A DNA stretch of 64,000 nucleotides, from assembly GCF_020037125.1 (NCBI RefSeq), contig NZ_JAIQDG010000034.1, positions 1 through 64,000 of the forward strand. Direction: 5' to 3'. This DNA comes from Myxococcus sp. RHSTA-1-4 (lineage in GTDB: Bacteria > Myxococcota > Myxococcia > Myxococcales > Myxococcaceae). A model generated the notes under the pieces. The model did no database searches, had not been told where the DNA came from, and saw nothing but the letters and a program-made list of their open reading frames with translations. Both the position numbers and the translations under genes were made by a program. Shown here piece after piece: positions 1 to 64,000 of the stretch; the stretch's first letter is position 1; each line of letters opens with the position of its first letter.

Positions 1-459
1 GGAAAGAACGTCACCGTGCTGGTGACCCAGGGCGCCATGGAGAACGTGGGGGCCGCGAAGGCCACCACCATCGGCGGCGGCTACAGCGTCAACGTGGCGC
101 TGGCCTGCAACGAAGCGACGGGGGGCGCAAAAGCAGAGCTGGTGGCAGGCCTCAAGGCCGAAGGCGTGGGCGGCCCGAGACAAGAAACCGTCTCGGGAGA
201 CAAGCAGCTCCACGCGGGTGGTGACGACTGGGTGGACGTGGATGGCTGTTTCACGCTGGCCATCGGCAAGGACTGGAAGGTCCAGGCCGGGGAGGGGCTC
301 CACCTGCGCGTCGACGAGGTCCACTCGGTGCACGCGAGGTCCTTCAATTTGAACGCGGAGAGGTTCACCATCGCCGTCAACGGCAGGGTGATTCTTCAGC
401 TGGAAGAGCCTGGACGGGCGCGTTTCTTTGGTCGCCGCCTCACCATTGAGGAGAAATAG
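1..459 (+). CDS. VgrG-like type VI secretion spike protein, C-terminal part (5' truncated)
   Basis: The reading frame is open from the first base (Gly-Lys-Asn-Val-Thr) and ends at TAG 457-459, so only the last ~152 residues are visible. The start of this piece, with a TxxGGxYxVNV stretch, looks like the repetitive beta-helical needle seen in VgrG/gp5 spike proteins. The rest is a beta-rich extension (VDVDGxFTLAIGKDW, then RVILQLEEPG). In type VI secretion, VgrG trimers tip the Hcp tube and carry effectors encoded just downstream. The next gene starts 10 bp after this stop and has a nuclease-type motif, which supports that role. The family call rests on a fragment, so it is moderately sure. 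No other type VI component is in the window. Confidence 0.65.
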   Translation, partial: GKNVTVLVTQGAMENVGAAKATTIGGGYSVNVALACNEATGGAKAELVAGLKAEGVGGPRQETVSGDKQLHAGGDDWVDVDGCFTLAIGKDWKVQAGEGLHLRVDEVHSVHARSFNLNAERFTIAVNGRVILQLEEPGRARFFGRRLTIEEK

Positions 460-469
460 GAGCGCGGTC

Positions 470-1030
470 ATGGTCAGGTTCAAGGGGAAGCGGGTATTGA
501 TGATTCAAGGAGGCTGCGAGCTGCCCTTCGCACGGCCGATGGTGGAAGACCCCTGCCCGCCCGGTGAGCATGCCGAGCGCATCTACTTCCCAGAGGTGGA
601 CCCAGCAGAGGCCAACCCACTCAGGCGCATAGCGAAGATGAGGGATGCGGAGAACGATGCCTTCGAAATCGCCGCAGCCGAGTACAACGTCAAGAGAGGC
701 CACATCACCCATGGACGTCAGATTTCGCGCGCCGCGACCTCCGCGGAGCTGGCAGCTGGACTGAATGGTGGCCACCAGCACGTCAAGGCCGTGTGCATCC
801 GCTGTGGGCAGTCGCGCGAAATCGACCACGCCGCGGACAAGAGAACCACGGTCGAGTGCAAGAATCAGATGTCTCCTTATGGAGGCTCCGACCAGCTCAA
901 GAACAATAAGACAATGCTTGAGCGAGGCATGCGGGTGTCTTACAAGCTTCCTGCGGGTCAGCGAGGAGACAGGCGCCTCCAGACGCTCACGGACGCGGGG
1001 TTTGAGCTGATCTTCATCAAGTTCGTCTAG
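470..1030 (+). CDS. Putative type VI effector with PD-(D/E)XK nuclease motif
   Basis: A 186-aa protein starting at ATG 470 with AGGAG at 458-462 as ribosome binding site; an open extension back to 428 lies inside vgrG and is not needed. The C-terminal half has a CxxC pair (C109, C112), then an acidic residue D119 and E129-C-K131. The spacing D-x9-ExK fits the core of restriction-endonuclease-like PD-(D/E)XK folds, in which D, E and K bind metal and cut DNA or RNA. A helix and a QxLTDAGFELIFIKF end follow, as expected for such a fold. There is no signal peptide or membrane segment, so delivery would depend on the VgrG encoded upstream. No named family is recognised; the nuclease role is inferred from the motif and the gene order vgrG-effector-immunity. 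Confidence 0.6.
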   Translation: MVRFKGKRVLMIQGGCELPFARPMVEDPCPPGEHAERIYFPEVDPAEANPLRRIAKMRDAENDAFEIAAAEYNVKRGHITHGRQISRAATSAELAAGLNGGHQHVKAVCIRCGQSREIDHAADKRTTVECKNQMSPYGGSDQLKNNKTMLERGMRVSYKLPAGQRGDRRLQTLTDAGFELIFIKFV

Positions 1031-1050
1031 CCGACACTCGGGAGCGCCTC

Positions 1051-1737
1051 ATGGGAACGCCCACCTGGTTTCATTTCGCCGCGGTGCAATCAACGCCCGC
1101 GCAGCTCTTCTCCAGGGTCGAGTCACTGAGGAGGGAGCATCGCTTCAAGCCGCGTGACATGGCCCGACTGTCTCGAAACACCGAAAGCGGAGAGCTTGAG
1201 TTCCAGGAGAGCACGCTCCGTCAGGTTCATGAGGACGCGGAGGTACTGGACGCCGCGCGCACATGGGACGGGTTCGCTGTGGCCTACAACGTCCTGTCGA
1301 TACAGGCGACGATGTACCTGCACTTCTGGCGCCAGGACAGAGGAGCCGGTTTCGCCGTGGAGGTGGACACCCAGGTTCCCTACCGAGAAGCTCCTGGCAT
1401 GGCCGAAGGAGAGTGGCTGGAGCGGTTCATGTGTGCGTATGCCGCGACCTGTGACAGTTCCGCGTGTGCATATGGCCGGGACTGGCCTTTTTCCTTCGAG
1501 TCCCTGGAGCCCGCACGGCTCGTGGAGGAGCTGCGTGGGGGAAAGCTGCTCAAGCGTCCGCTCCCAGGCTTCTACCTGCTCTCCCCCAGCCTCCTGAGCG
1601 GGGAGGAGGTCTCCAGCCTGTTGCATGCCCAGGAAGCGGAGCTGGCGAAGCACCATCACCTGCTGCGCTACTTCCGCACGTCCACGGGACACCACGTGCT
1701 CTCGTCACTGTGCCGGAGCGACTGGTGGGCGGCCTGA
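1051..1737 (+). CDS. Putative immunity protein for the upstream nuclease effector
   Basis: A 228-aa soluble protein starting at ATG 1051, 20 bp after the effector stop, with GGGAG at about 1040 as ribosome binding site. It has no signal peptide or membrane segment and no domain I recognise. It is Trp- and His-rich near the C-terminus (AKHHHLL, SDWWAA) and mixed alpha/beta. Its position directly behind a putative toxic nuclease, in the same direction and with short spacing, is the usual position of a cytoplasmic immunity protein that binds and blocks the effector. That function is inference from position only. The next gene (dinG) is convergent, so the three-gene unit ends here. Confidence 0.45.
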   Translation: MGTPTWFHFAAVQSTPAQLFSRVESLRREHRFKPRDMARLSRNTESGELEFQESTLRQVHEDAEVLDAARTWDGFAVAYNVLSIQATMYLHFWRQDRGAGFAVEVDTQVPYREAPGMAEGEWLERFMCAYAATCDSSACAYGRDWPFSFESLEPARLVEELRGGKLLKRPLPGFYLLSPSLLSGEEVSSLLHAQEAELAKHHHLLRYFRTSTGHHVLSSLCRSDWWAA

Positions 1738-1758
1738 AGCGTAGCCAGCCGCCCCGCG

Positions 1759-3747
1759 TCAGCGAATCGTCCGCACGGGCCGCACCGGGCCGTTGAACCA
1801 GCGGCTCAGCTCCACCACGTCCTCCAGCCGGCGCGCATCCGGCAGGCTGGACAGGAACACCCGGCCGTACGCCTTCGTCACGATGCGCCTGTCCAGCATC
1901 GCCACGATGCCCCGGTCCGACTGTGTGCGGATGAGCCGCCCGAAGCCCTGCCGCAGCGCCAGCGCCGCCTGCGGGAGCTGGTACGCCTCGAAGGGCTCCT
2001 CGCCCCGCTGCTGGAGCTGGTTGATTCGCGCCGCCACCAGCGGGTCCCCCGGTGATGCGAAGGGCAGCCTGTCGATGATGACCAGGCTCAGCGCGTCCCC
2101 CGGCACGTCCACGCCCTCCCAGAAGCTGTGCGCCGCGAACAGCACGCTCGGCGTCTCGCGGAAGGCCTCCAACAGCTGCTGCTTGGGCCGCTCGCCCTGG
2201 AGCAGCGCCTGGTAGGGCAGCCGCCCCGCCGTCAGCTCGTACGCGCGCACCATGTTGCGCAGCGACGTGAAGAGCACGAACGCGCGCCCCCCCGTCACCT
2301 CGCACAGCTTCAGGATTTCCTCCGCCGCCGCCTCGATGAAGCCGGGCGCCGCCGGGTCCGGCAGGTGCGTGGGCAGGTACAGCGCCGCCTGCGTCGGGAA
2401 GTCGAACGGGCTGGGCACCGCCAGCGTCCGCACCTGCGTCACCGGCTGCCCGTCCTCCCCGTACAGCCCCATGCGCTTCGCGAAGAAGTCGAAGCGGCTG
2501 TCCGCCGCCAGCGTGGCCGACGTGTACACCACCGTGTCCAGCGCGCCGTACATCCGCTCGCGCAGCTCCTTCGCCACGTCAATGGGGCTGGCGCGCAAAA
2601 AGAGCCCCTTGCCGCGCTGCTCCGCCCAGTACACGTGGTCCGCGGACTCCACCTTCTCCAGGAAGCCGAGCTGCTCCTCCAGCTCGTCGCCACGGCGCGT
2701 GACGGCCGCCAGCTCCGGCTCGCGCTCGCCCACCGTGAAGGCCGTCAGCGCGCCCAGCGCCTCGCGCACGCCCTCCAGCGCGGTGGACAGCTTCGCCATC
2801 GCCTCCGGCTTCAGTGCCACGGAGGACTCCAGCCCGGACAGCCCCAGCGCCCGCGGCGCCTGCGCGAAGAGGGCCTCCGCGCCGCTGCGCAGCCTCGCCG
2901 CCAGCGCGCGCAGCATGGCGTGGCGCGAGTCCTCCTCCTTCAGCGCCGCCACGGCGTCCCGCGCCAGCTCCTCCAGCCGGTAGTTGGACACGCTGACGCC
3001 GAAGTGGCCGCTGGCCGCGTCCTCCAGCGCGTGCGCCTCGTCGAAGATGACGGCGTCGTACCAGGGCAGCACGCCCTCGGTGCGCTTGCCGGAGCTGCGC
3101 AGCGCCAGGTCCGCGAAGAAGAGGTGGTGGTTGACCACCAGCAGGTCCGCGCCCTCCGCGCGCTTGCGCATGCGCGTGACGTGGCAGTTCTCGTACAGCG
3201 GGCACCTCGTGCCCATGCACGTCTCGGACGTGGTGGACAGCCGCGACCAGGCGCTGAAGGACTCGGGCAGGTCCAGCTCGCCGCGGTCCCCCGTCTCCGT
3301 CTCCTGCGCCCACTTCTTCAGCTTCGGCCAGTAGCGCGACTCCTCGCGAGAGGAGAACTGCGGGTCCTTGGAGAAGGCGTCGTACCGGTGCAGGCAGAGG
3401 TAGTTGCCGCGCCCCTTGAGGTACGCCGCCTCGAAGCGCAGCCCCATCTTCTCCCGCATCAGCGGCAGGTCCTTGAAGAAAATCTGGTCCTGCAGCGTCT
3501 TCGTCGCGGTGGACACCACCACCCGGCGCCCGGACAGCAGCGCGGGCACCAGGTAGGCGAGCGTCTTGCCCGTGCCCGTCCCTGCCTCGGCCAGGAGGTA
3601 GCTGCGCTCGTTGAAGGCCCGCTCCACGGCGCGCGCCATCTGGAGCTGCTCCGGGCGGTGCTCGTACCCGGGCAGCGCGGCTTCGAGCGCCCCGCCGGGA
3701 CCCAGCAGGCTGTCGACGGAGTGGGACGTGGAGTGGGAGAGCGGCAT
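1759..3747 (-). CDS. dinG: ATP-dependent DNA helicase, DinG/YoaA type (XPD-like, Fe-S)
   Basis: A 662-aa superfamily 2 helicase. Walker A is AEAGTGTGKT at about residues 53-62. Four cysteines placed like the Fe-S cluster ligands of XPD/DinG helicases lie at C118, C177, C182 and C188. The Walker B box is DEAH at 236-239, and the C-terminal RecA-like domain has the FATSFWEGVDV-type motif (here AHSFWEGVDVPG) and a QGFGRLIR motif VI. Such enzymes unwind DNA 5'-3', resolve D-loops, R-loops and G-quadruplexes and help replication forks through damage. The length is close to YoaA (~636) and shorter than E. coli DinG (~716), so the exact subgroup is open. It stands alone, convergent with the immunity gene and divergent from nothing close. 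Confidence 0.9.
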   Translation of the reverse strand: MPLSHSTSHSVDSLLGPGGALEAALPGYEHRPEQLQMARAVERAFNERSYLLAEAGTGTGKTLAYLVPALLSGRRVVVSTATKTLQDQIFFKDLPLMREKMGLRFEAAYLKGRGNYLCLHRYDAFSKDPQFSSREESRYWPKLKKWAQETETGDRGELDLPESFSAWSRLSTTSETCMGTRCPLYENCHVTRMRKRAEGADLLVVNHHLFFADLALRSSGKRTEGVLPWYDAVIFDEAHALEDAASGHFGVSVSNYRLEELARDAVAALKEEDSRHAMLRALAARLRSGAEALFAQAPRALGLSGLESSVALKPEAMAKLSTALEGVREALGALTAFTVGEREPELAAVTRRGDELEEQLGFLEKVESADHVYWAEQRGKGLFLRASPIDVAKELRERMYGALDTVVYTSATLAADSRFDFFAKRMGLYGEDGQPVTQVRTLAVPSPFDFPTQAALYLPTHLPDPAAPGFIEAAAEEILKLCEVTGGRAFVLFTSLRNMVRAYELTAGRLPYQALLQGERPKQQLLEAFRETPSVLFAAHSFWEGVDVPGDALSLVIIDRLPFASPGDPLVAARINQLQQRGEEPFEAYQLPQAALALRQGFGRLIRTQSDRGIVAMLDRRIVTKAYGRVFLSSLPDARRLEDVVELSRWFNGPVRPVRTIR

Positions 3748-3871
3748 CGGTACCGGGAGGAGGACGGAGGCGGCCGGACAAGATAGCAGCGCTCGCCGCT
3801 TCAGGCGCGTTTCCGTCCACGCGCCGCCCCGCGCGCGCGAAGGGCCGGCTGCTCCCCGGGGGAGCGCCGCC

Positions 3872-4645
3872 TCACGGGCCCGACATCAGCGCGCGCAGGT
3901 TCTGGAAGACGAGCACGGCCAGCACCACCACCACCAGGAACATCACCGCCGCCAGCACCGTCTTCATGCGCTTCTGCGTGGGAGAGGGGCCGGAGAGCTC
4001 GCCCGGCCCCGGCACCGCGAGGGTGGCCCGCCGCACCACCTCGTCCCGCCCGCGCCGGGCCATGGCGTCCTCGGGCACCCGCGCCAGCCGCAGCCGGTAC
4101 AGCCGCCCCGCCATGGCCAGCTCGCCGCGCGCCATGGCCAGCGTCATCAGCCGGTCGTGCGCCTCCTCGTCCTCCCAGTGCTCGGACAGCGCCCGCCAGG
4201 CGTCCGCCAGCACGCTGGAGGGGCGGTGCTCGTCCGCGCTGAAGTTGACGTAGACGAGCCCGCACTGCGCGCAGGACTCCGCGCCCTCGCGCCGCGGCGC
4301 CACGCACTTGGGGCAGTCGCCGGCCGGCGCCTCGAAGAGCTCCTCATCGGACAGGGGCGCGCCCGGCCGCCCCGCCTGCGTCCGCACCACGCGCAGGGCC
4401 GGCGAGCTGGGGCGCGCGGGAGGCGGCGGCGCCGCTTCGGGCTCGGACGGCGGTGCGCCCGGCCCCGTCCCCTCTCTCGCCGGCGGCGAGGCGGCGGCGC
4501 CCCCCATCACCGCGGAGGAGGCCGCGGGCGCGCGGGCCCGGCTCTCCGCGCCGCAGCGGTCGCACTTCACCACGAGCACGCCCGCCTCCACCCGGAACAC
4601 CTCGAGGGGAACGAGCCGCTCGCACGCCTCACACTGGAATTTCAT
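3872..4645 (-). CDS. Zinc-ribbon protein with C-terminal membrane anchor
   Basis: A 257-aa protein whose ATG at 4645 overlaps the stop of the upstream protease gene (ATGA), which sets the start even though the frame stays open to 5032. N-terminal CxxC pairs C5/C8 and C28/C31 form an MJ0042-like zinc finger. A Pro/Ala-rich linker follows, then a second ribbon (DCPKC and CAQCG), a helical middle part with a repeated ARGELAMAGRLYRLRLA stretch, and one hydrophobic segment near the C-terminus (VLAAVMFLVVVVLAVLVF) that would anchor it in the inner membrane. Myxobacteria have many such zinc-ribbon membrane proteins of unknown role. Coupled translation suggests a link to the metalloprotease, for example as substrate or adaptor, but that is inference. 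Confidence 0.75.
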   Translation of the reverse strand: MKFQCEACERLVPLEVFRVEAGVLVVKCDRCGAESRARAPAASSAVMGGAAASPPAREGTGPGAPPSEPEAAPPPPARPSSPALRVVRTQAGRPGAPLSDEELFEAPAGDCPKCVAPRREGAESCAQCGLVYVNFSADEHRPSSVLADAWRALSEHWEDEEAHDRLMTLAMARGELAMAGRLYRLRLARVPEDAMARRGRDEVVRRATLAVPGPGELSGPSPTQKRMKTVLAAVMFLVVVVLAVLVFQNLRALMSGP

Positions 4646-5637
4646 GTCACCACCTGACGCAGGGGGATGGGCATGGCGCAACCGATGAGGGCCAGCAGGC
4701 ACAACGCGCAGATGACCTTGCGCCCGGGGCTGAGCGGCTCCAGCGGCTCCACCACCTCCGGGTGCCCGAAGCCCACCAGCTTGCTCGTCACCAGCAGCCA
4801 CAGGCCCCAGGACGCGGTGACGAAGACGGTGAGGAACAGCAGCACCAGCGCCACCACCCGCCCCACCCACCGCGCGCGCTGCCCCCAGAGGGCATGGGCC
4901 AGGTGCCCGCCGTCGAGCTGCCCCACCGGCATCAGGTTGAGCAGCGTGACGAGCAGACCGAACCAGCCGGCGATGACCACCGGGTGCACCAGCACGTCCT
5001 TGCCCTCGGGAATCGGGCCCAGCGCCAGCCACGTCAGGCCCCGCATCAGCAGGCTGTCCCCGAAGACGGTCTGCACGCTGTGGATGGCCTCCTCCGGCGC
5101 GGGCGGCGCGTGGGTGATTTTCGCCATGACCCAGGCGAACAAGTCACGCCCATACGCCCACAGCGAGTCGTCACCGGGGAACGGCGCGTCGAGCCGCGGC
5201 GCGTCCACCACCGTGGAGTGCGCCAGTCCCCAGAAGAGGATGGGCAGCGCCACCACCAGCCCCGCCAGCGGCCCCGCCGCGCCAATGTCCACCAGCGCGT
5301 TGCGGTGGGGGATGCGGTCCCGGATGCGGATGACGGCGCCCAGCGTGCCCACGCCCAGCACCGGCAGCGGGATGAAGTACGGCAGCGACGTGTCCACCCG
5401 GTGAATGCGCGCCAGCAGGTAGTGCCCCATCTCGTGCGAGCCGAGGATGGCCAGCAGGGACAGGCTGAAGGACAGCGCGCGCAGGGCCGCCTCGGGGGAG
5501 ACCTCGCCCGGCGAGTAGGGACGCTGGAAGTGGAAGTAGAGGAGGTACGACGTGAAGGTGGTGCCCACCGTCAGCACGAGCAGCAACAGGTGTACCCAGT
5601 ACCGGGGGGCGGGACGGGCAACGGGGGCGGTGTCCAT
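4642..5637 (-). CDS. Site-2-type intramembrane metalloprotease (M50 family)
   Basis: A 331-aa polytopic membrane protein. The zinc-binding HExxH motif is H68-E-M-G-H72, in a hydrophobic stretch, and the second motif near the C-terminal half is NLMPVGQLDGG, in which the Asp is the third zinc ligand of M50 proteases. Six or so hydrophobic segments surround them. It resembles the plant EGY / bacterial membrane M50 type without a PDZ domain. These enzymes cut transmembrane segments of anti-sigma factors and other membrane proteins. The gene is first in a two-gene unit, with its TGA overlapping the start of the zinc-ribbon protein gene. The substrate is unknown. Confidence 0.88.
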   Translation of the reverse strand: MDTAPVARPAPRYWVHLLLLVLTVGTTFTSYLLYFHFQRPYSPGEVSPEAALRALSFSLSLLAILGSHEMGHYLLARIHRVDTSLPYFIPLPVLGVGTLGAVIRIRDRIPHRNALVDIGAAGPLAGLVVALPILFWGLAHSTVVDAPRLDAPFPGDDSLWAYGRDLFAWVMAKITHAPPAPEEAIHSVQTVFGDSLLMRGLTWLALGPIPEGKDVLVHPVVIAGWFGLLVTLLNLMPVGQLDGGHLAHALWGQRARWVGRVVALVLLFLTVFVTASWGLWLLVTSKLVGFGHPEVVEPLEPLSPGRKVICALCLLALIGCAMPIPLRQVVT

Positions 5638-5730
5638 GCGCGAGGGCCTCGGGGTTGGCTAGCAAGGGGAGGTGTGCATTGCAACGGGCCCCTGGCCAGC
5701 CCCACCCGGACACTCTGTCCCAGACCGACC

Positions 5731-5758
5731 TTGACATGGAGTCGACATCTGGTACGAC
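5731..5758 (+). promoter_or_regulatory. Candidate sigma-70-type promoter of the small lipoprotein gene
   Basis: TTGACA at 5731-5736 is a perfect -35 hexamer. After 16 bp comes TACGAC at 5753-5758, a weak -10 preceded by TGG. The start codon is ~90 bp further on. The rest of the divergent spacer 5638-5846 shows nothing else clear. Confidence 0.4.
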
Positions 5759-5846
5759 CCCCCGCCGCTTGAGGTCCCATCCAACGGCCGGGCGCTTCCA
5801 AGGACGCTCAGCCACCGTTCAAGCGCCTTTTAGAGAGGGGAACGCC

Positions 5847-6194
5847 ATGAAGAAGTTCGTCCTGTCCGCCGTTGCCGCCAGCAGCCTGGTTGCCTGCACC
5901 AGCGTGGAGAGCGCCGTTGTCTCCGGTACGGAGATCGCCTCCAATGGCGAGGCCGTCGCCGTCGTCCAGGCCAACGCCCTGGGCCTGACCGCCATCTTCC
6001 ACATCATCGACATCGTCCAGAGCGACCTGGACACCGTCATCAACAAGCTGCTCATCGCCGAGGCGAAGGCCATGGGCGCCTCCAAGGTGGAGCTGCTGAC
6101 CACCGGCACCACCCCCCGTCACGGCATCTACGCCCTGACCGGCCTCATCATCGGCGTGACCTCGTCCAGCGCCACCGGTGTGGCGGTGAAGTAG
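5847..6194 (+). CDS. Small lipoprotein, unknown function
   Basis: The 115-aa start at ATG 5847 is chosen because of GAGAGGGG just upstream and a lipoprotein signal peptide right after it: MKKFVLSAVAASSLVAC with lipobox LVAC, so Cys17 would be lipidated. The mature part has two hydrophobic, glycine-poor stretches (AIFHIIDIVQSDLDTVINKLLIAEA and IYALTGLIIGVTS region) split by a KVELLTTGTTPRHG turn. It ends shortly after. No family is recognised. A strong stem-loop terminator follows at 6226-6262, so it is probably a monocistronic, well-expressed gene. Confidence 0.75.
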   Translation: MKKFVLSAVAASSLVACTSVESAVVSGTEIASNGEAVAVVQANALGLTAIFHIIDIVQSDLDTVINKLLIAEAKAMGASKVELLTTGTTPRHGIYALTGLIIGVTSSSATGVAVK

Positions 6195-6225
6195 TCCACA
6201 CCCCAGCTCACGCTGGCGGTATGCG

Positions 6226-6262
6226 GGAGGCCCCCTGGCGACAGGCGGGCCTCCTTGCTTTT
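6226..6262 (+). terminator. Rho-independent terminator after the small lipoprotein gene
   Basis: A perfect 8-bp stem, GGAGGCCC at 6226-6233 with GGGCCTCC at 6247-6254, is followed by TTGCTTTT. It ends 30 bp before the next gene's start, so the two lipoproteins are separate units. Confidence 0.7.
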
Positions 6263-6291
6263 CAGCCCTCCCCTCCCTTCTCCTCCCGCCC

Positions 6292-7095
6292 ATGCGCTCC
6301 CGCCTCCTCCTGTCCTGTGCCCTGCTGGCCCTCACCGGTTGCTCCCGGAAGGGCGGGGACGACTCCGCCACCCTGGTTCCCCAGGTGCGGACGCGGCTGG
6401 CGGAGCGCGACGCGAAGCTCACCGGCTACCGCATCTCCGGCACGGTGAAGGAAGAGGGACAGGCGCCGGTGAGCTTCACCTTCGACTACCGCGCGCCGCA
6501 GCGCATGCGCGGCACGCTGGGCGCGCCCGCCTCGCGCACCTTCGCCTGGGACGGCACGCACCTGTTCCAGCAGCTCGACGGGGAGAAGCAGTTCAGCACC
6601 TTCAAGTCGGAGCTGCCGCCGGCGAAGCTGGCGGAGTTCCTCACGACCACCTTCGGCCCCTTCACGCCCGAGGGCTTCCGCACGCCGCTGCTGTTGCGCA
6701 GCGCCACGGCCCGCCGCGCCCAGCACCCGCGTGCCCCGGAGGCCGTGGAGCTGGTCCAGAAGCTGGAGGGCGAGGCCGCCGGCGTGGAGATGGTCTACGT
6801 GCTGCGCTGGCCCCGGCTGGATTTCCTCGCCCGGCGCACCCGTGCTCCGGACGGCACCACGGCCGAGGAGCGCATGGAGGACGAGCACTGCGACGAGAAG
6901 CTCGGGCTGTGCGTGCCGAAGCGCCTCACGCGGTGGCTGGGGGGCAGGCAGGTGGGGGAGACCGTGCTCGGCGGTGTGGAGCTGAACGTGAGCCTGCCCA
7001 ACGATGCCTTCACCCTCGGCGCGCCCGAGGGGTACGAAGTGCAGTCGCGGACACTGGTGGAGTCCACTCCCGCCGCGGCGCCCACGGGCGGTTGA
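6292..7095 (+). CDS. Putative outer-membrane lipoprotein, LolA/LolB-like fold possible
   Basis: A 267-aa lipoprotein precursor: a basic n-region, a hydrophobic stretch and lipobox LTGC with Cys17. The mature part consists of alternating beta strands of the type YRISGTVKEEG, VSFTFDYRAPQRMRG, TFAWDGTHLFQQLD. This resembles the half-barrel of LolA/LolB-type periplasmic lipid carriers and of DUF-type 'outer membrane lipoprotein-sorting' proteins (a strand reporting how a lipid layer is carried). That resemblance is in pattern only. It has one CDEKLGLCVPKR pair that could form a disulfide. It precedes a HAD phosphatase by 48 bp in the same direction. Function is not known. Confidence 0.7.
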   Translation: MRSRLLLSCALLALTGCSRKGGDDSATLVPQVRTRLAERDAKLTGYRISGTVKEEGQAPVSFTFDYRAPQRMRGTLGAPASRTFAWDGTHLFQQLDGEKQFSTFKSELPPAKLAEFLTTTFGPFTPEGFRTPLLLRSATARRAQHPRAPEAVELVQKLEGEAAGVEMVYVLRWPRLDFLARRTRAPDGTTAEERMEDEHCDEKLGLCVPKRLTRWLGGRQVGETVLGGVELNVSLPNDAFTLGAPEGYEVQSRTLVESTPAAAPTGG

Positions 7096-7143
7096 CCGGG
7101 TTCCCATTCGTCGCCACCTTCGGGGCCGGGGGCAACGGCACAT

Positions 7144-7851
7144 ATGGTGGAAAACGTCATCTTCGACGTGGATGGGACCCTGGTGGACTCGGTGGACGAG
7201 CACGCCGAGGCCTGGCGGCGCGCCTTCCTGCACTTCGGCCGGGACATCCCCTTCGCGCACGTGCGCAGCCAGATTGGCAAGGGGGCCGACCAGCTCATCC
7301 CCGTCTTCTTCAACGACGAGGAGCTGGAGCGCTTCGGCAAGGAGCTGGAGGAGTACCGGACCCGGCTCTTCATGAGCGAGTTCCTGCCCAAGGTGCGCGC
7401 CTTCCCCCGGGTGCGCGAGCTGTTCCAGCGGCTGCGCGCGGAAGGCGTCCGCGTCGCCCTGGCCTCCAGCGCCAAGGAGGAGGAGCTGAAGCAGTACGTG
7501 AAGCTGTGCGCCATCGACGGCCTGTTCGAGACGAAGACGAACAAGGACGAGGTGGACAAGAGCAAGCCGCACCCGGACATCTTCGACGTGGCGCTGGAGC
7601 GCCTGGGCCGGCCGGACGTGCGCGCCACGGTGGTGGTGGGCGACACGCCCTATGACGCGCTCGCCGCCAACAAGCTGGGCCTGCCCACGGTGGGCGTGCT
7701 GGCCGGGGGCTTCCCTCCGGACGACCTGCGCTCCGCGGGCTGCCGCACCCTGGTGAAGGACCCGGCGGAGTTGCTCGCGCGCTTCGAGTCCTCCCCGCGC
7801 GACTGGCCCTGGAACGAGGCCGGCGCCGCCCAGACGGCCAAGGACGAGTAG
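7144..7851 (+). CDS. HAD-superfamily hydrolase, phosphoglycolate phosphatase-like
   Basis: A 235-aa protein with the HAD motifs in order: motif I DVDGTLVDS at residues 8-16 (nucleophile D8 and acid/base D10), motif II with Ser in ASSAKEEE, motif III Lys in KSKPHPDIF, and motif IV VVVGDTPYD. Between I and II lies a helical C1 cap (residues ~20-85). This is the pattern of the phosphoglycolate phosphatase / beta-phosphoglucomutase group, which acts on small phosphorylated metabolites. The substrate cannot be told from sequence. It has a clean ATG start next to an ACATATG context. Confidence 0.88.
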   Translation: MVENVIFDVDGTLVDSVDEHAEAWRRAFLHFGRDIPFAHVRSQIGKGADQLIPVFFNDEELERFGKELEEYRTRLFMSEFLPKVRAFPRVRELFQRLRAEGVRVALASSAKEEELKQYVKLCAIDGLFETKTNKDEVDKSKPHPDIFDVALERLGRPDVRATVVVGDTPYDALAANKLGLPTVGVLAGGFPPDDLRSAGCRTLVKDPAELLARFESSPRDWPWNEAGAAQTAKDE

Positions 7852-7869
7852 CCCCGTCCGTCCCCGCGC

Positions 7870-7893
7870 CCCATCCCCCATGCGAGGGATGGG
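7870..7893. terminator. Stem-loop between convergent genes
   Basis: CCCATCCC at 7870-7877 pairs with GGGATGGG at 7886-7893 (8 bp, 8-nt loop). It lies between two convergent genes and lacks a T-run, so it may act as a bidirectional mRNA 3' end or be only a stable hairpin. Confidence 0.35.
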
Positions 7894-7910
7894 TGGGGAC
7901 ACCAACCCCG

Positions 7911-8396
7911 CTACCTGCGCGAGCTGCTCCGGCTGCTCTTGCGGCCGCCACTCCGGCTCCGGCTGGTGGTGCTCCGGCGGCTGACGCCGCGCGAGCCCGC
8001 CCGGGAGCGGCTGCTCGTGGAGGAGCGCTTCGCGGTGACGCGGCGCCCCGCGGTGCCACGCGCGGTGGACTTGCTGCCCGAGCGCATGGAGCGGGTGGTG
8101 CGCGTGGGCCTCCGGGTCCGGCCAGCGGCCGCGGACTTCCGCTGCGCGGCGCGCGCCTTGCCGCCCCTGCTGCCCGCCTTCCTCGCGTTCTTCCGCGCGG
8201 TGGGACGGCGGCGCGCGGCCTTGGCCTTGCTGCCGGAGCCCCCCTTCATGCCGCCACCGGTGAGCTTGTTGACGGTGGCCCAGGCGCGGGACTCCGCCGT
8301 CTTCCCGGACGTGCCGCGCTTCTCGTAGCCCTCCTCGATGTGCCGGGCCATCCGCTTCTGCTTCGCCGAGTACTTCGCCTTGCTTCCACGTGCCAT
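7911..8396 (-). CDS. Basic protein with 'plasmid stabilization'-like N-terminus and histone H1-like tail
   Basis: A 161-aa protein. ATG 8396 is chosen over a much longer open frame because AGGAGG lies just upstream. Residues 1-50 (ARHIEEGYEKRGTSGKTAESRAWATVNK and a GGGMKGGSG end) match a short domain common in small proteins often named plasmid stabilization proteins. From ~52 on, the chain is made almost only of Arg, Lys, Ser, Thr, Ala and Gly, like the SPKK-type tails of histone H1/HC1 or H-NS-like proteins, and should bind nucleic acid without fixed structure. A chromatin- or RNA-coating role is plausible but not shown. It is convergent with the HAD gene and divergent from the EF-hand lipoprotein gene. 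Confidence 0.75.
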   Translation of the reverse strand: MARGSKAKYSAKQKRMARHIEEGYEKRGTSGKTAESRAWATVNKLTGGGMKGGSGSKAKAARRRPTARKNARKAGSRGGKARAAQRKSAAAGRTRRPTRTTRSMRSGSKSTARGTAGRRVTAKRSSTSSRSRAGSRGVSRRSTTSRSRSGGRKSSRSSSRR

Positions 8397-8619
8397 GCGT
8401 TCCCTCCTGGCAGGTTCGGCGCCGGCGTGGAGCCAGCGTCGGCTGCAAGGTGGGTCGCCCCCTGCCCGTACGGAAGTGGGCATCCGGCCACGGGTGTCCA
8501 CCCCGGAACGGCGGGGCCTCCGGACGCGCGCGGAAATTCCCCCCGCAACTTCTCCGCGGAGGCCGGGTTCATGGAGCCAGGGCCGGAACACACAGCACCT
8601 CGAACCCTGGAGAAAACCC

Positions 8620-9489
8620 ATGAACCGCACGTCTGCCCACCGCCGTCTCCTCACCGCCGCGCTCTGCTTCGCCCTGCCCCTGGGGCTCGCCGCCTGTGGA
8701 GACGGCAACACCTCCGAGGAGGAGCTCCATGTCGGCGAGGCCGCCGCCTTCCTCGAGTCCTCCGAGGAGGGAGGCAGCATCGGCGCGGACGCGGTGGCGG
8801 ACGCGGACACCACGACGGTGCAGTCGATTGCGGCCGAGGAGGTGGACGGCCTCAACCAGGAGCCGGTGGACACCGGCAGCGTGTGTGACTTCAGCGCCCG
8901 CCGGCAGGCGGTGCTGGAGAAGTACGACGACAACGGGGACGGCACGCTGAGCCGCGCGGAGCTGGCGGAGCTGAAGGCGGACCTGGGCGAGCGGCGCGAC
9001 ACCATCCGCCCGCGCCTGGCACAGGTGGGCCTGCGCGCGCGGCACTGGGCCTTCTGGCGCGTGCGCTGGGCCTTCGACGAGGACGGCAGCGGCACGCTGT
9101 CCGCCGAGGAGCGCGCCGAGCTGGTGGACGCCATGGAGGCCCGCTGCGAGCGGCTGCGCGCGGAGCGGCTGGAGCGGTTCGACACCAACGGCGACGGCAA
9201 GCTGGACGAGGCGGAGCGCCAGGCCGCGCGGCAGGCGGTGCTCGCCCGCTGGCAGGCGAAGCGCCAGGAGCTGCTGGCCACGTACGACACCAACGGCAAC
9301 AACGTGCTGGACGACGGTGAGCGCCTCGCGCTGCGCCAGGACCGGATTGCCGCCGCCCAGGAGCGCCGCGCGACGCTGCTGGCCACCTACGACACCAACG
9401 GCGACGGCGTGCTGAGCACGGCGGAGGCCCTGCCGCTGCGTGAGGAAATCCAGCGCCGCATCATCGAGGGACGCGACGCCGAGGACTGA
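8620..9489 (+). CDS. EF-hand lipoprotein with five calcium-binding loops
   Basis: A 289-aa lipoprotein precursor. ATG 8620 has GGAG upstream and begins a signal peptide ending in LAAC (Cys27 or so), so the frame open since 8338 is not used. The acidic N-terminal linker (residues ~30-85) leads to five EF-hand loops: DDNGDGTLSRAE, DEDGSGTLSAEE, DTNGDGKLDEAE, DTNGNNVLDDGE and DTNGDGVLSTAE. All carry the Dx[DN]xDG pattern except the fourth, where Asn replaces the third Asp and Gly is lost. Helices between them are Arg/Glu-rich. It probably binds calcium at the cell surface or in the periplasm. A strong terminator follows directly. Confidence 0.9.
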   Translation: MNRTSAHRRLLTAALCFALPLGLAACGDGNTSEEELHVGEAAAFLESSEEGGSIGADAVADADTTTVQSIAAEEVDGLNQEPVDTGSVCDFSARRQAVLEKYDDNGDGTLSRAELAELKADLGERRDTIRPRLAQVGLRARHWAFWRVRWAFDEDGSGTLSAEERAELVDAMEARCERLRAERLERFDTNGDGKLDEAERQAARQAVLARWQAKRQELLATYDTNGNNVLDDGERLALRQDRIAAAQERRATLLATYDTNGDGVLSTAEALPLREEIQRRIIEGRDAED

Positions 9490-9556
9490 CGCCTCGCTCA
9501 CCGGAAGACGCGGGAGCGCGGCACCGTCAACGGATTCCCCCTGTGCCCTGCCCCGT

Positions 9557-9590
9557 CCCCGGGTCGCCCTCCAGGCGGCCCGGGGTTTCT
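9557..9590 (+). terminator. Rho-independent terminator after the EF-hand lipoprotein gene
   Basis: A 12-bp stem with one G-T wobble, 9557-9568 with 9574-9585, has a 5-nt loop and is followed by TTTCT. The convergent SCO gene ends inside it at 9589. Confidence 0.75.
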
Positions 9591-10200
9591 ACCTGGGTGA
9601 CGTGAGCGCGGTGAGCCGCTCCTGGAGTCCCTCCAGCGGCGCGTCGGGCCCGGCGAGCCGCGTGTCGATGACGCCCTCCGCGTCGAGCAGCGTGATGACC
9701 GACTCGTGGTTCATCCCGCCTCCGGGCACCGTCCGGTAGCGGATGCCCAGGACGGCGGCCACGTCCCGCACACCCGCCTCGTCCGTGCGCAGCAGGCGCC
9801 AGCGCTCCGGGTCCACCCCATGCGTCCGGACCAGCCGCGTCATCGCCTCCGGGGTGTCGCGGGCGGGGTCCAGGCTGACGAGCACGATGCGGACGCGGGC
9901 CCGGGCCTCGGGCGTCATCCCCGCCGCGATGCGCTTGAGCCGCGCGAAGAGCAGCGGGCAGGCCAGGGGGCAGGTGCCGTAGAACATGCTGAGCAGCACC
10001 GGCTGTCCCCGGAAGTCCTCCAGCCGCACGGCCTGGCCATCCTGGTCCGTGAAGTCCGTCTTCAGTTGATACAGCGACAGCTCCGGCAGCGCGCGGGCCG
10101 TGCCTGCTGACTCGGCCTTCGCCGCCCGCGCGCGGGGTGGAGGCTCGGCGGCGCTCGGGGTGGCGAGTGCCAGCAGGACGGCCAGGATGTGCTTTCTCAT
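9589..10200 (-). CDS. SCO1/SenC-family copper chaperone
   Basis: A 203-aa exported protein. ATG 10200 overlaps the stop of nirV (ATGA). An N-terminal hydrophobic signal segment (residues ~3-18) ending in SAAEP is followed by a thioredoxin fold. The copper-binding CxxxC is in GTCPLACP, and the distal His is in GGGMNHES, both hallmarks of SCO/SenC proteins, which hand copper to cuproenzymes such as the CuA site of cytochrome oxidase. As the third gene of the nirK-nirV-SCO operon, its likely client is the copper nitrite reductase. That assignment is inferred from the coupling. Confidence 0.88.
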   Translation of the reverse strand: MRKHILAVLLALATPSAAEPPPRARAAKAESAGTARALPELSLYQLKTDFTDQDGQAVRLEDFRGQPVLLSMFYGTCPLACPLLFARLKRIAAGMTPEARARVRIVLVSLDPARDTPEAMTRLVRTHGVDPERWRLLRTDEAGVRDVAAVLGIRYRTVPGGGMNHESVITLLDAEGVIDTRLAGPDAPLEGLQERLTALTSPR

Positions 10201-11006
10201 GGTGCTCCTCCCGCCAGGTCCCGCGCGCAGCGGAACCCGAGGTTGCCTGTCGTGTATGCCGCCTGCAGCGAGCCCCGGAAGGCGAGCCGCATGAAGCTCG
10301 CGTAGTCGCCCTTCTCCCCCGAGGAGAGCGCGCCGGCCCCGCAGAAGCGGGAGGTGCCCGCGGGCGAGCCCTCCCGGCTGTCCTCGCTGACGAGCGTGTT
10401 GCCGAAGTCCAGCACCCACTCCCAGATGAGCCCGTGCAGGTCCTTCACTCCCCAGACATTGGCCTCCGTCCGCCCGACGGGCGGAAGCACGCGGGGCGTG
10501 GGCCGCGAGTACCAGCGCAGCAGCTGCTCGCGGAAGGCCTCCGTGTCGCGCGCATCCACCTCGGTCCGGCTCGCCGACGCGGCGAACTCCCACTCCGCCT
10601 CCGTGGGCAGCCGGGCGCCCCGCGCTTCGCAGTACGCCCGCGCCGCGAACCAGCTCACGCCCACCACCGGGGCGTCCGGAGCGGCGTCCGGGCCGGGCCG
10701 CAGCGGCCCCGCCCAGTGGCGCAGGTAGCCCGCGTCCGCGAAGAGCCGGGGCACCGCCCCCCGCCGCCAGGTGGGCGCCTGGCGCACGAAGGCGAGGAAC
10801 TCCGCGTTCGTCACCGGCACCCGGTCCATCCAGAAGGCCGCCACCGGCACCCGTTGCTCCTCGGGGCTGGGGACGTACACGGGACGCAGCGTGCCGGGGC
10901 CGACCTTCACCATGCCGCGCGGCGGAGGCTCGGCGCGCGCGGCGGTGCCGGTGAGCCCCAGCAGCCCCGCCACGAGCGCGCCCGTCTTGAAGTGGCCCCG
11001 GCTCAA
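10197..11006 (-). CDS. nirV: NirV-like protein, SUMF1/formylglycine-generating-enzyme fold
   Basis: A 269-aa protein. TTG 11006 is chosen because it overlaps the nirK stop (TTGA) and starts a signal-peptide-like stretch ([16 protein letters not shown]). Hallmarks of the SUMF1/FGE-sulfatase domain run in order: [55 protein letters not shown] and the ending GFRCAR. The active-site cysteine pair of true FGE is not evident, so it is unlikely to be a sulfatase activator. NirV proteins of this fold are co-transcribed with nirK in Rhodobacter and others, with no agreed role. Translation is coupled on both sides (nirK and SCO). Confidence 0.85.
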
Positions 11007-12541
11007 TGTGCCGCTCCGGCGGGACGCGTGGTCGTGGCGCGCACCTCGGCCACCTCCGCCGCCGTGACGGCGTCGCCCCGGTTGCCCCACGTATTGCGGA
11101 CGTAGGTGAGGATGTCGGCCACCTCGTCGTCGTTGAGCTGGCTCATGGGGGGCATCACCGAGTTGTACGTCTTGCCCCGGACCTGCACGGGGCCACTCAT
11201 CCCGTTGAGCACGATGCCGATGGAGCGGCGCTTGTCCGCCATGAGGTAGTCCGACTGCGCCAGCGGCGGGAAGACGTCGGGCAGGCCCTGGCCCTCGTTC
11301 TGGTGGCAGACGGAGCAGGTGCCCGCGAAGAGCGTCTTGCCGGCGGCAATCTGCTCCTCGAGGGACACCTTCCCCTGGCTGCGCTTCTGCGTGGCCTGCT
11401 CGACGGCGGCCGAGGGCGTGGCCTTGTCGGCGAGGTACACCGAGTCCACCTCCTTGCCGGAGTAGACGTCCTTGCGCTCGGGGCCCTCCACCTTGAGCAT
11501 TCCGAGCGCGCCCTTGTTGAAGGCACGGAAGATGGAGTGGTCCACCAGCACGTAGGTGCCCGGCGCCTCCAGGGTGAAGTCGACGATGGCCGAGCCGCCC
11601 GCGGGCACCAGCGTCGTCTGGACGTTCTCCTGGTAGCGCGTGCCGCCCTCCGTGTAGACGCGGTCGAAAATCTCTCCGATGACGTGGAAGCTGCTGACGA
11701 GGTTGGGGCCGCCGTTGCCGAAGAAGATGCGCACGCGCTCGCCCACCCGCGCCTGCAGCGCGTTGTCACCCACCAGCGCGCCCTCGGAGCCGTTGAAGAG
11801 GACGTACGTCGCGTTCTCCTCGATGGCCTTCTGCATGTCGAAGGGCTGCAGGCCCTTCTCGCGGTACTTGCCCACCGTGTAGAAGTCGCCCTGCACCACG
11901 TAGAACTCGCGGTCCACCGGCGGCAGCCCCTCGGGAGGCTCCACGAAGATGAGGCCGTACATGCCATTGGCGATGTGCATGCCCACCGGGGCCGTGGCGC
12001 AGTGGTAGATGTAGAGCCCCTGGTTGAGCGCCTTGAAGGTGAACTGGGACTCGTGGCCCGGCGCGGTGAAGCTGCTCGTCGCGCCGCCGCCGGGGCCGGT
12101 GACGGCATGCAGGTCGATGTTGTGCGGCATCTTGCTGCTCGGGTGATTGCGCAGGTGGAACTCCACCGTGTCGCCCTGGCGCACCCGGATGAACTTGCCC
12201 GGCACCTGCCCGCCGAACGTCCAGAAGGTGTAGTCCACGCCATCCGACATCCGCATCACCTTCTCCAGGACCTCCAGCTCCACGACGACGCGGGCGGGGG
12301 AGGTGCGGCGCGGCGCGGCGGGGACCGCGGGGGCGTCGGTGAGCTCGGCGTGCACCGCCGGGCCCTGGGGTGGACCGAAGTCGCCTCGCGCCGAGCCGCC
12401 CGTGTCCACAGGCGGGCTGGCCGTGGCGGACCGAGCGGCGGCGCGTGACGTGGAGCCTGTCGCGCCGTCGGCCTGCGTACACCCGACGTTCCAGCTGGCC
12501 AGGAGCAATGCGCCGATACAGCAGAGTGGGCGGGTGAGCAT
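11003..12541 (-). CDS. nirK: Copper-containing nitrite reductase with C-terminal cytochrome c domain
   Basis: A 512-aa lipoprotein precursor that reduces nitrite to nitric oxide. ATG 12541 has AAAGGAG upstream and starts a signal peptide with lipobox NVGC. Two cupredoxin domains follow. The type 2 copper and active-site Asp/His region is [14 protein letters not shown], the type 1 copper ligands are in [16 protein letters not shown], and the second-domain His is in SSFHVIGE. After ~residue 390 comes a linker and a class I cytochrome c domain with CSVCH heme attachment and a distal Met in VMPPMSQL, which would pass electrons directly to the type 1 copper. The frame stays open to 12850, but that extension has no ribosome binding site. 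It is first in an operon with nirV and a SCO gene. Confidence 0.93.
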
Positions 12542-13247
12542 GTGCGACTCCTTTGCGCGCGAGCGCAAGGTGACGGGGCATGAGTCCGGGAGTGCCCTGC
12601 CAGGTGGGGTGGGACTGTCGAGGCCGGCTGCGAAGCACATGCCACCGGGCACGGCGGTGTCCTTCGCTCGGAAGCACGCCAGGCCCACGAGAGCGGCGGC
12701 GTAACCGGTGCGCTCGCGAGGACGAACGCGCGGGTTCTTGCGCGCGCACGGCGTCCTTGAAGGAAGGACGCATCCCCGGGGCCCTCGCGAGGCGGCCACG
12801 GGCGCGAGACGGAAAGCGGGCGCCGCATTCGCGCGCCGCATAGCCGACATTCCTCCGCCTCGGGTCAGACAGTGAGCGTGCCCGGCGGAGGACGGGCCTG
12901 GCGGGACAGCGCTCCTACTGACTCGCAGCGGCGGCCCTTCACGTGCGCGAGGAACAGGCGCTCGCGCGGCCTCCCGTTCAAAACATGTATTTTAAATGCA
13001 TATTTTGCGCGGCCTGCTCCAGGGACCTGCCCCCACGGCGCATCTCCGCCGGACCACCGGTGGAGCGCACGGCCTCCGGGGCGTCCTCCGGGCGGCCCGG
13101 GGCGTTTCCCTTTCAGACACTTCCCGCTGACCACCTCCCGGCAGGGCCGCTGGCCTGCCTGCCCCGGCGTGCACACCTTGAAAGACGACACGGAAAGAGA
13201 GGTCGCACCTGGAACCCGCCCTCATCCAGCCCCCTCGACGCCGGGCC
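12542..13247. other. 706-bp intergenic region between nirK and the lipid kinase gene
   Basis: No open frame here has a convincing start, ribosome binding site or recognisable protein; the open frames on both strands look like GC-rich noise. The one clear signal is an AT-rich island at about 12979-13006 with the NsrR-like palindrome. If that marks the nirK promoter, the nirK leader would be ~440 nt long. A GAGAGG at 13195-13201 sits 7 nt before an in-frame CTG at 13209 of the kinase gene. Confidence 0.6.
12985..13001. promoter_or_regulatory. NsrR-like nitric-oxide-responsive operator
   Basis: ATGTATTTTAAATGCAT is two 8-bp half-sites around one base and matches the NsrR consensus core ATGYATTT-N-AAATRCAT at every position. 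It is the most AT-rich spot in the region. On the nirK strand a TAAAAT (-10-like) lies inside it. NsrR is an Rrf2-family Fe-S repressor released by nitric oxide and a known regulator of nirK operons in other bacteria. The distance to nirK (444 bp) is long, and no nsrR gene is in the window. Confidence 0.6.
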
Positions 13248-14180
13248 GTGGACGACGGGCCGGCGGTGCTGGTGGTCAACACCCGCTCCCGCTCGGGCCG
13301 AGAGGCCTTCGACACCGCCCGGGCCACGCTCGCCGCGCGCGGGGTGCCGCTGGCGGAGTGCTACGCGCTGTCCCGCTCCGAGCGCCTGCAACACGTGCTG
13401 GAGCGGATGACGGAGCTGGGCGCGCGCCGCATCCTCCTGGGCGGTGGCGACGGCACGCTGAGCTGCGCGGTGGCGCGCCTCCTCGGCCGTGACGTGACGC
13501 TGGGCGTGCTGCCGCTGGGCACCGGCAACGACTTCGCGCGCTCGCTGGGAATCCCTCCAGACGTGGAGGCCGCTTGCGGCATCATCGCCGACGGCTACAC
13601 CGCGCGCGTGGACGTGGGGCTGGCCAACGGGCGCCCCTTCCTCAACGCGGCCAGCCTGGGCCTGGCCACCGCCATCGCGAAGCGGCTGACGAAGCGCCTC
13701 AAGCAGCGCGCGGGAAAGCTGGCCTACCCGGTGGCCGCCGCCGCGGAGATGAAGGACCTCCAGCCCTTCCACGTGCGCCTGAAGGCGGATGACCAGGAGC
13801 TGGAGCTGGACGCGCTGCAGCTCGTGGTGGGCAATGGCCGCTACCACGGCGCGGGCAACGTCGTCTCACCAGATGCACAACTGGATGACAGGCGCCTCCA
13901 CGTGTACGCCATCACCGCGCCCTCCGCCGCGACGGGCAGCGAGGGCACCGGCCTGGGTCACCTGCGGGACGTGGCCACCCTGGCGCGCGTGGCGCTGTCG
14001 TTGCGCAGCGGCGAGCACGTGGAGCACCCGGCCGTGACGACGCTGCGCGCCGCGCGCCTGTTCGTGGAGACCGACCCCGTCCAGGAGGTGAACGCGGACG
14101 GAGAGCTCATCGGCCGCACGCCCATGCGCTTCGAGGTGGCGCCGGCGGCCCTGCGCGTCTACGCGCCCGCCCCGTCCTGA
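13248..14180 (+). CDS. Diacylglycerol/lipid kinase family protein (YegS/DgkB-like)
   Basis: A 310-aa protein with the catalytic N-terminal domain of the DAGK family. The nucleotide-binding motif is LGGGDGTLS at about residues 64-72, followed by LPLGTGNDFARSLGIP, the hallmark of lipid kinases of the YegS/DgkB/BmrU type. The C-terminal beta-sandwich domain has VVGNGRYHGAGN and ends with NADGELIGRTPMRFEV, the usual closing motif. Such enzymes phosphorylate diacylglycerol, sphingoid bases or phosphatidylglycerol at the membrane. GTG 13248 is taken as the start; it has no good ribosome binding site, and a CTG at 13209 behind GAGAGG would add 13 residues. Lipid specificity is unknown. Confidence 0.88.
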   Translation: MDDGPAVLVVNTRSRSGREAFDTARATLAARGVPLAECYALSRSERLQHVLERMTELGARRILLGGGDGTLSCAVARLLGRDVTLGVLPLGTGNDFARSLGIPPDVEAACGIIADGYTARVDVGLANGRPFLNAASLGLATAIAKRLTKRLKQRAGKLAYPVAAAAEMKDLQPFHVRLKADDQELELDALQLVVGNGRYHGAGNVVSPDAQLDDRRLHVYAITAPSAATGSEGTGLGHLRDVATLARVALSLRSGEHVEHPAVTTLRAARLFVETDPVQEVNADGELIGRTPMRFEVAPAALRVYAPAPS

Positions 14181-14302
14181 GCGGGGACCTGGCGCGCGGG
14201 CCGCTCCTGCTGGAACGCGTGGCCCCGCCCTGGACGAGGGGCCAGAATGACCTAGGCTCCTCACTGTCCGTGGCGTTCCTCCGCCACGGGGAGGACGAGC
14301 CC

Positions 14303-17161
14303 GTGCGCCAGCGCTCCCGAATCCCGCTCCTCATCGCCGCGGCCCTCGGCGTCGCCGCGGTGCTGCTCCTCTGGTTTCGCATGCCCGCGCCGGGCGGCGC
14401 TGCCTCGCGCCCGGGCAGCCCCGTGCCCCCCGCCGCCGCCACGCCGGGCACCACGCCCGAGGCCGCGCCGCGCGCCAGCACGCCGCCCACGCCGTCACTG
14501 GAGGAGGTCAACACGGCGGAGGATGGGGCCTTCGTGGTGCGCGTGCTCGGGGGCACGGGCCCGGTGGCGGGGGCTCGCGTGCGGGCGTACCTGCGCGTGG
14601 TGGAAGATGGCACCGGCACGCCGCCCTGGCGCCGCGCGGGCGAGGGCACCACCGCCGCGGATGGCACGCTGCGGCTGCCGGCCCGTCCCGGAGACTACCT
14701 GCTGTCCGCGCAGGCCCCGGGCCACGGCCCCGCCCGGCGCGAGGTGACGCGTCCCTCGGGTGAGGCGGAGACGGCGGTGGAGCTGACCCTGCCCACGGGC
14801 GTGTCGCTCCAGGGGCGCACGATGGCGGCGGGCCGCGGTGAGCCGGTGCCGCTCGCGGAGGTGACACTGCGGCCCTACCCGGGGACGGCCACGGCGTGGG
14901 CGGAGCCCATGGACCTGCCGGAAGAGGCCTCGGCGGTGACGAGCGACGCGGAGGGCCGCTTCACCCTCTCCGGCCTGGCGCCGGGCCGCTACGTCCTGAC
15001 AGCGGAGGCGCCGGGCTTCAGCCGCCGCACCGTGCGCCAGCTCCGGGTCCCCCACTCCGCCGAGCTGGTGGTGGAACTGTGGGGCGCGGGCACCCTGGAG
15101 GGCTTCGTCGTGGACGCGAGCGGCCAGCCCGTGGTGGGCGCGGAGGTGATGGCCTCCGGTGGACTCGCCCCCGTGCGCGCCACCAGCGGCGAGGGCGGAG
15201 GCTTCGCGCTGGAGGTGCAGTCCGGCACCTGGGTGGTGTCCGCGAGGCGGGGCGAGGCGGTGGGCCGCGTCCCCGGGCCGGTGTCCGTGGCGCCGGGCGA
15301 GACGCTGCGTGGCCTCACCGTGACGCTGGGAGGCGCCAGCGGGCTGGAGGGCACCGTGTCGGCGGCGGACGGAGCGCCGGTGCGCGGCGCGGTGCTGGTG
15401 GCCAGGCCCTCGGGCGGCACGGGCGAGCTGGGCCGGGCCGCGTCGGCGGAAGACGGCGGCTGGCGGATGGACCTGCCTCCGGGCGAGTACGACGTGGGCG
15501 TCCGGGCCCCGGGCCTGACGGGCCTCGTGCGGGAGGGCGTGGTGGTCGCCCCGGGCCGCTACACCCCGCTGCACGTGCGGCTGGAGCCAGCGACGGCGGT
15601 GGTGGAGGGCACGGTGGCGGATGAGGAGGGACGGCCCCTCCCGGGCATCCAGGTGCGCGCGGAGCTCCGGTCGGGCGAGGGCGTGGCACACACCACGCTC
15701 ACCGATGGACAGGGCGCATACCGGCTGGAGGGGCTCGAGGCGGGGCCGACCGCCATCAAGGCCCGGCGCGAGGGCGCCGCGCGGTGGATGTCCCGGCTGG
15801 AGACGCTGGGCCCCGCCACCACCACGCGGGTGGACTTCACGCTGCCGGAGTCGGGCATGGTGTGGGGGCTCGTGACGCTCGGGTCGGGAGCATCCCCCGC
15901 CGGGCCCGTGCTGGTGCACGCGGTGTCCAGGAGTGGCGCGGGCAAGGGCACGGCGGAGACGGATGAACAGGGGCGCTACCAGCTGGAGCTGCCCGCGGGT
16001 GTGTACCAGCTCGTCGCGCTGCCGCACGAGGCGGCCGCCATCTACTTCCACGTGGACAACGACGCGTCGGTGACGGTGCCGGCCGGGAGCACGGTGCGGC
16101 AGGACCTCGTCGTGAACGAGGACCCGGCCCTCTCGGGCACCGTGCTGGAGCCCTCGGGAGTGCCCAGCCCTCTCGCCGTGGTGGCCGCCATCCAGGGCGG
16201 AGACTTCCCCATCACCCAGAGGGTGCGCGCGGACGAGGCGGGCCGCTTCGCCCTGCCCCACCGCCCGCGAGGCGCCGCGCCGCTGGAGCTGGTGGCGTAC
16301 AACGGCGGCCGCATGGGCCGGCTGCCCGGGGCCACCGAGGGCCAGTCCCCACACACCCTGCGGCTTCGGCCCGCGGCCACGCTGCGGGGACGCGTGGTGA
16401 CGGGCGGAGGCACGCCGCCGGACGGCTTCGTGCTGGAGTTGCGGGAGGCGGACGGCGCGGAGCTGCCGTGGGCGAGACTCTGGCCCACCACGCGGCGGCT
16501 CTCCGGCGACACCTTCACCCTCACCGACGCGCCCGGGCAGCCGCTGCTGGTGCGGGTGAGCACCGGGGACGGCCGCACGGGAGAGGCACGGGTGACGCTC
16601 ACTCCGGGCGGCACCGGAGAGGTGGAGGTGCCGCTCACGGGCGGCGCGTCCTCCCTGTCCGGGCGCGCGGTGTGGAGCCGGGGTGGTGGGCCCGCGCCGG
16701 GCGTGGCGGTGTTCCTGGACCGGCCCGTCTCGCCCCAGCCGGACGCGCGCACCGGGCCGGACGGCCGCTTCCGCCTGGACGACGTGCGCCCCGGGCCCCA
16801 CACCGTGCGGCTGATGCCTCCCGAGGGACGCGTGGAGACGCGCACCGTGAAGGTGCTGGAGGAGGAGGCCACGGACCTGGGAGACGTGACGGTGTCCCCG
16901 CGCCGCGCCCCACCGGGCACCCTGGGCGCGGGCTTCAGCGAGGACCGGGGCCACGTCACCTTCGCCTGGCTGACACCGGACGGCCCCGCGGCGCGCGCGG
17001 GTGTCACCGTCGGAGACAGGCTGCTGTCGGTGGACGGGCTGGTGGTGCGGGACAGGACGGAGGCCGAGTCCCGCACCCGCGGCGCGCCGGGCTCGCCGGT
17101 GCGGCTCCAGGTGCGGCGCGAGAGCGTCGAGCAGGAGGTGCTCGTCACCCGGGCGGAGTGA
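14303..17161 (+). CDS. Membrane-anchored protein with Ig-like carboxypeptidase-regulatory repeats and a C-terminal PDZ domain
   Basis: A 952-aa protein. GTG 14303 has GGGGAGGA upstream and directly precedes one transmembrane segment (PLLIAAALGVAAVLLLWF). A Pro/Ala-rich linker follows, then about nine repeats of ~85 residues of the carboxypeptidase-regulatory-like / bacterial Ig type, each with a TSDAEGRFTLSGLAPGRYVL-like core (D-G-x-[YF]-x-L-x-L-x-P-G-x-Y). The last ~75 residues form a PDZ domain (AWLTPDGPAARAGVTVGDRLL, then a PVRLQVRRE strand). These proteins are common and expanded in myxobacteria and are thought to bind peptidoglycan, polysaccharide or other proteins in the periplasm. No catalytic residues are seen. 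Confidence 0.8.
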   Translation: MRQRSRIPLLIAAALGVAAVLLLWFRMPAPGGAASRPGSPVPPAAATPGTTPEAAPRASTPPTPSLEEVNTAEDGAFVVRVLGGTGPVAGARVRAYLRVVEDGTGTPPWRRAGEGTTAADGTLRLPARPGDYLLSAQAPGHGPARREVTRPSGEAETAVELTLPTGVSLQGRTMAAGRGEPVPLAEVTLRPYPGTATAWAEPMDLPEEASAVTSDAEGRFTLSGLAPGRYVLTAEAPGFSRRTVRQLRVPHSAELVVELWGAGTLEGFVVDASGQPVVGAEVMASGGLAPVRATSGEGGGFALEVQSGTWVVSARRGEAVGRVPGPVSVAPGETLRGLTVTLGGASGLEGTVSAADGAPVRGAVLVARPSGGTGELGRAASAEDGGWRMDLPPGEYDVGVRAPGLTGLVREGVVVAPGRYTPLHVRLEPATAVVEGTVADEEGRPLPGIQVRAELRSGEGVAHTTLTDGQGAYRLEGLEAGPTAIKARREGAARWMSRLETLGPATTTRVDFTLPESGMVWGLVTLGSGASPAGPVLVHAVSRSGAGKGTAETDEQGRYQLELPAGVYQLVALPHEAAAIYFHVDNDASVTVPAGSTVRQDLVVNEDPALSGTVLEPSGVPSPLAVVAAIQGGDFPITQRVRADEAGRFALPHRPRGAAPLELVAYNGGRMGRLPGATEGQSPHTLRLRPAATLRGRVVTGGGTPPDGFVLELREADGAELPWARLWPTTRRLSGDTFTLTDAPGQPLLVRVSTGDGRTGEARVTLTPGGTGEVEVPLTGGASSLSGRAVWSRGGGPAPGVAVFLDRPVSPQPDARTGPDGRFRLDDVRPGPHTVRLMPPEGRVETRTVKVLEEEATDLGDVTVSPRRAPPGTLGAGFSEDRGHVTFAWLTPDGPAARAGVTVGDRLLSVDGLVVRDRTEAESRTRGAPGSPVRLQVRRESVEQEVLVTRAE

Positions 17162-17167
17162 GGCGCC

Positions 17168-18199
17168 CTACACCTTCTCCAGCACGCGCGACAGCACCTG
17201 CGCGGTGAAGTTCACCAGCGGAATCACGCGCCGGTAGTCCATGCGCGTGGGGCCGATGACGCCCACCGTGCCCAGCACCTGCTCCTGGTTGCCGTAGGGG
17301 CTGGCGATGACGGAGACGTCGCCGGCCGCGGAGAAGTCGCTCTCCGCGCCGATGAATATCTGCATCTCGTTGGCGCGCTGCACCCTGTCCAACAGCGACA
17401 GCAGCTTGTGCTTCTCGTCCAGCGCCTTGAAGAGCGCGCGCATGCGCTCCACGTCCGCGAACTCCGGCGCCTCCAGGAACGAGCCCGTGCCCTGGATGAG
17501 GACGCGCTCCGTGGTGGGCAGGTCCGTGGCCGCCGCGCCCAGCTTCAGCGCCTTGGCCGTCAGCGCGTTGTAGAGCGCCTGCTCCTGGTCCATCTCCGCG
17601 CGGATGCGCTCCCGCGCCTCCTCCAGCGGCACCTCGCGCAGCAGCTCCGACAGGTAGTTGCTCGCCTTGAGCAGCTCGTCCGAGGTGATGGGGAAGTCGA
17701 CCGTAATCGCCTTGTTGTGCACCTGGCCGCTCTGCCCCACCAGGATGGCGAGCACGCGGTCCTCGCGCAGCCGGACGAACTCGATGCGGTGGAACACGGA
17801 CGCGTCCGGGCGCGGCGTGACGACGACGCCCGCGTGCCGCGTCAGCGAGTGCAGGATGCGGCTGGCCTCGCCCAGCACCTCCTCCAGGTTGGCCTCGTGC
17901 ACCAGGCCCGCGTGGATGAGCTCCCGGTCCTTGGGCGTGGGGTCCTTCAGCTTGACGAGCGTGTCCACGTAGAACCGGTAGCCCTGGTCCGTGGGGACGC
18001 GGCCCGCCGAGGTGTGCGGCTTCTCCAGGAAGCCCAGCTCCTCCAGGTCGGCGAGCACGTTGCGCATCGTCGCCGAGGAGACCTCGAACCCCGCCCTCCG
18101 GGTGAGCTGTTGGCTGCCCACCGGCCCTCCCGTGGAGATGTACTCCTGCACCACCGCGCGGAGGACTTCCTTCTCTCGTTCTCCCAGCTCTTCGGACAT
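17168..18199 (-). CDS. hrcA: Heat-inducible transcription repressor HrcA
   Basis: A 343-aa protein of normal HrcA length. The N-terminal winged helix has the family signature EKEVLRAVVQEYISTGGPVGS and ATMRNVLADLEELGFLEKPHTSAGRVPTDQGYRFYVD across residues ~8-75. The rest is the GAF-like dimer domain, with the family's MDYRRVIPLV near the C-terminus. HrcA represses groESL and dnaK operons by binding CIRCE (TTAGCACTC-N9-GAGTGCTAA) and needs GroEL for activity. No grpE or dnaK is next to it, and no CIRCE is found upstream, so it is a detached copy that may not autoregulate. It is convergent with the Ig/PDZ gene, 6 bp apart. Confidence 0.95.
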   Translation of the reverse strand: MSEELGEREKEVLRAVVQEYISTGGPVGSQQLTRRAGFEVSSATMRNVLADLEELGFLEKPHTSAGRVPTDQGYRFYVDTLVKLKDPTPKDRELIHAGLVHEANLEEVLGEASRILHSLTRHAGVVVTPRPDASVFHRIEFVRLREDRVLAILVGQSGQVHNKAITVDFPITSDELLKASNYLSELLREVPLEEARERIRAEMDQEQALYNALTAKALKLGAAATDLPTTERVLIQGTGSFLEAPEFADVERMRALFKALDEKHKLLSLLDRVQRANEMQIFIGAESDFSAAGDVSVIASPYGNQEQVLGTVGVIGPTRMDYRRVIPLVNFTAQVLSRVLEKV

Positions 18200-18235
18200 C
18201 CCGGCGTCACGCTCCGGAGCTCCGGCTCCAAGGGA

Positions 18236-18264
18236 AGTTTAAGAAAGCGGGCCCGGTCATTCAA
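18236..18264 (-). promoter_or_regulatory. Candidate sigma-70-type promoter of hrcA
   Basis: On the minus strand TTGAAT (18264-18259) and TAAACT (18241-18236) are separated by exactly 17 bp, each matching the consensus hexamers at 4 of 6 positions. It lies 36 bp before the hrcA start. Confidence 0.4.
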
Positions 18265-18458
18265 TCCGCGCGCCCCCTGTCCGGACGTCCATGAGCCTGC
18301 CCCATCCCCGGAGCCGGGAAACCAGGAAGACAGGCAGGCGCCACCGTGCCCGGGCGGGGACCCTCCCGCACTGTACCGCCGGGTCGATGCACCGACTGTA
18401 GGGTACGGGAAAGCGCACATGGCCGAGTGGGTGCCTCGGCGCTACAAGCCGCGGCACC

Positions 18459-19400
18459 GTGTCCGCCTCGTCCGTCCAGTCCCTGCCCACCGCGCCGTCC
18501 ACTCCCGCCGACATGCCCGCCAGCGATTCCGCGCCCGCGGGGCCGAGCAGGGCCGGGCTCATCACCAGCCTGGTGGCGCTGTACCTCATCTGGGGCTCCA
18601 CCTACCTGGCCATCCGCTGGGCCCTGCAAGGGGGGCTGCCGCCCTTCCTGATGTCGGGAAGCCGCTTCGTGCTGGCGGGTGGGGTGCTGTTCGCGGCGCT
18701 GTGGCTGCGCGGCGCGCCGGTGCCCACGGCGCGGCAGTGGGGCGCGAGCGCGCTGGTGGGCTTCCTGCTTCTGGGCGTGGGCAACGGCGGCATCGTCTTC
18801 GCGCAGCAGTGGGTGCCGTCCGGCGTGGCGGCGCTGGTGGTGGGCAGCCTGCCCATGTGGACGGCGCTCTTCGGTGGGCTCTTCGGGCAGTGGCCGGGGC
18901 GCATGGAGCGCTGGGGGTTGGCGATTGGCTTTGGCGGCATCGTCCTGCTCAACCTGGGCGGCGACATGGGCGGCCGGTGGCTGCCCACGCTGGCGATGAT
19001 GCTGGCGCCGGTGAGCTGGGCGTTCGGCTCCATGTGGAGCCGCCGCCTGCCCATGCCGCAGGGGTTGATGTCCGCCGCGGCGCAGATGCTGTGCGGCGGC
19101 GTGTTCATGCTCGGCTTCGGCCTGGTGCTGGGCGAGCACGTGCCGGCGGCGATGCCCGGCGCGCAGGCGGTGTTCGCCTGGTTCTACCTGGTCATCTTCG
19201 GCTCGCTGGTGGGCTACAGCGCCTATGGCTACCTGCTGCGCCACGCGCGGCCGTCGGTGGCCACCAGCTATGCCTACGTCAACCCGGTGGTGGCCGTGCT
19301 CCTGGGCGGCGTGCTGGCCGGGGAGATGATGAAGCCCATGACCTGGGTGGCCATGGGCGCCATCCTCGGCGCGGTGGTGCTGCTGACGCGCAAGAGGTGA
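18459..19400 (+). CDS. EamA/DMT-family transporter (RhaT/YedA-like)
   Basis: A 313-aa inner-membrane protein with ten predicted hydrophobic segments in two repeats of five, each the EamA domain. Signatures are LYLIWGSTYLAIRWAL in the first helix and the second-half SYAYVNPVVAVLLGGVLAGE. This pattern is typical of the drug/metabolite transporter superfamily that exports amino acids or other metabolites; the substrate is unknown. GTG 18459 gives a 30-residue Pro/Ser-rich cytosolic lead; ATG 18513 would be an alternative. It is divergent from hrcA. Confidence 0.9.
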   Translation: MSASSVQSLPTAPSTPADMPASDSAPAGPSRAGLITSLVALYLIWGSTYLAIRWALQGGLPPFLMSGSRFVLAGGVLFAALWLRGAPVPTARQWGASALVGFLLLGVGNGGIVFAQQWVPSGVAALVVGSLPMWTALFGGLFGQWPGRMERWGLAIGFGGIVLLNLGGDMGGRWLPTLAMMLAPVSWAFGSMWSRRLPMPQGLMSAAAQMLCGGVFMLGFGLVLGEHVPAAMPGAQAVFAWFYLVIFGSLVGYSAYGYLLRHARPSVATSYAYVNPVVAVLLGGVLAGEMMKPMTWVAMGAILGAVVLLTRKR

Positions 19401-19566
19401 GCAGGCCCGGGCCTCCAGGGGACGCCACCACCGCTCCGCCGGCCCGGCGCGTGGCCCTTGGGCTTCCCTCCTCGGTAGGGCCCCCGTCTTTCCCATGCGT
19501 GGCCCGGGCCGGCGTTGTCATCCTCCGGAGGGCGGCACCATCCTGCTTACCTTGGGTGTTGGGAGG

Positions 19567-22500
19567 ATGATGAAACCAGAGCTCCAGGCGTATGCGTTGG
19601 GCGAGCGGCTCCAGGCGGGGCACCGGGCGAGCGTCCATCACGCCGTGCGGACCTCCGATGGACGCGCGCTCCTCCTCAAGGTCCTCGAGCCTGAGCACAG
19701 CCGCCCGGAGGACCTCGAGCGGCTGAGGAGGGAATACGAGGTGGGGCGTGCGCTCGCGGGCCTGGCCGTCGTCGAGCCGCTCGCCCTCTCGACGTTCGAG
19801 GGGCGGCCGGCGCTCGAGCTCGAGGACTTCCCGGGCGCTCCCCTCGAGAAGCTCGTGGGCGCGCCGATGCCCGTCGGGGACTTCCTTCGCCTGGCGGTGC
19901 GTCTGGCCGGGATTGTCGCTGACATCCACGAGCGGGGCGTCATCCACAGGGAGCTCAAGCCGGGAAACATCCTCTTGGACCCCAGGAGTGGCGAGCTCAA
20001 GGTCTGGAACTTCAGCATCGCCGCGCGCGGCACACGGGAGCAGCCCCCTCCCCGCGCCGCGCGGCTCATCGAGGGGGCGCTCCCCTACATGTCGCCGGAG
20101 CAGACGGGCCGGATGAACCGCTCCGTGGACAGCCGCTCCGACCTCTACGCCCTCGGCGTCACCTTCTACGAGCTGCTCACGGGGCGCCGTCCCTTCGCTG
20201 CGCGCGACCCCCTGGAATGGGTGCACTGCCACGTCGCCCGCACTCCGCCCGCCCCTTCCGCGCTCGTTCCCGGCCTCCCGGGCGTCCTCTCGGACATCGT
20301 CCTCAGGCTCCTGGCCAAGCTGGCGGAGGAGCGGTACCAGACCGCGCGCGGGCTCCAGCACGACCTCGAGCGCTGTCTGTCCGGCTGGGAGGCGAAAGGC
20401 ACGCTCGCGCCCTTTGCCCTGGGAACGCACGATGTCTCGGACCGCTTCGAGCTGCCCCACAAGCTCTATGGCCGCGAGGCCGAGCGCACCGAGCTCCTTC
20501 GTACCTTCAAGCGGGTCGTCGAGCAGGGGACCCCGGAGCTCGTGCTGGTGTCGGGGTACTCGGGCATTGGCAAGTCCTCGCTGGTCCGTGAGCTGCACAG
20601 GCCCATCGTGCGGGAGCGCGGGTTCTTCATCTTCGGCAAGTTCGACCAATACCGGCGAGACGTGCCGTACTCCCCCTTCGCCCAGGCGTTCGCCGAGCTG
20701 ATAGAGCAGATTCTCACCGAAAGCGAAGCGAGCGTGGCCGCCTGGAGGGAGCAGCTGCGGCAGGCGCTTGGCGCGAGCGCGCAGCTCATCATCGACATCA
20801 TCCCTCACGTGGAGCTGATTCTCGGCCCGCAGCCCGCGCTTCCTCCGCTCCCTCCGCTCGAAGCGCAGAACCGCTTCCACCGGGTGTTCCGCCAGTTCAT
20901 CAGCGTCTTCGCGCGCGAGGAGCACCCCCTCGCCCTGTTCCTCGACGACCTCCAGTGGCTCGACTCCGGGAGCTTGAAGCTCCTCGAGGACCTCCTCCTC
21001 CACCCGCAGACCCGCTACCTCCTCCTCCTGGGCGCGTACCGCGACAACGCGGTGGGCCCCTCCCACCCCCTCGCGCTCATGCTCGACACCCTCCGGAAGT
21101 CCGGCGCGCGCGTGCACGAGCTCGTCCTCGCCCCCCTCACCGTCGAGCACCTGGGACAGTTCCTCGCGGAGGCCCTGCGCTGCTCCCCCGGCTCCGCCGC
21201 GCCCCTGGCCCGCCTCGTCCACGAGAAGACCGCCGGCAATCCCTTCTTCGCCATCCAGTTCCTCACCACGCTCCACGAGGAGGGCCTGCTGGAGTTCGAC
21301 CGCGGCACCTCCCGGTGGCGCTGGGACGTGGCGAAGATTCACGCCAAGGGCCTCACCGACAACGTCGTCGACCTCATGGTGCGGAAGCTCAAGCGCCTCC
21401 CACCCGCCACACAGGAGGTGTTGAAGCTCGCCGCATGCGTCGGAAACACCACGGACCTGCACACCCTGGCCGTCATCTCCAACCAGCCGGGCGAGCAGAC
21501 CGCGCGTGCGCTCTCGGACGCGGTCCGGGAAGGGCTGGTGCTCCAGCAGGGCGACGTCTACACGTTCCTGCACGACCGCGTCCAGCAGGGGGCCTATGCG
21601 CTCATCGAGGATGAGAGGAAGAAGGGCGTCCATCTCCGCATCGGGCGTCTGCTGCTGGCGAGCCTGGACGCACGGAGCATCGAGGAGCGCATCTTCGACG
21701 TCGTCGGCCAGCTCAACCGCGGCCTTGCCCTCATCACCGACCCGGCGGAGAGGGACGCGCTCGCGAGGCTCAACTTCCTCGCGGGAAGGAAGGCGAAGGC
21801 GTCCATCGCCTATACCTCCGCGAGGAACTTCCTCGCCGTCGCGGCGGCCCTCCTGCCCGAGGGTGCCTGGGAGTCCCGCTACGACGTCGCGTTCCCCCTC
21901 TTCATCGAGCGCGCGGAGTGCGAGTACCTGGGCGGCGCGTTCGAGCAGGCCGAGACCCTGTTCGACGTCCTCCTCGCCCGCGCGAGGACCGACTGCGACA
22001 AGGCCACGGTGTACGAGCTCCGCCTGAAGCTCTGCCACGTCGCGGGCAGGTACGACGAGGCGGTGGCGATGGCGTGCAAGGCCCTTCAGCTCTTTGGTGT
22101 GGACATCCCCGAGGACGACGCGGTGCTGAGCGAGGCGACCCGCGCCGAGGCGGAGGCCATCCAGGTCAACCTGGGCGGGCGCCGCATCGCGGACCTCGCG
22201 GATGCCGCCGAGGCCACCGACCCGCGCGTCAGGGCCGTCATCGGTCTGCTCTCGAACGTGGCCCCTGCCGCCTACATTGGCAGCAGGCCCCAGGTCTTCC
22301 CGCTCGTCATCCTGAAGCTCGTCAATCACTCCCTCCGGTTCGGCCACACGTACGAATCCTGCGTGGGGTACAGCGCCTACGGCTTGATGCTCGTCTCCCT
22401 CTACGATGACCCTCGTGCCGCCTACGAGTTCTCGGAGATGTCCATCAGGCTCAACCAGAAGCTCGGCGACATCAGCCGGCGGGGCACGGTCCTGCACTTC

Positions 22501-25254
22501 CACGGCGACCACATCAACTTCTGGAGCCGTCACATCTCGACGGACTTCCCCATCCTGGAGCGGGGATTCCTCGCATGCCTGGATGCGGGCGACCTGGTCT
22601 TCGCGAACGCCATCGCGTTCCAGATTGTCTGGCAGGCCATCGAGCGGGGCGATGCCATCGATGATGTCATCCGGTTCTCGCGGAGCTACGCGGCCTTCGC
22701 CCGGGACTCCCGCAACGAACCCATCCACGAGACAATCCGGCTGGAGCAGCAGTTCCTCGCGTGCCTGAAGGGAAGGACTCGCGGGAGTACCTCCTTCGAG
22801 GACGAAGCGTTCCAGGAGGCCCCGTGCGTCGCGAAGATTGCCGGGGCGGCCTTCGGGTGCGGCATCGTCTTCTTCCACATGATGAAGCTCATCACGGCGT
22901 ATCTCGCCGGAGACGACGCCGAGGCGCTCCATCACGCGGACGAAGCGAAGAAGACGCTCAGCGCCGTGCTGGCCATGCCCATGGAGGCGACCTTCTATTA
23001 CTTCCACGCCCTCCTGCTCGCCCGCATCCACCCGCGGAGGACGGAAGAGGAGCAGCGGGAGATTGAGAGGACGCTCGAGGGCTACGACAAGAAGCTCGCC
23101 CTCTGGGCCCGGAGCTGCCCGGAGAACTTCCTCACGAAACACGCCCTCGTGTCCGCGGAGCTCGCCCGAATCACGGGAGACACGCTCCAGGCCGAGCAGC
23201 GCTACGAGGAGGCCATCCGGGCGGCGCGGGCCAACGGCTTCGTCCACTGGGAGGCCATGGCCAACGAGCTTGCCGCGGCGTTCTACCGGGAGCGGCGCTT
23301 CAGGACCATCACCGCCGCCTATCTCCGGGAGGCCCGGGACTGTTACGTCCGGTGGGGCGCGGAAGCGAAGGTGAGGCAGCTCGCGGAGCGCCACGCGCAC
23401 CTTCATGAGGCACCGCCGCCCGGCCTCGCGGCCGTCTTCGCGGCCCGGCCCGAGCAGCTCGACCTGCTCTCGGTGGTCAAGGCCTCGCAGACCATCTCCG
23501 GGGTGATGGTCCGCGAGCAGCTCCTGCACACGCTCTTGCAGGTCGTCCTCGAGCAAGGCGGGGCGCGCCGGGCCCTCCTGGTCCTGTCCCGCGAGGGCGC
23601 GCTCGAGGTCGCGGCCGAGTCCGCCGTGGGCGAGGAGGAGGCGCCGGGCCTGCTGTTCGGCGCGGCCCCGCAAGCGCTGGCGGCACGCGCCCCGGCGTCC
23701 ATCCTGCAGTACGCGCAGCGCACCCGGGAGCACGTGCTGCTTTCCGACGCGGCCGCTGACGCGGAGCGGTTCTCGGGGGACCCGTACTTCGCGCGGGCGC
23801 GCCCGCGCTCTGTCCTCTGCCTCCCCGTCCGCAGGCAGGCGGAGGTCGTCGCCTTCCTCTACCTCGAGAACGACCTCGTCCCCGGCAGCTTCACGCCCGA
23901 GCGCCTGCTGGCGCTCGAGCTGCTCGCGGCCCAGGCGGCCATCTCGCTGGAGAACGCGCTCCTCCTCGAGCGCGAGCATGCCGGCCGCGTGGAGGCCGAG
24001 ACGGCCGGACGGCGTGCGCTCCTGCTCGGAGAGGCGACCGCGCTCATCTCCTCGACGCTCGACTACGTGGGCGTGTTCGACGCGCTGACCCGCCTGTGCG
24101 CGCGCTCGTTCGCCGACTGGGCGGTCGTCGACCTCAACGAGGGGAGCACCGTCATACGCCTGGCGGGCGCACACCGCGACCCGCGGAAGGAGCCGCTCCT
24201 GCGTGAGCTCGCGGAGCGATACCCCGCGCGCCTCGGCACGGCCACGCCGGTGACGACCGTGCTCCAGGGAGGGGCCCCCGTCCACCTGCCGGCCCTCACC
24301 GACGAGCAGATCCGGTCCTACACGCTCGACGAGCACCACGCCGCGCTCATCCGCCGGCTGGGCACGCGGAGCGTGCTCATCGTGCCGCTGATCGCGCGAG
24401 ACACGAAGCTCGGGGCCTTGACGTTCGTGGCGGCCGCTCCGCACTGGTTCGGGACGGCCGACGTGGAGCTGGCGGTGGAGCTGGGCCGCCGCGCGGCGCT
24501 GACCATCGACAACGCGCGCCTGCTCGCCGAGACGCAGCGGGCGCTGCGCCTGCGGGAGGAGTTCCTCACCGTGGCCTCGCACGAGCTGCGCACGCCGCTG
24601 ACCTCGCTCCGGCTCTCGGTGGAGGGCCTGCTCCGCGCGGCCTCGGCCGGGAGGACCGTCTCGACGGAGACGCTGAACCGCGGCCTCGGCCGGGTGCTGA
24701 GCAGGACCGACAGGCTCGAGCAGCTCACCGGGGAACTCCTCGACGTGACGCGCATCGAGCAGGGGCGGCTGGAGCTGAAGCGCGGCGAGGTCGAGCTCGG
24801 CGCGCTGGTGCGCGGCGTGGTGGAGCGCCTCGAGCCCGAGCTGACCGCGGCCCGCTGCACGGTGTCCCTCACGTGCGCCGCGCCGGTGGTGGGGCAGTGG
24901 GATGCCGCGCGGCTCGCGCAGCTCGTGACCCACCTGCTCCACAACGCCCTCAAGTTCGGGCCAGGCAAGCCCATCGAGGTCTTCGTCAGGGAGGAGGCCG
25001 GGAGCGCGCGGCTCGTGGTGAGGGACCACGGAATCGGTATCGCCCCGGAGCGGCAGGGCCACATCTTCGAGCGCTTCGAGCGCGCCGTGTCCAAGAACTA
25101 TGGCGGGCTGGGGCTCGGCCTGTACATCAGCCGCGGGATTGCGGAGTCACACGGCGGTTCCATCCAGGTCCAGAGCGTGCCCGGCGCCGGCTCCACGTTC
25201 ACCGTCACGCTCCCGCGCGTCTGGCGGCCAGCGCTGACGGCGTCGCTCGGCTGA
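19567..25254 (+). CDS. Giant hybrid: pseudokinase - AAA ATPase - helical repeats - two GAF - histidine kinase
   Basis: A 1895-aa signalling protein starting at ATG 19567 behind GGGAGG. Residues ~10-270 are a Ser/Thr kinase fold, but the HRD motif reads HRELKPGN (~126) and DFG reads WNFS (~150), so both key Asp residues are changed. Residues ~300-600 are a predicted ATPase with Walker A GYSGIGKSS and Walker B LALFLDDLQWLD. Helical TPR-like repeats follow to ~1270, then GAF domains at ~1300-1465 and ~1487-1650. The end is a histidine kinase with H box ASHELRTPL (~1671), N box LLHNALKF, G1 DHGIGIAPE and G2 GGLGLGLYIS. There is no receiver. Such chains with an active kinase domain are known in cyanobacteria and myxobacteria. 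No response regulator is adjacent. Confidence 0.92.
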   Translation: MMKPELQAYALGERLQAGHRASVHHAVRTSDGRALLLKVLEPEHSRPEDLERLRREYEVGRALAGLAVVEPLALSTFEGRPALELEDFPGAPLEKLVGAPMPVGDFLRLAVRLAGIVADIHERGVIHRELKPGNILLDPRSGELKVWNFSIAARGTREQPPPRAARLIEGALPYMSPEQTGRMNRSVDSRSDLYALGVTFYELLTGRRPFAARDPLEWVHCHVARTPPAPSALVPGLPGVLSDIVLRLLAKLAEERYQTARGLQHDLERCLSGWEAKGTLAPFALGTHDVSDRFELPHKLYGREAERTELLRTFKRVVEQGTPELVLVSGYSGIGKSSLVRELHRPIVRERGFFIFGKFDQYRRDVPYSPFAQAFAELIEQILTESEASVAAWREQLRQALGASAQLIIDIIPHVELILGPQPALPPLPPLEAQNRFHRVFRQFISVFAREEHPLALFLDDLQWLDSGSLKLLEDLLLHPQTRYLLLLGAYRDNAVGPSHPLALMLDTLRKSGARVHELVLAPLTVEHLGQFLAEALRCSPGSAAPLARLVHEKTAGNPFFAIQFLTTLHEEGLLEFDRGTSRWRWDVAKIHAKGLTDNVVDLMVRKLKRLPPATQEVLKLAACVGNTTDLHTLAVISNQPGEQTARALSDAVREGLVLQQGDVYTFLHDRVQQGAYALIEDERKKGVHLRIGRLLLASLDARSIEERIFDVVGQLNRGLALITDPAERDALARLNFLAGRKAKASIAYTSARNFLAVAAALLPEGAWESRYDVAFPLFIERAECEYLGGAFEQAETLFDVLLARARTDCDKATVYELRLKLCHVAGRYDEAVAMACKALQLFGVDIPEDDAVLSEATRAEAEAIQVNLGGRRIADLADAAEATDPRVRAVIGLLSNVAPAAYIGSRPQVFPLVILKLVNHSLRFGHTYESCVGYSAYGLMLVSLYDDPRAAYEFSEMSIRLNQKLGDISRRGTVLHFHGDHINFWSRHISTDFPILERGFLACLDAGDLVFANAIAFQIVWQAIERGDAIDDVIRFSRSYAAFARDSRNEPIHETIRLEQQFLACLKGRTRGSTSFEDEAFQEAPCVAKIAGAAFGCGIVFFHMMKLITAYLAGDDAEALHHADEAKKTLSAVLAMPMEATFYYFHALLLARIHPRRTEEEQREIERTLEGYDKKLALWARSCPENFLTKHALVSAELARITGDTLQAEQRYEEAIRAARANGFVHWEAMANELAAAFYRERRFRTITAAYLREARDCYVRWGAEAKVRQLAERHAHLHEAPPPGLAAVFAARPEQLDLLSVVKASQTISGVMVREQLLHTLLQVVLEQGGARRALLVLSREGALEVAAESAVGEEEAPGLLFGAAPQALAARAPASILQYAQRTREHVLLSDAAADAERFSGDPYFARARPRSVLCLPVRRQAEVVAFLYLENDLVPGSFTPERLLALELLAAQAAISLENALLLEREHAGRVEAETAGRRALLLGEATALISSTLDYVGVFDALTRLCARSFADWAVVDLNEGSTVIRLAGAHRDPRKEPLLRELAERYPARLGTATPVTTVLQGGAPVHLPALTDEQIRSYTLDEHHAALIRRLGTRSVLIVPLIARDTKLGALTFVAAAPHWFGTADVELAVELGRRAALTIDNARLLAETQRALRLREEFLTVASHELRTPLTSLRLSVEGLLRAASAGRTVSTETLNRGLGRVLSRTDRLEQLTGELLDVTRIEQGRLELKRGEVELGALVRGVVERLEPELTAARCTVSLTCAAPVVGQWDAARLAQLVTHLLHNALKFGPGKPIEVFVREEAGSARLVVRDHGIGIAPERQGHIFERFERAVSKNYGGLGLGLYISRGIAESHGGSIQVQSVPGAGSTFTVTLPRVWRPALTASLG

Positions 25255-25291
25255 GCCAGGGCGCGCCCCCGGACGCGCGGGGGCCGCTGGA

Positions 25292-25342
25292 GCTGAATAC
25301 CCCGCTGCGGGACGGGCGCGACGTGCGAACCCCAGTCGGATA
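25292..25342 (+). repeat. 51-bp direct repeat, copy 1 (upstream of first lipoprotein-toxin cassette)
   Basis: The 51-bp unit starts GCTGAATACCCCGCTGCGGG and ends CCCCAGTCGGATA. It matches copy 2 (27209-27259) at 48 of 51 positions in the same orientation. It lies 168 bp before the first toxin gene. The rest of 25255-25510 shows no gene. Confidence 0.85.
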
Positions 25343-25510
25343 CAAGGTGCATCACGAAGGTGTACCGCTGAGCCGACGTTGCGAGCTGCGGCAGCTTGGG
25401 CCGGAGGTTCTCGGCTCTGGCGCTCCAAGGAGGGCGCTGCCAAAGTCGGGCGCTCCGAGCACTCTCGCTGTCGAGCGTGGCGGGCAGACCCCTTCCGTAA
25501 CGACGTGACC

Positions 25511-26419
25511 ATGCTTCTTCGAACTTGCGTCGCACTCCTGCTGCTTCTCTCGGCCTGCGCAACGACGGAGCCGAGCCCGAAAGAGTCGGCGACCCGGAGC
25601 CCGAGGGTCGCCAACCTCCAGAGAGCGGCAGAGCTGCCGTGGGCGGATGGCGGGCGATGCGTGGTGCGGGAGGCATCCAACGAATGAGCCGTGCTTGTGG
25701 AGCGGTGCTATCACGCGCTCGACCATGACCGGATTGAGTTTCGCGATGTCACGGGAAGATGCTCTGTCGCCTCTGCCGGTGCTGCGACCTTGGGGTTGGG
25801 AGTCTGCATTCTGATAGCACCCGAGATAGTCGTTGGAGCCGTGATCATAGCTGGCGCAGTCGTGGTGGCAGTCGCCATCAAAGAGGAGTTGGATGCATAC
25901 CGTAGGGCATCTCGTGAGCGAGCCAAGCCCGAGATTCAAACGCAGCCATCCAATGAGCAGGATCGTTTGACGCACCGCAAGCCCAATCCCGAGCCATCAG
26001 GACAGGACTGGTTCCCCCCGGTGCCGACCGATCCACTGGACCGAGAGCGCCGTCCCGAGTGCAGGCCCGTCCCGGTGCCGCGCGCCTCCAAAGATGGTCC
26101 GCATAACGAGTGCGCCGACAAGTTTCCACCCAACCGTTATCCCGGCATGGACGTGAGCGTGGGCGGAGTACGCTTCGATGCACTGCAAGTCGGCGTGCGC
26201 GTGCTGTGGGAGATCAAGACTCATCAATTTGATAAGTACAATGCCTTCGTCCAGAACATGGAGATCAAGAAGGAACTCAAACAAATCAGGAAGGAGCGAG
26301 ACATAGCCGTGGCGTGTGGATATGACTTCGTGATCGGAGTGAGCACCCAAGCGCACAAAGACGCTCTGCTCGCCGAGGATGAGTCCCTCAATATCATCGT
26401 CACGGGATGCCCACGATGA
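25511..26419 (+). pseudogene. SitA-like lipoprotein nuclease toxin gene interrupted by one in-frame TGA
   Basis: The frame starts at ATG 25511 with a lipoprotein signal peptide (MLLRTCVALLLLLSAC, Cys16) and stops at TGA 25685-25687 after 58 residues. The same frame then continues open to 26419. Read through, it would be 302 aa: lipobox, a short Cys-containing domain, a hydrophobic hairpin (about 25780-25880), a Pro-rich linker and a C-terminal domain with NRYPGMDV, FDAL and LWEIK. The D-x10-ExK pattern (FDAL to EIK) is that of PD-(D/E)XK nucleases. From memory it belongs to the myxobacterial DUF6310 group, in which a Trp sits where the stop is. Either the gene is broken, the stop is read through, or there is a sequencing error. 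Translation could also restart at GTG 25691 without a signal peptide. Confidence 0.7.
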
Positions 26420-27171
26420 CTAAGCAAAGAACCCTCAACCTTATCACCTACGCGCCTGCGCTCGTGGGCAAAGACGGTCGCGCGGTCGACGTCATCCATG
26501 GAATGGAACAGACACTATCCGGCTTGCGGCTGAAGTGGCGGCTCTCAGACAGCGGGCGCCCCATCCCATTGCCACAGCGTGATGCATGGCTCCTGGAAAA
26601 CATTGAAGACGGGGAGTTCCCTATTGTGTGCAACGGGGACGTGAATTACCCCGTGACGGTTGATGGAAGGGAAAGGTCGGGACTCTTCAGCCCAGGCGGT
26701 CAGCCCCTTTTTGAAATCCATGCGAAAATGCCACTGGACGAGCCAGTGATCGCGGCAGCGGCGGCTGTGCTTGAAGCCGTGGCGGAGGGCGCACGCGCGT
26801 TCTGGGGGAGTGCAACGCCGTACGCCGCTAAGGTGGACATCGCGTATCAGACAGCACCCACGCTGCAAGGTCCGCCTTCCCCACGCCGGGGACTGCCCGC
26901 CCTGAAACTCCCCCCGCACATTCGCTCGCCCGAGATTCCCTATTACCTTGGGTGGATGAACTACTGGTCTGCCGCTGCCGCACAGGCCATCGGGTTCCCA
27001 GACCCCGCCCGCGACGCCGACCTGCTCTCACGAGCGCGGCGCACGGCATCGGGCGGGTGGGTCGTGCAGCTCACGGACACGCCGCTCGACCTGGACAACC
27101 CCGCCCACCTGGACGCGCTGAAGCGGGCCTATGAGCGCTTCCCGGAGATCGGCGGTCGCGCAGCGCCTTGA
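26416..27171 (+). CDS. Putative immunity protein of the first cassette (DUF5953-like)
   Basis: A 251-aa soluble protein; ATG 26416 overlaps the toxin gene's stop (ATGA), making it translationally coupled, and an ATG at 26407 is a less likely start. It has no signal peptide, so it acts in the cytoplasm. Visible stretches include LNLITYAPALVGKDGRAVDVIHG near the N-terminus and a C-terminal WVVQLTDTPLDLDNPAHL region. The pattern is that of the DUF5953 proteins that accompany such toxins in myxobacteria (from memory). In context it should bind and neutralise the nuclease of the upstream gene. The intact reading frame next to an interrupted toxin would make the strain immune but possibly not toxic. 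Confidence 0.65.
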   Translation: MTKQRTLNLITYAPALVGKDGRAVDVIHGMEQTLSGLRLKWRLSDSGRPIPLPQRDAWLLENIEDGEFPIVCNGDVNYPVTVDGRERSGLFSPGGQPLFEIHAKMPLDEPVIAAAAAVLEAVAEGARAFWGSATPYAAKVDIAYQTAPTLQGPPSPRRGLPALKLPPHIRSPEIPYYLGWMNYWSAAAAQAIGFPDPARDADLLSRARRTASGGWVVQLTDTPLDLDNPAHLDALKRAYERFPEIGGRAAP

Positions 27172-27208
27172 CCCCTCAGCTCGGGGCGCCCTTGCGTGCT
27201 TGCCGGCG

Positions 27209-27259
27209 GCTGAATACCCCGCTGCGGGACGGACGCGCCGTGCGAACCCCAGTCGGGTA
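27209..27259 (+). repeat. 51-bp direct repeat, copy 2 (upstream of second lipoprotein-toxin cassette)
   Basis: Same orientation as 25292-25342, with 3 mismatches in 51 bp, and 1917 bp downstream of it. It lies 38 bp after the first cassette ends and 67 bp before the second toxin gene, so each cassette has one copy in front. Confidence 0.85.
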
Positions 27260-27326
27260 TTGCCGCAACTCAACAAAGACGCGACCATCCGGAATGATGA
27301 ACAGCGTCCCGGAGAAGTCATGGCCC

Positions 27327-28181
27327 ATGGCACCAATGGCTCATGAGGTGAGCCGGGCTCCTCGTCCCGCGAGGCCGATCCACTACGTGCTCATCGCCAG
27401 TGTGCTGCTGGTTGCATGTGGTGCACCGGCCCGATATGGCAGGCCCAGCCACTACGCGCAGTCGATGGACTCGGCGACGAGCGCCTGCCTGCGCACGCCC
27501 GCCTGCTACACGGCAACGGGCGAGGAGGCCATCATTCCCTGGCTGTCACGCGCGGCGGGCGCGGTGCGAACCACCGCGGCGGTGATGCGGTTGCTGGAGG
27601 CGGCCGAACTCGCCCGCATTGAGGCCATCCTGATGGAGTGCGCGTCGGAAGCGAACGGCCAGGTCAACGAGCAGTTCTTCGGGAAGGGCGGCTGGCCGAC
27701 CCGCGCTCAATGCGAGGAGAAGATCACGAACGAATGGGAGCAGCAGGAGAAACGGTCCGAGCGACTGGGCCGATTGAAGCACGAGGTGGCGCTGAAGTGC
27801 GCCCGAGAGAAGCTGAAGGAGGTGATTCCAGGCAACTTCAGCATCGAGCCACGCTACTTCCCCGACCCCAGGAAGGGGCTGCGTCTGATAACACCCGCGC
27901 AGGTAGCAGAGTGGCTACAAGATGGGCTCTTCCACCTGCTGTTGGGGACGCTGGTGCCGGACGTCGTCATCCACGCGACGAACGAGCCGCTCAAGGTTCA
28001 GGCCGTCTATGATTTCAAGTTCCCGTGCCCGCTCAGCAACCCGCCCCAGTGGAATTCCTATGACCGCAGGCATCCCTACTACGGAAAGCACCAAGGTCAG
28101 ATGTACCACCAGTCGCTGGGAGGCACGACTCCATCCGTTGTTGTACCCCAACAAGGAATCACTCAACCGTGGACGCCTTGA
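27327..28181 (+). CDS. SitA-like lipoprotein toxin with C-terminal PD-(D/E)XK nuclease motif
   Basis: A 284-aa lipoprotein precursor. ATG 27327 lies 10 nt after GGAGAA and starts an n-region rich in Arg and Pro, a hydrophobic stretch and the lipobox LVAC. The middle part is helical, with several cysteines (SACLRTPAC, AQCEEK, LKCAREK). The C-terminal 90 residues carry PD-x15-DFK (VPDVVI to YDFKFP) and then QGQMY, which fits the PD-(D/E)XK core plus the QxxxY motif of RecB-like and VRR-NUC-like nucleases. It would reach neighbours as a lipoprotein, as SitA toxins do by outer membrane exchange in Myxococcus. That delivery route is inferred from architecture. The partner gene overlaps it by 13 bp. 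Confidence 0.72.
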   Translation: MAPMAHEVSRAPRPARPIHYVLIASVLLVACGAPARYGRPSHYAQSMDSATSACLRTPACYTATGEEAIIPWLSRAAGAVRTTAAVMRLLEAAELARIEAILMECASEANGQVNEQFFGKGGWPTRAQCEEKITNEWEQQEKRSERLGRLKHEVALKCAREKLKEVIPGNFSIEPRYFPDPRKGLRLITPAQVAEWLQDGLFHLLLGTLVPDVVIHATNEPLKVQAVYDFKFPCPLSNPPQWNSYDRRHPYYGKHQGQMYHQSLGGTTPSVVVPQQGITQPWTP

Positions 28182-29113
28182 GCCCAAAGATACGCATCTA
28201 CAAGACGTATGATGCGTACCCGCCGGAAATCCCCGAACCCGTGCGCTATCTGGTCGTGCGGGACAGTCTGAACATCACCTTCTATATGCAGCGGCCCCAT
28301 GCCGAGGTGAGGCATGGAATCGCGCACGCGCTGGACGTCTACCTCAGCGCGGTAGGCAGCCGGAAGCTGTCTCAATACGTGACCCGTTCCGGTCAGTGGA
28401 GCGACCTTGATGATGAGGGCTGGGCTGCTGTCCGAAAGGACCTACTCGACCCAGAAGGCGGCGGCAGAATCGTCCTGAGAGAATGGCCGACGGTGGTGCC
28501 GGGGCACGAGTTCACCTATTTCGGTCGGCTCTACGACTTCCCTGGGTACATGACGTTCCCCAACGAGACGTCCACGGTCTCCTTCTGGCTGCCGACCGAG
28601 TACCTGGAGGAGCGCGGCGCCGGCTGGGTGCGCGAGCTGGCACTGGAACTGGGAGCCCGGCTCCCCTTCAACTCCGGCCATGCCGGCCTGTTCATGCAGT
28701 CGCTTTTCGACTCAAGGACGTATGCGGCGGAGGTTCGCGAGGCCTGCTTCACCTATCCGGGCATGGACATCGCGATTGCGGATCATCTGGCCAATCACAT
28801 TGGAGCCCGCGTGAAGGGAGCGCACTGGCTGACCTTCCTCGGCCAGCCGGTGCTGGGGGAGCTGGGCGGTGCCGAGGGCCTTCGCTCGCGCCTGCACTCG
28901 CCCGACACCACCGTGCAAGACATGGGCGGAGACCGCGTCGTCGTGACGCTGGGCAAGCAGCCGGAGGCCGGTGACAGAGAGCCCGAGCGCACCCTCGCCT
29001 CCTACCGAGAGCTGGCCCTCGTGCTGGAGCCCTGGCTCTACCGCGAGCGCTCCCCGTGGCCCGGCTTCACCGAGGACGACATGCGCCGCTGGGAGCGCCG
29101 GCTCCTCGACTAG
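28169..29113 (+). CDS. Immunity protein, DUF3396 (type VI immunity) family
   Basis: A 314-aa soluble protein. GTG 28169 overlaps the toxin gene by 13 bp; a TTG at 28178 overlapping the stop as TTGA is an alternative. Recognisable parts are LNITFYMQRPHAEVRHGI, LDVYLSAVGSRKLSQYV, the beta part HEFTYFGRLYDFPG and SFWLPTEYLEERG followed by PFNSGHAGL. This is the pattern of the DUF3396 proteins that serve as immunity to VRR-NUC/PD-(D/E)XK effectors in other bacteria. It fits the nuclease motif of the gene upstream. It has no signal peptide, so it acts in the cytoplasm. Confidence 0.75.
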   Translation: MDALSPKIRIYKTYDAYPPEIPEPVRYLVVRDSLNITFYMQRPHAEVRHGIAHALDVYLSAVGSRKLSQYVTRSGQWSDLDDEGWAAVRKDLLDPEGGGRIVLREWPTVVPGHEFTYFGRLYDFPGYMTFPNETSTVSFWLPTEYLEERGAGWVRELALELGARLPFNSGHAGLFMQSLFDSRTYAAEVREACFTYPGMDIAIADHLANHIGARVKGAHWLTFLGQPVLGELGGAEGLRSRLHSPDTTVQDMGGDRVVVTLGKQPEAGDREPERTLASYRELALVLEPWLYRERSPWPGFTEDDMRRWERRLLD

Positions 29114-29199
29114 CAGCCGCTCCGCTCCCTGCCCCGCCCGCCCACCGGGCGCACTCGCCGGAAGCGCACCGCCGGAAGCCGGTTACACTCCCCGCCCCC

Positions 29200-31311
29200 A
29201 TGCGGTACGCGCTCCTGCCCATCCTCCTCCTGTGCGCCGCGCTCACCAGCGTGGGACTGGGAGTCCTGACGCTGCTGGAGCGCAACCGCGCGGCGCTCGC
29301 GCAGCAGTTCGCCACGGACCGCCAGGCCCAGCTCGACGAGGCCACGCGTGGAGTCGCGGAGACGCTCGAGGACGTGGGCGAGGACCTGCGCTTCGCGGGC
29401 GAGCTCATGTCCCAGCCCGGCAGCGACGCGGAGCACCGGCGCGAGCTGCGCGCCCTGCTGGAGGCCGTGGGCCAGTACAAGGTCATCGCCACCTACAACG
29501 CGCAGGGCGCCGAGCGGCTGCGGCTGCTGGACCGGCGCACCGGCAAGCAACTGGCACGCGGCACCATCCTTCCCCAGATGGCGGAGGCGGCCCGGCGCGC
29601 GCTGCAGCGGCCTCCCGGAGACATCACCACGTCCCCTCCGCTGGGAGAGCCGCAGAGCTGGCTGCGCGTCATGGCCACCGCGCTGCCCGCCGTCAACGGG
29701 CGCCCCGCGGGGGCCGTGGCGGTGCTGGTGGACACCGAGTCCTTCTTCACGCCGCTGCGCATCGTCACCTCGGACCCGGAAGCCCGCCTGCTGCTGGTGG
29801 GCGCCCATGGCCAGCCCACCTCCGCCAGCGATGCCACGCTCGCGGACTGGTACAGGCGGCTGGACACCGAGGGCGCGCTCGTCCCCGGCTTCGCGTCCGT
29901 GGCGGCCCGGCTCCGGGAAGGCGAGCGCGGCAGGCTCCCCCTGCGCGAGGACGAGGCCGAGCGGCTCGGCCTGGGACGCGCCGAGGCCGTCGCCATCTTC
30001 ACCCCCATCCGCATCCGCGGCGGCAGCCACTGGTCCGTGGCCACCCTGGTCTCCACCGCCGCGCTCCGCTCGCACGAGCAGGGCCTCATCTGGCAACTGG
30101 CCGGGGCCGCGCTGCTGGTGTCCCTCTTCCTGGTGGCGTTCGCCGTGTACGTGGCCCTGGCCCAGCGCCGCGCGGCGGCCCTGCGGGAGAGCCGCCGCCA
30201 TGCCGAGCAGCTCGCGCACCTGCACGACAAGACGCAGAAGATTCTCGACCACATCCCCGCCGGCGTGCTCGCCCTCACCGAGACGGGCCGCATCAGCGCC
30301 GTCAACCAGGTGCTGCGCGCCCGCATGCCCGACAGCGCCGTGGGAGCCCCCCTGGCCGCGGCCTTCCCCCAGGCCCCAGAGCCGGTGGTGTCCCGCCTGC
30401 GCGCCCTGGTGGAGGCCGCCAACGGCGAGGCGCGCCCCCAGAGCCTGCTGGGCGAGCCGCTCGCGCTCTTCGGAGACGAGGGCCGCTTCAACCTGCACGC
30501 GGTGCCGCTGGAGGCAAGAGACCCGGACGTGCGCACGCTGCTGGTGGTGGAGGACCTCACCAACGTGCGCGCGCTGGAGACCCAGCTCCTGCGCGCGGAG
30601 AAGCTGGCCACCGTGGGCGTGCTCGCCGCGGGCATCGCCCATGAGATTGGCACCCCGCTGGGCGTGGTGCGCGGGCGGGCGGAGTACGTGCTCGGCAAGC
30701 TGGGGCCGGCCCACCCCCAGGGGCCCGGAGTGGCCGTCATCATCGAGCAGATAGACCGGGTGAGCCGCACGCTGCGGCAGCTCCTGGACTTCTCCCGCCT
30801 GCAGGCCACCGCGGTGCGCCCCGTGGCGCTGGCCCCCATCGCCCGCGACGTGTACGAGCTCTTGCGCGTGGAGGCCGAGCGCCGCCGGGTGAGCCTGGAG
30901 CTGGACGTGCCCGACGCGCTGCCGCCCCTGGCCGCGGACCCGGACCAGCTCCAGCAGGTCCTGGTGAACCTGGCGCTCAACGCCTGTGACGCGTGCGGCC
31001 CGGGAGGGCAGGTGCGGCTGTCGGCCTCGCCGCCGGATGGCGCGTCCGCCGGAAGCTGGGGGCTGGTGGCGCTCACCGTGCGCGACAACGGCTGCGGCAT
31101 CCCCCGGGAGAGCCTCAACCAGGTCTTCGACCCGTTCTTCACCACCAAGAAGCGCGGGCAGGGCACGGGGCTGGGCCTGACGATGGTGGCCCACGTCGTG
31201 CGCAACCACGGCGGGCGGCTGGAGCTGGAGAGCGAGCCGGGCCAGGGCACCTGCGTCACCGTGCTATGGCCCGCGGCGGTGCCCGCCACCGAGGAGCGAC
31301 ATGCGAGCTGA
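29200..31311 (+). CDS. NtrB-like membrane sensor histidine kinase
   Basis: A 703-aa protein starting at ATG 29200. A first transmembrane segment (residues 4-24), a periplasmic double-PAS/Cache-like sensor (~25-300) and a second segment (LAGAALLVSLFLVAFAVYVALA, ~305-326) are followed by a PAS-like domain starting at ILDHIPAGVLAL. The kinase core has the H box GIAHEIGTPLG, N box VLVNLALNACDA, G1 DNGCGIP, F box FDPFFTTK and G2 GQGTGLGLTMV, of the HPK4/NtrB class. It should phosphorylate the response regulator encoded next, whose start overlaps this gene by 11 bp. The signal is unknown. Confidence 0.92.
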   Translation: MRYALLPILLLCAALTSVGLGVLTLLERNRAALAQQFATDRQAQLDEATRGVAETLEDVGEDLRFAGELMSQPGSDAEHRRELRALLEAVGQYKVIATYNAQGAERLRLLDRRTGKQLARGTILPQMAEAARRALQRPPGDITTSPPLGEPQSWLRVMATALPAVNGRPAGAVAVLVDTESFFTPLRIVTSDPEARLLLVGAHGQPTSASDATLADWYRRLDTEGALVPGFASVAARLREGERGRLPLREDEAERLGLGRAEAVAIFTPIRIRGGSHWSVATLVSTAALRSHEQGLIWQLAGAALLVSLFLVAFAVYVALAQRRAAALRESRRHAEQLAHLHDKTQKILDHIPAGVLALTETGRISAVNQVLRARMPDSAVGAPLAAAFPQAPEPVVSRLRALVEAANGEARPQSLLGEPLALFGDEGRFNLHAVPLEARDPDVRTLLVVEDLTNVRALETQLLRAEKLATVGVLAAGIAHEIGTPLGVVRGRAEYVLGKLGPAHPQGPGVAVIIEQIDRVSRTLRQLLDFSRLQATAVRPVALAPIARDVYELLRVEAERRRVSLELDVPDALPPLAADPDQLQQVLVNLALNACDACGPGGQVRLSASPPDGASAGSWGLVALTVRDNGCGIPRESLNQVFDPFFTTKKRGQGTGLGLTMVAHVVRNHGGRLELESEPGQGTCVTVLWPAAVPATEERHAS

Positions 31312-32659
31312 GGGACGCATCCTGGTCGTCGACGACCACGTGGAGATGGGGCGCATGCTGAGCGACCCGCTCACGGACGAGGGCTACACGGTGGACCTGG
31401 CCACCGGGGGCGAGGAGGCCATCCGCCTGGCGCGCACCCGTCTCTACGACGCGGTGCTGACCGACCTGCGCATGGAGAAGGTGGACGGCCTGGACGTGCT
31501 GGAGGCGGTGCGCGCCATGGACCCGGACGTGCCGGTGCTCCTGATGACCGCCTTCGGCGGCGTGGAGAGCGCCGTGGAGGCGATGAAGCGCGGCGCATAC
31601 CACTACTTCACCAAGCCCTTCCGGCTGGACGAGGTGCTCGTCTTCCTGAAGCGGGCGCTGGCGGAGCGCCGGCTGCGTGCGGAGAACCGGGCGCTGCGCC
31701 AGCAGGCGGCGGAGCGGAGCAGCCTGGGCGCGCTGGTGGGCCGCAGCGCGCCCATGCGCGCCCTGTACGAGCTCATCGAGCGCGTGGCCCACTCCGGCGC
31801 GGCGGTGCTGCTGCGGGGCGAGAGCGGCAGCGGCAAGGAGCTGGTGGCGCGCGCGCTCCACTTCGAGGGGCCACGCGCCGAGGGGCCCTTCGTGGCCGTC
31901 AACTGCACCGCCCTGCCGCACCACCTGCTGGAGAGCGAGCTGTTCGGTCACGTGAAGGGCGCCTTCACCGGGGCCACCTCGGCGCGGCGCGGCCTCTTCG
32001 TGGAGGCGGACCGGGGCACGCTCTTCCTCGACGAGATTGGCGACATGCCCCTGGAGCTGCAGGCCCGCCTGCTGCGCGTGCTGGAGGACGGCGAGGTGCG
32101 CGCGGTGGGAGCGGACGCCAGCCGCACCGTGGACGTGCGCATCATCGCCGCCACGCACCAGGACCTGGAGGCGCGCGTGCGCGAGGGCCGCTTCCGCGCG
32201 GACCTCTTCTACCGCCTCAACGTCGTCACCCTCCGCATGCCCCCGCTGCGCGAGCGCCGCGAGGACATCCCCCTGCTGGTGGAGCACTTCATCTCCCGCT
32301 CCCGCGCGCGCAACCCGCGCTCGCGCCTGCAAGGCCTGACGCCCGAGGCCGTGGCCGCCCTCGCCGCCCTCCCCTGGCCCGGCAACGTGCGCGAGCTGGA
32401 GAACCTGGTGGAGCGGCTGGTGGTGCTCGCCCCGGGAGAGAGCGCGAGCCTGGACGACCTGCGCCCACACCTGCCCCCCGAAGCGGCGGAGTCCCAGCCG
32501 CTGGCGCGTGCCCAGCAAGAGCTGTGGCCCCTGCGCCGGCTGGAGGCGGAGTACATCACCTGGATGGTGGCGCGCTGCGGCGGAAACAAGACGCGGGCCG
32601 CGGAGCTGTTGGGTATCGACGTCTCCACCATCCACCGCCGCGAGCGGGAGCGGGGGTAG
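31301..32659 (+). CDS. NtrC-family sigma-54-dependent response regulator
   Basis: A 452-aa protein with receiver, AAA+ and HTH domains. The receiver has D11-D12, phosphoacceptor D55 and K105. The AAA+ domain shows Walker A GESGSGKE, the sigma-54 contact loop GAFTGAT, Walker [11 protein letters not shown] and the sensor region [22 protein letters not shown]. The C-terminal helix-turn-helix is [19 protein letters not shown]. It activates sigma-54 RNA polymerase when phosphorylated by the overlapping upstream kinase. A candidate sigma-54 promoter lies ~90 bp after its end and could be a target. Confidence 0.94.
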
Positions 32660-32749
32660 CGCAAGGGAGCGTGGCAATCCGCCACGCCCCCCTGGCGCGA
32701 TGCCACGGTTCGCGGCCGCCCGGCCACGGCTTCCCAGGGCACCAGGCCG

Positions 32750-32764
32750 GGCATGGGCCTTGCT
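32750..32764 (+). promoter_or_regulatory. Candidate sigma-54 (-24/-12) promoter
   Basis: GGCATGGGCCTTGCT has GG and GC dinucleotides 12 bp apart, as in TGGCAC-N5-TTGC, with the first T replaced by G. The start of transcription would fall at about 32775, only ~3 nt before the GTG of the next gene, so that transcript would be nearly leaderless. A 7-bp hairpin (32669-32675 with 32681-32687) precedes it. Confidence 0.35.
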
Positions 32765-32777
32765 TTGAGCTCCCACC

Positions 32778-33191
32778 GTGGAGTCCCCGCACACAGCCCA
32801 TGCCTGCCTCCTGGGAGGTGACGCCTCGCTCGGCTCGCTCCTGGCGGACGTCCTGGGCGAGCTGGGCATCACACTGGACGTGGAGGCCCCCGGGTCCGCC
32901 GTGCCCCCCGACGTCGTGCTGGCGCACGTGGAGCGCGGTGAGGCCATCCTGCCGCTGCTCCAGCGGGCGCGGGAGCTGACGGCCGAGGGGCCCGTCATCG
33001 TGCTGGTGCCGTTCGCCGACGAGCGGCTGGTGCGGCTCGCGCTCCGGCTGGGCGCCCGCGACTGCTTCGCCCTGGGACGCCCGCTGGATGAATTGCGCCG
33101 CGTACTGCTCGCACACCTGCCCCGCGCCCGGGGCGCTGACTCAACTCCTTCCGGCGGGGCCGTGCCGCCGTCTCGTGGAGACGACCCATGA
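32778..33191 (+). CDS. Pseudo-receiver-like protein
   Basis: A 137-aa protein from GTG 32778. The alternation [64 protein letters not shown] follows the beta/alpha order of a CheY-like receiver, but the usual Asp after beta-3 is replaced (VLAHVE) and the conserved Lys after beta-5 is absent (ALGRPL). It is probably not phosphorylated and may act as a fixed-state or protein-binding domain. It follows an NtrC-type gene and overlaps the start of the next gene (ATGA). No function is assigned. Confidence 0.55.
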
Positions 33192-33691
33192 TTGAGCCAC
33201 TGGCAGTAGTCCCCCGGCTTCCCGCCACGCCCGCGTTTCCCGAGCGCCCGGTGGTGGTGTCGCTTCCCGCGCCCGAGGCGCCGCTCTTCCAGGGGCACGG
33301 CGTGCTCGTCACGTCCGAGCGACTGGTGGCCCGTGGCCGGAGCCTCCTCCTGGCGGACGTCGTGCGTGTGGAGTCCGTCCGCCGCTCGCCGCGGATGGCC
33401 CCCGTGCTGGCCCTGCTCGCGGTGGCCGTGAGCGTGGGCCTGCCGGCGCTGTCCGCCTTGTCCGTGTCGCCGGCGGCGGCCCGGGGCCGCTACGAGGCCG
33501 CGCTGGTGGCGACCGTGCTGGTCATCTTCGCCTCCATCGCGCGGCTCGTGCTCGCGGAGGACGTGTACCAGGTCATGGTCCACACGGGGGCCGGAGCCTG
33601 GCCGGTGCTCTCGAGCCGGGAGCCGCGGGACAGCACGAAGCTGGCGGGTCTGCTCGACGAAGCGGCCGCACGGGCGAGGGGACGGTACTGA
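33188..33691 (+). CDS. Small inner-membrane protein, DUF6232-like
   Basis: A 167-aa protein starting at ATG 33188, which overlaps the previous stop (ATGA). Residues ~35-70 form a beta-rich domain (GHGVLVTSERLVARGRSLLLADVVRVE) that looks like a PH-type small domain, followed by two transmembrane segments (VLALLAVAVSVGLPALSAL and AALVATVLVIFASIARLVL) and a soluble end. This is the organisation of DUF6232 proteins. Its role is unknown. It shares a TGATG junction with nhaA, so the two are translated together. Confidence 0.6.
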   Translation: MIEPLAVVPRLPATPAFPERPVVVSLPAPEAPLFQGHGVLVTSERLVARGRSLLLADVVRVESVRRSPRMAPVLALLAVAVSVGLPALSALSVSPAAARGRYEAALVATVLVIFASIARLVLAEDVYQVMVHTGAGAWPVLSSREPRDSTKLAGLLDEAAARARGRY

Positions 33692-35064
33692 TGTCGACGA
33701 AGGGCAGCGTTGCGAACAGAAAGCTGGGGTCGCTCTTCGCCGGAGTGGTCCGTCCCATCCAGCGGTTCTTCGAGCTCGAGGCCGCCAGCGGAATCCTGCT
33801 GCTGGCCGCCGCCGCGGCGGCGCTCATCTGGGCCAACTCGCCCTGGAGCGCGCTCTACACCACGGTGTTCGACTACCCGCTGTCGCTGGGCGCTGGCGGC
33901 GCGGTGGGCCGCTTCACCGTGCGCGTGCTCATCAACGACGGGCTGATGACCCTCTTCTTCTTCGTCGTGGGGATGGAAATCAAGCGCGAGCTGGTGGTGG
34001 GCGAGCTGCGCACGCCGTCCCGCGCGCTGCTGCCGCTCTTCGCGGCGGTGGGAGGCATGCTGGTGCCCGCGGGCATCTACGTGCTGCTCAACCGCGGTGG
34101 CCCCGGGCAGCCGGGCTGGGCCATCCCCATGGCCACCGACATCGCCTTCTGCATCGGCATCCTCACGCTGCTCAAGAGCCGGGTGCCCCACCCGCTCATC
34201 GTGTTCCTCACCGCGCTCGCCATCTTCGACGACATGGGCGGCATCCTGGTCATCGCCCTGTTCTACGGCTCGGGGCTGCACCTGGACTGGCTGCTGGTGG
34301 CGCTGGGCGTCACCGGCGCCCTGTTCGTCTGCAACCGGCTGCGCGTGGCCAATGGCCTCATCTGGGCCGCGGGTGGCGCGGCGCTCTGGTACGCGCTCCA
34401 CCACGGCGGCATCCACGCCACCCTGGCCGGCGTGGTGCTCGGGCTGATGATTCCCTCGCGGCCGCTGCGGTCCGCGAGCGAGGTGCTGGCGGAGCTGCAC
34501 GCGCACACCACCCAGCTCATGAACAAGCCCGCCGACGAGGACCTGGAGAACGCCGAGGTGCTGGCCATCGAGGAGAAGCTGGAGGACCTGGAGCCGCCGC
34601 TCAACCGCTTCGTGCACCTGCTCCACCCGTACATGGCCTTCTTCATCATGCCGGTGTTCGCCCTGGCCAACTCCGGCGTGTCCCTGTCCGGCGTGGGGCT
34701 GTCGGACCTGGCCAACCCCATTCCGCTGGGCGCCATGCTGGGGCTGTTCCTCGGAAAGCAGCTCGGCATCTTCGCCGCCACGTTCGCGGCGGTGCGGCTG
34801 GGGATGTCACCCGTGCCGGGCAACGCCTCGTGGGTGAAGGTCTACGGCGTCTGCGTGGTGGCGGGCATCGGCTTCACGGTGGCCCTCTTCATCGCCGGGC
34901 TCGCCTTCCCAGAGCCGCGCCTGCTCGACGAGGCGAAGGTGGGCATCCTGCTGGGCTCGGCCCTGTCCGGCATCGGGGGCTACCTGCTGCTGCGGATGAC
35001 CGCACCCGTCATCGGCACCCGCGAGGCCGGCGCCCCCGCGCCGAGCGCTGCCCCCCAGGTCTGA
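33691..35064 (+). CDS. nhaA: Na+/H+ antiporter NhaA
   Basis: A 457-aa inner-membrane antiporter that exchanges sodium (or lithium) for protons. Twelve or so hydrophobic segments are visible. Signatures include ILLLAAAAAALIWANSPW near the N-terminus, LFFFVVGMEIKRELVVGEL, IPMATDIAFCIGIL and the ion-binding Asp pair in AIFDDMG. Later come GGIHATLAGVVLGLMIP and the helix 10-12 core PVFALANSGV. Length fits long NhaA variants with a cytosolic insert after helix 8. It is the last gene of the run 32778-35064 and is followed by a hairpin shared with a convergent gene. Confidence 0.95.
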   Translation: MSTKGSVANRKLGSLFAGVVRPIQRFFELEAASGILLLAAAAAALIWANSPWSALYTTVFDYPLSLGAGGAVGRFTVRVLINDGLMTLFFFVVGMEIKRELVVGELRTPSRALLPLFAAVGGMLVPAGIYVLLNRGGPGQPGWAIPMATDIAFCIGILTLLKSRVPHPLIVFLTALAIFDDMGGILVIALFYGSGLHLDWLLVALGVTGALFVCNRLRVANGLIWAAGGAALWYALHHGGIHATLAGVVLGLMIPSRPLRSASEVLAELHAHTTQLMNKPADEDLENAEVLAIEEKLEDLEPPLNRFVHLLHPYMAFFIMPVFALANSGVSLSGVGLSDLANPIPLGAMLGLFLGKQLGIFAATFAAVRLGMSPVPGNASWVKVYGVCVVAGIGFTVALFIAGLAFPEPRLLDEAKVGILLGSALSGIGGYLLLRMTAPVIGTREAGAPAPSAAPQV

Positions 35065-35078
35065 CACCCCACCTGCGG

Positions 35079-35100
35079 CGCGGGCGCCTTTCCGCCCGCG
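35079..35100. terminator. Hairpin between convergent nhaA and hybrid kinase genes
   Basis: CGCGGGCG at 35079-35086 pairs with CGCCCGCG at 35093-35100 around a 6-nt loop. There is no T-run on either strand. It fills the 36-bp gap between two convergent stops. Confidence 0.4.
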
Positions 35101-37083
35101 TCAGCTCGCGGTGCGCGAGCCACCCGCCTGATGCACGGAGGACAGCTGCGCCACCGTCTCGCGCGGCAGCCACACGTGGAAGGTGGAGCCCTCGCCGGGC
35201 ACGCCCGGGGACTCCACCCAGATGCGGCCGCCGTGCTGCTCGACGATGCCCTGGCTGATGGTGAGCCCCAGGCCCAGGCCGCCGTACTTGCTTCCGTGCG
35301 CGCGGCCGAAGCGCTCGAAGATGAGCGCCTGCTTCTCCTTGGGGATGCCCACGCCCCGGTCCCTCACCGACAGGTGCACGCCCTCGTCACCCTCGCCGCT
35401 GAGCCGCACCTGCACCGGCCCACCCTCGGGCGAGTAGCGGATGGCGTTGGACAGGAGGTTCGTGAGCACCTGGTCCAGGCGTCCCCGGTCCCACGTGCCC
35501 TCCAGGTGCTCGGGCCCTTCCACCCGGATTTCATGGCCCTGAGACAGCACCGCCATCCGGTCCCGCGTCTCGTGCACCAGCTGGCTCAAGTCAAACCGCT
35601 CCAGCTCCAATGACAGACGCCCCGCCTGCAGCCTGCTGATGTCCAGCAGGTCCTCCACCAGCTTGGCCATCCGGTCGATTTGCCGGTTGATGATTTTCAG
35701 CGACTTGCCCGGCCCGGCCTCCGTCTCGTTGCCCAGCTTGAGCAGCGCCAGGTGCGCGTGGCCCTTGGCCGCCGCCAGCGGCGTGCGCAGCTCATGGCTG
35801 GCCGCGGCGAGGAAGGCGTCCTTCGCCTCGCTGGCCAGCCGCAGCGCCGTCTCCGCGCGCTGGCGCTCGGTGATGTCGCGGGCCACGGAGATGAAGCGGC
35901 CCAGGCCCTCGTCCGCGGCCACGAACTGGAGCACCACCTCCACCGGCACCTCGGTGCCGTCGCGGCGGCGGTGGCTGGTGGAGTACGTCTGGCTGGGCAG
36001 CGTCCCGCTGAGCAGCGGCGCCAGCAGCTTGCGGAAGCCCGCCTCGTCGAAGGCGGCCTCCACCTCCAGCACGGACAGGCCCACCAGCTCGTCCACGCTG
36101 CCGGCCAGCTGCCTGGCCGCGCCCGCGTTGGCGTAGGTGAGCGTCAGCGAGTCCGGGGAGAACATGAAGACGCAGTCCAGCGTGGCGTCCAGCGTCGTCT
36201 TGAAGCGCGCCAGCGCCTCCTCCGCCCGGCGCTTGTCGTCGATGTCCGTGGCGATGGCAATCCAGCCCACGAGCTGCCCGGCCTCGTCCCGCTCGGGCAC
36301 CGCGCGCGCCAGGTGCCAGCGGTAGACGCCGTCGAAGCGCCGCAGGCGGAACTCCCGCTCCACGCGCTGGCCCAGGCGGATGGCCTGCTCCCACGCGTAG
36401 CGCATGGCCTCCCGGTCCACCGGGTGGACGAAGTCCAGGAAGGTGGCCAGCGACAGGGGATGGCCCTCCTGGATGCCGGTGTAGTCCCGCCCGGCGCGGT
36501 TGGCGTAGGTGAAGGTGCCGTCCGGCCGCGCCGCCCACATCACCTCGGGCAGCGACTCGGTGAGCCGCCGGTAGCGCAGCTCGCTCTGCCGCTCCAGCGC
36601 CTCGCGCTCCCGCTGCCGGAGCTGGGCCGCCTGCCGTTGAATCTGTTGTTCCTTCAGGAACAGGTCCACGAAGACGCTGACCTTGGAGCGGAGGATTTCG
36701 GGGTCGAACGGCTTGAGCAGGTAGTCCACCGCGCCGTGCGCGTAGCCCTTGAAGACGTGGGCCGCGTCCCGGCTGAGCGCGGTGAGGAAGATGATGGGAA
36801 TGGTGCGCGTACGCTCGCGCTGCTTGATGAGGGTGGCCGTCTGGAAGCCGTCCAACCCCGGCATCTGCACGTCCATCAGGATGACGGCGAAGTCGCGTTG
36901 CAGGAGGAACTTGAGTGCTTCCTCGCCGCTGGTGGCCTTCACCAGCTCCTGCCCGAGCGGCTCGAGGATGGCTTCGAGCGCCAGCAGGTTGGACGGGTGG
37001 TCGTCCACCATGAGGATGCTCGCCCGCGGACGCGCGGCTCCTTCCTGGGGGCGTTCGGGGGAGATGTGTTCGCCAGGCGTCAT
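35101..37083 (-). CDS. Hybrid histidine kinase with N-terminal receiver and two PAS domains
   Basis: A 660-aa cytosolic protein. ATG 37083 is preferred over an in-frame TTG at 37134. The N-terminal receiver (SILMVDDHPSNLLALEAIL, phosphoacceptor in VILMDVQMPGLDG, LKPFD) is followed by a coiled coil (KEQQIQRQAAQLRQREREALERQS region) and two PAS domains, the first with the PAC-type ending WIAIATDIDDKRRAEE and the second ending FISVARDITERQRAE. The kinase core has H box AAASHELRTPLAA, N box LTNLLSNAIRY, G1 DRGVGIPKE, F FERFGRA and G2 YGGLGLGLTIS. It lies just downstream of the giant HAMP kinase gene, same strand, 93 bp apart. Signal and partner are unknown. Confidence 0.92.
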   Translation of the reverse strand: MTPGEHISPERPQEGAARPRASILMVDDHPSNLLALEAILEPLGQELVKATSGEEALKFLLQRDFAVILMDVQMPGLDGFQTATLIKQRERTRTIPIIFLTALSRDAAHVFKGYAHGAVDYLLKPFDPEILRSKVSVFVDLFLKEQQIQRQAAQLRQREREALERQSELRYRRLTESLPEVMWAARPDGTFTYANRAGRDYTGIQEGHPLSLATFLDFVHPVDREAMRYAWEQAIRLGQRVEREFRLRRFDGVYRWHLARAVPERDEAGQLVGWIAIATDIDDKRRAEEALARFKTTLDATLDCVFMFSPDSLTLTYANAGAARQLAGSVDELVGLSVLEVEAAFDEAGFRKLLAPLLSGTLPSQTYSTSHRRRDGTEVPVEVVLQFVAADEGLGRFISVARDITERQRAETALRLASEAKDAFLAAASHELRTPLAAAKGHAHLALLKLGNETEAGPGKSLKIINRQIDRMAKLVEDLLDISRLQAGRLSLELERFDLSQLVHETRDRMAVLSQGHEIRVEGPEHLEGTWDRGRLDQVLTNLLSNAIRYSPEGGPVQVRLSGEGDEGVHLSVRDRGVGIPKEKQALIFERFGRAHGSKYGGLGLGLTISQGIVEQHGGRIWVESPGVPGEGSTFHVWLPRETVAQLSSVHQAGGSRTAS

Positions 37084-37176
37084 GGAGATGGGAGGACTGT
37101 CGTAGAGGCTAGGCTCGGCCCCCGCCGGACCCAAGTCCGGCGGAGGCCAGCCGTGCGCTAGCCATCACTCCATCCG

Positions 37177-44535
<7,359 letters not shown>

Positions 44536-44737
44536 GCTGGCAGACCTCTGATCGGGATGAACGCTGCGGCGGTGCTCTGAGCGGCGCCCGGGGCGGTGCG
44601 AATGTCCAAGGAGTTCGCGGGCTTGTCGATTCCAAGCCGGACGCCGGAGGAGCCTGTTCGTCCACTACTGAACCGTGTGGTTCATGGGCTCGGACACCCC
44701 GTGAAAGACGCGGGGGTTGGAGCCTTTTTCCAACACG

Positions 44738-45625
44738 TCAGGGGGCCGGGGCCGTGCACGGAAAGCCATCACAGCCCTGGACGTAGAGGGCCCGGCCGGT
44801 GAGCCGGCGGGCAGGGGCTGCCGGCGTGCCCGGCGCCGGAGCCCGGGCTCCCGTGCGCACGTCCCAGGTGAAGGCGGGAGTGCCCCCCGGCGCGCAGCCG
44901 ATCAGCAGCCGCTCCGGCGCGTCGAGCCACCAGAGGGTGGCGACGGGACATGGAGGCTCGGCGGGCAATGGGGCCAGCGTGCGGGCCTCGAAGAGGCGCA
45001 CCGCCCCCCCGGTGAGGACGGCGGCGAGGGTGCCCGAGGCCCCCACGGACAGCCGGGCCCCGGCGCCGGGGACGGTGGCCTGGCCGAGCACGCTGCCCTC
45101 GGACGAGACGGAGACGAGCTGCCCGGCCTCGTCCAGCGCGAGCACCCCTCCGGCATGGCCCGCGAGTGAAACCGGCGAAAAGTCACCGACCGGACGAAGT
45201 GTGCCCTGCTCCTCGTGGAGCAGGCGGCCTCCGGCGGAGACCCAGAGGCGGTTGTCGGCGCCGAAGGTGGCGGCGAGCGCGCCCCGCACGGGAAAGGAAT
45301 GGGAGGCCGTGCCGGGGCCGCACACGGCGACGGAGCGGGGGCCGTAGACAGCGGCGCGCGAGGCATCCGGGGACACGGCCCAGCCGAGCCGGGGCGCGGG
45401 CAGCGCGCGGGAGAGACAGGCGTTGAGCGCGCCGAAGTGCGGGTCCGTGGTGGGCGAGGAGATGAGGTACGGCAGGCTGGTGGTGGCCGTGTAGACGAGC
45501 AGCCCGAGCGCGGCGGCGATGACGAGGGTGAGCGGCCAGGGACGCACGCTGAGGGCGCGCACGGCCCTCGCGGAGGCGCGGCCTCCCGTCCTGCTTCCCT
45601 TCACCGGGCCTTCCCGTCCACCCAC
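44738..45625 (-). CDS. Membrane-anchored protein with propeller-like repeats, unknown function
   Basis: A 295-aa protein. GTG 45625 is chosen because AGGAG lies 6 nt upstream; the frame is open to 46036 but runs into the divergent gene. A basic N-terminal cytosolic stretch is followed by one transmembrane segment (PLTLVIAAALGLLVYTATTSL, ~50-70). The outer part repeats short beta units of the type ASRAAVYGPRSVAVCG, GGVLALDEAGQLVSVSSEGSVLG, GTLAAVLTGGAVRLFEARTLAPL, like blades of a WD40/PQQ-type propeller. Four to five Cys residues may pair. It is divergent from the TonB-dependent receptor gene, 172 bp apart, with no recognisable operator between them. Confidence 0.65.
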   Translation of the reverse strand: MGGREGPVKGSRTGGRASARAVRALSVRPWPLTLVIAAALGLLVYTATTSLPYLISSPTTDPHFGALNACLSRALPAPRLGWAVSPDASRAAVYGPRSVAVCGPGTASHSFPVRGALAATFGADNRLWVSAGGRLLHEEQGTLRPVGDFSPVSLAGHAGGVLALDEAGQLVSVSSEGSVLGQATVPGAGARLSVGASGTLAAVLTGGAVRLFEARTLAPLPAEPPCPVATLWWLDAPERLLIGCAPGGTPAFTWDVRTGARAPAPGTPAAPARRLTGRALYVQGCDGFPCTAPAP

Positions 45626-45797
45626 GGCGGCTCCTGTGTCGCGTCCACCCGCGCCCCGCAGGACAGCACAGAACGGGCGCGAAGGCTTCCGGTGGATGCC
45701 TGGTTGCTTGCGTGTTTCGTGAGGGAACCGTGATGAAACGGTGAGGAATGCGCCCCGGTGTTCGCGCACGCTCGCGGCCGTGAGAAGGGATTCGAGC

Positions 45798-48113
45798 ATG
45801 CAGGCGAGGGGGTTGTTCCGGGGCCTTGGGGTCCTGGCGGTGTTGCTGGCGTCCGGGGCGCTCGGCGCCGAGGCGCGGGGAGTCATCTTCGGCACGGTGA
45901 AGGACGCCGGGTCGGGACAGCCCGTCGCGGACGTCGTCATCACCGCGACGTCGCCTTCGATGCCGGGCGAGCAGACCGTGGTGTCGGATGCGCAGGGGGC
46001 GTACCGGATTCCGGGACTGCCTCCGGGGACGTACACGGTCCGGTTCGAGAAGGAGCACTTCCGGCCCTACCCGCGAGCCGATGTGCCACTGAGGGACGGG
46101 CACGCCACGCGGCTCGAGGTGTCCATCCTGCCCGAGGTCTACGATGAGTATTATGTCTCGTGGGGCTGTGGCCCGCCGGCCGTCGACGTCGGCAGCACGA
46201 CGACGGGCCGGGAGCTCCACCACGAGCTCGAGTTCTACCGTGTACTGGGCAGGTCTTCGGGTCCCCTCGGCGCGGTGCGCGGGGGAGAAGACCTCGCCCC
46301 CTTCGTCCCCGGTGTGCTGGACGCGGCAGGAGGCCTCTCCATCAGCGGCGCCTCCGTCTTCGAGAACGAGTACGTGCTGGACGGCCTGTCCGTCCGCGAC
46401 GCGGTGCTGGGGCTCGACGCCCTGCCCCTGAGCATGGAGCTGATGCAGGCTCCTGACCTCGCGGCCGGCGGATACCCAGCGGAGTACGGCCGTGCCACCG
46501 GCGGGCGCCTGTGGACCGTGACACCATCAGGCTCCAATGCGTTGCATGGCTCCCTCTTCGGCTTCTGGACTCCGGGGCTGCTGGAGGGGCGCCGCGCCAG
46601 CACTGAGGTCGCGAGCCAGGATGCGCTCAAGCACCAGGGAGACTTCGGGGCCACCCTGGGCGGCCCGGTGCTCAAGGACAGGCTCTGGTTCTTCGTGGGA
46701 GTCACCCCGGCGCTGAGCCGGGTGGAGCGGACGCGTACCGTCGAAGCGCCGGACGCGGGTGTCGCCACGTCACGGTCGTTCGACGATGCGCGCAGCCTCC
46801 AGGCCCTGGGCAAGCTGACGTATCTCTTCGACATGAACCACAACGTGTCGCTCTCGCTCCTCACCGCGCCTTCCTCGCTGGAAGCCGGGAGCACCGGCTC
46901 GGCGATGTCCGCGCTCCATTACTCGGGAGCGTTCATGGACAAGCGCTTGCTGGTGGATGTGAACACGGGCTGGCTGTCCCAGCGGGTGACGCCCCGAGCC
47001 GGGGAGCGCGGAGACCGCACGGTGGACCGCTACCAGGCCCATGCCCGGGTCATGGGGCTGGCTCGATGGCTGGGGACGCACGTGTTCAAGGCGGGCGTGG
47101 ACGCGGAGTGGCTCACCTACGAGCAGACGGGCTCACGGACTCCCAGCACCGTCTTCGGGGGCTACGTGCAGGACAGCGTGTCCTTCATGAATCGCATCAC
47201 CTTGAACGTGGGCGCCCGCTACGACGTGCAGCGCATCGATGGCGCCCGCGAGGGTCATGTCACCAGCGCCCGGCTGTCGCCTCGCGTGGGACTGGTCGTC
47301 GACCCCCATGCCAATGGCCGGGGGAAGGTGTTCGTCCACTACGGGAAGCTCACGGGGCTGACGCCCCTGGGGCTCACGGATGCTCCGGCCCCCGGGACGG
47401 ACGTGACGTTGGCCCCGGACCTCGCGCTCATGTCCTCCAGCGAGGTCGTCACCGGGCTCGAGTACGAGCTCTTTGATTACGTGGTCCTCGGAGGGACGTA
47501 CACGCACCGGGGCTTGGAGGACGGGGTGGCGCGCGTGCCCCGGGCAGAGGGGAACAGCTTCGTGCTCGCCAATCCCGGCTCCGGGCTCGCCGCGGACTCG
47601 CCGCGCGCGGCGCGCCATTACGATGCGGTGACGGTGGAGCTGCGCCGCACCTTCCTGGCTGGCTGGCAGGGCCAGGTGAGCTACACGTGGTCGAAGCTGA
47701 CGGGGAACTACGAGAGCCCGTTCGCGGCGTGGGACGGGCTCGCGCTGGAGCGGCGGCTGCCCCTGGACCGGCCCCATGTCCTTCGCGCGTACGGAGCGCG
47801 GCAGTTCTTCCTCGGGAACCAGCTGACTGCCGACGTGGGCGCTTCCTACCTGGGAGCGTCGGGCGTGCTGCTCGAGGACACGGGAGAGCGCACGCCGTGG
47901 ATGCAGTCGTTGGATGTGTACCTCGGCGTGGGGTACAGGCCCACGCCGCACCAGGACCCCCTCGTGACGTTCCGCCTCGACGTGTTCAACGTCTTCAACG
48001 CCCAGGAGGTGGCGCAGGCGGAGACGCATGACGCCGTGGACGGCGCGTCTCCCGTCACCGTGCGCTACCAGGCGCCTCGTCAGGTGCGCCTCGGGGCGCG
48101 CTACGAGTTCTGA
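45798..48113 (+). CDS. TonB-dependent receptor with N-terminal carboxypeptidase-regulatory domain
   Basis: A 771-aa outer-membrane protein. ATG 45798 has AGAAGGG upstream and begins a signal peptide (VLAVLLASGALGAEA). Residues ~28-110 are a carboxypeptidase-regulatory-like domain (GVIFGTVKDAGSGQPV to YRIPGLPPGTYTV). The plug follows, with DLAPFVPGVLDAAGGLSISG and NEYVLDGLSV, then a long beta-barrel ending in RLGARYEF, whose C-terminal Phe is typical of outer-membrane barrels. These Oar-like receptors import large or unknown substrates. It runs tail-to-tail into arsC with a 13-bp overlap, so it is unlikely to be co-regulated with the arsenic genes. Confidence 0.88.
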   Translation: MQARGLFRGLGVLAVLLASGALGAEARGVIFGTVKDAGSGQPVADVVITATSPSMPGEQTVVSDAQGAYRIPGLPPGTYTVRFEKEHFRPYPRADVPLRDGHATRLEVSILPEVYDEYYVSWGCGPPAVDVGSTTTGRELHHELEFYRVLGRSSGPLGAVRGGEDLAPFVPGVLDAAGGLSISGASVFENEYVLDGLSVRDAVLGLDALPLSMELMQAPDLAAGGYPAEYGRATGGRLWTVTPSGSNALHGSLFGFWTPGLLEGRRASTEVASQDALKHQGDFGATLGGPVLKDRLWFFVGVTPALSRVERTRTVEAPDAGVATSRSFDDARSLQALGKLTYLFDMNHNVSLSLLTAPSSLEAGSTGSAMSALHYSGAFMDKRLLVDVNTGWLSQRVTPRAGERGDRTVDRYQAHARVMGLARWLGTHVFKAGVDAEWLTYEQTGSRTPSTVFGGYVQDSVSFMNRITLNVGARYDVQRIDGAREGHVTSARLSPRVGLVVDPHANGRGKVFVHYGKLTGLTPLGLTDAPAPGTDVTLAPDLALMSSSEVVTGLEYELFDYVVLGGTYTHRGLEDGVARVPRAEGNSFVLANPGSGLAADSPRAARHYDAVTVELRRTFLAGWQGQVSYTWSKLTGNYESPFAAWDGLALERRLPLDRPHVLRAYGARQFFLGNQLTADVGASYLGASGVLLEDTGERTPWMQSLDVYLGVGYRPTPHQDPLVTFRLDVFNVFNAQEVAQAETHDAVDGASPVTVRYQAPRQVRLGARYEF

Positions 48114-48517
48114 GGCGGGCGGGCCCAGCCCTCACGCTGCACGAACCGCGCGACGCGCGAGGCCACCTCGTCCCGGATTCTCCGTACGTGCTCCACGGGC
48201 TTGCCCTTGGGGTCCTCCAGGGGCCAGTCGTCGCGCTTCAGCCCCGGCACATACGGGCACGCCTCGCCGCAGCCCATGGTGACGAGCCACTGCGCGTCCC
48301 GCGCCAGCTCATCCGTGAGCCGCTGGGGACGGGCACCCGACAGGTCGATGCCCACCTCGGCCATGGCGGCCTGCACCTCCGGGTGGACGCGCTCACCGGG
48401 CTGCGTGCCGGCGGAGACGGCCCGGGCCTTCGCCGGGTCCGCCAGGGCATTGAAGAAAGCCGCCGCCATCTGCGAGCGGCCCGCGTTGTGTACACACGCG
48501 AAGATGACCGTGCTCAT
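48101..48517 (-). CDS. arsC: Arsenate reductase, thioredoxin-coupled (low-MW tyrosine phosphatase fold)
   Basis: A 138-aa enzyme reducing arsenate to arsenite. The N-terminal P-loop CX5R is C8-VHNAGR-S, and the two relay cysteines are C83 and C87 in MGCGEACPYVPG. The DWPLEDP loop with its general-acid Asp and the closing RDEVASRVARFV helix match the family (Bacillus ArsC type), which recycles its disulfide with thioredoxin. ATG 48517 follows AGGAGG. It is the third gene of arsR-acr3-arsC, 20 bp after acr3, and supplies arsenite to the pump encoded before it. Confidence 0.93.
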   Translation of the reverse strand: MSTVIFACVHNAGRSQMAAAFFNALADPAKARAVSAGTQPGERVHPEVQAAMAEVGIDLSGARPQRLTDELARDAQWLVTMGCGEACPYVPGLKRDDWPLEDPKGKPVEHVRRIRDEVASRVARFVQREGWARPPQNS

Positions 48518-48537
48518 CGTGAGACCTCCTGGATTCG

Positions 48538-49659
48538 TCACGGGTTCGACTGGCCCGGCGCCTTGCCGTCGAAGCGCCGGGGCAGCACGGCCTCGCCCGC
48601 GTCCGGGAACAGCCGGCGCTTGAGCCAGAGCGACAGGTAGACGAGGGCGATGAGCGCGGGCACCTCGATGAGCGGTCCCACCACGCCCGCGAGCGCCTCT
48701 CCCGACGCCATGCCGAAGACGCCCACCGCCACCGCGATGGCGAGCTCGAAGTTGTTGCCCGCCGCCGTGAAGGACAGCGACGCCGTCTCCTCGTAGCTGA
48801 AGCCCAGCTTCCGCGAGAGGAAGAAGGCGCTGGTGAACATGATGGCGAAGTAGGCCAGCAGCGGCACCGAGATGCGCACCACGTCCAGCGGCAGGCGGGT
48901 GATTTTCTCCCCCTGCATCGCGAACATGAGGACGATGGTGTAGAGCAGGCCGACGAGCGCGGTGGGGCCCAGGCGCGGCAGGAAGCGCTGCTCGTACCAC
49001 TGCTCTCCCTTGAGGCGGGTGAGCCCGAAACGCGTCAGCGCGCCGGCCACCAGCGGCACGCCCAGGAAGATGAGCACGCTCTTGGCGATGCTCCACATCG
49101 ACACGTCGAAGGCCGTGACGTCCGCGCCGAACCAGCCCGGAATCACGGTGAGGAAGAGCCAGCCGAGCACCGAGTAGAAGAGGATTTGAAACACGGAGTT
49201 GAGGGCCACCAGCACGGCGGCCACTTCGTTGCTGCCACACGCGAGCATGTTCCAGATGAGGACCATGGCGATGCAGCGGGCCAGTCCGATGAGCACCAGG
49301 CCGTTGCGGTAGTGCGGCAGGTCCGGCAGGAAGAGCCACGCCAGCACGAACATCAGCACCGGCCCCACCAGCCAGTTGAGCACCAGGGACGTGGTGAAGA
49401 GCCTGCCGCGCGTGCGCAGCCGGCCCAGCTCGCCGTAGCGCACCTTCGCCAGCACCGGGTACATCATCCACAACAGGCCAATGGCGATGGGCAACGAGAC
49501 GGTGTCCAGCTTCACCGTGTCCAGCCGCGCGCCCAGGTCCGGGAAGGCCCGGCCCAGCCCGATGCCGAGGGCCATGGCGGCGAAAATCCAGACCGGCAGC
49601 AGCCGGTCGATGAGGGAGAGCTTCTTGACGATGCTGGCGGAGGGAGCGGCGGCGGTCAT
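48538..49659 (-). CDS. acr3: Arsenite efflux permease, ACR3 family
   Basis: A 373-aa inner-membrane transporter with ten hydrophobic segments. Signatures are LPVWIFAAMALGIGLGR at the start, LLWMMYPVLAKVRY, LVLNWLVGPVLMFVLAWLFL and the conserved Cys region GLARCIAMVLIWNMLACGSNEVAAVLVALNS, in which the first Cys is the one needed in ACR3 proteins. Also present are TAAGNNFELAIAVAVGVFG and EVPALIALVYLSLWLKRR at the end. It exports arsenite using the proton motive force. Its start at 49659 lies 11 bp after arsR and behind AAGGA. Confidence 0.94.
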   Translation of the reverse strand: MTAAAPSASIVKKLSLIDRLLPVWIFAAMALGIGLGRAFPDLGARLDTVKLDTVSLPIAIGLLWMMYPVLAKVRYGELGRLRTRGRLFTTSLVLNWLVGPVLMFVLAWLFLPDLPHYRNGLVLIGLARCIAMVLIWNMLACGSNEVAAVLVALNSVFQILFYSVLGWLFLTVIPGWFGADVTAFDVSMWSIAKSVLIFLGVPLVAGALTRFGLTRLKGEQWYEQRFLPRLGPTALVGLLYTIVLMFAMQGEKITRLPLDVVRISVPLLAYFAIMFTSAFFLSRKLGFSYEETASLSFTAAGNNFELAIAVAVGVFGMASGEALAGVVGPLIEVPALIALVYLSLWLKRRLFPDAGEAVLPRRFDGKAPGQSNP

Positions 49660-49670
49660 GGAGTCCTTCG

Positions 49671-50036
49671 TTACTTGCAGGCGTTGGGGCCGCGGGACCT
49701 GAGCAGGCGCTCCACGTCCTCGCGGAGCACGTCTCGTTTGGAGAAGGCGGCGACGAGCGCCTTGAGCTGGGCCTTGCACACCTCGTCCATCTGCGGAGCG
49801 AGCTGGTAGTAGACCCAGCTCCCATCGCGGCGGGCATCAACGATGCCGGCGTTCTTCAGCACCGCGAGCTGCCGCGAGGTGTTGGACTGCGTCAGCCCGA
49901 GCGCGGACTCGAAGTGGCAGACGCACAGCTCCCCATGGCTGAGGAGCGCGACCATGCGCAGGCGGGTCTCATCCCCCAGCGCCTTGAAGAGGCGCGAGGC
50001 GGAGCGGACATCCAGGGTGGCGACGGCGGCTGACAT
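49671..50036 (-). CDS. arsR: ArsR-family metalloregulatory repressor
   Basis: A 121-aa winged-helix repressor. The arsenite-binding Cys pair is C38 and C40 in ELCVCHFE, in the recognition-helix region, as in classical ArsR. The HTH reads QSNTSRQLAVLKNAGIVDARRDGSWVYYQL. It represses the ars operon until arsenite binds. ATG 50036 has no ribosome binding site, and the promoter candidate lies only a few bp upstream, which suggests a leaderless message. First gene of arsR-acr3-arsC. Confidence 0.93.
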   Translation of the reverse strand: MSAAVATLDVRSASRLFKALGDETRLRMVALLSHGELCVCHFESALGLTQSNTSRQLAVLKNAGIVDARRDGSWVYYQLAPQMDEVCKAQLKALVAAFSKRDVLREDVERLLRSRGPNACK

Positions 50037-50073
50037 GAGGACATGAGCATATTGGAATGTCGTGGTGCCGCAA
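50034..50073 (-). promoter_or_regulatory. Candidate promoter and operator of the arsenic operon
   Basis: On the minus strand TTGCGG (50073-50068) and TATGCT (50051-50046) are 16 bp apart. The start of transcription would fall within ~5 nt of the arsR ATG. A dyad GACAT-N12-ATGTC spans the -10 and is a possible ArsR site. Confidence 0.35.
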
Positions 50074-50194
50074 CCGGAAGATGTGTGACGCCTGGGTGAC
50101 ATCGTCGCCCACGCGGAGGCCCCCTCGCCCTCGGGCCAGAAAGGCGAGGGCAAGAGGCTGCTGCTGGCCCGAAGGCTGCACCGGACCAGCGGCC

Positions 50195-50929
50195 ATGCGC
50201 TGGAAACGCCTCTTGAAGTGGCTGGTGTGGTTGCTCGGCCTCGGGCTCGTGGTGGTGCTCACCACGGTGGAGTGCGTCTACCAGGCCACGCTCGCTCAGG
50301 TTCCCGAGTTCCCGCCTTGTCCCGAGGGCGCCTCCACCCCTCCTGTTCATGGCAGGCTGCGGTGGGCATTGCTCGAGGGCTCCACGACACCGCGCGTGGA
50401 CATCATCTGGCCAGGAACCATCGTCCGTGTGCTGGTGAGCGCCGCATCATCCGAGCGGCCTCCATCGATGCCAGCGGGGCTTCGCCTCGCTGACGAGGTC
50501 GCGCGGAGCTGGTCGGCGCGGATGCATCAAGAGAACGGCAGGCACTTGAGAGCATTCGAGCGCCTCGCGCTGGCAATCTGGCTCACCCGCCACTGGAGCG
50601 TTGAGGAGCTGCTCGCCTTCGATGCGGAGCACACCTACCTCCTCCAGGACCTCGTTGGCATGCGGGCAGGAGCGCAGGTGCTGCTCGGGAAAGACTGGGC
50701 ACAGCTCGATGCCACGGGCATGGCCCTGCTCATCGCGGTAAGCGAGGCCCCAGGCAAAAGCAGAGACCCCTGGTGCTTTCCCGCCGAGATGCGCTCGAGG
50801 CGTGACCGACTGTTGAAGCAAATACAGGCCAAGGGAGGCCTCACCATGACGGAAACGGAGGCCGCGCTCCGTGCCCCACTCGGCCTTGCGGTCAGGCCCG
50901 CGCACTGGCGTCCCTGCGGCACTGAATGA
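50195..50929 (+). CDS. Membrane-anchored GT51-like (transglycosylase-fold) protein
   Basis: A 244-aa protein from ATG 50195 with an N-terminal transmembrane segment (WLVWLLGLGLVVVLTTV). The part around residues 110-150 (HQENGRHLRAFERLALAIWLTRHWSVEELLAFDA) resembles the K/R-x-x-E-x-x-L-A-x-x-L-E-x-x-x-S-K-x-E-I-L motif of glycosyltransferase 51, the peptidoglycan-polymerising domain of class A penicillin-binding proteins. The catalytic Glu region (EDxxFxxHxG) is not seen, so activity is doubtful. Myxobacteria carry such short 'transglycosylase domain' proteins. It is divergent from arsR. Confidence 0.5.
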   Translation: MRWKRLLKWLVWLLGLGLVVVLTTVECVYQATLAQVPEFPPCPEGASTPPVHGRLRWALLEGSTTPRVDIIWPGTIVRVLVSAASSERPPSMPAGLRLADEVARSWSARMHQENGRHLRAFERLALAIWLTRHWSVEELLAFDAEHTYLLQDLVGMRAGAQVLLGKDWAQLDATGMALLIAVSEAPGKSRDPWCFPAEMRSRRDRLLKQIQAKGGLTMTETEAALRAPLGLAVRPAHWRPCGTE

Positions 50930-51049
50930 AGCGGCGCTCCCGCTCCGAGCCCTGGCATGCAGCCGTGCTTCCGTATGAGGCCATGGCTTCGCGCTTGCCA
51001 CCCCGCCCTCGGGCCTCACCTTTGCGGTGGAGAGGGAAAGGAACCCACC

Positions 51050-51868
51050 ATGCGACGAGCGATTGCCACTGCGGCCCTGACCTTCAGTTTCCTGCTCTCA
51101 TCTGTCGGGCTCGCCCAATCAGCAGGCGGCGGTTCAAGCGGAGGCACGCCTGCGGGTGGGACTGCGGGCGGCAGTGCTGCCGGTGCCCAGGGTGGTGCGG
51201 GCGCCGGAGGCACGGGGACCTCGCAGGCGCCGGGCACCTCCTCCGCGGGAACCCTGGCTCCGGCACCGCAGGGCACCACGGGCACCACGGGCGGTTCGAC
51301 GACGGGCACGGGTGGCACGAGGACAACGGGCACGTCCGGTCAAGGCGCGACTGGCGCTGGCGGCGGCGGCACGACAGGTGGAGGCGGAGGTGGCGGAACC
51401 ACGGGCGGTGGTGCGGGCGCGAGCGCCGCGGGCGGCGGAGCAGCGGCCGGAATGGCCCCGCGTCCCAGCGAGTCGCAAGAGGTGGCCCAGCTCCGCGCCC
51501 AGGTCCAGGAGCTCCAGCGTCAGGTGGCCACACTGAGCCGCACGGGTGGCGCGGCGGGCACGGGCACGGGTGGCGCGGGCACGGGTGGCTCCGCACCGGC
51601 GGCGGACCCGGACAGCACCGTGGTGGCGAGCGTCCTCATGCAGGGCCAGGTGGCCGCCGTCTCGGAGAACCGCATCCAGGTCCGCGACGCGGAGACCGGC
51701 GGCATCTACACCCTGTTCGTGGGCGGCAAGACGCGCGCCACCCACAACGGCCAGCGCATCTCGGTGCAAAGCATCCCCGAGGGCACTCAAGTCCGGGCCA
51801 CGTTCAATCAGCTCGCCGACGGCGACAGCTACGCGACCCGCATCCAGGTGTATCCTCGGCGCCGATGA
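51050..51868 (+). CDS. Exported Gly/Thr/Ala-rich protein with C-terminal conserved domain
   Basis: A 272-aa secreted protein. ATG 51050 has AAAGGA upstream and a signal peptide ending VGLAQS. Residues ~24-135 are almost pure Gly, Ala, Ser and Thr with many GGTTGG-type units. A short coiled coil (SQEVAQLRAQVQELQRQVATLS) follows, then a second Gly-rich stretch, and a C-terminal ~75-residue beta domain (VLMQGQVAAVSENRIQVRD, FVGGKTRATHNG, RATFNQLADGDSYATRIQVYP), which looks like a single OB/SH3-like unit. Function is unknown; a structural surface or periplasmic role is plausible. It ends in a strong terminator. Confidence 0.7.
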   Translation: MRRAIATAALTFSFLLSSVGLAQSAGGGSSGGTPAGGTAGGSAAGAQGGAGAGGTGTSQAPGTSSAGTLAPAPQGTTGTTGGSTTGTGGTRTTGTSGQGATGAGGGGTTGGGGGGGTTGGGAGASAAGGGAAAGMAPRPSESQEVAQLRAQVQELQRQVATLSRTGGAAGTGTGGAGTGGSAPAADPDSTVVASVLMQGQVAAVSENRIQVRDAETGGIYTLFVGGKTRATHNGQRISVQSIPEGTQVRATFNQLADGDSYATRIQVYPRRR

Positions 51869-51898
51869 CTTGAAGTGAAGCGCCCCACGCGCATCACT

Positions 51899-51950
51899 CT
51901 CCGGGCCGCTGGGGGGAGCTGAAACCCTTCCGACGGCCCGGAGGCTTTTT
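51899..51950 (+). terminator. Rho-independent terminator of the Gly-rich protein gene
   Basis: CTCCGGGCCG at 51899-51908 pairs perfectly with CGGCCCGGAG at 51934-51943 and is followed by GCTTTTT. The 25-nt loop is long. The last base is also the last base of the convergent gene. Confidence 0.8.
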
Positions 51951-52258
51951 CAGCGCCTCTCGCCACGCTCACGGACGAAGCGCTCGACACGCTCGATGGC
52001 CAGCTCCATCTTCCGCCGCGCGGAGCTGTTCGCCGAGTGCACACGCAGGCGCGGCGGCACGAAGCCCCGCGTCGCCACGGCCTCCTCCACCCAGAGCAGC
52101 ACGTCATAACCGGTGCCATGCGAGTCATCCCCGAGGTCATGGTCCAGGCTCAACTCCGTCACCTGCCCGCCCTCGAGCAGCGCGATGGCCTCCTCGGGCC
52201 ACCGCACCGGCACCCAGCCCTCCGGCGTGGGACGCTCGTCATCCAGGTAGACCTTCAT
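51950..52258 (-). CDS. Cyclic-phosphate-processing receiver domain protein
   Basis: A 102-aa single-domain protein. MKVYLDDERPTPEGW at the start and LSLDHDLGDD in the middle carry the acidic and His residues of the cyclic-phosphate-processing receiver family, a CheY-like fold found in RNA-repair and nucleotide-processing contexts. The end is Arg/Glu-rich. It is second of a two-gene run: the upstream 77-aa gene ends 12 bp before its ATG. Its substrate is unknown, and no other RNA-repair gene (such as RtcB) lies near. Confidence 0.78.
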   Translation of the reverse strand: MKVYLDDERPTPEGWVPVRWPEEAIALLEGGQVTELSLDHDLGDDSHGTGYDVLLWVEEAVATRGFVPPRLRVHSANSSARRKMELAIERVERFVRERGERR

Positions 52259-52270
52259 CGATTCCGCTGC

Positions 52271-52504
52271 TCAGCGCTCCCCGTCCTTCGGGGCCGTGCC
52301 GCCCGCGAGCTGCCGCAGCTTCGCGGCGAAGGGGCTCTCGCCATCCACTCGCGCGGGGCCCCCCGCCAGCCGCTGCCGCCGTGTCATCGCGAGCGGTCCC
52401 TCGGCCGGCCCTTCGACGGCCTCCTTCTCATAGCGGTCCTGCCCACCCAGCGCGCGCCCCACGGGGCGGGCGGCACTGATGCGTCGATTCGTGTCCACGG
52501 GCAT
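52271..52504 (-). CDS. Small hypothetical protein
   Basis: A 77-aa basic protein from ATG 52504, with GGAGGT 7 nt upstream, which is why the shorter start is preferred over the open frame to 52624. It has no signal peptide or membrane segment and looks largely disordered (Gly, Ala, Arg, Pro). No family is recognised. It lies 12 bp before the cyclic-phosphate receiver gene and 23 bp after the acyltransferase-fold gene, all in one direction, so they probably share a transcript. Confidence 0.5.
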   Translation of the reverse strand: MPVDTNRRISAARPVGRALGGQDRYEKEAVEGPAEGPLAMTRRQRLAGGPARVDGESPFAAKLRQLAGGTAPKDGER

Positions 52505-52526
52505 GACGGGTACCTCCAGCCCCTTT

Positions 52527-53408
52527 CTACCCCACCACCGGCCCGCTCGCAGCCCCTCGGGGCCACTCCTCGGGGACGAGTGGGGCCGGCCCCCACGTCC
52601 CCTCCGGGTCCTCCAGCGCCGCACCGATGTGGCGCAACACCCGGGCGACCGAGTCCACGTCGATGAGACGCGCGTCCCAGGTGCAGGTGAGCGTCAGTTG
52701 CTGGCCCGGCACCAGGGTGTCGCCCTCCACCACGGGCACCCTGCGCACCGCCCCGGGCGCCAGCAGCAGCGGCACGCGCGTGTACGGCACCATGGCCACG
52801 TAGCCACGCTCCAGCCCCAGCGAGCCCAGGCTCGTCACCGCCACCGAGCCGAACGGGTCCCTCGGCATCCCCACCCAGCGCAGGTCCACGTTCAGCGTGT
52901 ACCAGACGAAGGACAGCAGCCGCAGCGCCAGCCCCATCAGCAGCCCGGGGATGCGGTACGAGCGGCGCTTGCCCCGCTCGATGACGGCATCCCGGCGCGC
53001 GCGCACCTCGGAGATGCGGGACTCCATCGTCTCGACGAAGTCGCCCAGCGACAGCGTGTCCGCGCGGTGCACCGTGGCCGTGGTCAGGTCCGCGCGGCCC
53101 GCCTCCGCCGGCTGCACCACGAGCACGCAGACACCCACGTCCTTCCGGAACGAGGGCCGCTGCCAGCGCAGCAGCACGTTCGTCTCCGGGTAGCGGCGGA
53201 GCGCGTCCGCGGCCGCCTTGGCCACCAGGTGCGTCACCGTGAAGCGGCGTCCCGTGCGCGCGCGGTACGCCTCGAGGTACGCGAGCGCCCGCTCCATGCG
53301 CACCTCCAGCGCCGCGTAGGCACTGGGGTCCCTGGGCGCGCGCCACGTCCCCAGCGCGAGCTTGCGGAAGGCGCCGGGCGGCGGCGCTGGCTTCAGGTCG
53401 AGATTCAC
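52527..53408 (-). CDS. Acyltransferase-fold (2-oxoacid dehydrogenase E2-like) protein lacking the catalytic His
   Basis: A 293-aa protein from GTG 53408 behind GGGAG. It aligns in pattern with the E2 catalytic (chloramphenicol-acetyltransferase-like) domain: FTVTHLVAKAAADALRRYPETN near residue 65, FGSVAVTSLGSLGLERGYVAMVP and LVPGQQLTLTCTWDARLIDVDSVARVLRHIG. The last should contain DHRxxDG, the active-site His and Asp-Gly; here it reads DARLIDV, so His is Ala and Gly is Val. It has no lipoyl domain. It cannot carry out normal acyl transfer and may bind an acyl-CoA or another protein. First gene of the run to 51950. Confidence 0.75.
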   Translation of the reverse strand: MNLDLKPAPPPGAFRKLALGTWRAPRDPSAYAALEVRMERALAYLEAYRARTGRRFTVTHLVAKAAADALRRYPETNVLLRWQRPSFRKDVGVCVLVVQPAEAGRADLTTATVHRADTLSLGDFVETMESRISEVRARRDAVIERGKRRSYRIPGLLMGLALRLLSFVWYTLNVDLRWVGMPRDPFGSVAVTSLGSLGLERGYVAMVPYTRVPLLLAPGAVRRVPVVEGDTLVPGQQLTLTCTWDARLIDVDSVARVLRHIGAALEDPEGTWGPAPLVPEEWPRGAASGPVVG

Positions 53409-53534
53409 GGGTGGACTCCCGCTTCGCACGGAGCGTGCGCCCCTGCAACCTCGCGCTCCTGCGCCGCGCGCGCCGTCCTGTTAGACAGGGGCCACCGGAG
53501 CCGGACGCGGCTCCCCCTGACCGAGGCACACGAC

Positions 53535-54473
53535 ATGACGCCCCTCGCCCTGGCCCTGTCTCTCGCCCTCAACGCCACGCCGCCCGCCAAGGCGGCGACT
53601 CCCCCACCCCGTCCCGCCGCCAAGACGAACATGACCGCCGCCGCCCAGAAGCCCGCCGCCGAAGACCTCGCCACGTCCACCCGTGCCTGGCAGGAGGAGC
53701 GCCTCAAGAGCCTCCAGTCCGAGGACGGCTGGCTCACCCTGGTGGGGCTGTTCTGGCTGAAGGAGGGCGAGCAGACCGCCGGCTCCGCGCCGGAGAGCGA
53801 CCTCGACTTCCCGCAGGGCACGCCCGCGAAGCTGGGCACCTTCACGCGCGAGGGGAACACCGCCAGCTTCCAGCCCGCGCCCGGTGTGGCGCTCACGCTC
53901 GATGGGAAGCCCTTCACCGGGGGCGCGCTCCAGTCGGATGAGAAGGGCGCGCCGGACGTGCTGAAGCTCGGCAGCCTCAGCCTCCAGGTCATCCTGCGCG
54001 GAGACAAGCTGGGCGTGCGCGTGAAGGACATGGAGGCGCCCGCGCGCAAGCAGTTCCATGGCATCCCCACCTACCCGGCGAGCGCCGCGTGGCGTGTCGA
54101 GGCACGCTTCGAGCCCTCGGAGACGCCGCGCACCATCTCGGTGCCGAACGTGCTGGGCAACGTGGAGGAGATGAAGGTGCCGGGCACGCTGGTCTTCACG
54201 GTGAATGGCAAGGAGCACCGGCTGACGCCCGTGGAGGGCGGCGAGCAGCTGTTCATCATCTTCGCGGACGAGACCAACCGCGACGCCACCTACGGCGCGG
54301 GCCGCTTCCTCTACGCCGACATGCCGAAGGACGGGCGCGTGGTGCTGGACTTCAACCGCGCCTACAACCCGCCCTGCGCCTTCACCCGCTTCGCCACCTG
54401 CCCGCTCCCCCCGCGCGGCAACCGGCTCGCCCTGCGCGTGGAGGCCGGCGAGAAGCGGTACGGGGACCACTGA
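53535..54473 (+). CDS. DUF1684 family exported protein
   Basis: A 312-aa protein from ATG 53535. A short hydrophobic N-terminus (ALALSLALNATPPAKAA) acts as signal peptide, followed by a Pro/Ala linker. The domain starts WQEERLKSLQSEDGWLTLVGLFWLKEGE and ends with FNRAYNPPCAFTRFATCPLPPRGNRLALRVEAGEK, the two signatures of DUF1684. Its biochemical role is unknown. It is divergent from the acyltransferase-fold gene, and 157 bp of AT-richer sequence separate it from the HipA-like gene. Confidence 0.85.
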   Translation: MTPLALALSLALNATPPAKAATPPPRPAAKTNMTAAAQKPAAEDLATSTRAWQEERLKSLQSEDGWLTLVGLFWLKEGEQTAGSAPESDLDFPQGTPAKLGTFTREGNTASFQPAPGVALTLDGKPFTGGALQSDEKGAPDVLKLGSLSLQVILRGDKLGVRVKDMEAPARKQFHGIPTYPASAAWRVEARFEPSETPRTISVPNVLGNVEEMKVPGTLVFTVNGKEHRLTPVEGGEQLFIIFADETNRDATYGAGRFLYADMPKDGRVVLDFNRAYNPPCAFTRFATCPLPPRGNRLALRVEAGEKRYGDH

Positions 54474-54564
54474 ACGCGGCGGGATGAGGCGCGGCACACA
54501 TGGAGTGAAGCCTCGCCGTCAAAATGGCTGGGAATCCATTCATCTCCAGCCGTCATTCACGGAA

Positions 54565-54580
54565 ATTATCTAGAGATAAT
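54565..54580. promoter_or_regulatory. Inverted repeat likely to be the HipA-like gene's own operator
   Basis: ATTATC at 54565-54570 and GATAAT at 54575-54580 form a 6-bp dyad around TAGA, 50 bp before the start. Directly after it ATTCAGGAACC occurs twice (54603 and 54615), and the start codon sits in a third partial copy. HipB-type regulators bind TATCC-type dyads, so the gene's own HTH could bind here. Confidence 0.45.
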
Positions 54581-54630
54581 GGCCAGTTGCTTCCTAGAAT
54601 CCATTCAGGAACCGATTCAGGAACCCATTC

Positions 54631-55932
54631 ATGGCCTCCGTGGAGCAGCTCCTCTCCGTGCTGGGTCGTCAGGTCACCGTGCGGGCCGGCGAGCTGGCCC
54701 CGCAGCTCGGCGTTTCGCAGCCGACGCTGTCGCGGCTCATCACCGCGGCGGGGGACCGCGTCCTCCGAATGGGGCGAGGCCGCGCGACGCACTACGCACG
54801 CACCCGGAGCCTGCCGGCGCTGGGGACGCGGCTCCCCATCCACCAGGTGGATGAAACGGGCCATGTGCGGCCCTACGGTGTGCTGCACCTGCTCACGGCC
54901 GGCCGTCACTGGCTCGAATCCGAGACGGGTGAAGGAGAGCTCTTCGAGGGACTCCCGCCGTTCGCGGCGGACTTGAGCCCGCAGGGCTACGTGGGCCGAA
55001 GCTTCTCCTCGCGATACCCGGAGCTGGACCTTCCCGTCCGCATCACCGACTGGAGCGATGACCACCGCCTCATCGCGCTGGCCCGGCGCGGAGAGGACTG
55101 TGTCGGCGACCTCATCCTGGGTGACGAGTCGCTGAACCGCTTCCTCGAGATGGAGCCACGCTCCGCGCACCGCGACAGCTACCCCGAGCTGGCCCGGGCC
55201 TCCATGGCGGGACAGCCCGGCTCGTCCGCCGGCGGAGAGCAGCCCAAGTTCCTGACGTACGCGGAAGGCCGCCACGTCCTGGTGAAGTTCGCGGGAGGCG
55301 ACGACGGCACCACCGCGCGACGGTGGAGGGACCTGCTGACCTGCGAGCACCTCGCGCTCGAAGCGGTCCGAGCAGCCGGGATTCCCGCCGCGTCCGCGAG
55401 CACGCTGGACCTGGGTGACTACCGGTTCCTGGAGGTCGAGCGCTGCGACCGCATCGGCGCGCGCGGGAGGAAGGCGCTGCTTTCACTCGGCGCCATCGAT
55501 GACGAGTACTTCGGCCACCGCGACACCTGGACCCGCGCGGCACGACGCATGTCCGAGGCCCGGCTCATCTCCGAGGAGGACGCCCGGCGCATCCGCTGGC
55601 TCGACACCTTCGGGCAGCTCACCGGCAACACCGACCGGCACTTCGGCAACCTCTCCTTCTTCGTGGAGGGCCCGAAGCAGCTCCGGCTCGCGCCGGTCTA
55701 CGACATGCTGCCGATGGTGTTCGCACCCGTGGCGACGAGCGTCGTCGATCGCACCTTCGAGCCTCGGCCTCCCACCGCGGACACGCTCGACGTCTGGCCT
55801 GATGCCGCACGACACGCGGTGGAGTACTGGACGCGGCTGGCTCGCGAGCCCGTGCTCGGCGACGCGCTTCGAGAGCACTGCGCACGGCACGGAGAAGCGG
55901 TCTCGACGCTGGTACAACGAGCGCCGGTGTGA
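54631..55932 (+). CDS. HipA-family kinase toxin with fused N-terminal HTH (YjjJ type)
   Basis: A 433-aa protein from ATG 54631. The N-terminal ~60 residues are a winged or HTH domain (VTVRAGELAPQLGVSQPTLSRLI) replacing the separate HipB antitoxin. The HipA kinase core follows: the P-loop region SSAGGEQPKF, catalytic Lys in HVLVKFAGG, the loop NTDRHFGNLSF, in which the Asp is the catalytic base, and the metal-binding Asp in LAPVYDMLPM. HipA kinases phosphorylate aminoacyl-tRNA synthetases (GltX) and cause dormancy. In the YjjJ group the antitoxin is fused or absent. Key residues are intact, so it may be active. Confidence 0.88.
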   Translation: MASVEQLLSVLGRQVTVRAGELAPQLGVSQPTLSRLITAAGDRVLRMGRGRATHYARTRSLPALGTRLPIHQVDETGHVRPYGVLHLLTAGRHWLESETGEGELFEGLPPFAADLSPQGYVGRSFSSRYPELDLPVRITDWSDDHRLIALARRGEDCVGDLILGDESLNRFLEMEPRSAHRDSYPELARASMAGQPGSSAGGEQPKFLTYAEGRHVLVKFAGGDDGTTARRWRDLLTCEHLALEAVRAAGIPAASASTLDLGDYRFLEVERCDRIGARGRKALLSLGAIDDEYFGHRDTWTRAARRMSEARLISEEDARRIRWLDTFGQLTGNTDRHFGNLSFFVEGPKQLRLAPVYDMLPMVFAPVATSVVDRTFEPRPPTADTLDVWPDAARHAVEYWTRLAREPVLGDALREHCARHGEAVSTLVQRAPV

Positions 55933-55954
55933 GCCAGAGCCCGCCGCCGCGGCG

Positions 55955-56536
55955 TCAGTGCACGGCGGGCGGCTGGTCCGACGCGGCCTCGGGGGCGAGC
56001 GGCGCCTCCAGCCGCGGGGCGATGCCCCGGGACACCTGACGTAGCAGTGCCTCGCAGAACGCCGGCAGGTCGCCCGGGTTGCGCGAGGTGATGATGTTGC
56101 CGTCCTCCACCACCTCGCGGTCCACCCAGCGCGCCCCCGCGTTGAGCAGGTCCGTCTTGATGGAGGGCCACGAGGTGACGGTGCGCCCGTCCGCGATGTC
56201 CGCCTCCACCAGCATCCACCCCGCATGGCACACGGCGGCGATGGGCTTGTCCGCGCGGAAGAAGTCCCGCACGAAGCCCACCATGCCGATGTCCGTGCGC
56301 AGGTGGTCCGGCGAGTAGCCACCCGGAATCACCAGCGCGTCGAAGTCCTTCGCGATGACGTCCTTCACCGACTTCTCGGCCTTGATGACCTCCTTGCCCT
56401 TCTTGCCCTTGAGCTGCCTGCCCGCCTCCAAGCCGATGATGACCGCCTCATGCCCGGCCTTCTTCACGGCGTCGTAGGGCACGCGAAACTCCGAGTCCTC
56501 GAAGTCGCTGTCCACGATGAACGCGATGCGCGCCAT
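55955..56536 (-). CDS. DJ-1/PfpI-family protein (glutamine amidotransferase-like)
   Basis: A 193-aa cytosolic protein. ATG 56536 follows GGGAGG. The family core is MARIAFIVDSDFEDSEF, ALVIPGGYSPDHLR and the nucleophile elbow AVCHAGW with C103 followed by H104, as in PfpI, YhbO and YajL-type proteins; acidic residues E13/E17 near the N-terminus are present. These act as stress-protective deglycases, hydrolases or chaperones. A 17-residue Pro/Ala-rich tail is added at the C-terminus. It is convergent with the HipA-like gene and divergent from the sugar dehydrogenase gene. Confidence 0.9.
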   Translation of the reverse strand: MARIAFIVDSDFEDSEFRVPYDAVKKAGHEAVIIGLEAGRQLKGKKGKEVIKAEKSVKDVIAKDFDALVIPGGYSPDHLRTDIGMVGFVRDFFRADKPIAAVCHAGWMLVEADIADGRTVTSWPSIKTDLLNAGARWVDREVVEDGNIITSRNPGDLPAFCEALLRQVSRGIAPRLEAPLAPEAASDQPPAVH

Positions 56537-56748
56537 GGGTCGCCTCCCTTTGGATGAGTGAGTGGATTTCCGTCCGGAGAAGGTGCCCACGGCCTCCGCC
56601 ACCTCCAACGCGGGAGCAACCCTCCGGGCCTCGGTCGGGCCGCCCGCCTGCCCCCCGTCCCGGCCGGGATGACAGGCGCGCGTCAACCCGGCAACGCAGC
56701 CGCACGGACCCACTGGCGCACCCACGCACGGTCGACATTAATCGCCCC

Positions 56749-57915
56749 ATGCGCGCCTCCCGCCGGGTCGTCCTCTCTCTCGTGGTGCTCGCCCTCTCGG
56801 CCTCCGCCTGCCGCAAGAGCCAGTCCCAGGGCACCGCCGCCCCCCAGGAATGCATCCTCGTGGAGGAGGGCTGGGGCACGGACGGCACCGTCCCCTTCGA
56901 CGTGGAGGTGGTGGCGGAAGGACTGGAGGTGCCCTGGGGCATCGCCTGGCTGCCCGGTGGCGACGCGCTCGTCACCGAGCGGCCCGGCCGCGTGCGCCTG
57001 CTCAAAGGCGGTGTCCTCCAGCCCACGCCCGTGGCCACGGTGCGAATCACCAGCACCGCCGAGGGCGGCCTGCTCGGCATCGCCGCGCACCCGGACTTCG
57101 CCTCCAACCGCCAGTTCTACCTGTACGTCACCACCGACGCCGGTGGCCCCGACGAGAACCGCATCGAGCGGTGGACGCTCTCCGAGGACCGCACCCAGGC
57201 CACCTTCGACCGGGTCATCTTCGGCGGCATCCCCTCCGCCACGTACCACGACGGCGGACGCCTGCGTTTCGGCCCGGACGGAATGCTCTACGCGGGCACC
57301 GGCGATGCCAGGGAGCCGGACCGCTCGCAGGACGTGAAGGACTCCGCCGGCAAGCTGCTGCGCCTGACGCCCGAGGGGCAGGTGCCCCAGGACAACCCCT
57401 TCCCCAACTCGCCCGCATACCTCACCGGCCTCCGCAACCTCCAGGGCTGGGACTGGAAGGATGCAAACACGCTGTACGTCACCGACCACGGCCCCAGCGG
57501 GGAGACGATGCGGCGGGGCCATGACGAGGTGAGCCTCGCCCGCCCCGGCGCCAACCTGGGCTGGCCCGGCATCTACGCGTGTGAGCTTCGAGAGGGGCAG
57601 GTGACGCCGTCCCTCACCTTCTCGGACGCCATGCCGCCAGGCGGCGCCGCGCTCTACACCGGGAGCGCCATCTCCGAGTGGCGGGGCTCGCTCCTCATCG
57701 GCACGCTGGGCTCGCGCCACCTGCACCGGGTGGAGTTCGCCTCGGACAACCCGGCCCGGGTGGTCCGCCACGAAGTCTATCTGCGCAACACGTACGGCCG
57801 CCTGCGCGAAGTCACCATGGGCCCGGACGGCCACCTCTACGTCACCACCAGCAACTGCGACGGGCGGGGGAACTGCGGCCCCCGCAAGGACCTCATCCTC
57901 CGCCTCAAGCGCTGA
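56749..57915 (+). CDS. PQQ-dependent aldose sugar dehydrogenase (lipoprotein)
   Basis: A 388-aa lipoprotein precursor from ATG 56749, with lipobox SASAC (Cys21). It is a six-bladed propeller of the soluble glucose dehydrogenase / YliI group: GLEVPWGIAWLPGGDALVTERPGRVR, GLLGIAAHPDF, HDGGRLRFGPDGMLYAGTGDA and LYVTDHGPSGE, with the catalytic His in the HDGGRL loop and the PQQ-binding Arg/Lys positions in the later blades. It would oxidise sugars in the periplasm using PQQ. No PQQ biosynthesis gene is in the window. It is 60 bp upstream of the antiporter gene in the same direction. Confidence 0.88.
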   Translation: MRASRRVVLSLVVLALSASACRKSQSQGTAAPQECILVEEGWGTDGTVPFDVEVVAEGLEVPWGIAWLPGGDALVTERPGRVRLLKGGVLQPTPVATVRITSTAEGGLLGIAAHPDFASNRQFYLYVTTDAGGPDENRIERWTLSEDRTQATFDRVIFGGIPSATYHDGGRLRFGPDGMLYAGTGDAREPDRSQDVKDSAGKLLRLTPEGQVPQDNPFPNSPAYLTGLRNLQGWDWKDANTLYVTDHGPSGETMRRGHDEVSLARPGANLGWPGIYACELREGQVTPSLTFSDAMPPGGAALYTGSAISEWRGSLLIGTLGSRHLHRVEFASDNPARVVRHEVYLRNTYGRLREVTMGPDGHLYVTTSNCDGRGNCGPRKDLILRLKR

Positions 57916-57974
57916 ACCCACTCCACAAGTACGGGCCTCGTGCATGAGCGCCCCGGTTCTGGAAGACTCGGGCC

Positions 57975-59561
57975 GTGCACCTCGAGATGCCCCTGGTCAT
58001 CGGGTTGATGGTGGCGGCCATCGTCCTGGCCATCGCCGCCAAGCGCGCGCGCCTGCCCTACAACGTCGCGCTGGTGGTGGGCGGACTGCTCATCTCCGTG
58101 GGCAACCTGCTGCCCGGCGTGCCGCCCCTCAATCCGGAAGTGGTGTTCCTGGTCTGCCTGCCCGCGCTCCTGTTCGAGGGCGGCATCATGGCGGACCTGG
58201 GCGGCATCCGCGCCAACGCCCTGCCCATCCTCGTGCTGTCCACACTGGGAATGGCGCTGGCCATTGGAGGCACCGGCGCCGCGCTGCACCTGCTCGTCGG
58301 GCTGCCGGTGTGGCCGGCGATGCTGCTGGGCGCCCTGCTGTCGGTGACGGACACCGTCTCCATCCTCTACGCCTTCCGCCGCGCCCCCGTGCCCGCGCGC
58401 CTGTCCGGCATCATCCAGGGCGAGAGCCTCTTCAACGACGGCACCGCGCTGGTGGCGTACGCGGCCATCTCCGCCGTGGTCGCCGGAGCCGCGACGCCGT
58501 CGCTGCCCCTGCTGGGCGCGCGCATCCTCGTGGCCTCGGTGGGCGGCGCGGCGGTGGGGCTCGCCCTGGGCCTGCTGGGCGGCTTCGTCATCCGCCGCAC
58601 GGAGGACCCGCTGGCCGAAATCATGGTGACGACGGCCGTGGCGCTGGCCTCGTTCGTCGCGGCCGAGCAGTTCCACCTGTCCGGCGCCATCTCCGCCGTC
58701 ACCGCGGGCCTCGTGGTGGGCGTCACGCTGCGGCGCGAGGTGTCCCCGCAGAGCCAGGTGGCCATCCACTCCTTCTGGGAGTACGCCACCTTCGGGGTGA
58801 ACACCTTCCTCTTCCTGGCGGTGGGGCTCACCACGAAGCCGGAGACGCTGCGCGGCCACATCCCGGAGACGCTGCTGGCGGTGGCGTGCGTGTTCATCGG
58901 GCGCGCGGTGGGCATCTACGTTCCCTTCTTCCTGATGCGCCTCGTGCGCCCGGCGGAGGCGGTGCCACCGCGCTGGCAGCACGTGTTCATCGCCGGCAAC
59001 ATCAAGGGCGCGCTGTCCATCGGCCTCGCGCTGGGCCTTCCGGCGGCCACGCCCGCGCGAGAGCAGCTCGTGGCCATCGCCTTCGGCGTCACGCTGGTGT
59101 CGCTGGTGGGCCAGGGGCTGATGCTCACCCGGGTGCTGAATTGGCTGGGCCTCTTCCAGCAGGACGAGGTGGCCCTGGCCATGGCCGAGCAGCGCGGGCG
59201 CCTCATCGCCAGCCGCGCGGCCCACCAGGAGCTGGAGGTGCTGCACGAGCAGGGGCTGTTGCCCCGCGCCGCGTATGACCACCTGCGCAGCGAGTACCAG
59301 GTCAACATCGCCCGCGCCGAGCGCGAGCTGCGGCGCATCAGCGAGCAGCACCTCGCGCAGGGCGCCAGGGACCTCATCGCCATGCGCCGGCGGCTCATCG
59401 ACGCGGAGCGCACCGCGCTGCAGGGGGCGCGGCGCAACGGCCTCATCCCCGAGGCCACGGCGGAACACATGCTGGCGCAGTTGGATGAGCGGACGCTGTC
59501 GCTGGACAAGGTGCTGCACGGCGACGCGAGCGCCGAGAGCCACGGGAGGAAGGCGTCTTGA
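57975..59561 (+). CDS. CPA1-family Na+(K+)/H+ antiporter (NhaP-like)
   Basis: A 528-aa protein from GTG 57975. About 12 hydrophobic segments carry the CPA1 signatures: PALLFEGGI, TDTVSILYAF and ESLFNDGTALV, in which the Asp is the ion-binding residue, then VTAGLVVGVTLRREVSPQ. The C-terminal ~120 residues are soluble and helical (LIASRAAHQELEVL to LDERTLSLDKVL). Its stop overlaps the start of the next gene (TTGA), which encodes an RCK-type regulator; translation of the two is coupled, so that protein probably gates this antiporter. Confidence 0.9.
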   Translation: MHLEMPLVIGLMVAAIVLAIAAKRARLPYNVALVVGGLLISVGNLLPGVPPLNPEVVFLVCLPALLFEGGIMADLGGIRANALPILVLSTLGMALAIGGTGAALHLLVGLPVWPAMLLGALLSVTDTVSILYAFRRAPVPARLSGIIQGESLFNDGTALVAYAAISAVVAGAATPSLPLLGARILVASVGGAAVGLALGLLGGFVIRRTEDPLAEIMVTTAVALASFVAAEQFHLSGAISAVTAGLVVGVTLRREVSPQSQVAIHSFWEYATFGVNTFLFLAVGLTTKPETLRGHIPETLLAVACVFIGRAVGIYVPFFLMRLVRPAEAVPPRWQHVFIAGNIKGALSIGLALGLPAATPAREQLVAIAFGVTLVSLVGQGLMLTRVLNWLGLFQQDEVALAMAEQRGRLIASRAAHQELEVLHEQGLLPRAAYDHLRSEYQVNIARAERELRRISEQHLAQGARDLIAMRRRLIDAERTALQGARRNGLIPEATAEHMLAQLDERTLSLDKVLHGDASAESHGRKAS

Positions 59562-60694
59562 GGATTGTCATCGCGGGCGGAGGCCGGGTGGGCAGCGTGC
59601 TGGCGGCGCGGCTGGTGGCCGAGCAGCACACCGTCACCGTCATCGAGCGGGACGCCGCCGTCTGCAACCGCATCTTCGAGGAGGTGGGCGCGGTGACGGT
59701 GTGCGGAGACGCCACCAACCCGCAGATTCTGGAGGCGGCGGGCATCGGCTCGGCGGACGTGGCGGCGGGCGTGCTGGCGCGCGACTCGGAGAACATGGCC
59801 TTCGCCATGCTGGTGCGCAGCGTGTCCAGCGCCCGCGTCATGGTGCGCATGCTGGACACCAGCTACCGCGAGGCCTACCGGCTGGCGGGCGTGAAGGAGC
59901 TGGTGGCGGAGGCGGAGGTGGTGGTGGCGAAGATGACCACGGCCATCGACTTCCCGCAGGTGGCCGGCACGCTGCCGCTGGGAGACGGCGACACGCTGCT
60001 GTTCGAGCTGTCCCTTCCCCTGCGCGCGCAGGTGGCGGGACAGACGGTGGCGCAGGTGCGCGCCACGCCGGGCTTCCCGCGCGAGTGCGTCTTCATCGGC
60101 GTGGTGGACCCGCAGGGCCGGGCGACGCTGCCGGAGGGGAGCACGGTGCTGCGCGCGGGGCACACCGTCATCATGGTGTCGCGGCGCTCGCAGCTCGCGG
60201 CCGCGGTGGAGTTCCTCGGCGCGGAGCCGCCCGCGGGAGCGGGGGCCGGCTCGGTGCTGGCGGCCACGCTGCGCAAGGTGGACTTCCTGGCGCCGCTGAG
60301 CGGCGAGGAGTTGGAGGCGGTGGCACGCGGCGCCGAGCACCTCCAGCACCCCGCGGGCACGGAGCTGTTCCGCCAGGGTGAGACGGGAGAGACGTTCTAC
60401 GTGGTGCTGTCGGGCGAGGTGCTGCTCAAGGACGACACGGGACAGGTGGTGGCCACGGTGAAGCCGGGGGGCTTCTTCGGCGAGCTGGCGCTCTTGACGG
60501 GCGAGCCACGCACGGCCACGGCGGTGACGAGCACCGCGTGCGAGCTGGCCGCGGTAGGCCGCGAGGACTTCCGCAGCGTCGTCATGGCGAATCCGTCGGT
60601 GGCGCTGGAGATGAGCCGCATCCTCGGCGAGCGCCTGTCGCGCGCCCAGGGCGGCAAGCCGCAGCAGAAGCGCCGGAGCCTCTTCGGACGGTAG
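59558..60694 (+). CDS. RCK (TrkA-N/TrkA-C) regulator with C-terminal cyclic-nucleotide-binding domain
   Basis: A 378-aa cytosolic protein. TTG 59558 is set by the 4-bp overlap with the antiporter stop. Residues 1-130 form a TrkA-N Rossmann domain with GGGRVGS and acidic E28 for NAD(H) (motif IVIAGGGRVGSVLAARL). The TrkA-C domain (~150-220) follows, and ~240-365 form a cyclic-nucleotide-binding domain with the phosphate cassette GELALLTGEPRTATA, with the key Arg present. The C-terminus is Lys/Arg-rich. NAD-type and cNMP-type ligands could both control the coupled antiporter. This combined architecture with a CPA1 pump is inferred from this gene pair. Confidence 0.85.
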   Translation: MRIVIAGGGRVGSVLAARLVAEQHTVTVIERDAAVCNRIFEEVGAVTVCGDATNPQILEAAGIGSADVAAGVLARDSENMAFAMLVRSVSSARVMVRMLDTSYREAYRLAGVKELVAEAEVVVAKMTTAIDFPQVAGTLPLGDGDTLLFELSLPLRAQVAGQTVAQVRATPGFPRECVFIGVVDPQGRATLPEGSTVLRAGHTVIMVSRRSQLAAAVEFLGAEPPAGAGAGSVLAATLRKVDFLAPLSGEELEAVARGAEHLQHPAGTELFRQGETGETFYVVLSGEVLLKDDTGQVVATVKPGGFFGELALLTGEPRTATAVTSTACELAAVGREDFRSVVMANPSVALEMSRILGERLSRAQGGKPQQKRRSLFGR

Positions 60695-60786
60695 CGTGAG
60701 CCCGCCCCTCCAGGGCACCGGCCGGTTGAATGGCCGCGGGTTGCCCCGCTACGCTCCGCGCGCGTCGGCGCACCTCCTGGAGGCAC

Positions 60787-61452
60787 ATGAAGCGGCATCC
60801 AGCACTCGCGGCACTCCTGTCACTGGCCTGGGGGATTGCTGGAATCGGATGCTCGGCGCCCAATCCCAACGTCCGGGTGAGCCGCCTGGCGGATGGACGC
60901 CTCCAGGTCGAGGGGCCTCTCGCGGGACCGTTCAAGAACACCGAGGAACTGGCCGAGGCCGCGTGTGAGCTGATGACTCGCCAGCCAGGGGCATCCGGCG
61001 GTCTTCATGGATTCGAGTACTGCGCGTTGCACTACTACTCTCCAAACGTGGGAGCCTATTTCCTCAGCTACCTTTCCGACATCCGGGACAAGCTCGACTC
61101 AAGGACCGCGAAGACGTGTGCGATGCCACGAGCGTTGCATGACCCGCTCCATGAAGACGCCATCATCTCTGGAGGCGGCCACACACACCCGCATAACCGG
61201 CAGTTCTCCCCAGTGGATTTGAAAGGACGTTGGCGTCCCGTGCGCATTCCCGTCAGCGCGGCGGGGAAGCTCCTGCACCGCGAGCTGATGGTCTTCTTCC
61301 GGGAGAAGGCCGGCGAATGCCATGCTTACAAGTACGACTACGCCACGCGCATCGTCTCGGCCCTTCGGGCTGGGCACTGGGTGGACATCGGCCAGACCCA
61401 CGGAGAGCACGGCAGCATCGAGATGTTCGAAGGAATGGACTGGCTCCCGTGA
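60787..61452 (+). CDS. Lipoprotein with JAMM-like HxH motif, cluster gene 1
   Basis: A 221-aa lipoprotein precursor. ATG 60787 follows GGAGG, and the signal peptide ends GIGC. The core has E-x-P-GP (LQVEGPLAGPF), AACELM, YCALHYYS and then GGGHTHPHNRQFSPVDL. HTH-x6-S-x2-D is close to the HxH-x7-S-x2-D of JAMM/MPN metalloproteases and DUF4329 domains, one residue shorter. An acidic residue upstream (EDAI) could complete the site. It may be a peptidase or a peptidoglycan-binding relative of DUF4329. Two further lipoprotein genes of the cluster follow. Confidence 0.6.
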   Translation: MKRHPALAALLSLAWGIAGIGCSAPNPNVRVSRLADGRLQVEGPLAGPFKNTEELAEAACELMTRQPGASGGLHGFEYCALHYYSPNVGAYFLSYLSDIRDKLDSRTAKTCAMPRALHDPLHEDAIISGGGHTHPHNRQFSPVDLKGRWRPVRIPVSAAGKLLHRELMVFFREKAGECHAYKYDYATRIVSALRAGHWVDIGQTHGEHGSIEMFEGMDWLP

Positions 61453-61525
61453 TGCCCTGGGACGCCCCACGGGAACCGTGCTTGCCGCAACGTCCAGCAC
61501 TCAATATGTTTCTCGGAGAGTTGAC

Positions 61526-61948
61526 ATGAAACTACGCCTGCTTATCGGTATCTGTTGCCAAAGCCTGCTCATCGGCTGCTCATGGATCGGCTTCTACAAG
61601 CATGACAAAGCAGAACGAGCCCCACCCGACGTGGCGGAGAAGGTTGACTTTCCCAGCTCTTACGAAGAGGGCATCCACCTGGATGGACCGATGATGGCGG
61701 CCCTGGAAGTGGCAATGAAAGAGCTCCTTCCTCCCGGCGTGAAGGCCCAATCGGACGACGAACGCCTGGCTCGATGCATGGTGCGGCGCGACACCTACGA
61801 CACGACCATCTTGAAAAAGAGCGAGGACCTCTACTTTGTCAGCTTCATACCCAACTTTGAACGATGCGGCCTGTCCGACGTGCTCATCATGGATGCAGGC
61901 GCTGTTTACGCCATTGATGGACGCGGCCGAATCCTCAGCGAGTTTTGA
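61526..61948 (+). CDS. Small lipoprotein, cluster gene 2
   Basis: A 140-aa lipoprotein precursor from ATG 61526 behind GGAGAG, with a signal peptide ending LIGC. The mature part has a helical YEEGIHLDGPMMAALEVAMKEL stretch and a beta-rich end (LYFVSFIPNFERCGL, LIMDAGAVYAIDGRGRILSEF). Short regions (LDGPMMA) match the 'EGPMVGP' region of the neighbouring lipoproteins, so it may be a partner or distant relative. Lower GC than its surroundings. Function is unknown. Confidence 0.6.
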   Translation: MKLRLLIGICCQSLLIGCSWIGFYKHDKAERAPPDVAEKVDFPSSYEEGIHLDGPMMAALEVAMKELLPPGVKAQSDDERLARCMVRRDTYDTTILKKSEDLYFVSFIPNFERCGLSDVLIMDAGAVYAIDGRGRILSEF

Positions 61949-61969
61949 GTGTTCTCAGCGGGGGTGATG

Positions 61970-62608
61970 ATGGGTCGCGCGGCATGTCTCGTGTTTGTCT
62001 GCCTGGTGGCCATGAACTGCTCCAGCAGCAACGCCGTGAGCATGAGCATCCGGCCACGGGCCGTGCCCAACAAGGGCATCCAGTACGAAGGCCCCATGGT
62101 CGGCCCCTATGACTCCTTCACGGAGATGGCGCAGGTCGCCTGCCAGAGGATGTCCGCCCTCCAGGCGCAGCCTGGCCAGCGACGGCGCCCCGGGTACTGC
62201 GCGCTCATGTTCTCCTGGCCGAGCGACAGCACGAAGTGGGCCTTTCTCCACATCTCGGAGATGACCTCCGAGCCTGCTGGCGGGGGCATGCGGTGCGCGC
62301 TTCCGGAGGACCCCGTCCACCCCGACGACACCTCGCCCCTTCGGCTCGGGGGGAGATTCGTTCCGTCCCCATCGGGTGAGGCCGCGAGCAGCACCTGGCG
62401 CCCCACGCTCTTCCTCAATGAGAAGACCGCCGAGTCGTGGGATTACGACTCCATGTTGTTCTCCCTGGAGGACTCCGGAAGCTGCACGGCCTACGCCTAC
62501 ATCGGCTTCAGCAGGGAGCTTTCAGTACTCCGGGGGGATGACTGGGTGCCTATCGGGACGGTCTACAACGATGAAGGCGTCGTCCATGCGTTGAAGACCG
62601 GGATGTAG
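61970..62608 (+). CDS. Lipoprotein, cluster gene 3, paralogue of gene 1 without the HxH motif
   Basis: A 212-aa lipoprotein precursor. ATG 61970 (or 61967) behind GGGG is chosen over GTG 61949 because it starts a compact signal peptide ending AMNC. Shared with gene 1 are YEGPMVGPYDSF, VACQRMS, YCALMFS and the C-terminal CTAYAYIGFSRELSVLRGDDWVPIG (gene 1: CHAYKYDYATRIV...GHWVDIG). The HTHPHN segment of gene 1 is replaced by GGRFVPSPSG, so the possible active site is lost. It is therefore a duplicate with changed function. Confidence 0.6.
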   Translation: MGRAACLVFVCLVAMNCSSSNAVSMSIRPRAVPNKGIQYEGPMVGPYDSFTEMAQVACQRMSALQAQPGQRRRPGYCALMFSWPSDSTKWAFLHISEMTSEPAGGGMRCALPEDPVHPDDTSPLRLGGRFVPSPSGEAASSTWRPTLFLNEKTAESWDYDSMLFSLEDSGSCTAYAYIGFSRELSVLRGDDWVPIGTVYNDEGVVHALKTGM

Positions 62609-62643
62609 CGGGCGACGGGCTCGCACGACAGGGCGCGGTAGCG

Positions 62644-64000
62644 TCAGTGCAGGTGCTCCGCCCGCGCCTCCCCGTCCTTTGGCGGTGGGGGCCGCGCGGG
62701 CGGAGGTGGTGGCCCGGGAGACGGGTGTCCGTGCGGGTGCTCCTGCCGCAGCGTCTCCACGAGCGCGACCACCGTGTCCTCCGGCAGGTCGGCGGACCGC
62801 AGCACGCGCGCCACGGCCTCCAGCGCTGTCTCCAGCTCACCCGCGAGCACCTCGCTGGCCCCGCGCTCGCGCAGTTCCGCGATGTCTCCCAACCGGTGCA
62901 CCCGCACCAGGATGGGAACCTTCGCGTGCAGCCGCCGCGCCGCCGACACCGCCCGCGCCGCCCCCACCGGGTCGTCCAGCAGCAACACCAGCGCGCGCGC
63001 CCGGTGGATGCCCGCCTTCTCCAGTATCTCCGCGCTGGTGATGTCCCCGTAGTACAGCGACTCCCCCCGCCGCCGCGCGTCGGCCACCACCTCCGGGTCC
63101 AGGTCGATGGACACGTGCGGCACGCGGCTCTCACGCAGCGCCCGCGTCACCAACCGCCCCGCCGTGCCCAGCCCGCCGATGATGAAGTGGCCGCTCAGCG
63201 CGTCGCTGTGCGTCCCCTCCAGGTGGTGCGGCCCATGCGCGCCAATGAGCGCCTCCAGCCGCTTGAGGTGCGCCGCCCCCGCCGCGAGCCTCGGGCCGAA
63301 GTGCAGCACCACCGGCGTCACCAGCATGGTCAGCACGCTCATGGTGATGAACAGCCGCTGCTCCCCGGCGCTCAGCAGCCCCGCCCGAGCCCCCTCGTGC
63401 GCCAGGACGAAGGAGAACTCGCCAATCTGCGCCAGCCCCAGCCCCGCCAGCACCGCCACCCACGGCGGGAAGCGCATCACCATGGCGCTCACCGCTCCCA
63501 CCAGCGCCTTCAGCACCAGCACGCCCGCCACCAGCCCGGCCACCAGCAGGGGGCCGCGCATCAGCACGCGTACGTCCAGCAGCATGCCCACGGAGATGAA
63601 GAAGAAGCTGGAGAGCGTCTCGCGCATGGGCAGCACGTCCGCCAGGGCCTGGTGCTTGTAGTCCCCGTCCGCCAGGGCGATGCCCGCGAGGAAGGCCCCC
63701 AGCGCCAGGGACAGCCCCGCCAGCGACGACAGCCAGGCGATGCCCACGCACAGCCCCAGCACCGCCAGGATGAACACCTCGCGCCGCCGCGTGGCCGCCA
63801 CGTCCTTCAGGAAGCGGGGCACCACCGTGCGGCCCAGGAGCACCGTGGCCACCACCAGCAGCCCCGCCTTCAGCAGCACCCAGAAGAGGGCGCCCGCCCC
63901 GCCCCGCTGCCCGGCCAGCAGCGGAATGACGAGCATCATCGGCACCACGCACAGGTCCTGGAAGATGAGCGCGCCGATGATGAGCCGGCCGTGCGGCGCG
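62644..64000 (-). CDS. CPA2-family monovalent cation:proton antiporter with RCK domain (KefB-like), 5' end beyond window
   Basis: On the minus strand the frame enters from the window edge (preceding residues GRLIIGALIFQDLCVVPMML contain the QDxxxxP of CPA2 proteins) and ends at 62644, ~452 residues. Around nine hydrophobic segments are seen, with LSLALGAFLAGIALADGDYKHQ and a long LAQIGEFSFVLAHEG helix. The soluble C-terminus is a TrkA-N Rossmann domain (FIIGGLGTAGRLVTRAL, DLDPEVV) followed by a TrkA-C-like part and a Pro/His-rich tail (~30 residues). It would exchange K+ or Na+ for protons under NAD(H)-type control. It is a second RCK-coupled antiporter within 6 kb. Confidence 0.88.
   Translation of the reverse strand, partial: APHGRLIIGALIFQDLCVVPMMLVIPLLAGQRGGAGALFWVLLKAGLLVVATVLLGRTVVPRFLKDVAATRRREVFILAVLGLCVGIAWLSSLAGLSLALGAFLAGIALADGDYKHQALADVLPMRETLSSFFFISVGMLLDVRVLMRGPLLVAGLVAGVLVLKALVGAVSAMVMRFPPWVAVLAGLGLAQIGEFSFVLAHEGARAGLLSAGEQRLFITMSVLTMLVTPVVLHFGPRLAAGAAHLKRLEALIGAHGPHHLEGTHSDALSGHFIIGGLGTAGRLVTRALRESRVPHVSIDLDPEVVADARRRGESLYYGDITSAEILEKAGIHRARALVLLLDDPVGAARAVSAARRLHAKVPILVRVHRLGDIAELRERGASEVLAGELETALEAVARVLRSADLPEDTVVALVETLRQEHPHGHPSPGPPPPPARPPPPKDGEARAEHLH

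Follow-up and report, generated by a model that had tools for sequence, protein, structure and literature searches.

A candidate NsrR-type site upstream of nirK in Myxococcus sp. RHSTA-1-4 belongs to an element shared with other denitrification genes

The NsrR regulon of beta- and gamma-proteobacteria is characterized by the palindrome gATGyAT-N5-ATrCATc, and its targets include an NO-detoxifying globin, norB and nirK (Rodionov et al. 2005, PMC1274295). For Neisseria, Chromobacterium and Nitrosomonas, the accessible text of the same study describes NsrR sites, either predicted or established, in front of nirK and norB, in agreement with the first-pass annotation of the DNA described here, which had pointed to NsrR control of nirK elsewhere in the proteobacteria. 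An NsrR site at nirK is thus not new in principle, and Myxococcus is unmentioned in the text of that paper. In Myxococcus xanthus, the Rrf2-family Fe-S repressor RisR binds GAC-N7-GTC at the isc and suf promoters (PMC9973013), and the sigma-54 consensus TGGCACG-N4-TTGC(T/A) has been used for the same species (PMC7910581). No title describing a circuit such as the one proposed below was present among the matches listed for NsrR, sigma-54 and denitrification in myxobacteria, subscription papers being mostly outside reach.

The DNA analysed is a stretch of 64,000 nt from Myxococcus sp. RHSTA-1-4 (the window), within which the palindrome ATGTATTTTAAATGCAT, located at 12985-13001 on the plus strand, fits ATGYATTTNAAATRCAT with 0 mismatches, confirming the first-pass description. 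It is the sole match in the window at up to three mismatches (one of 100 dinucleotide shuffles produced a match) and the sole match in the whole genome of 11,243,509 bases at up to one mismatch, where the reversed pattern gives 0. Its AT-rich character within GC-rich DNA is likewise borne out, the 200-base stretches around it having a GC content of 68-69.5%, and the flanks lengthen the symmetry to CAAAA...TTTTG. Set against the NsrR operator, the palindrome reads ATGTAT-TTTAA-ATGCAT and every inner letter fits, whereas the outermost g and c of the consensus are unmatched (C and A instead). The nirK gene begins at 12541, after AAAGGAG, and the reported distance of 444 bp (12985 minus 12541, the nirK ATG) is correct, leaving 443 nt in between. 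Two aspects of the surroundings had been missed: opposite nirK, the palindrome has on its other side a divergent lipid-kinase gene (13248, plus strand), which it also faces, and TTTTGCGCG, on the kinase side of the palindrome, is part of a conserved element (Table 1).

The nirK product exceeds the 296-bit cut-off for copper nitrite reductase and carries a C-terminal cytochrome c domain (Table 1). Among 80 related nirK loci, a NirV-like gene is present in 77 and a SCO gene in 76, and the order nirK-nirV-sco is seen in the 15 related loci listed. Between nirK and the palindrome, codon periodicity is absent from 12542-13080 (GC by codon position 0.72/0.70/0.69), an Rfam search gives no match inside the interval, two weak matches outside it lying far under their gathering scores, and a search of 12500-13300 for sigma-70-type promoters yielded none. 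No sign of a hidden gene, an RNA family or a sigma-70 promoter was thus seen in the interval, and the suggestion that the distance implies a long leader or an unannotated short gene is not supported. Elsewhere in the window, a plus-strand frame at 8338-9489, adjoining the nirK stretch, encodes a protein with repeated EF-hand motifs, and a very long plus-strand ORF at 19495-25254 looks, by eye, like a fusion of a serine/threonine kinase with ATPase and histidine-kinase portions.

Table 1. Coordinates of features at the nirK locus, numbered within the window
Feature	Position	Strand	Basis
SCO1/SenC-like gene	9589..10203	-	PF02630 69 bits
NirV-like gene, sulfatase-modifying-factor domain; limits are ORF limits	10197..11090	-	PF03781 126 bits
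nirK, copper nitrite reductase with C-terminal cytochrome c domain	11003..12541	-	TIGR02376 361 bits; PF00034 49 bits
Candidate nirK promoter of sigma-54 type, TGGCATGTGCTTCGCA; predicted start near 12618	12629..12644	-	10/12 consensus positions
Extended element AAACATGTATTTTAAATGCATATTTTGCG, common to norZ/nos and nap	12981..13009	+	0 mismatches; 3 genome places, reversed control 0
Palindrome, NsrR-type core	12985..13001	+	exact match, genome-unique at up to 1 mismatch
Divergent YegS-type lipid kinase, not regarded as a target of the site	13248..14180	+	kinase upstream DNA in relatives without site
Stretch missing from six nearest relatives, ~3.5 kb, edges approximate	9590..13075		alignment to relatives
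Terminator-like hairpin, left copy	9559..9590	+	two copies here, one in six relatives
Terminator-like hairpin, right copy	13076..13110	+	two copies here, one in six relatives

The NO reductase gene norZ is present in six of 27 genomes of the genus, the window genome among them, and in all six the palindrome upstream of norZ is followed by TTTTGCGCG, the same flank that is observed at nirK. The combined pattern AAACANGNATTNNNNATGCATNTTTTGCG, at up to three mismatches, is confined to these six norZ carriers among the 27 genomes (reversed control 0), and in the window genome it is located at norZ/nos (0 mismatches), at nirK (0) and before napD-napA (3). NCBIfam has no family for NorZ; Pfam recognises in it COX1 (194 bits) and the cytochrome c-like domain of NorB (218 bits), and among solved structures quinol-type NO reductases come closest (E 1e-242). 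A cytochrome c-nosZ-nosD cluster adjoins norZ in five of the six carriers (all except G002), and the window genome's NosZ and NosD score 845 bits (cut-off 625) and 350 bits (cut-off 300), respectively. For the nap region, examined in the two genomes with an element match, the best family of full-length NapA is periplasmic nitrate reductase at 864 bits, slightly under the cut-off of 904, and napD was identified by eye. We also note that in genome G020 the cytochrome c-nos cluster stands apart, with TGGCACGGGCCTCGCAG following a weaker palindrome before the cytochrome c gene (L150 6767-6842).

Across 195 genomes of the phylum, AAACANGNATTNNNNATGCATNTTTTGCG occurs at 20 distinct places in 17 genomes (reversed control 0), comprising 11 at norZ, two at nap, one at nirK, five at glbN and one, in G067, at none of these. 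Five of the norZ genes belong to a second genus and are 79-81% identical to that of the window genome over the part read. The flank TTTGCG is present at 11/11 norZ, 2/2 nap and the nirK site, and as TTTTGCG it is directed away from nirK, an orientation that it also has relative to nos and to the operon that diverges from nap. Because the same element precedes other genes of nitrate breakdown, here and in several relatives, the palindrome is very probably a working control site linked to nirK, as judged from sequence comparison.

The core of the palindrome has a wider distribution than the extended element. An initial scan for the site gave one match each in 15 of 61 genomes, 13 of which lie in the genus (window included), with G033 in another genus of the family and G050 in the order; besides the window, the match is at glbN in 12 genomes, at norZ in G020 and at neither in G050. 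When the glbN promoter is read in G033 and in each of the 27 genus genomes, the core TGYAT-N5-ATRCA precedes glbN in 28/28 (26 exact, two with one mismatch), compared with 0 exact and one single-mismatch match in 1400 mononucleotide shuffles. A TTGAC hexamer lies ahead of the core at an offset of 16 nt in 22 promoters and 21 nt in two, whereas in G002, G012, G020 and G026 the 40 nt preceding the core contain no TTGAC. To judge from these positions, the glbN layout is that of a repressor site over a promoter, the regulator's own operon included. The flank TTTGCG is seen at 0/28 glbN sites. The expectation that the same site would lie near other NO genes holds for the core at glbN and, in a longer version, for norZ/nos and nap.

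Several variants of the core were observed. In G033 (L009), a tandem pair of palindromes lies ahead of glbN. The window genome's own glbN operator, CTGCATTCAGGATGCAG (G000:C11:67166-67182, L024), deviates from the ATGCATTT type, and the recognition helix of its NsrR is unchanged. Three more matches to TGYAT-N5-ATRCA are present in the window genome (C11:29726, C33:56096 and C123:228182; control 1), and no NO gene was recognised next to any of them. The first of these, TGCATCCGCCATGCA at G000:C11:29726-29740 (L151), which has no obvious NO gene in its context, has an exact copy in G012 (C35:7245) and near copies in G022 and G026. The scan matches in G050 and, from the phylum scan, in G067 were taken as chance, no glbN, norZ, nosZ, nosD or cytochrome c match accompanying them.

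Five Rrf2-family proteins of the window genome score above cut-off. The gene for one of these, at C11:68624-69067, lies behind glbN, which encodes a globin, and the gene for a 2Fe-2S/FAD reductase, giving the operon order glbN-reductase-nsrR. The encoded protein has an Rrf2 domain (PF02082, 124.7 bits, cut-off 30). Aligned with E. coli NsrR over 136 positions, it shows 43% identity and scores 113 bits, compared with 34-58 bits for the other four; its best solved relative is Streptomyces NsrR. Asp8, a cluster ligand of NsrR (PMC9338935), the Cys-X7-Cys-X5-Cys motif and the recognition helix are identical in 27/27 genus genomes. Thus a genome search for an Rrf2/NsrR gene with Fe-S cysteines, which the first-pass annotation had proposed, finds one, and the absence of any Rrf2 NO sensor can no longer be held against the site, since a gene with conserved cluster ligands is present. 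Two scores weigh against the NsrR assignment: the protein misses the NCBIfam NsrR equivalog cut-off (123.4 of 182 bits), and RirA nearly ties (121 of 193 bits). For this reason we use the label NsrR-type. The gene is found in 27/27 genus genomes and in 54 of the 195 phylum-sample genomes, 53 of which belong to the same family. GlbN matches the bacterial-type globin family (PF01152, 69 bits), and its solved relatives include group 1 truncated haemoglobins, and the reductase has Fer2, FAD-binding and NAD-binding domains. The window genome also encodes a SUF-type regulator (136 bits, cut-off 111). RisR was rejected as the binder, its published motif being different (PMC9973013). A protein of the NsrR type probably binds the nirK palindrome, to go by the operator and regulator sequences. 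The proposed tie between an NsrR-type site and nirK is supported by comparison, through the nsrR-type gene and the shared core and element; the long leader or hidden gene is not.

Sigma-54-type promoters lie between the element and the genes that follow it. TGGAAC-N5-TTGCT is located between the element and norZ in 11/11 genomes of two genera (matches with a core of up to four mismatches within 200 nt), with a gap from core to promoter of 72 bp in three, 73 bp in five and 84 bp in three. In the alignment, the extra 11-12 bp fall mostly near the promoter, after a second block, CGCAC-N4-TGC, which is present in 10/11 norZ promoters (G020 has CGCAT). Common ancestry could also account for the shared norZ spacing. 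At napD, TGGTCC-N5-TTGCT lies at 42 and 40 bp in 2/2 genomes, both of which also carry a TGGCATG element in the divergent direction, at 53 and 63 bp, and on the nos side TGGCACG-N4-TCGCA is found at 54, 32, 21 and 22 bp in the four genomes examined with the divergent cluster. In the window genome, norZ and nos fit the consensus at 11/12 positions, the nap-divergent and nirK elements at 10/12 and napD at 9/12.

On the nirK strand, the best sigma-54 match within the 443-nt interval is TGGCATGTGCTTCGCA (the runner-up fits at 7 positions), a candidate promoter ~90-105 nt ahead of nirK. Sites of this quality (GG-N10-GC within TGGCACG-N4-TTGCW) arise in 11/300 shuffles and in 14/1132 overlapping window stretches, and nirK occurs in no second genome of the genus sample; we assign the candidate moderate confidence. 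Given the candidate's position before nirK, the palindrome may act from a distance, and we consider it quite likely that it does so on a sigma-54 promoter. The gap of 341 bp between TGGCATGTGCTTCGCA and the core, compared with 21-84 bp at the other operons, weighs against this arrangement.

The nirK gene is found in 1/27 genus genomes (E up to 1e-30), whereas the lipid kinase is found in 27/27. Against the six relatives whose kinase is most similar, the alignment breaks at window positions 9485-9589 and picks up at 13051-13071, and the palindrome lies inside the missing ~3.5-kb stretch, ~75 nt from its right edge. Gain of this stretch is a simpler reading than loss in 26 genomes. The terminator-like GC hairpin that occurs once in these relatives stands here on either side of the stretch and may mark the mode of insertion. 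Upstream DNA (up to 600 nt, with the start set by co-linearity) was read for the related nirK loci, 77 remaining from 80 after removal of three with too little upstream DNA. A site with two mismatches is present in Ralstonia sp. A12 and Psychrobacter pygoscelis, the other 75 having at least five mismatches, and the reversed control spanned four to eight. A donor carrying the site was not seen among the 77 loci. The 75 of 77 loci without the site weigh against the reading preferred here; they also lead us to infer that the link of the nirK cassette to the host circuit probably dates from its arrival or later.

Taken together, we favour, on balance, a model in which the palindrome is an NsrR-type site of a Myxococcaceae denitrification regulon acting via sigma-54-type promoters. 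In the window genome this regulon would comprise nap, nirK-nirV-sco, and norZ with the divergent cytochrome c-nosZ-nosD cluster. The NO-sensing Fe-S protein encoded in the glbN-reductase-nsrR operon would occupy the palindromes when NO is absent. At glbN, where the site follows the TTGAC hexamer, the bound protein would block the promoter, whereas at the denitrification operons, where the site lies upstream of a sigma-54-type promoter, it would hinder a sigma-54 activator in the enhancer region. Destruction of the cluster by NO would free the site and allow activation. The nirK promoter would then probably be the element at 12644-12629, giving a leader of ~77 nt; the palindrome would act on it from 341 bp upstream.

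The main rival to this model holds that a sigma-54 enhancer-binding protein, either new or similar to NorR, binds the extended element at norZ/nos, nap and nirK, whose core merely looks like that of NsrR, such that the NsrR-type protein controls glbN-nsrR only. The presence of TTTGCG at the norZ, nap and nirK sites but at 0/28 glbN sites, together with the restriction of the element to the 6/27 norZ-carrying genomes when nsrR is in 27/27, leaves room for another binder. In addition, the norZ gaps of 72-73 and 84 bp differ by about one helical turn, and at norZ the right half and flank are kept more strictly than the left half. However, the core retains the half-sites and spacing of NsrR and several sites are full palindromes, the separate CGCAC-N4-TGC block (10/11 norZ) could itself be the activator's own site, and no enhancer-binding protein was recognised by eye among the frames listed around norZ and nap in the window genome. 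We regard a dedicated activator site as rather unlikely. A further, tentative reading is a composite enhancer of the Myxococcaceae, in which the NsrR-type palindrome, the TTTGCG flank and, at norZ, the CGCAC-N4-TGC block might form one unit phased to the sigma-54 promoter, through which either the Rrf2 NO sensor or a new activator of the same site would jointly switch the reduction of nitrate, nitrite, NO and N2O, with the nirK cassette wired in.

Another model takes up the first-pass suggestion of a long nirK leader (~440 nt) or a short gene in between and has NsrR repressing a sigma-70 promoter located at the palindrome. In its favour are the overlap of the glbN sites with a TTGAC-type promoter and the AT-rich hexamers within the palindrome itself. 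It is highly improbable at nirK in view of the lack of a sigma-70-type promoter in 12500-13300 and of codon periodicity or an Rfam match in the interval. Least probable of all, and hardly to be expected, is that the site serves the divergent lipid kinase or that the palindrome arose by chance. The TTTTGCGCG side does look toward the kinase gene, as it does toward norZ and napD, but the kinase is present in 27/27 genomes, its upstream region in the six nearest relatives is without the site-bearing stretch, and the best sigma-54 match on the kinase side fits at 6/12 positions. Chance is unlikely because only one place of the element in 195 genomes is without a recognised NO gene.

The preferred model, an NsrR-type site acting via sigma-54-type promoters, would give a myxobacterium a concrete NO-responsive denitrification circuit with named sites that is open to testing. 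It would unite arrangements that are usually treated separately, namely repressor sites of the NsrR type on the one hand and, on the other, the sigma-54-type promoters that serve NO reductase genes. In addition, a nitrite reductase cassette that was probably gained recently already bears the same regulatory element as the other denitrification genes of its host.

As in the proteobacterial NsrR regulon, at least as far as the accessible text of PMC1274295 describes it, the Myxococcus sites combine the palindrome with globin, nor and nirK targets and a regulator gene near the globin gene. Unlike that regulon, a truncated haemoglobin and a separate reductase replace the flavohaemoglobin, nap and nos also carry sites, and the TTTGCG flank and sigma-54-type promoters are present. 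The pairing of an NO reductase gene with a sigma-54-type promoter and upstream sites is reminiscent of NorR/sigma-54 control (PMC1274295), whereas the upstream site here has an NsrR-type core, and no NorR-like gene was recognised by eye among the frames listed beside norZ in the window genome. With RisR the proposed regulator shares the nature of an Rrf2 Fe-S protein in a myxobacterium, but not the motif GAC-N7-GTC (PMC9973013). The placement of nirK under an NsrR site resembles nirK/aniA control in Neisseria and Nitrosomonas as presented in that text (PMC1274295); here, by contrast, the site is far upstream, the cassette is found in one genome of the genus sample and the candidate promoter is of the sigma-54 type. 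As far as the literature was searched, what is new in Myxococcaceae is the reach of the site across nap, nir, nor and nos in one genome, along with the sigma-54-type promoters and the TTTGCG flank.
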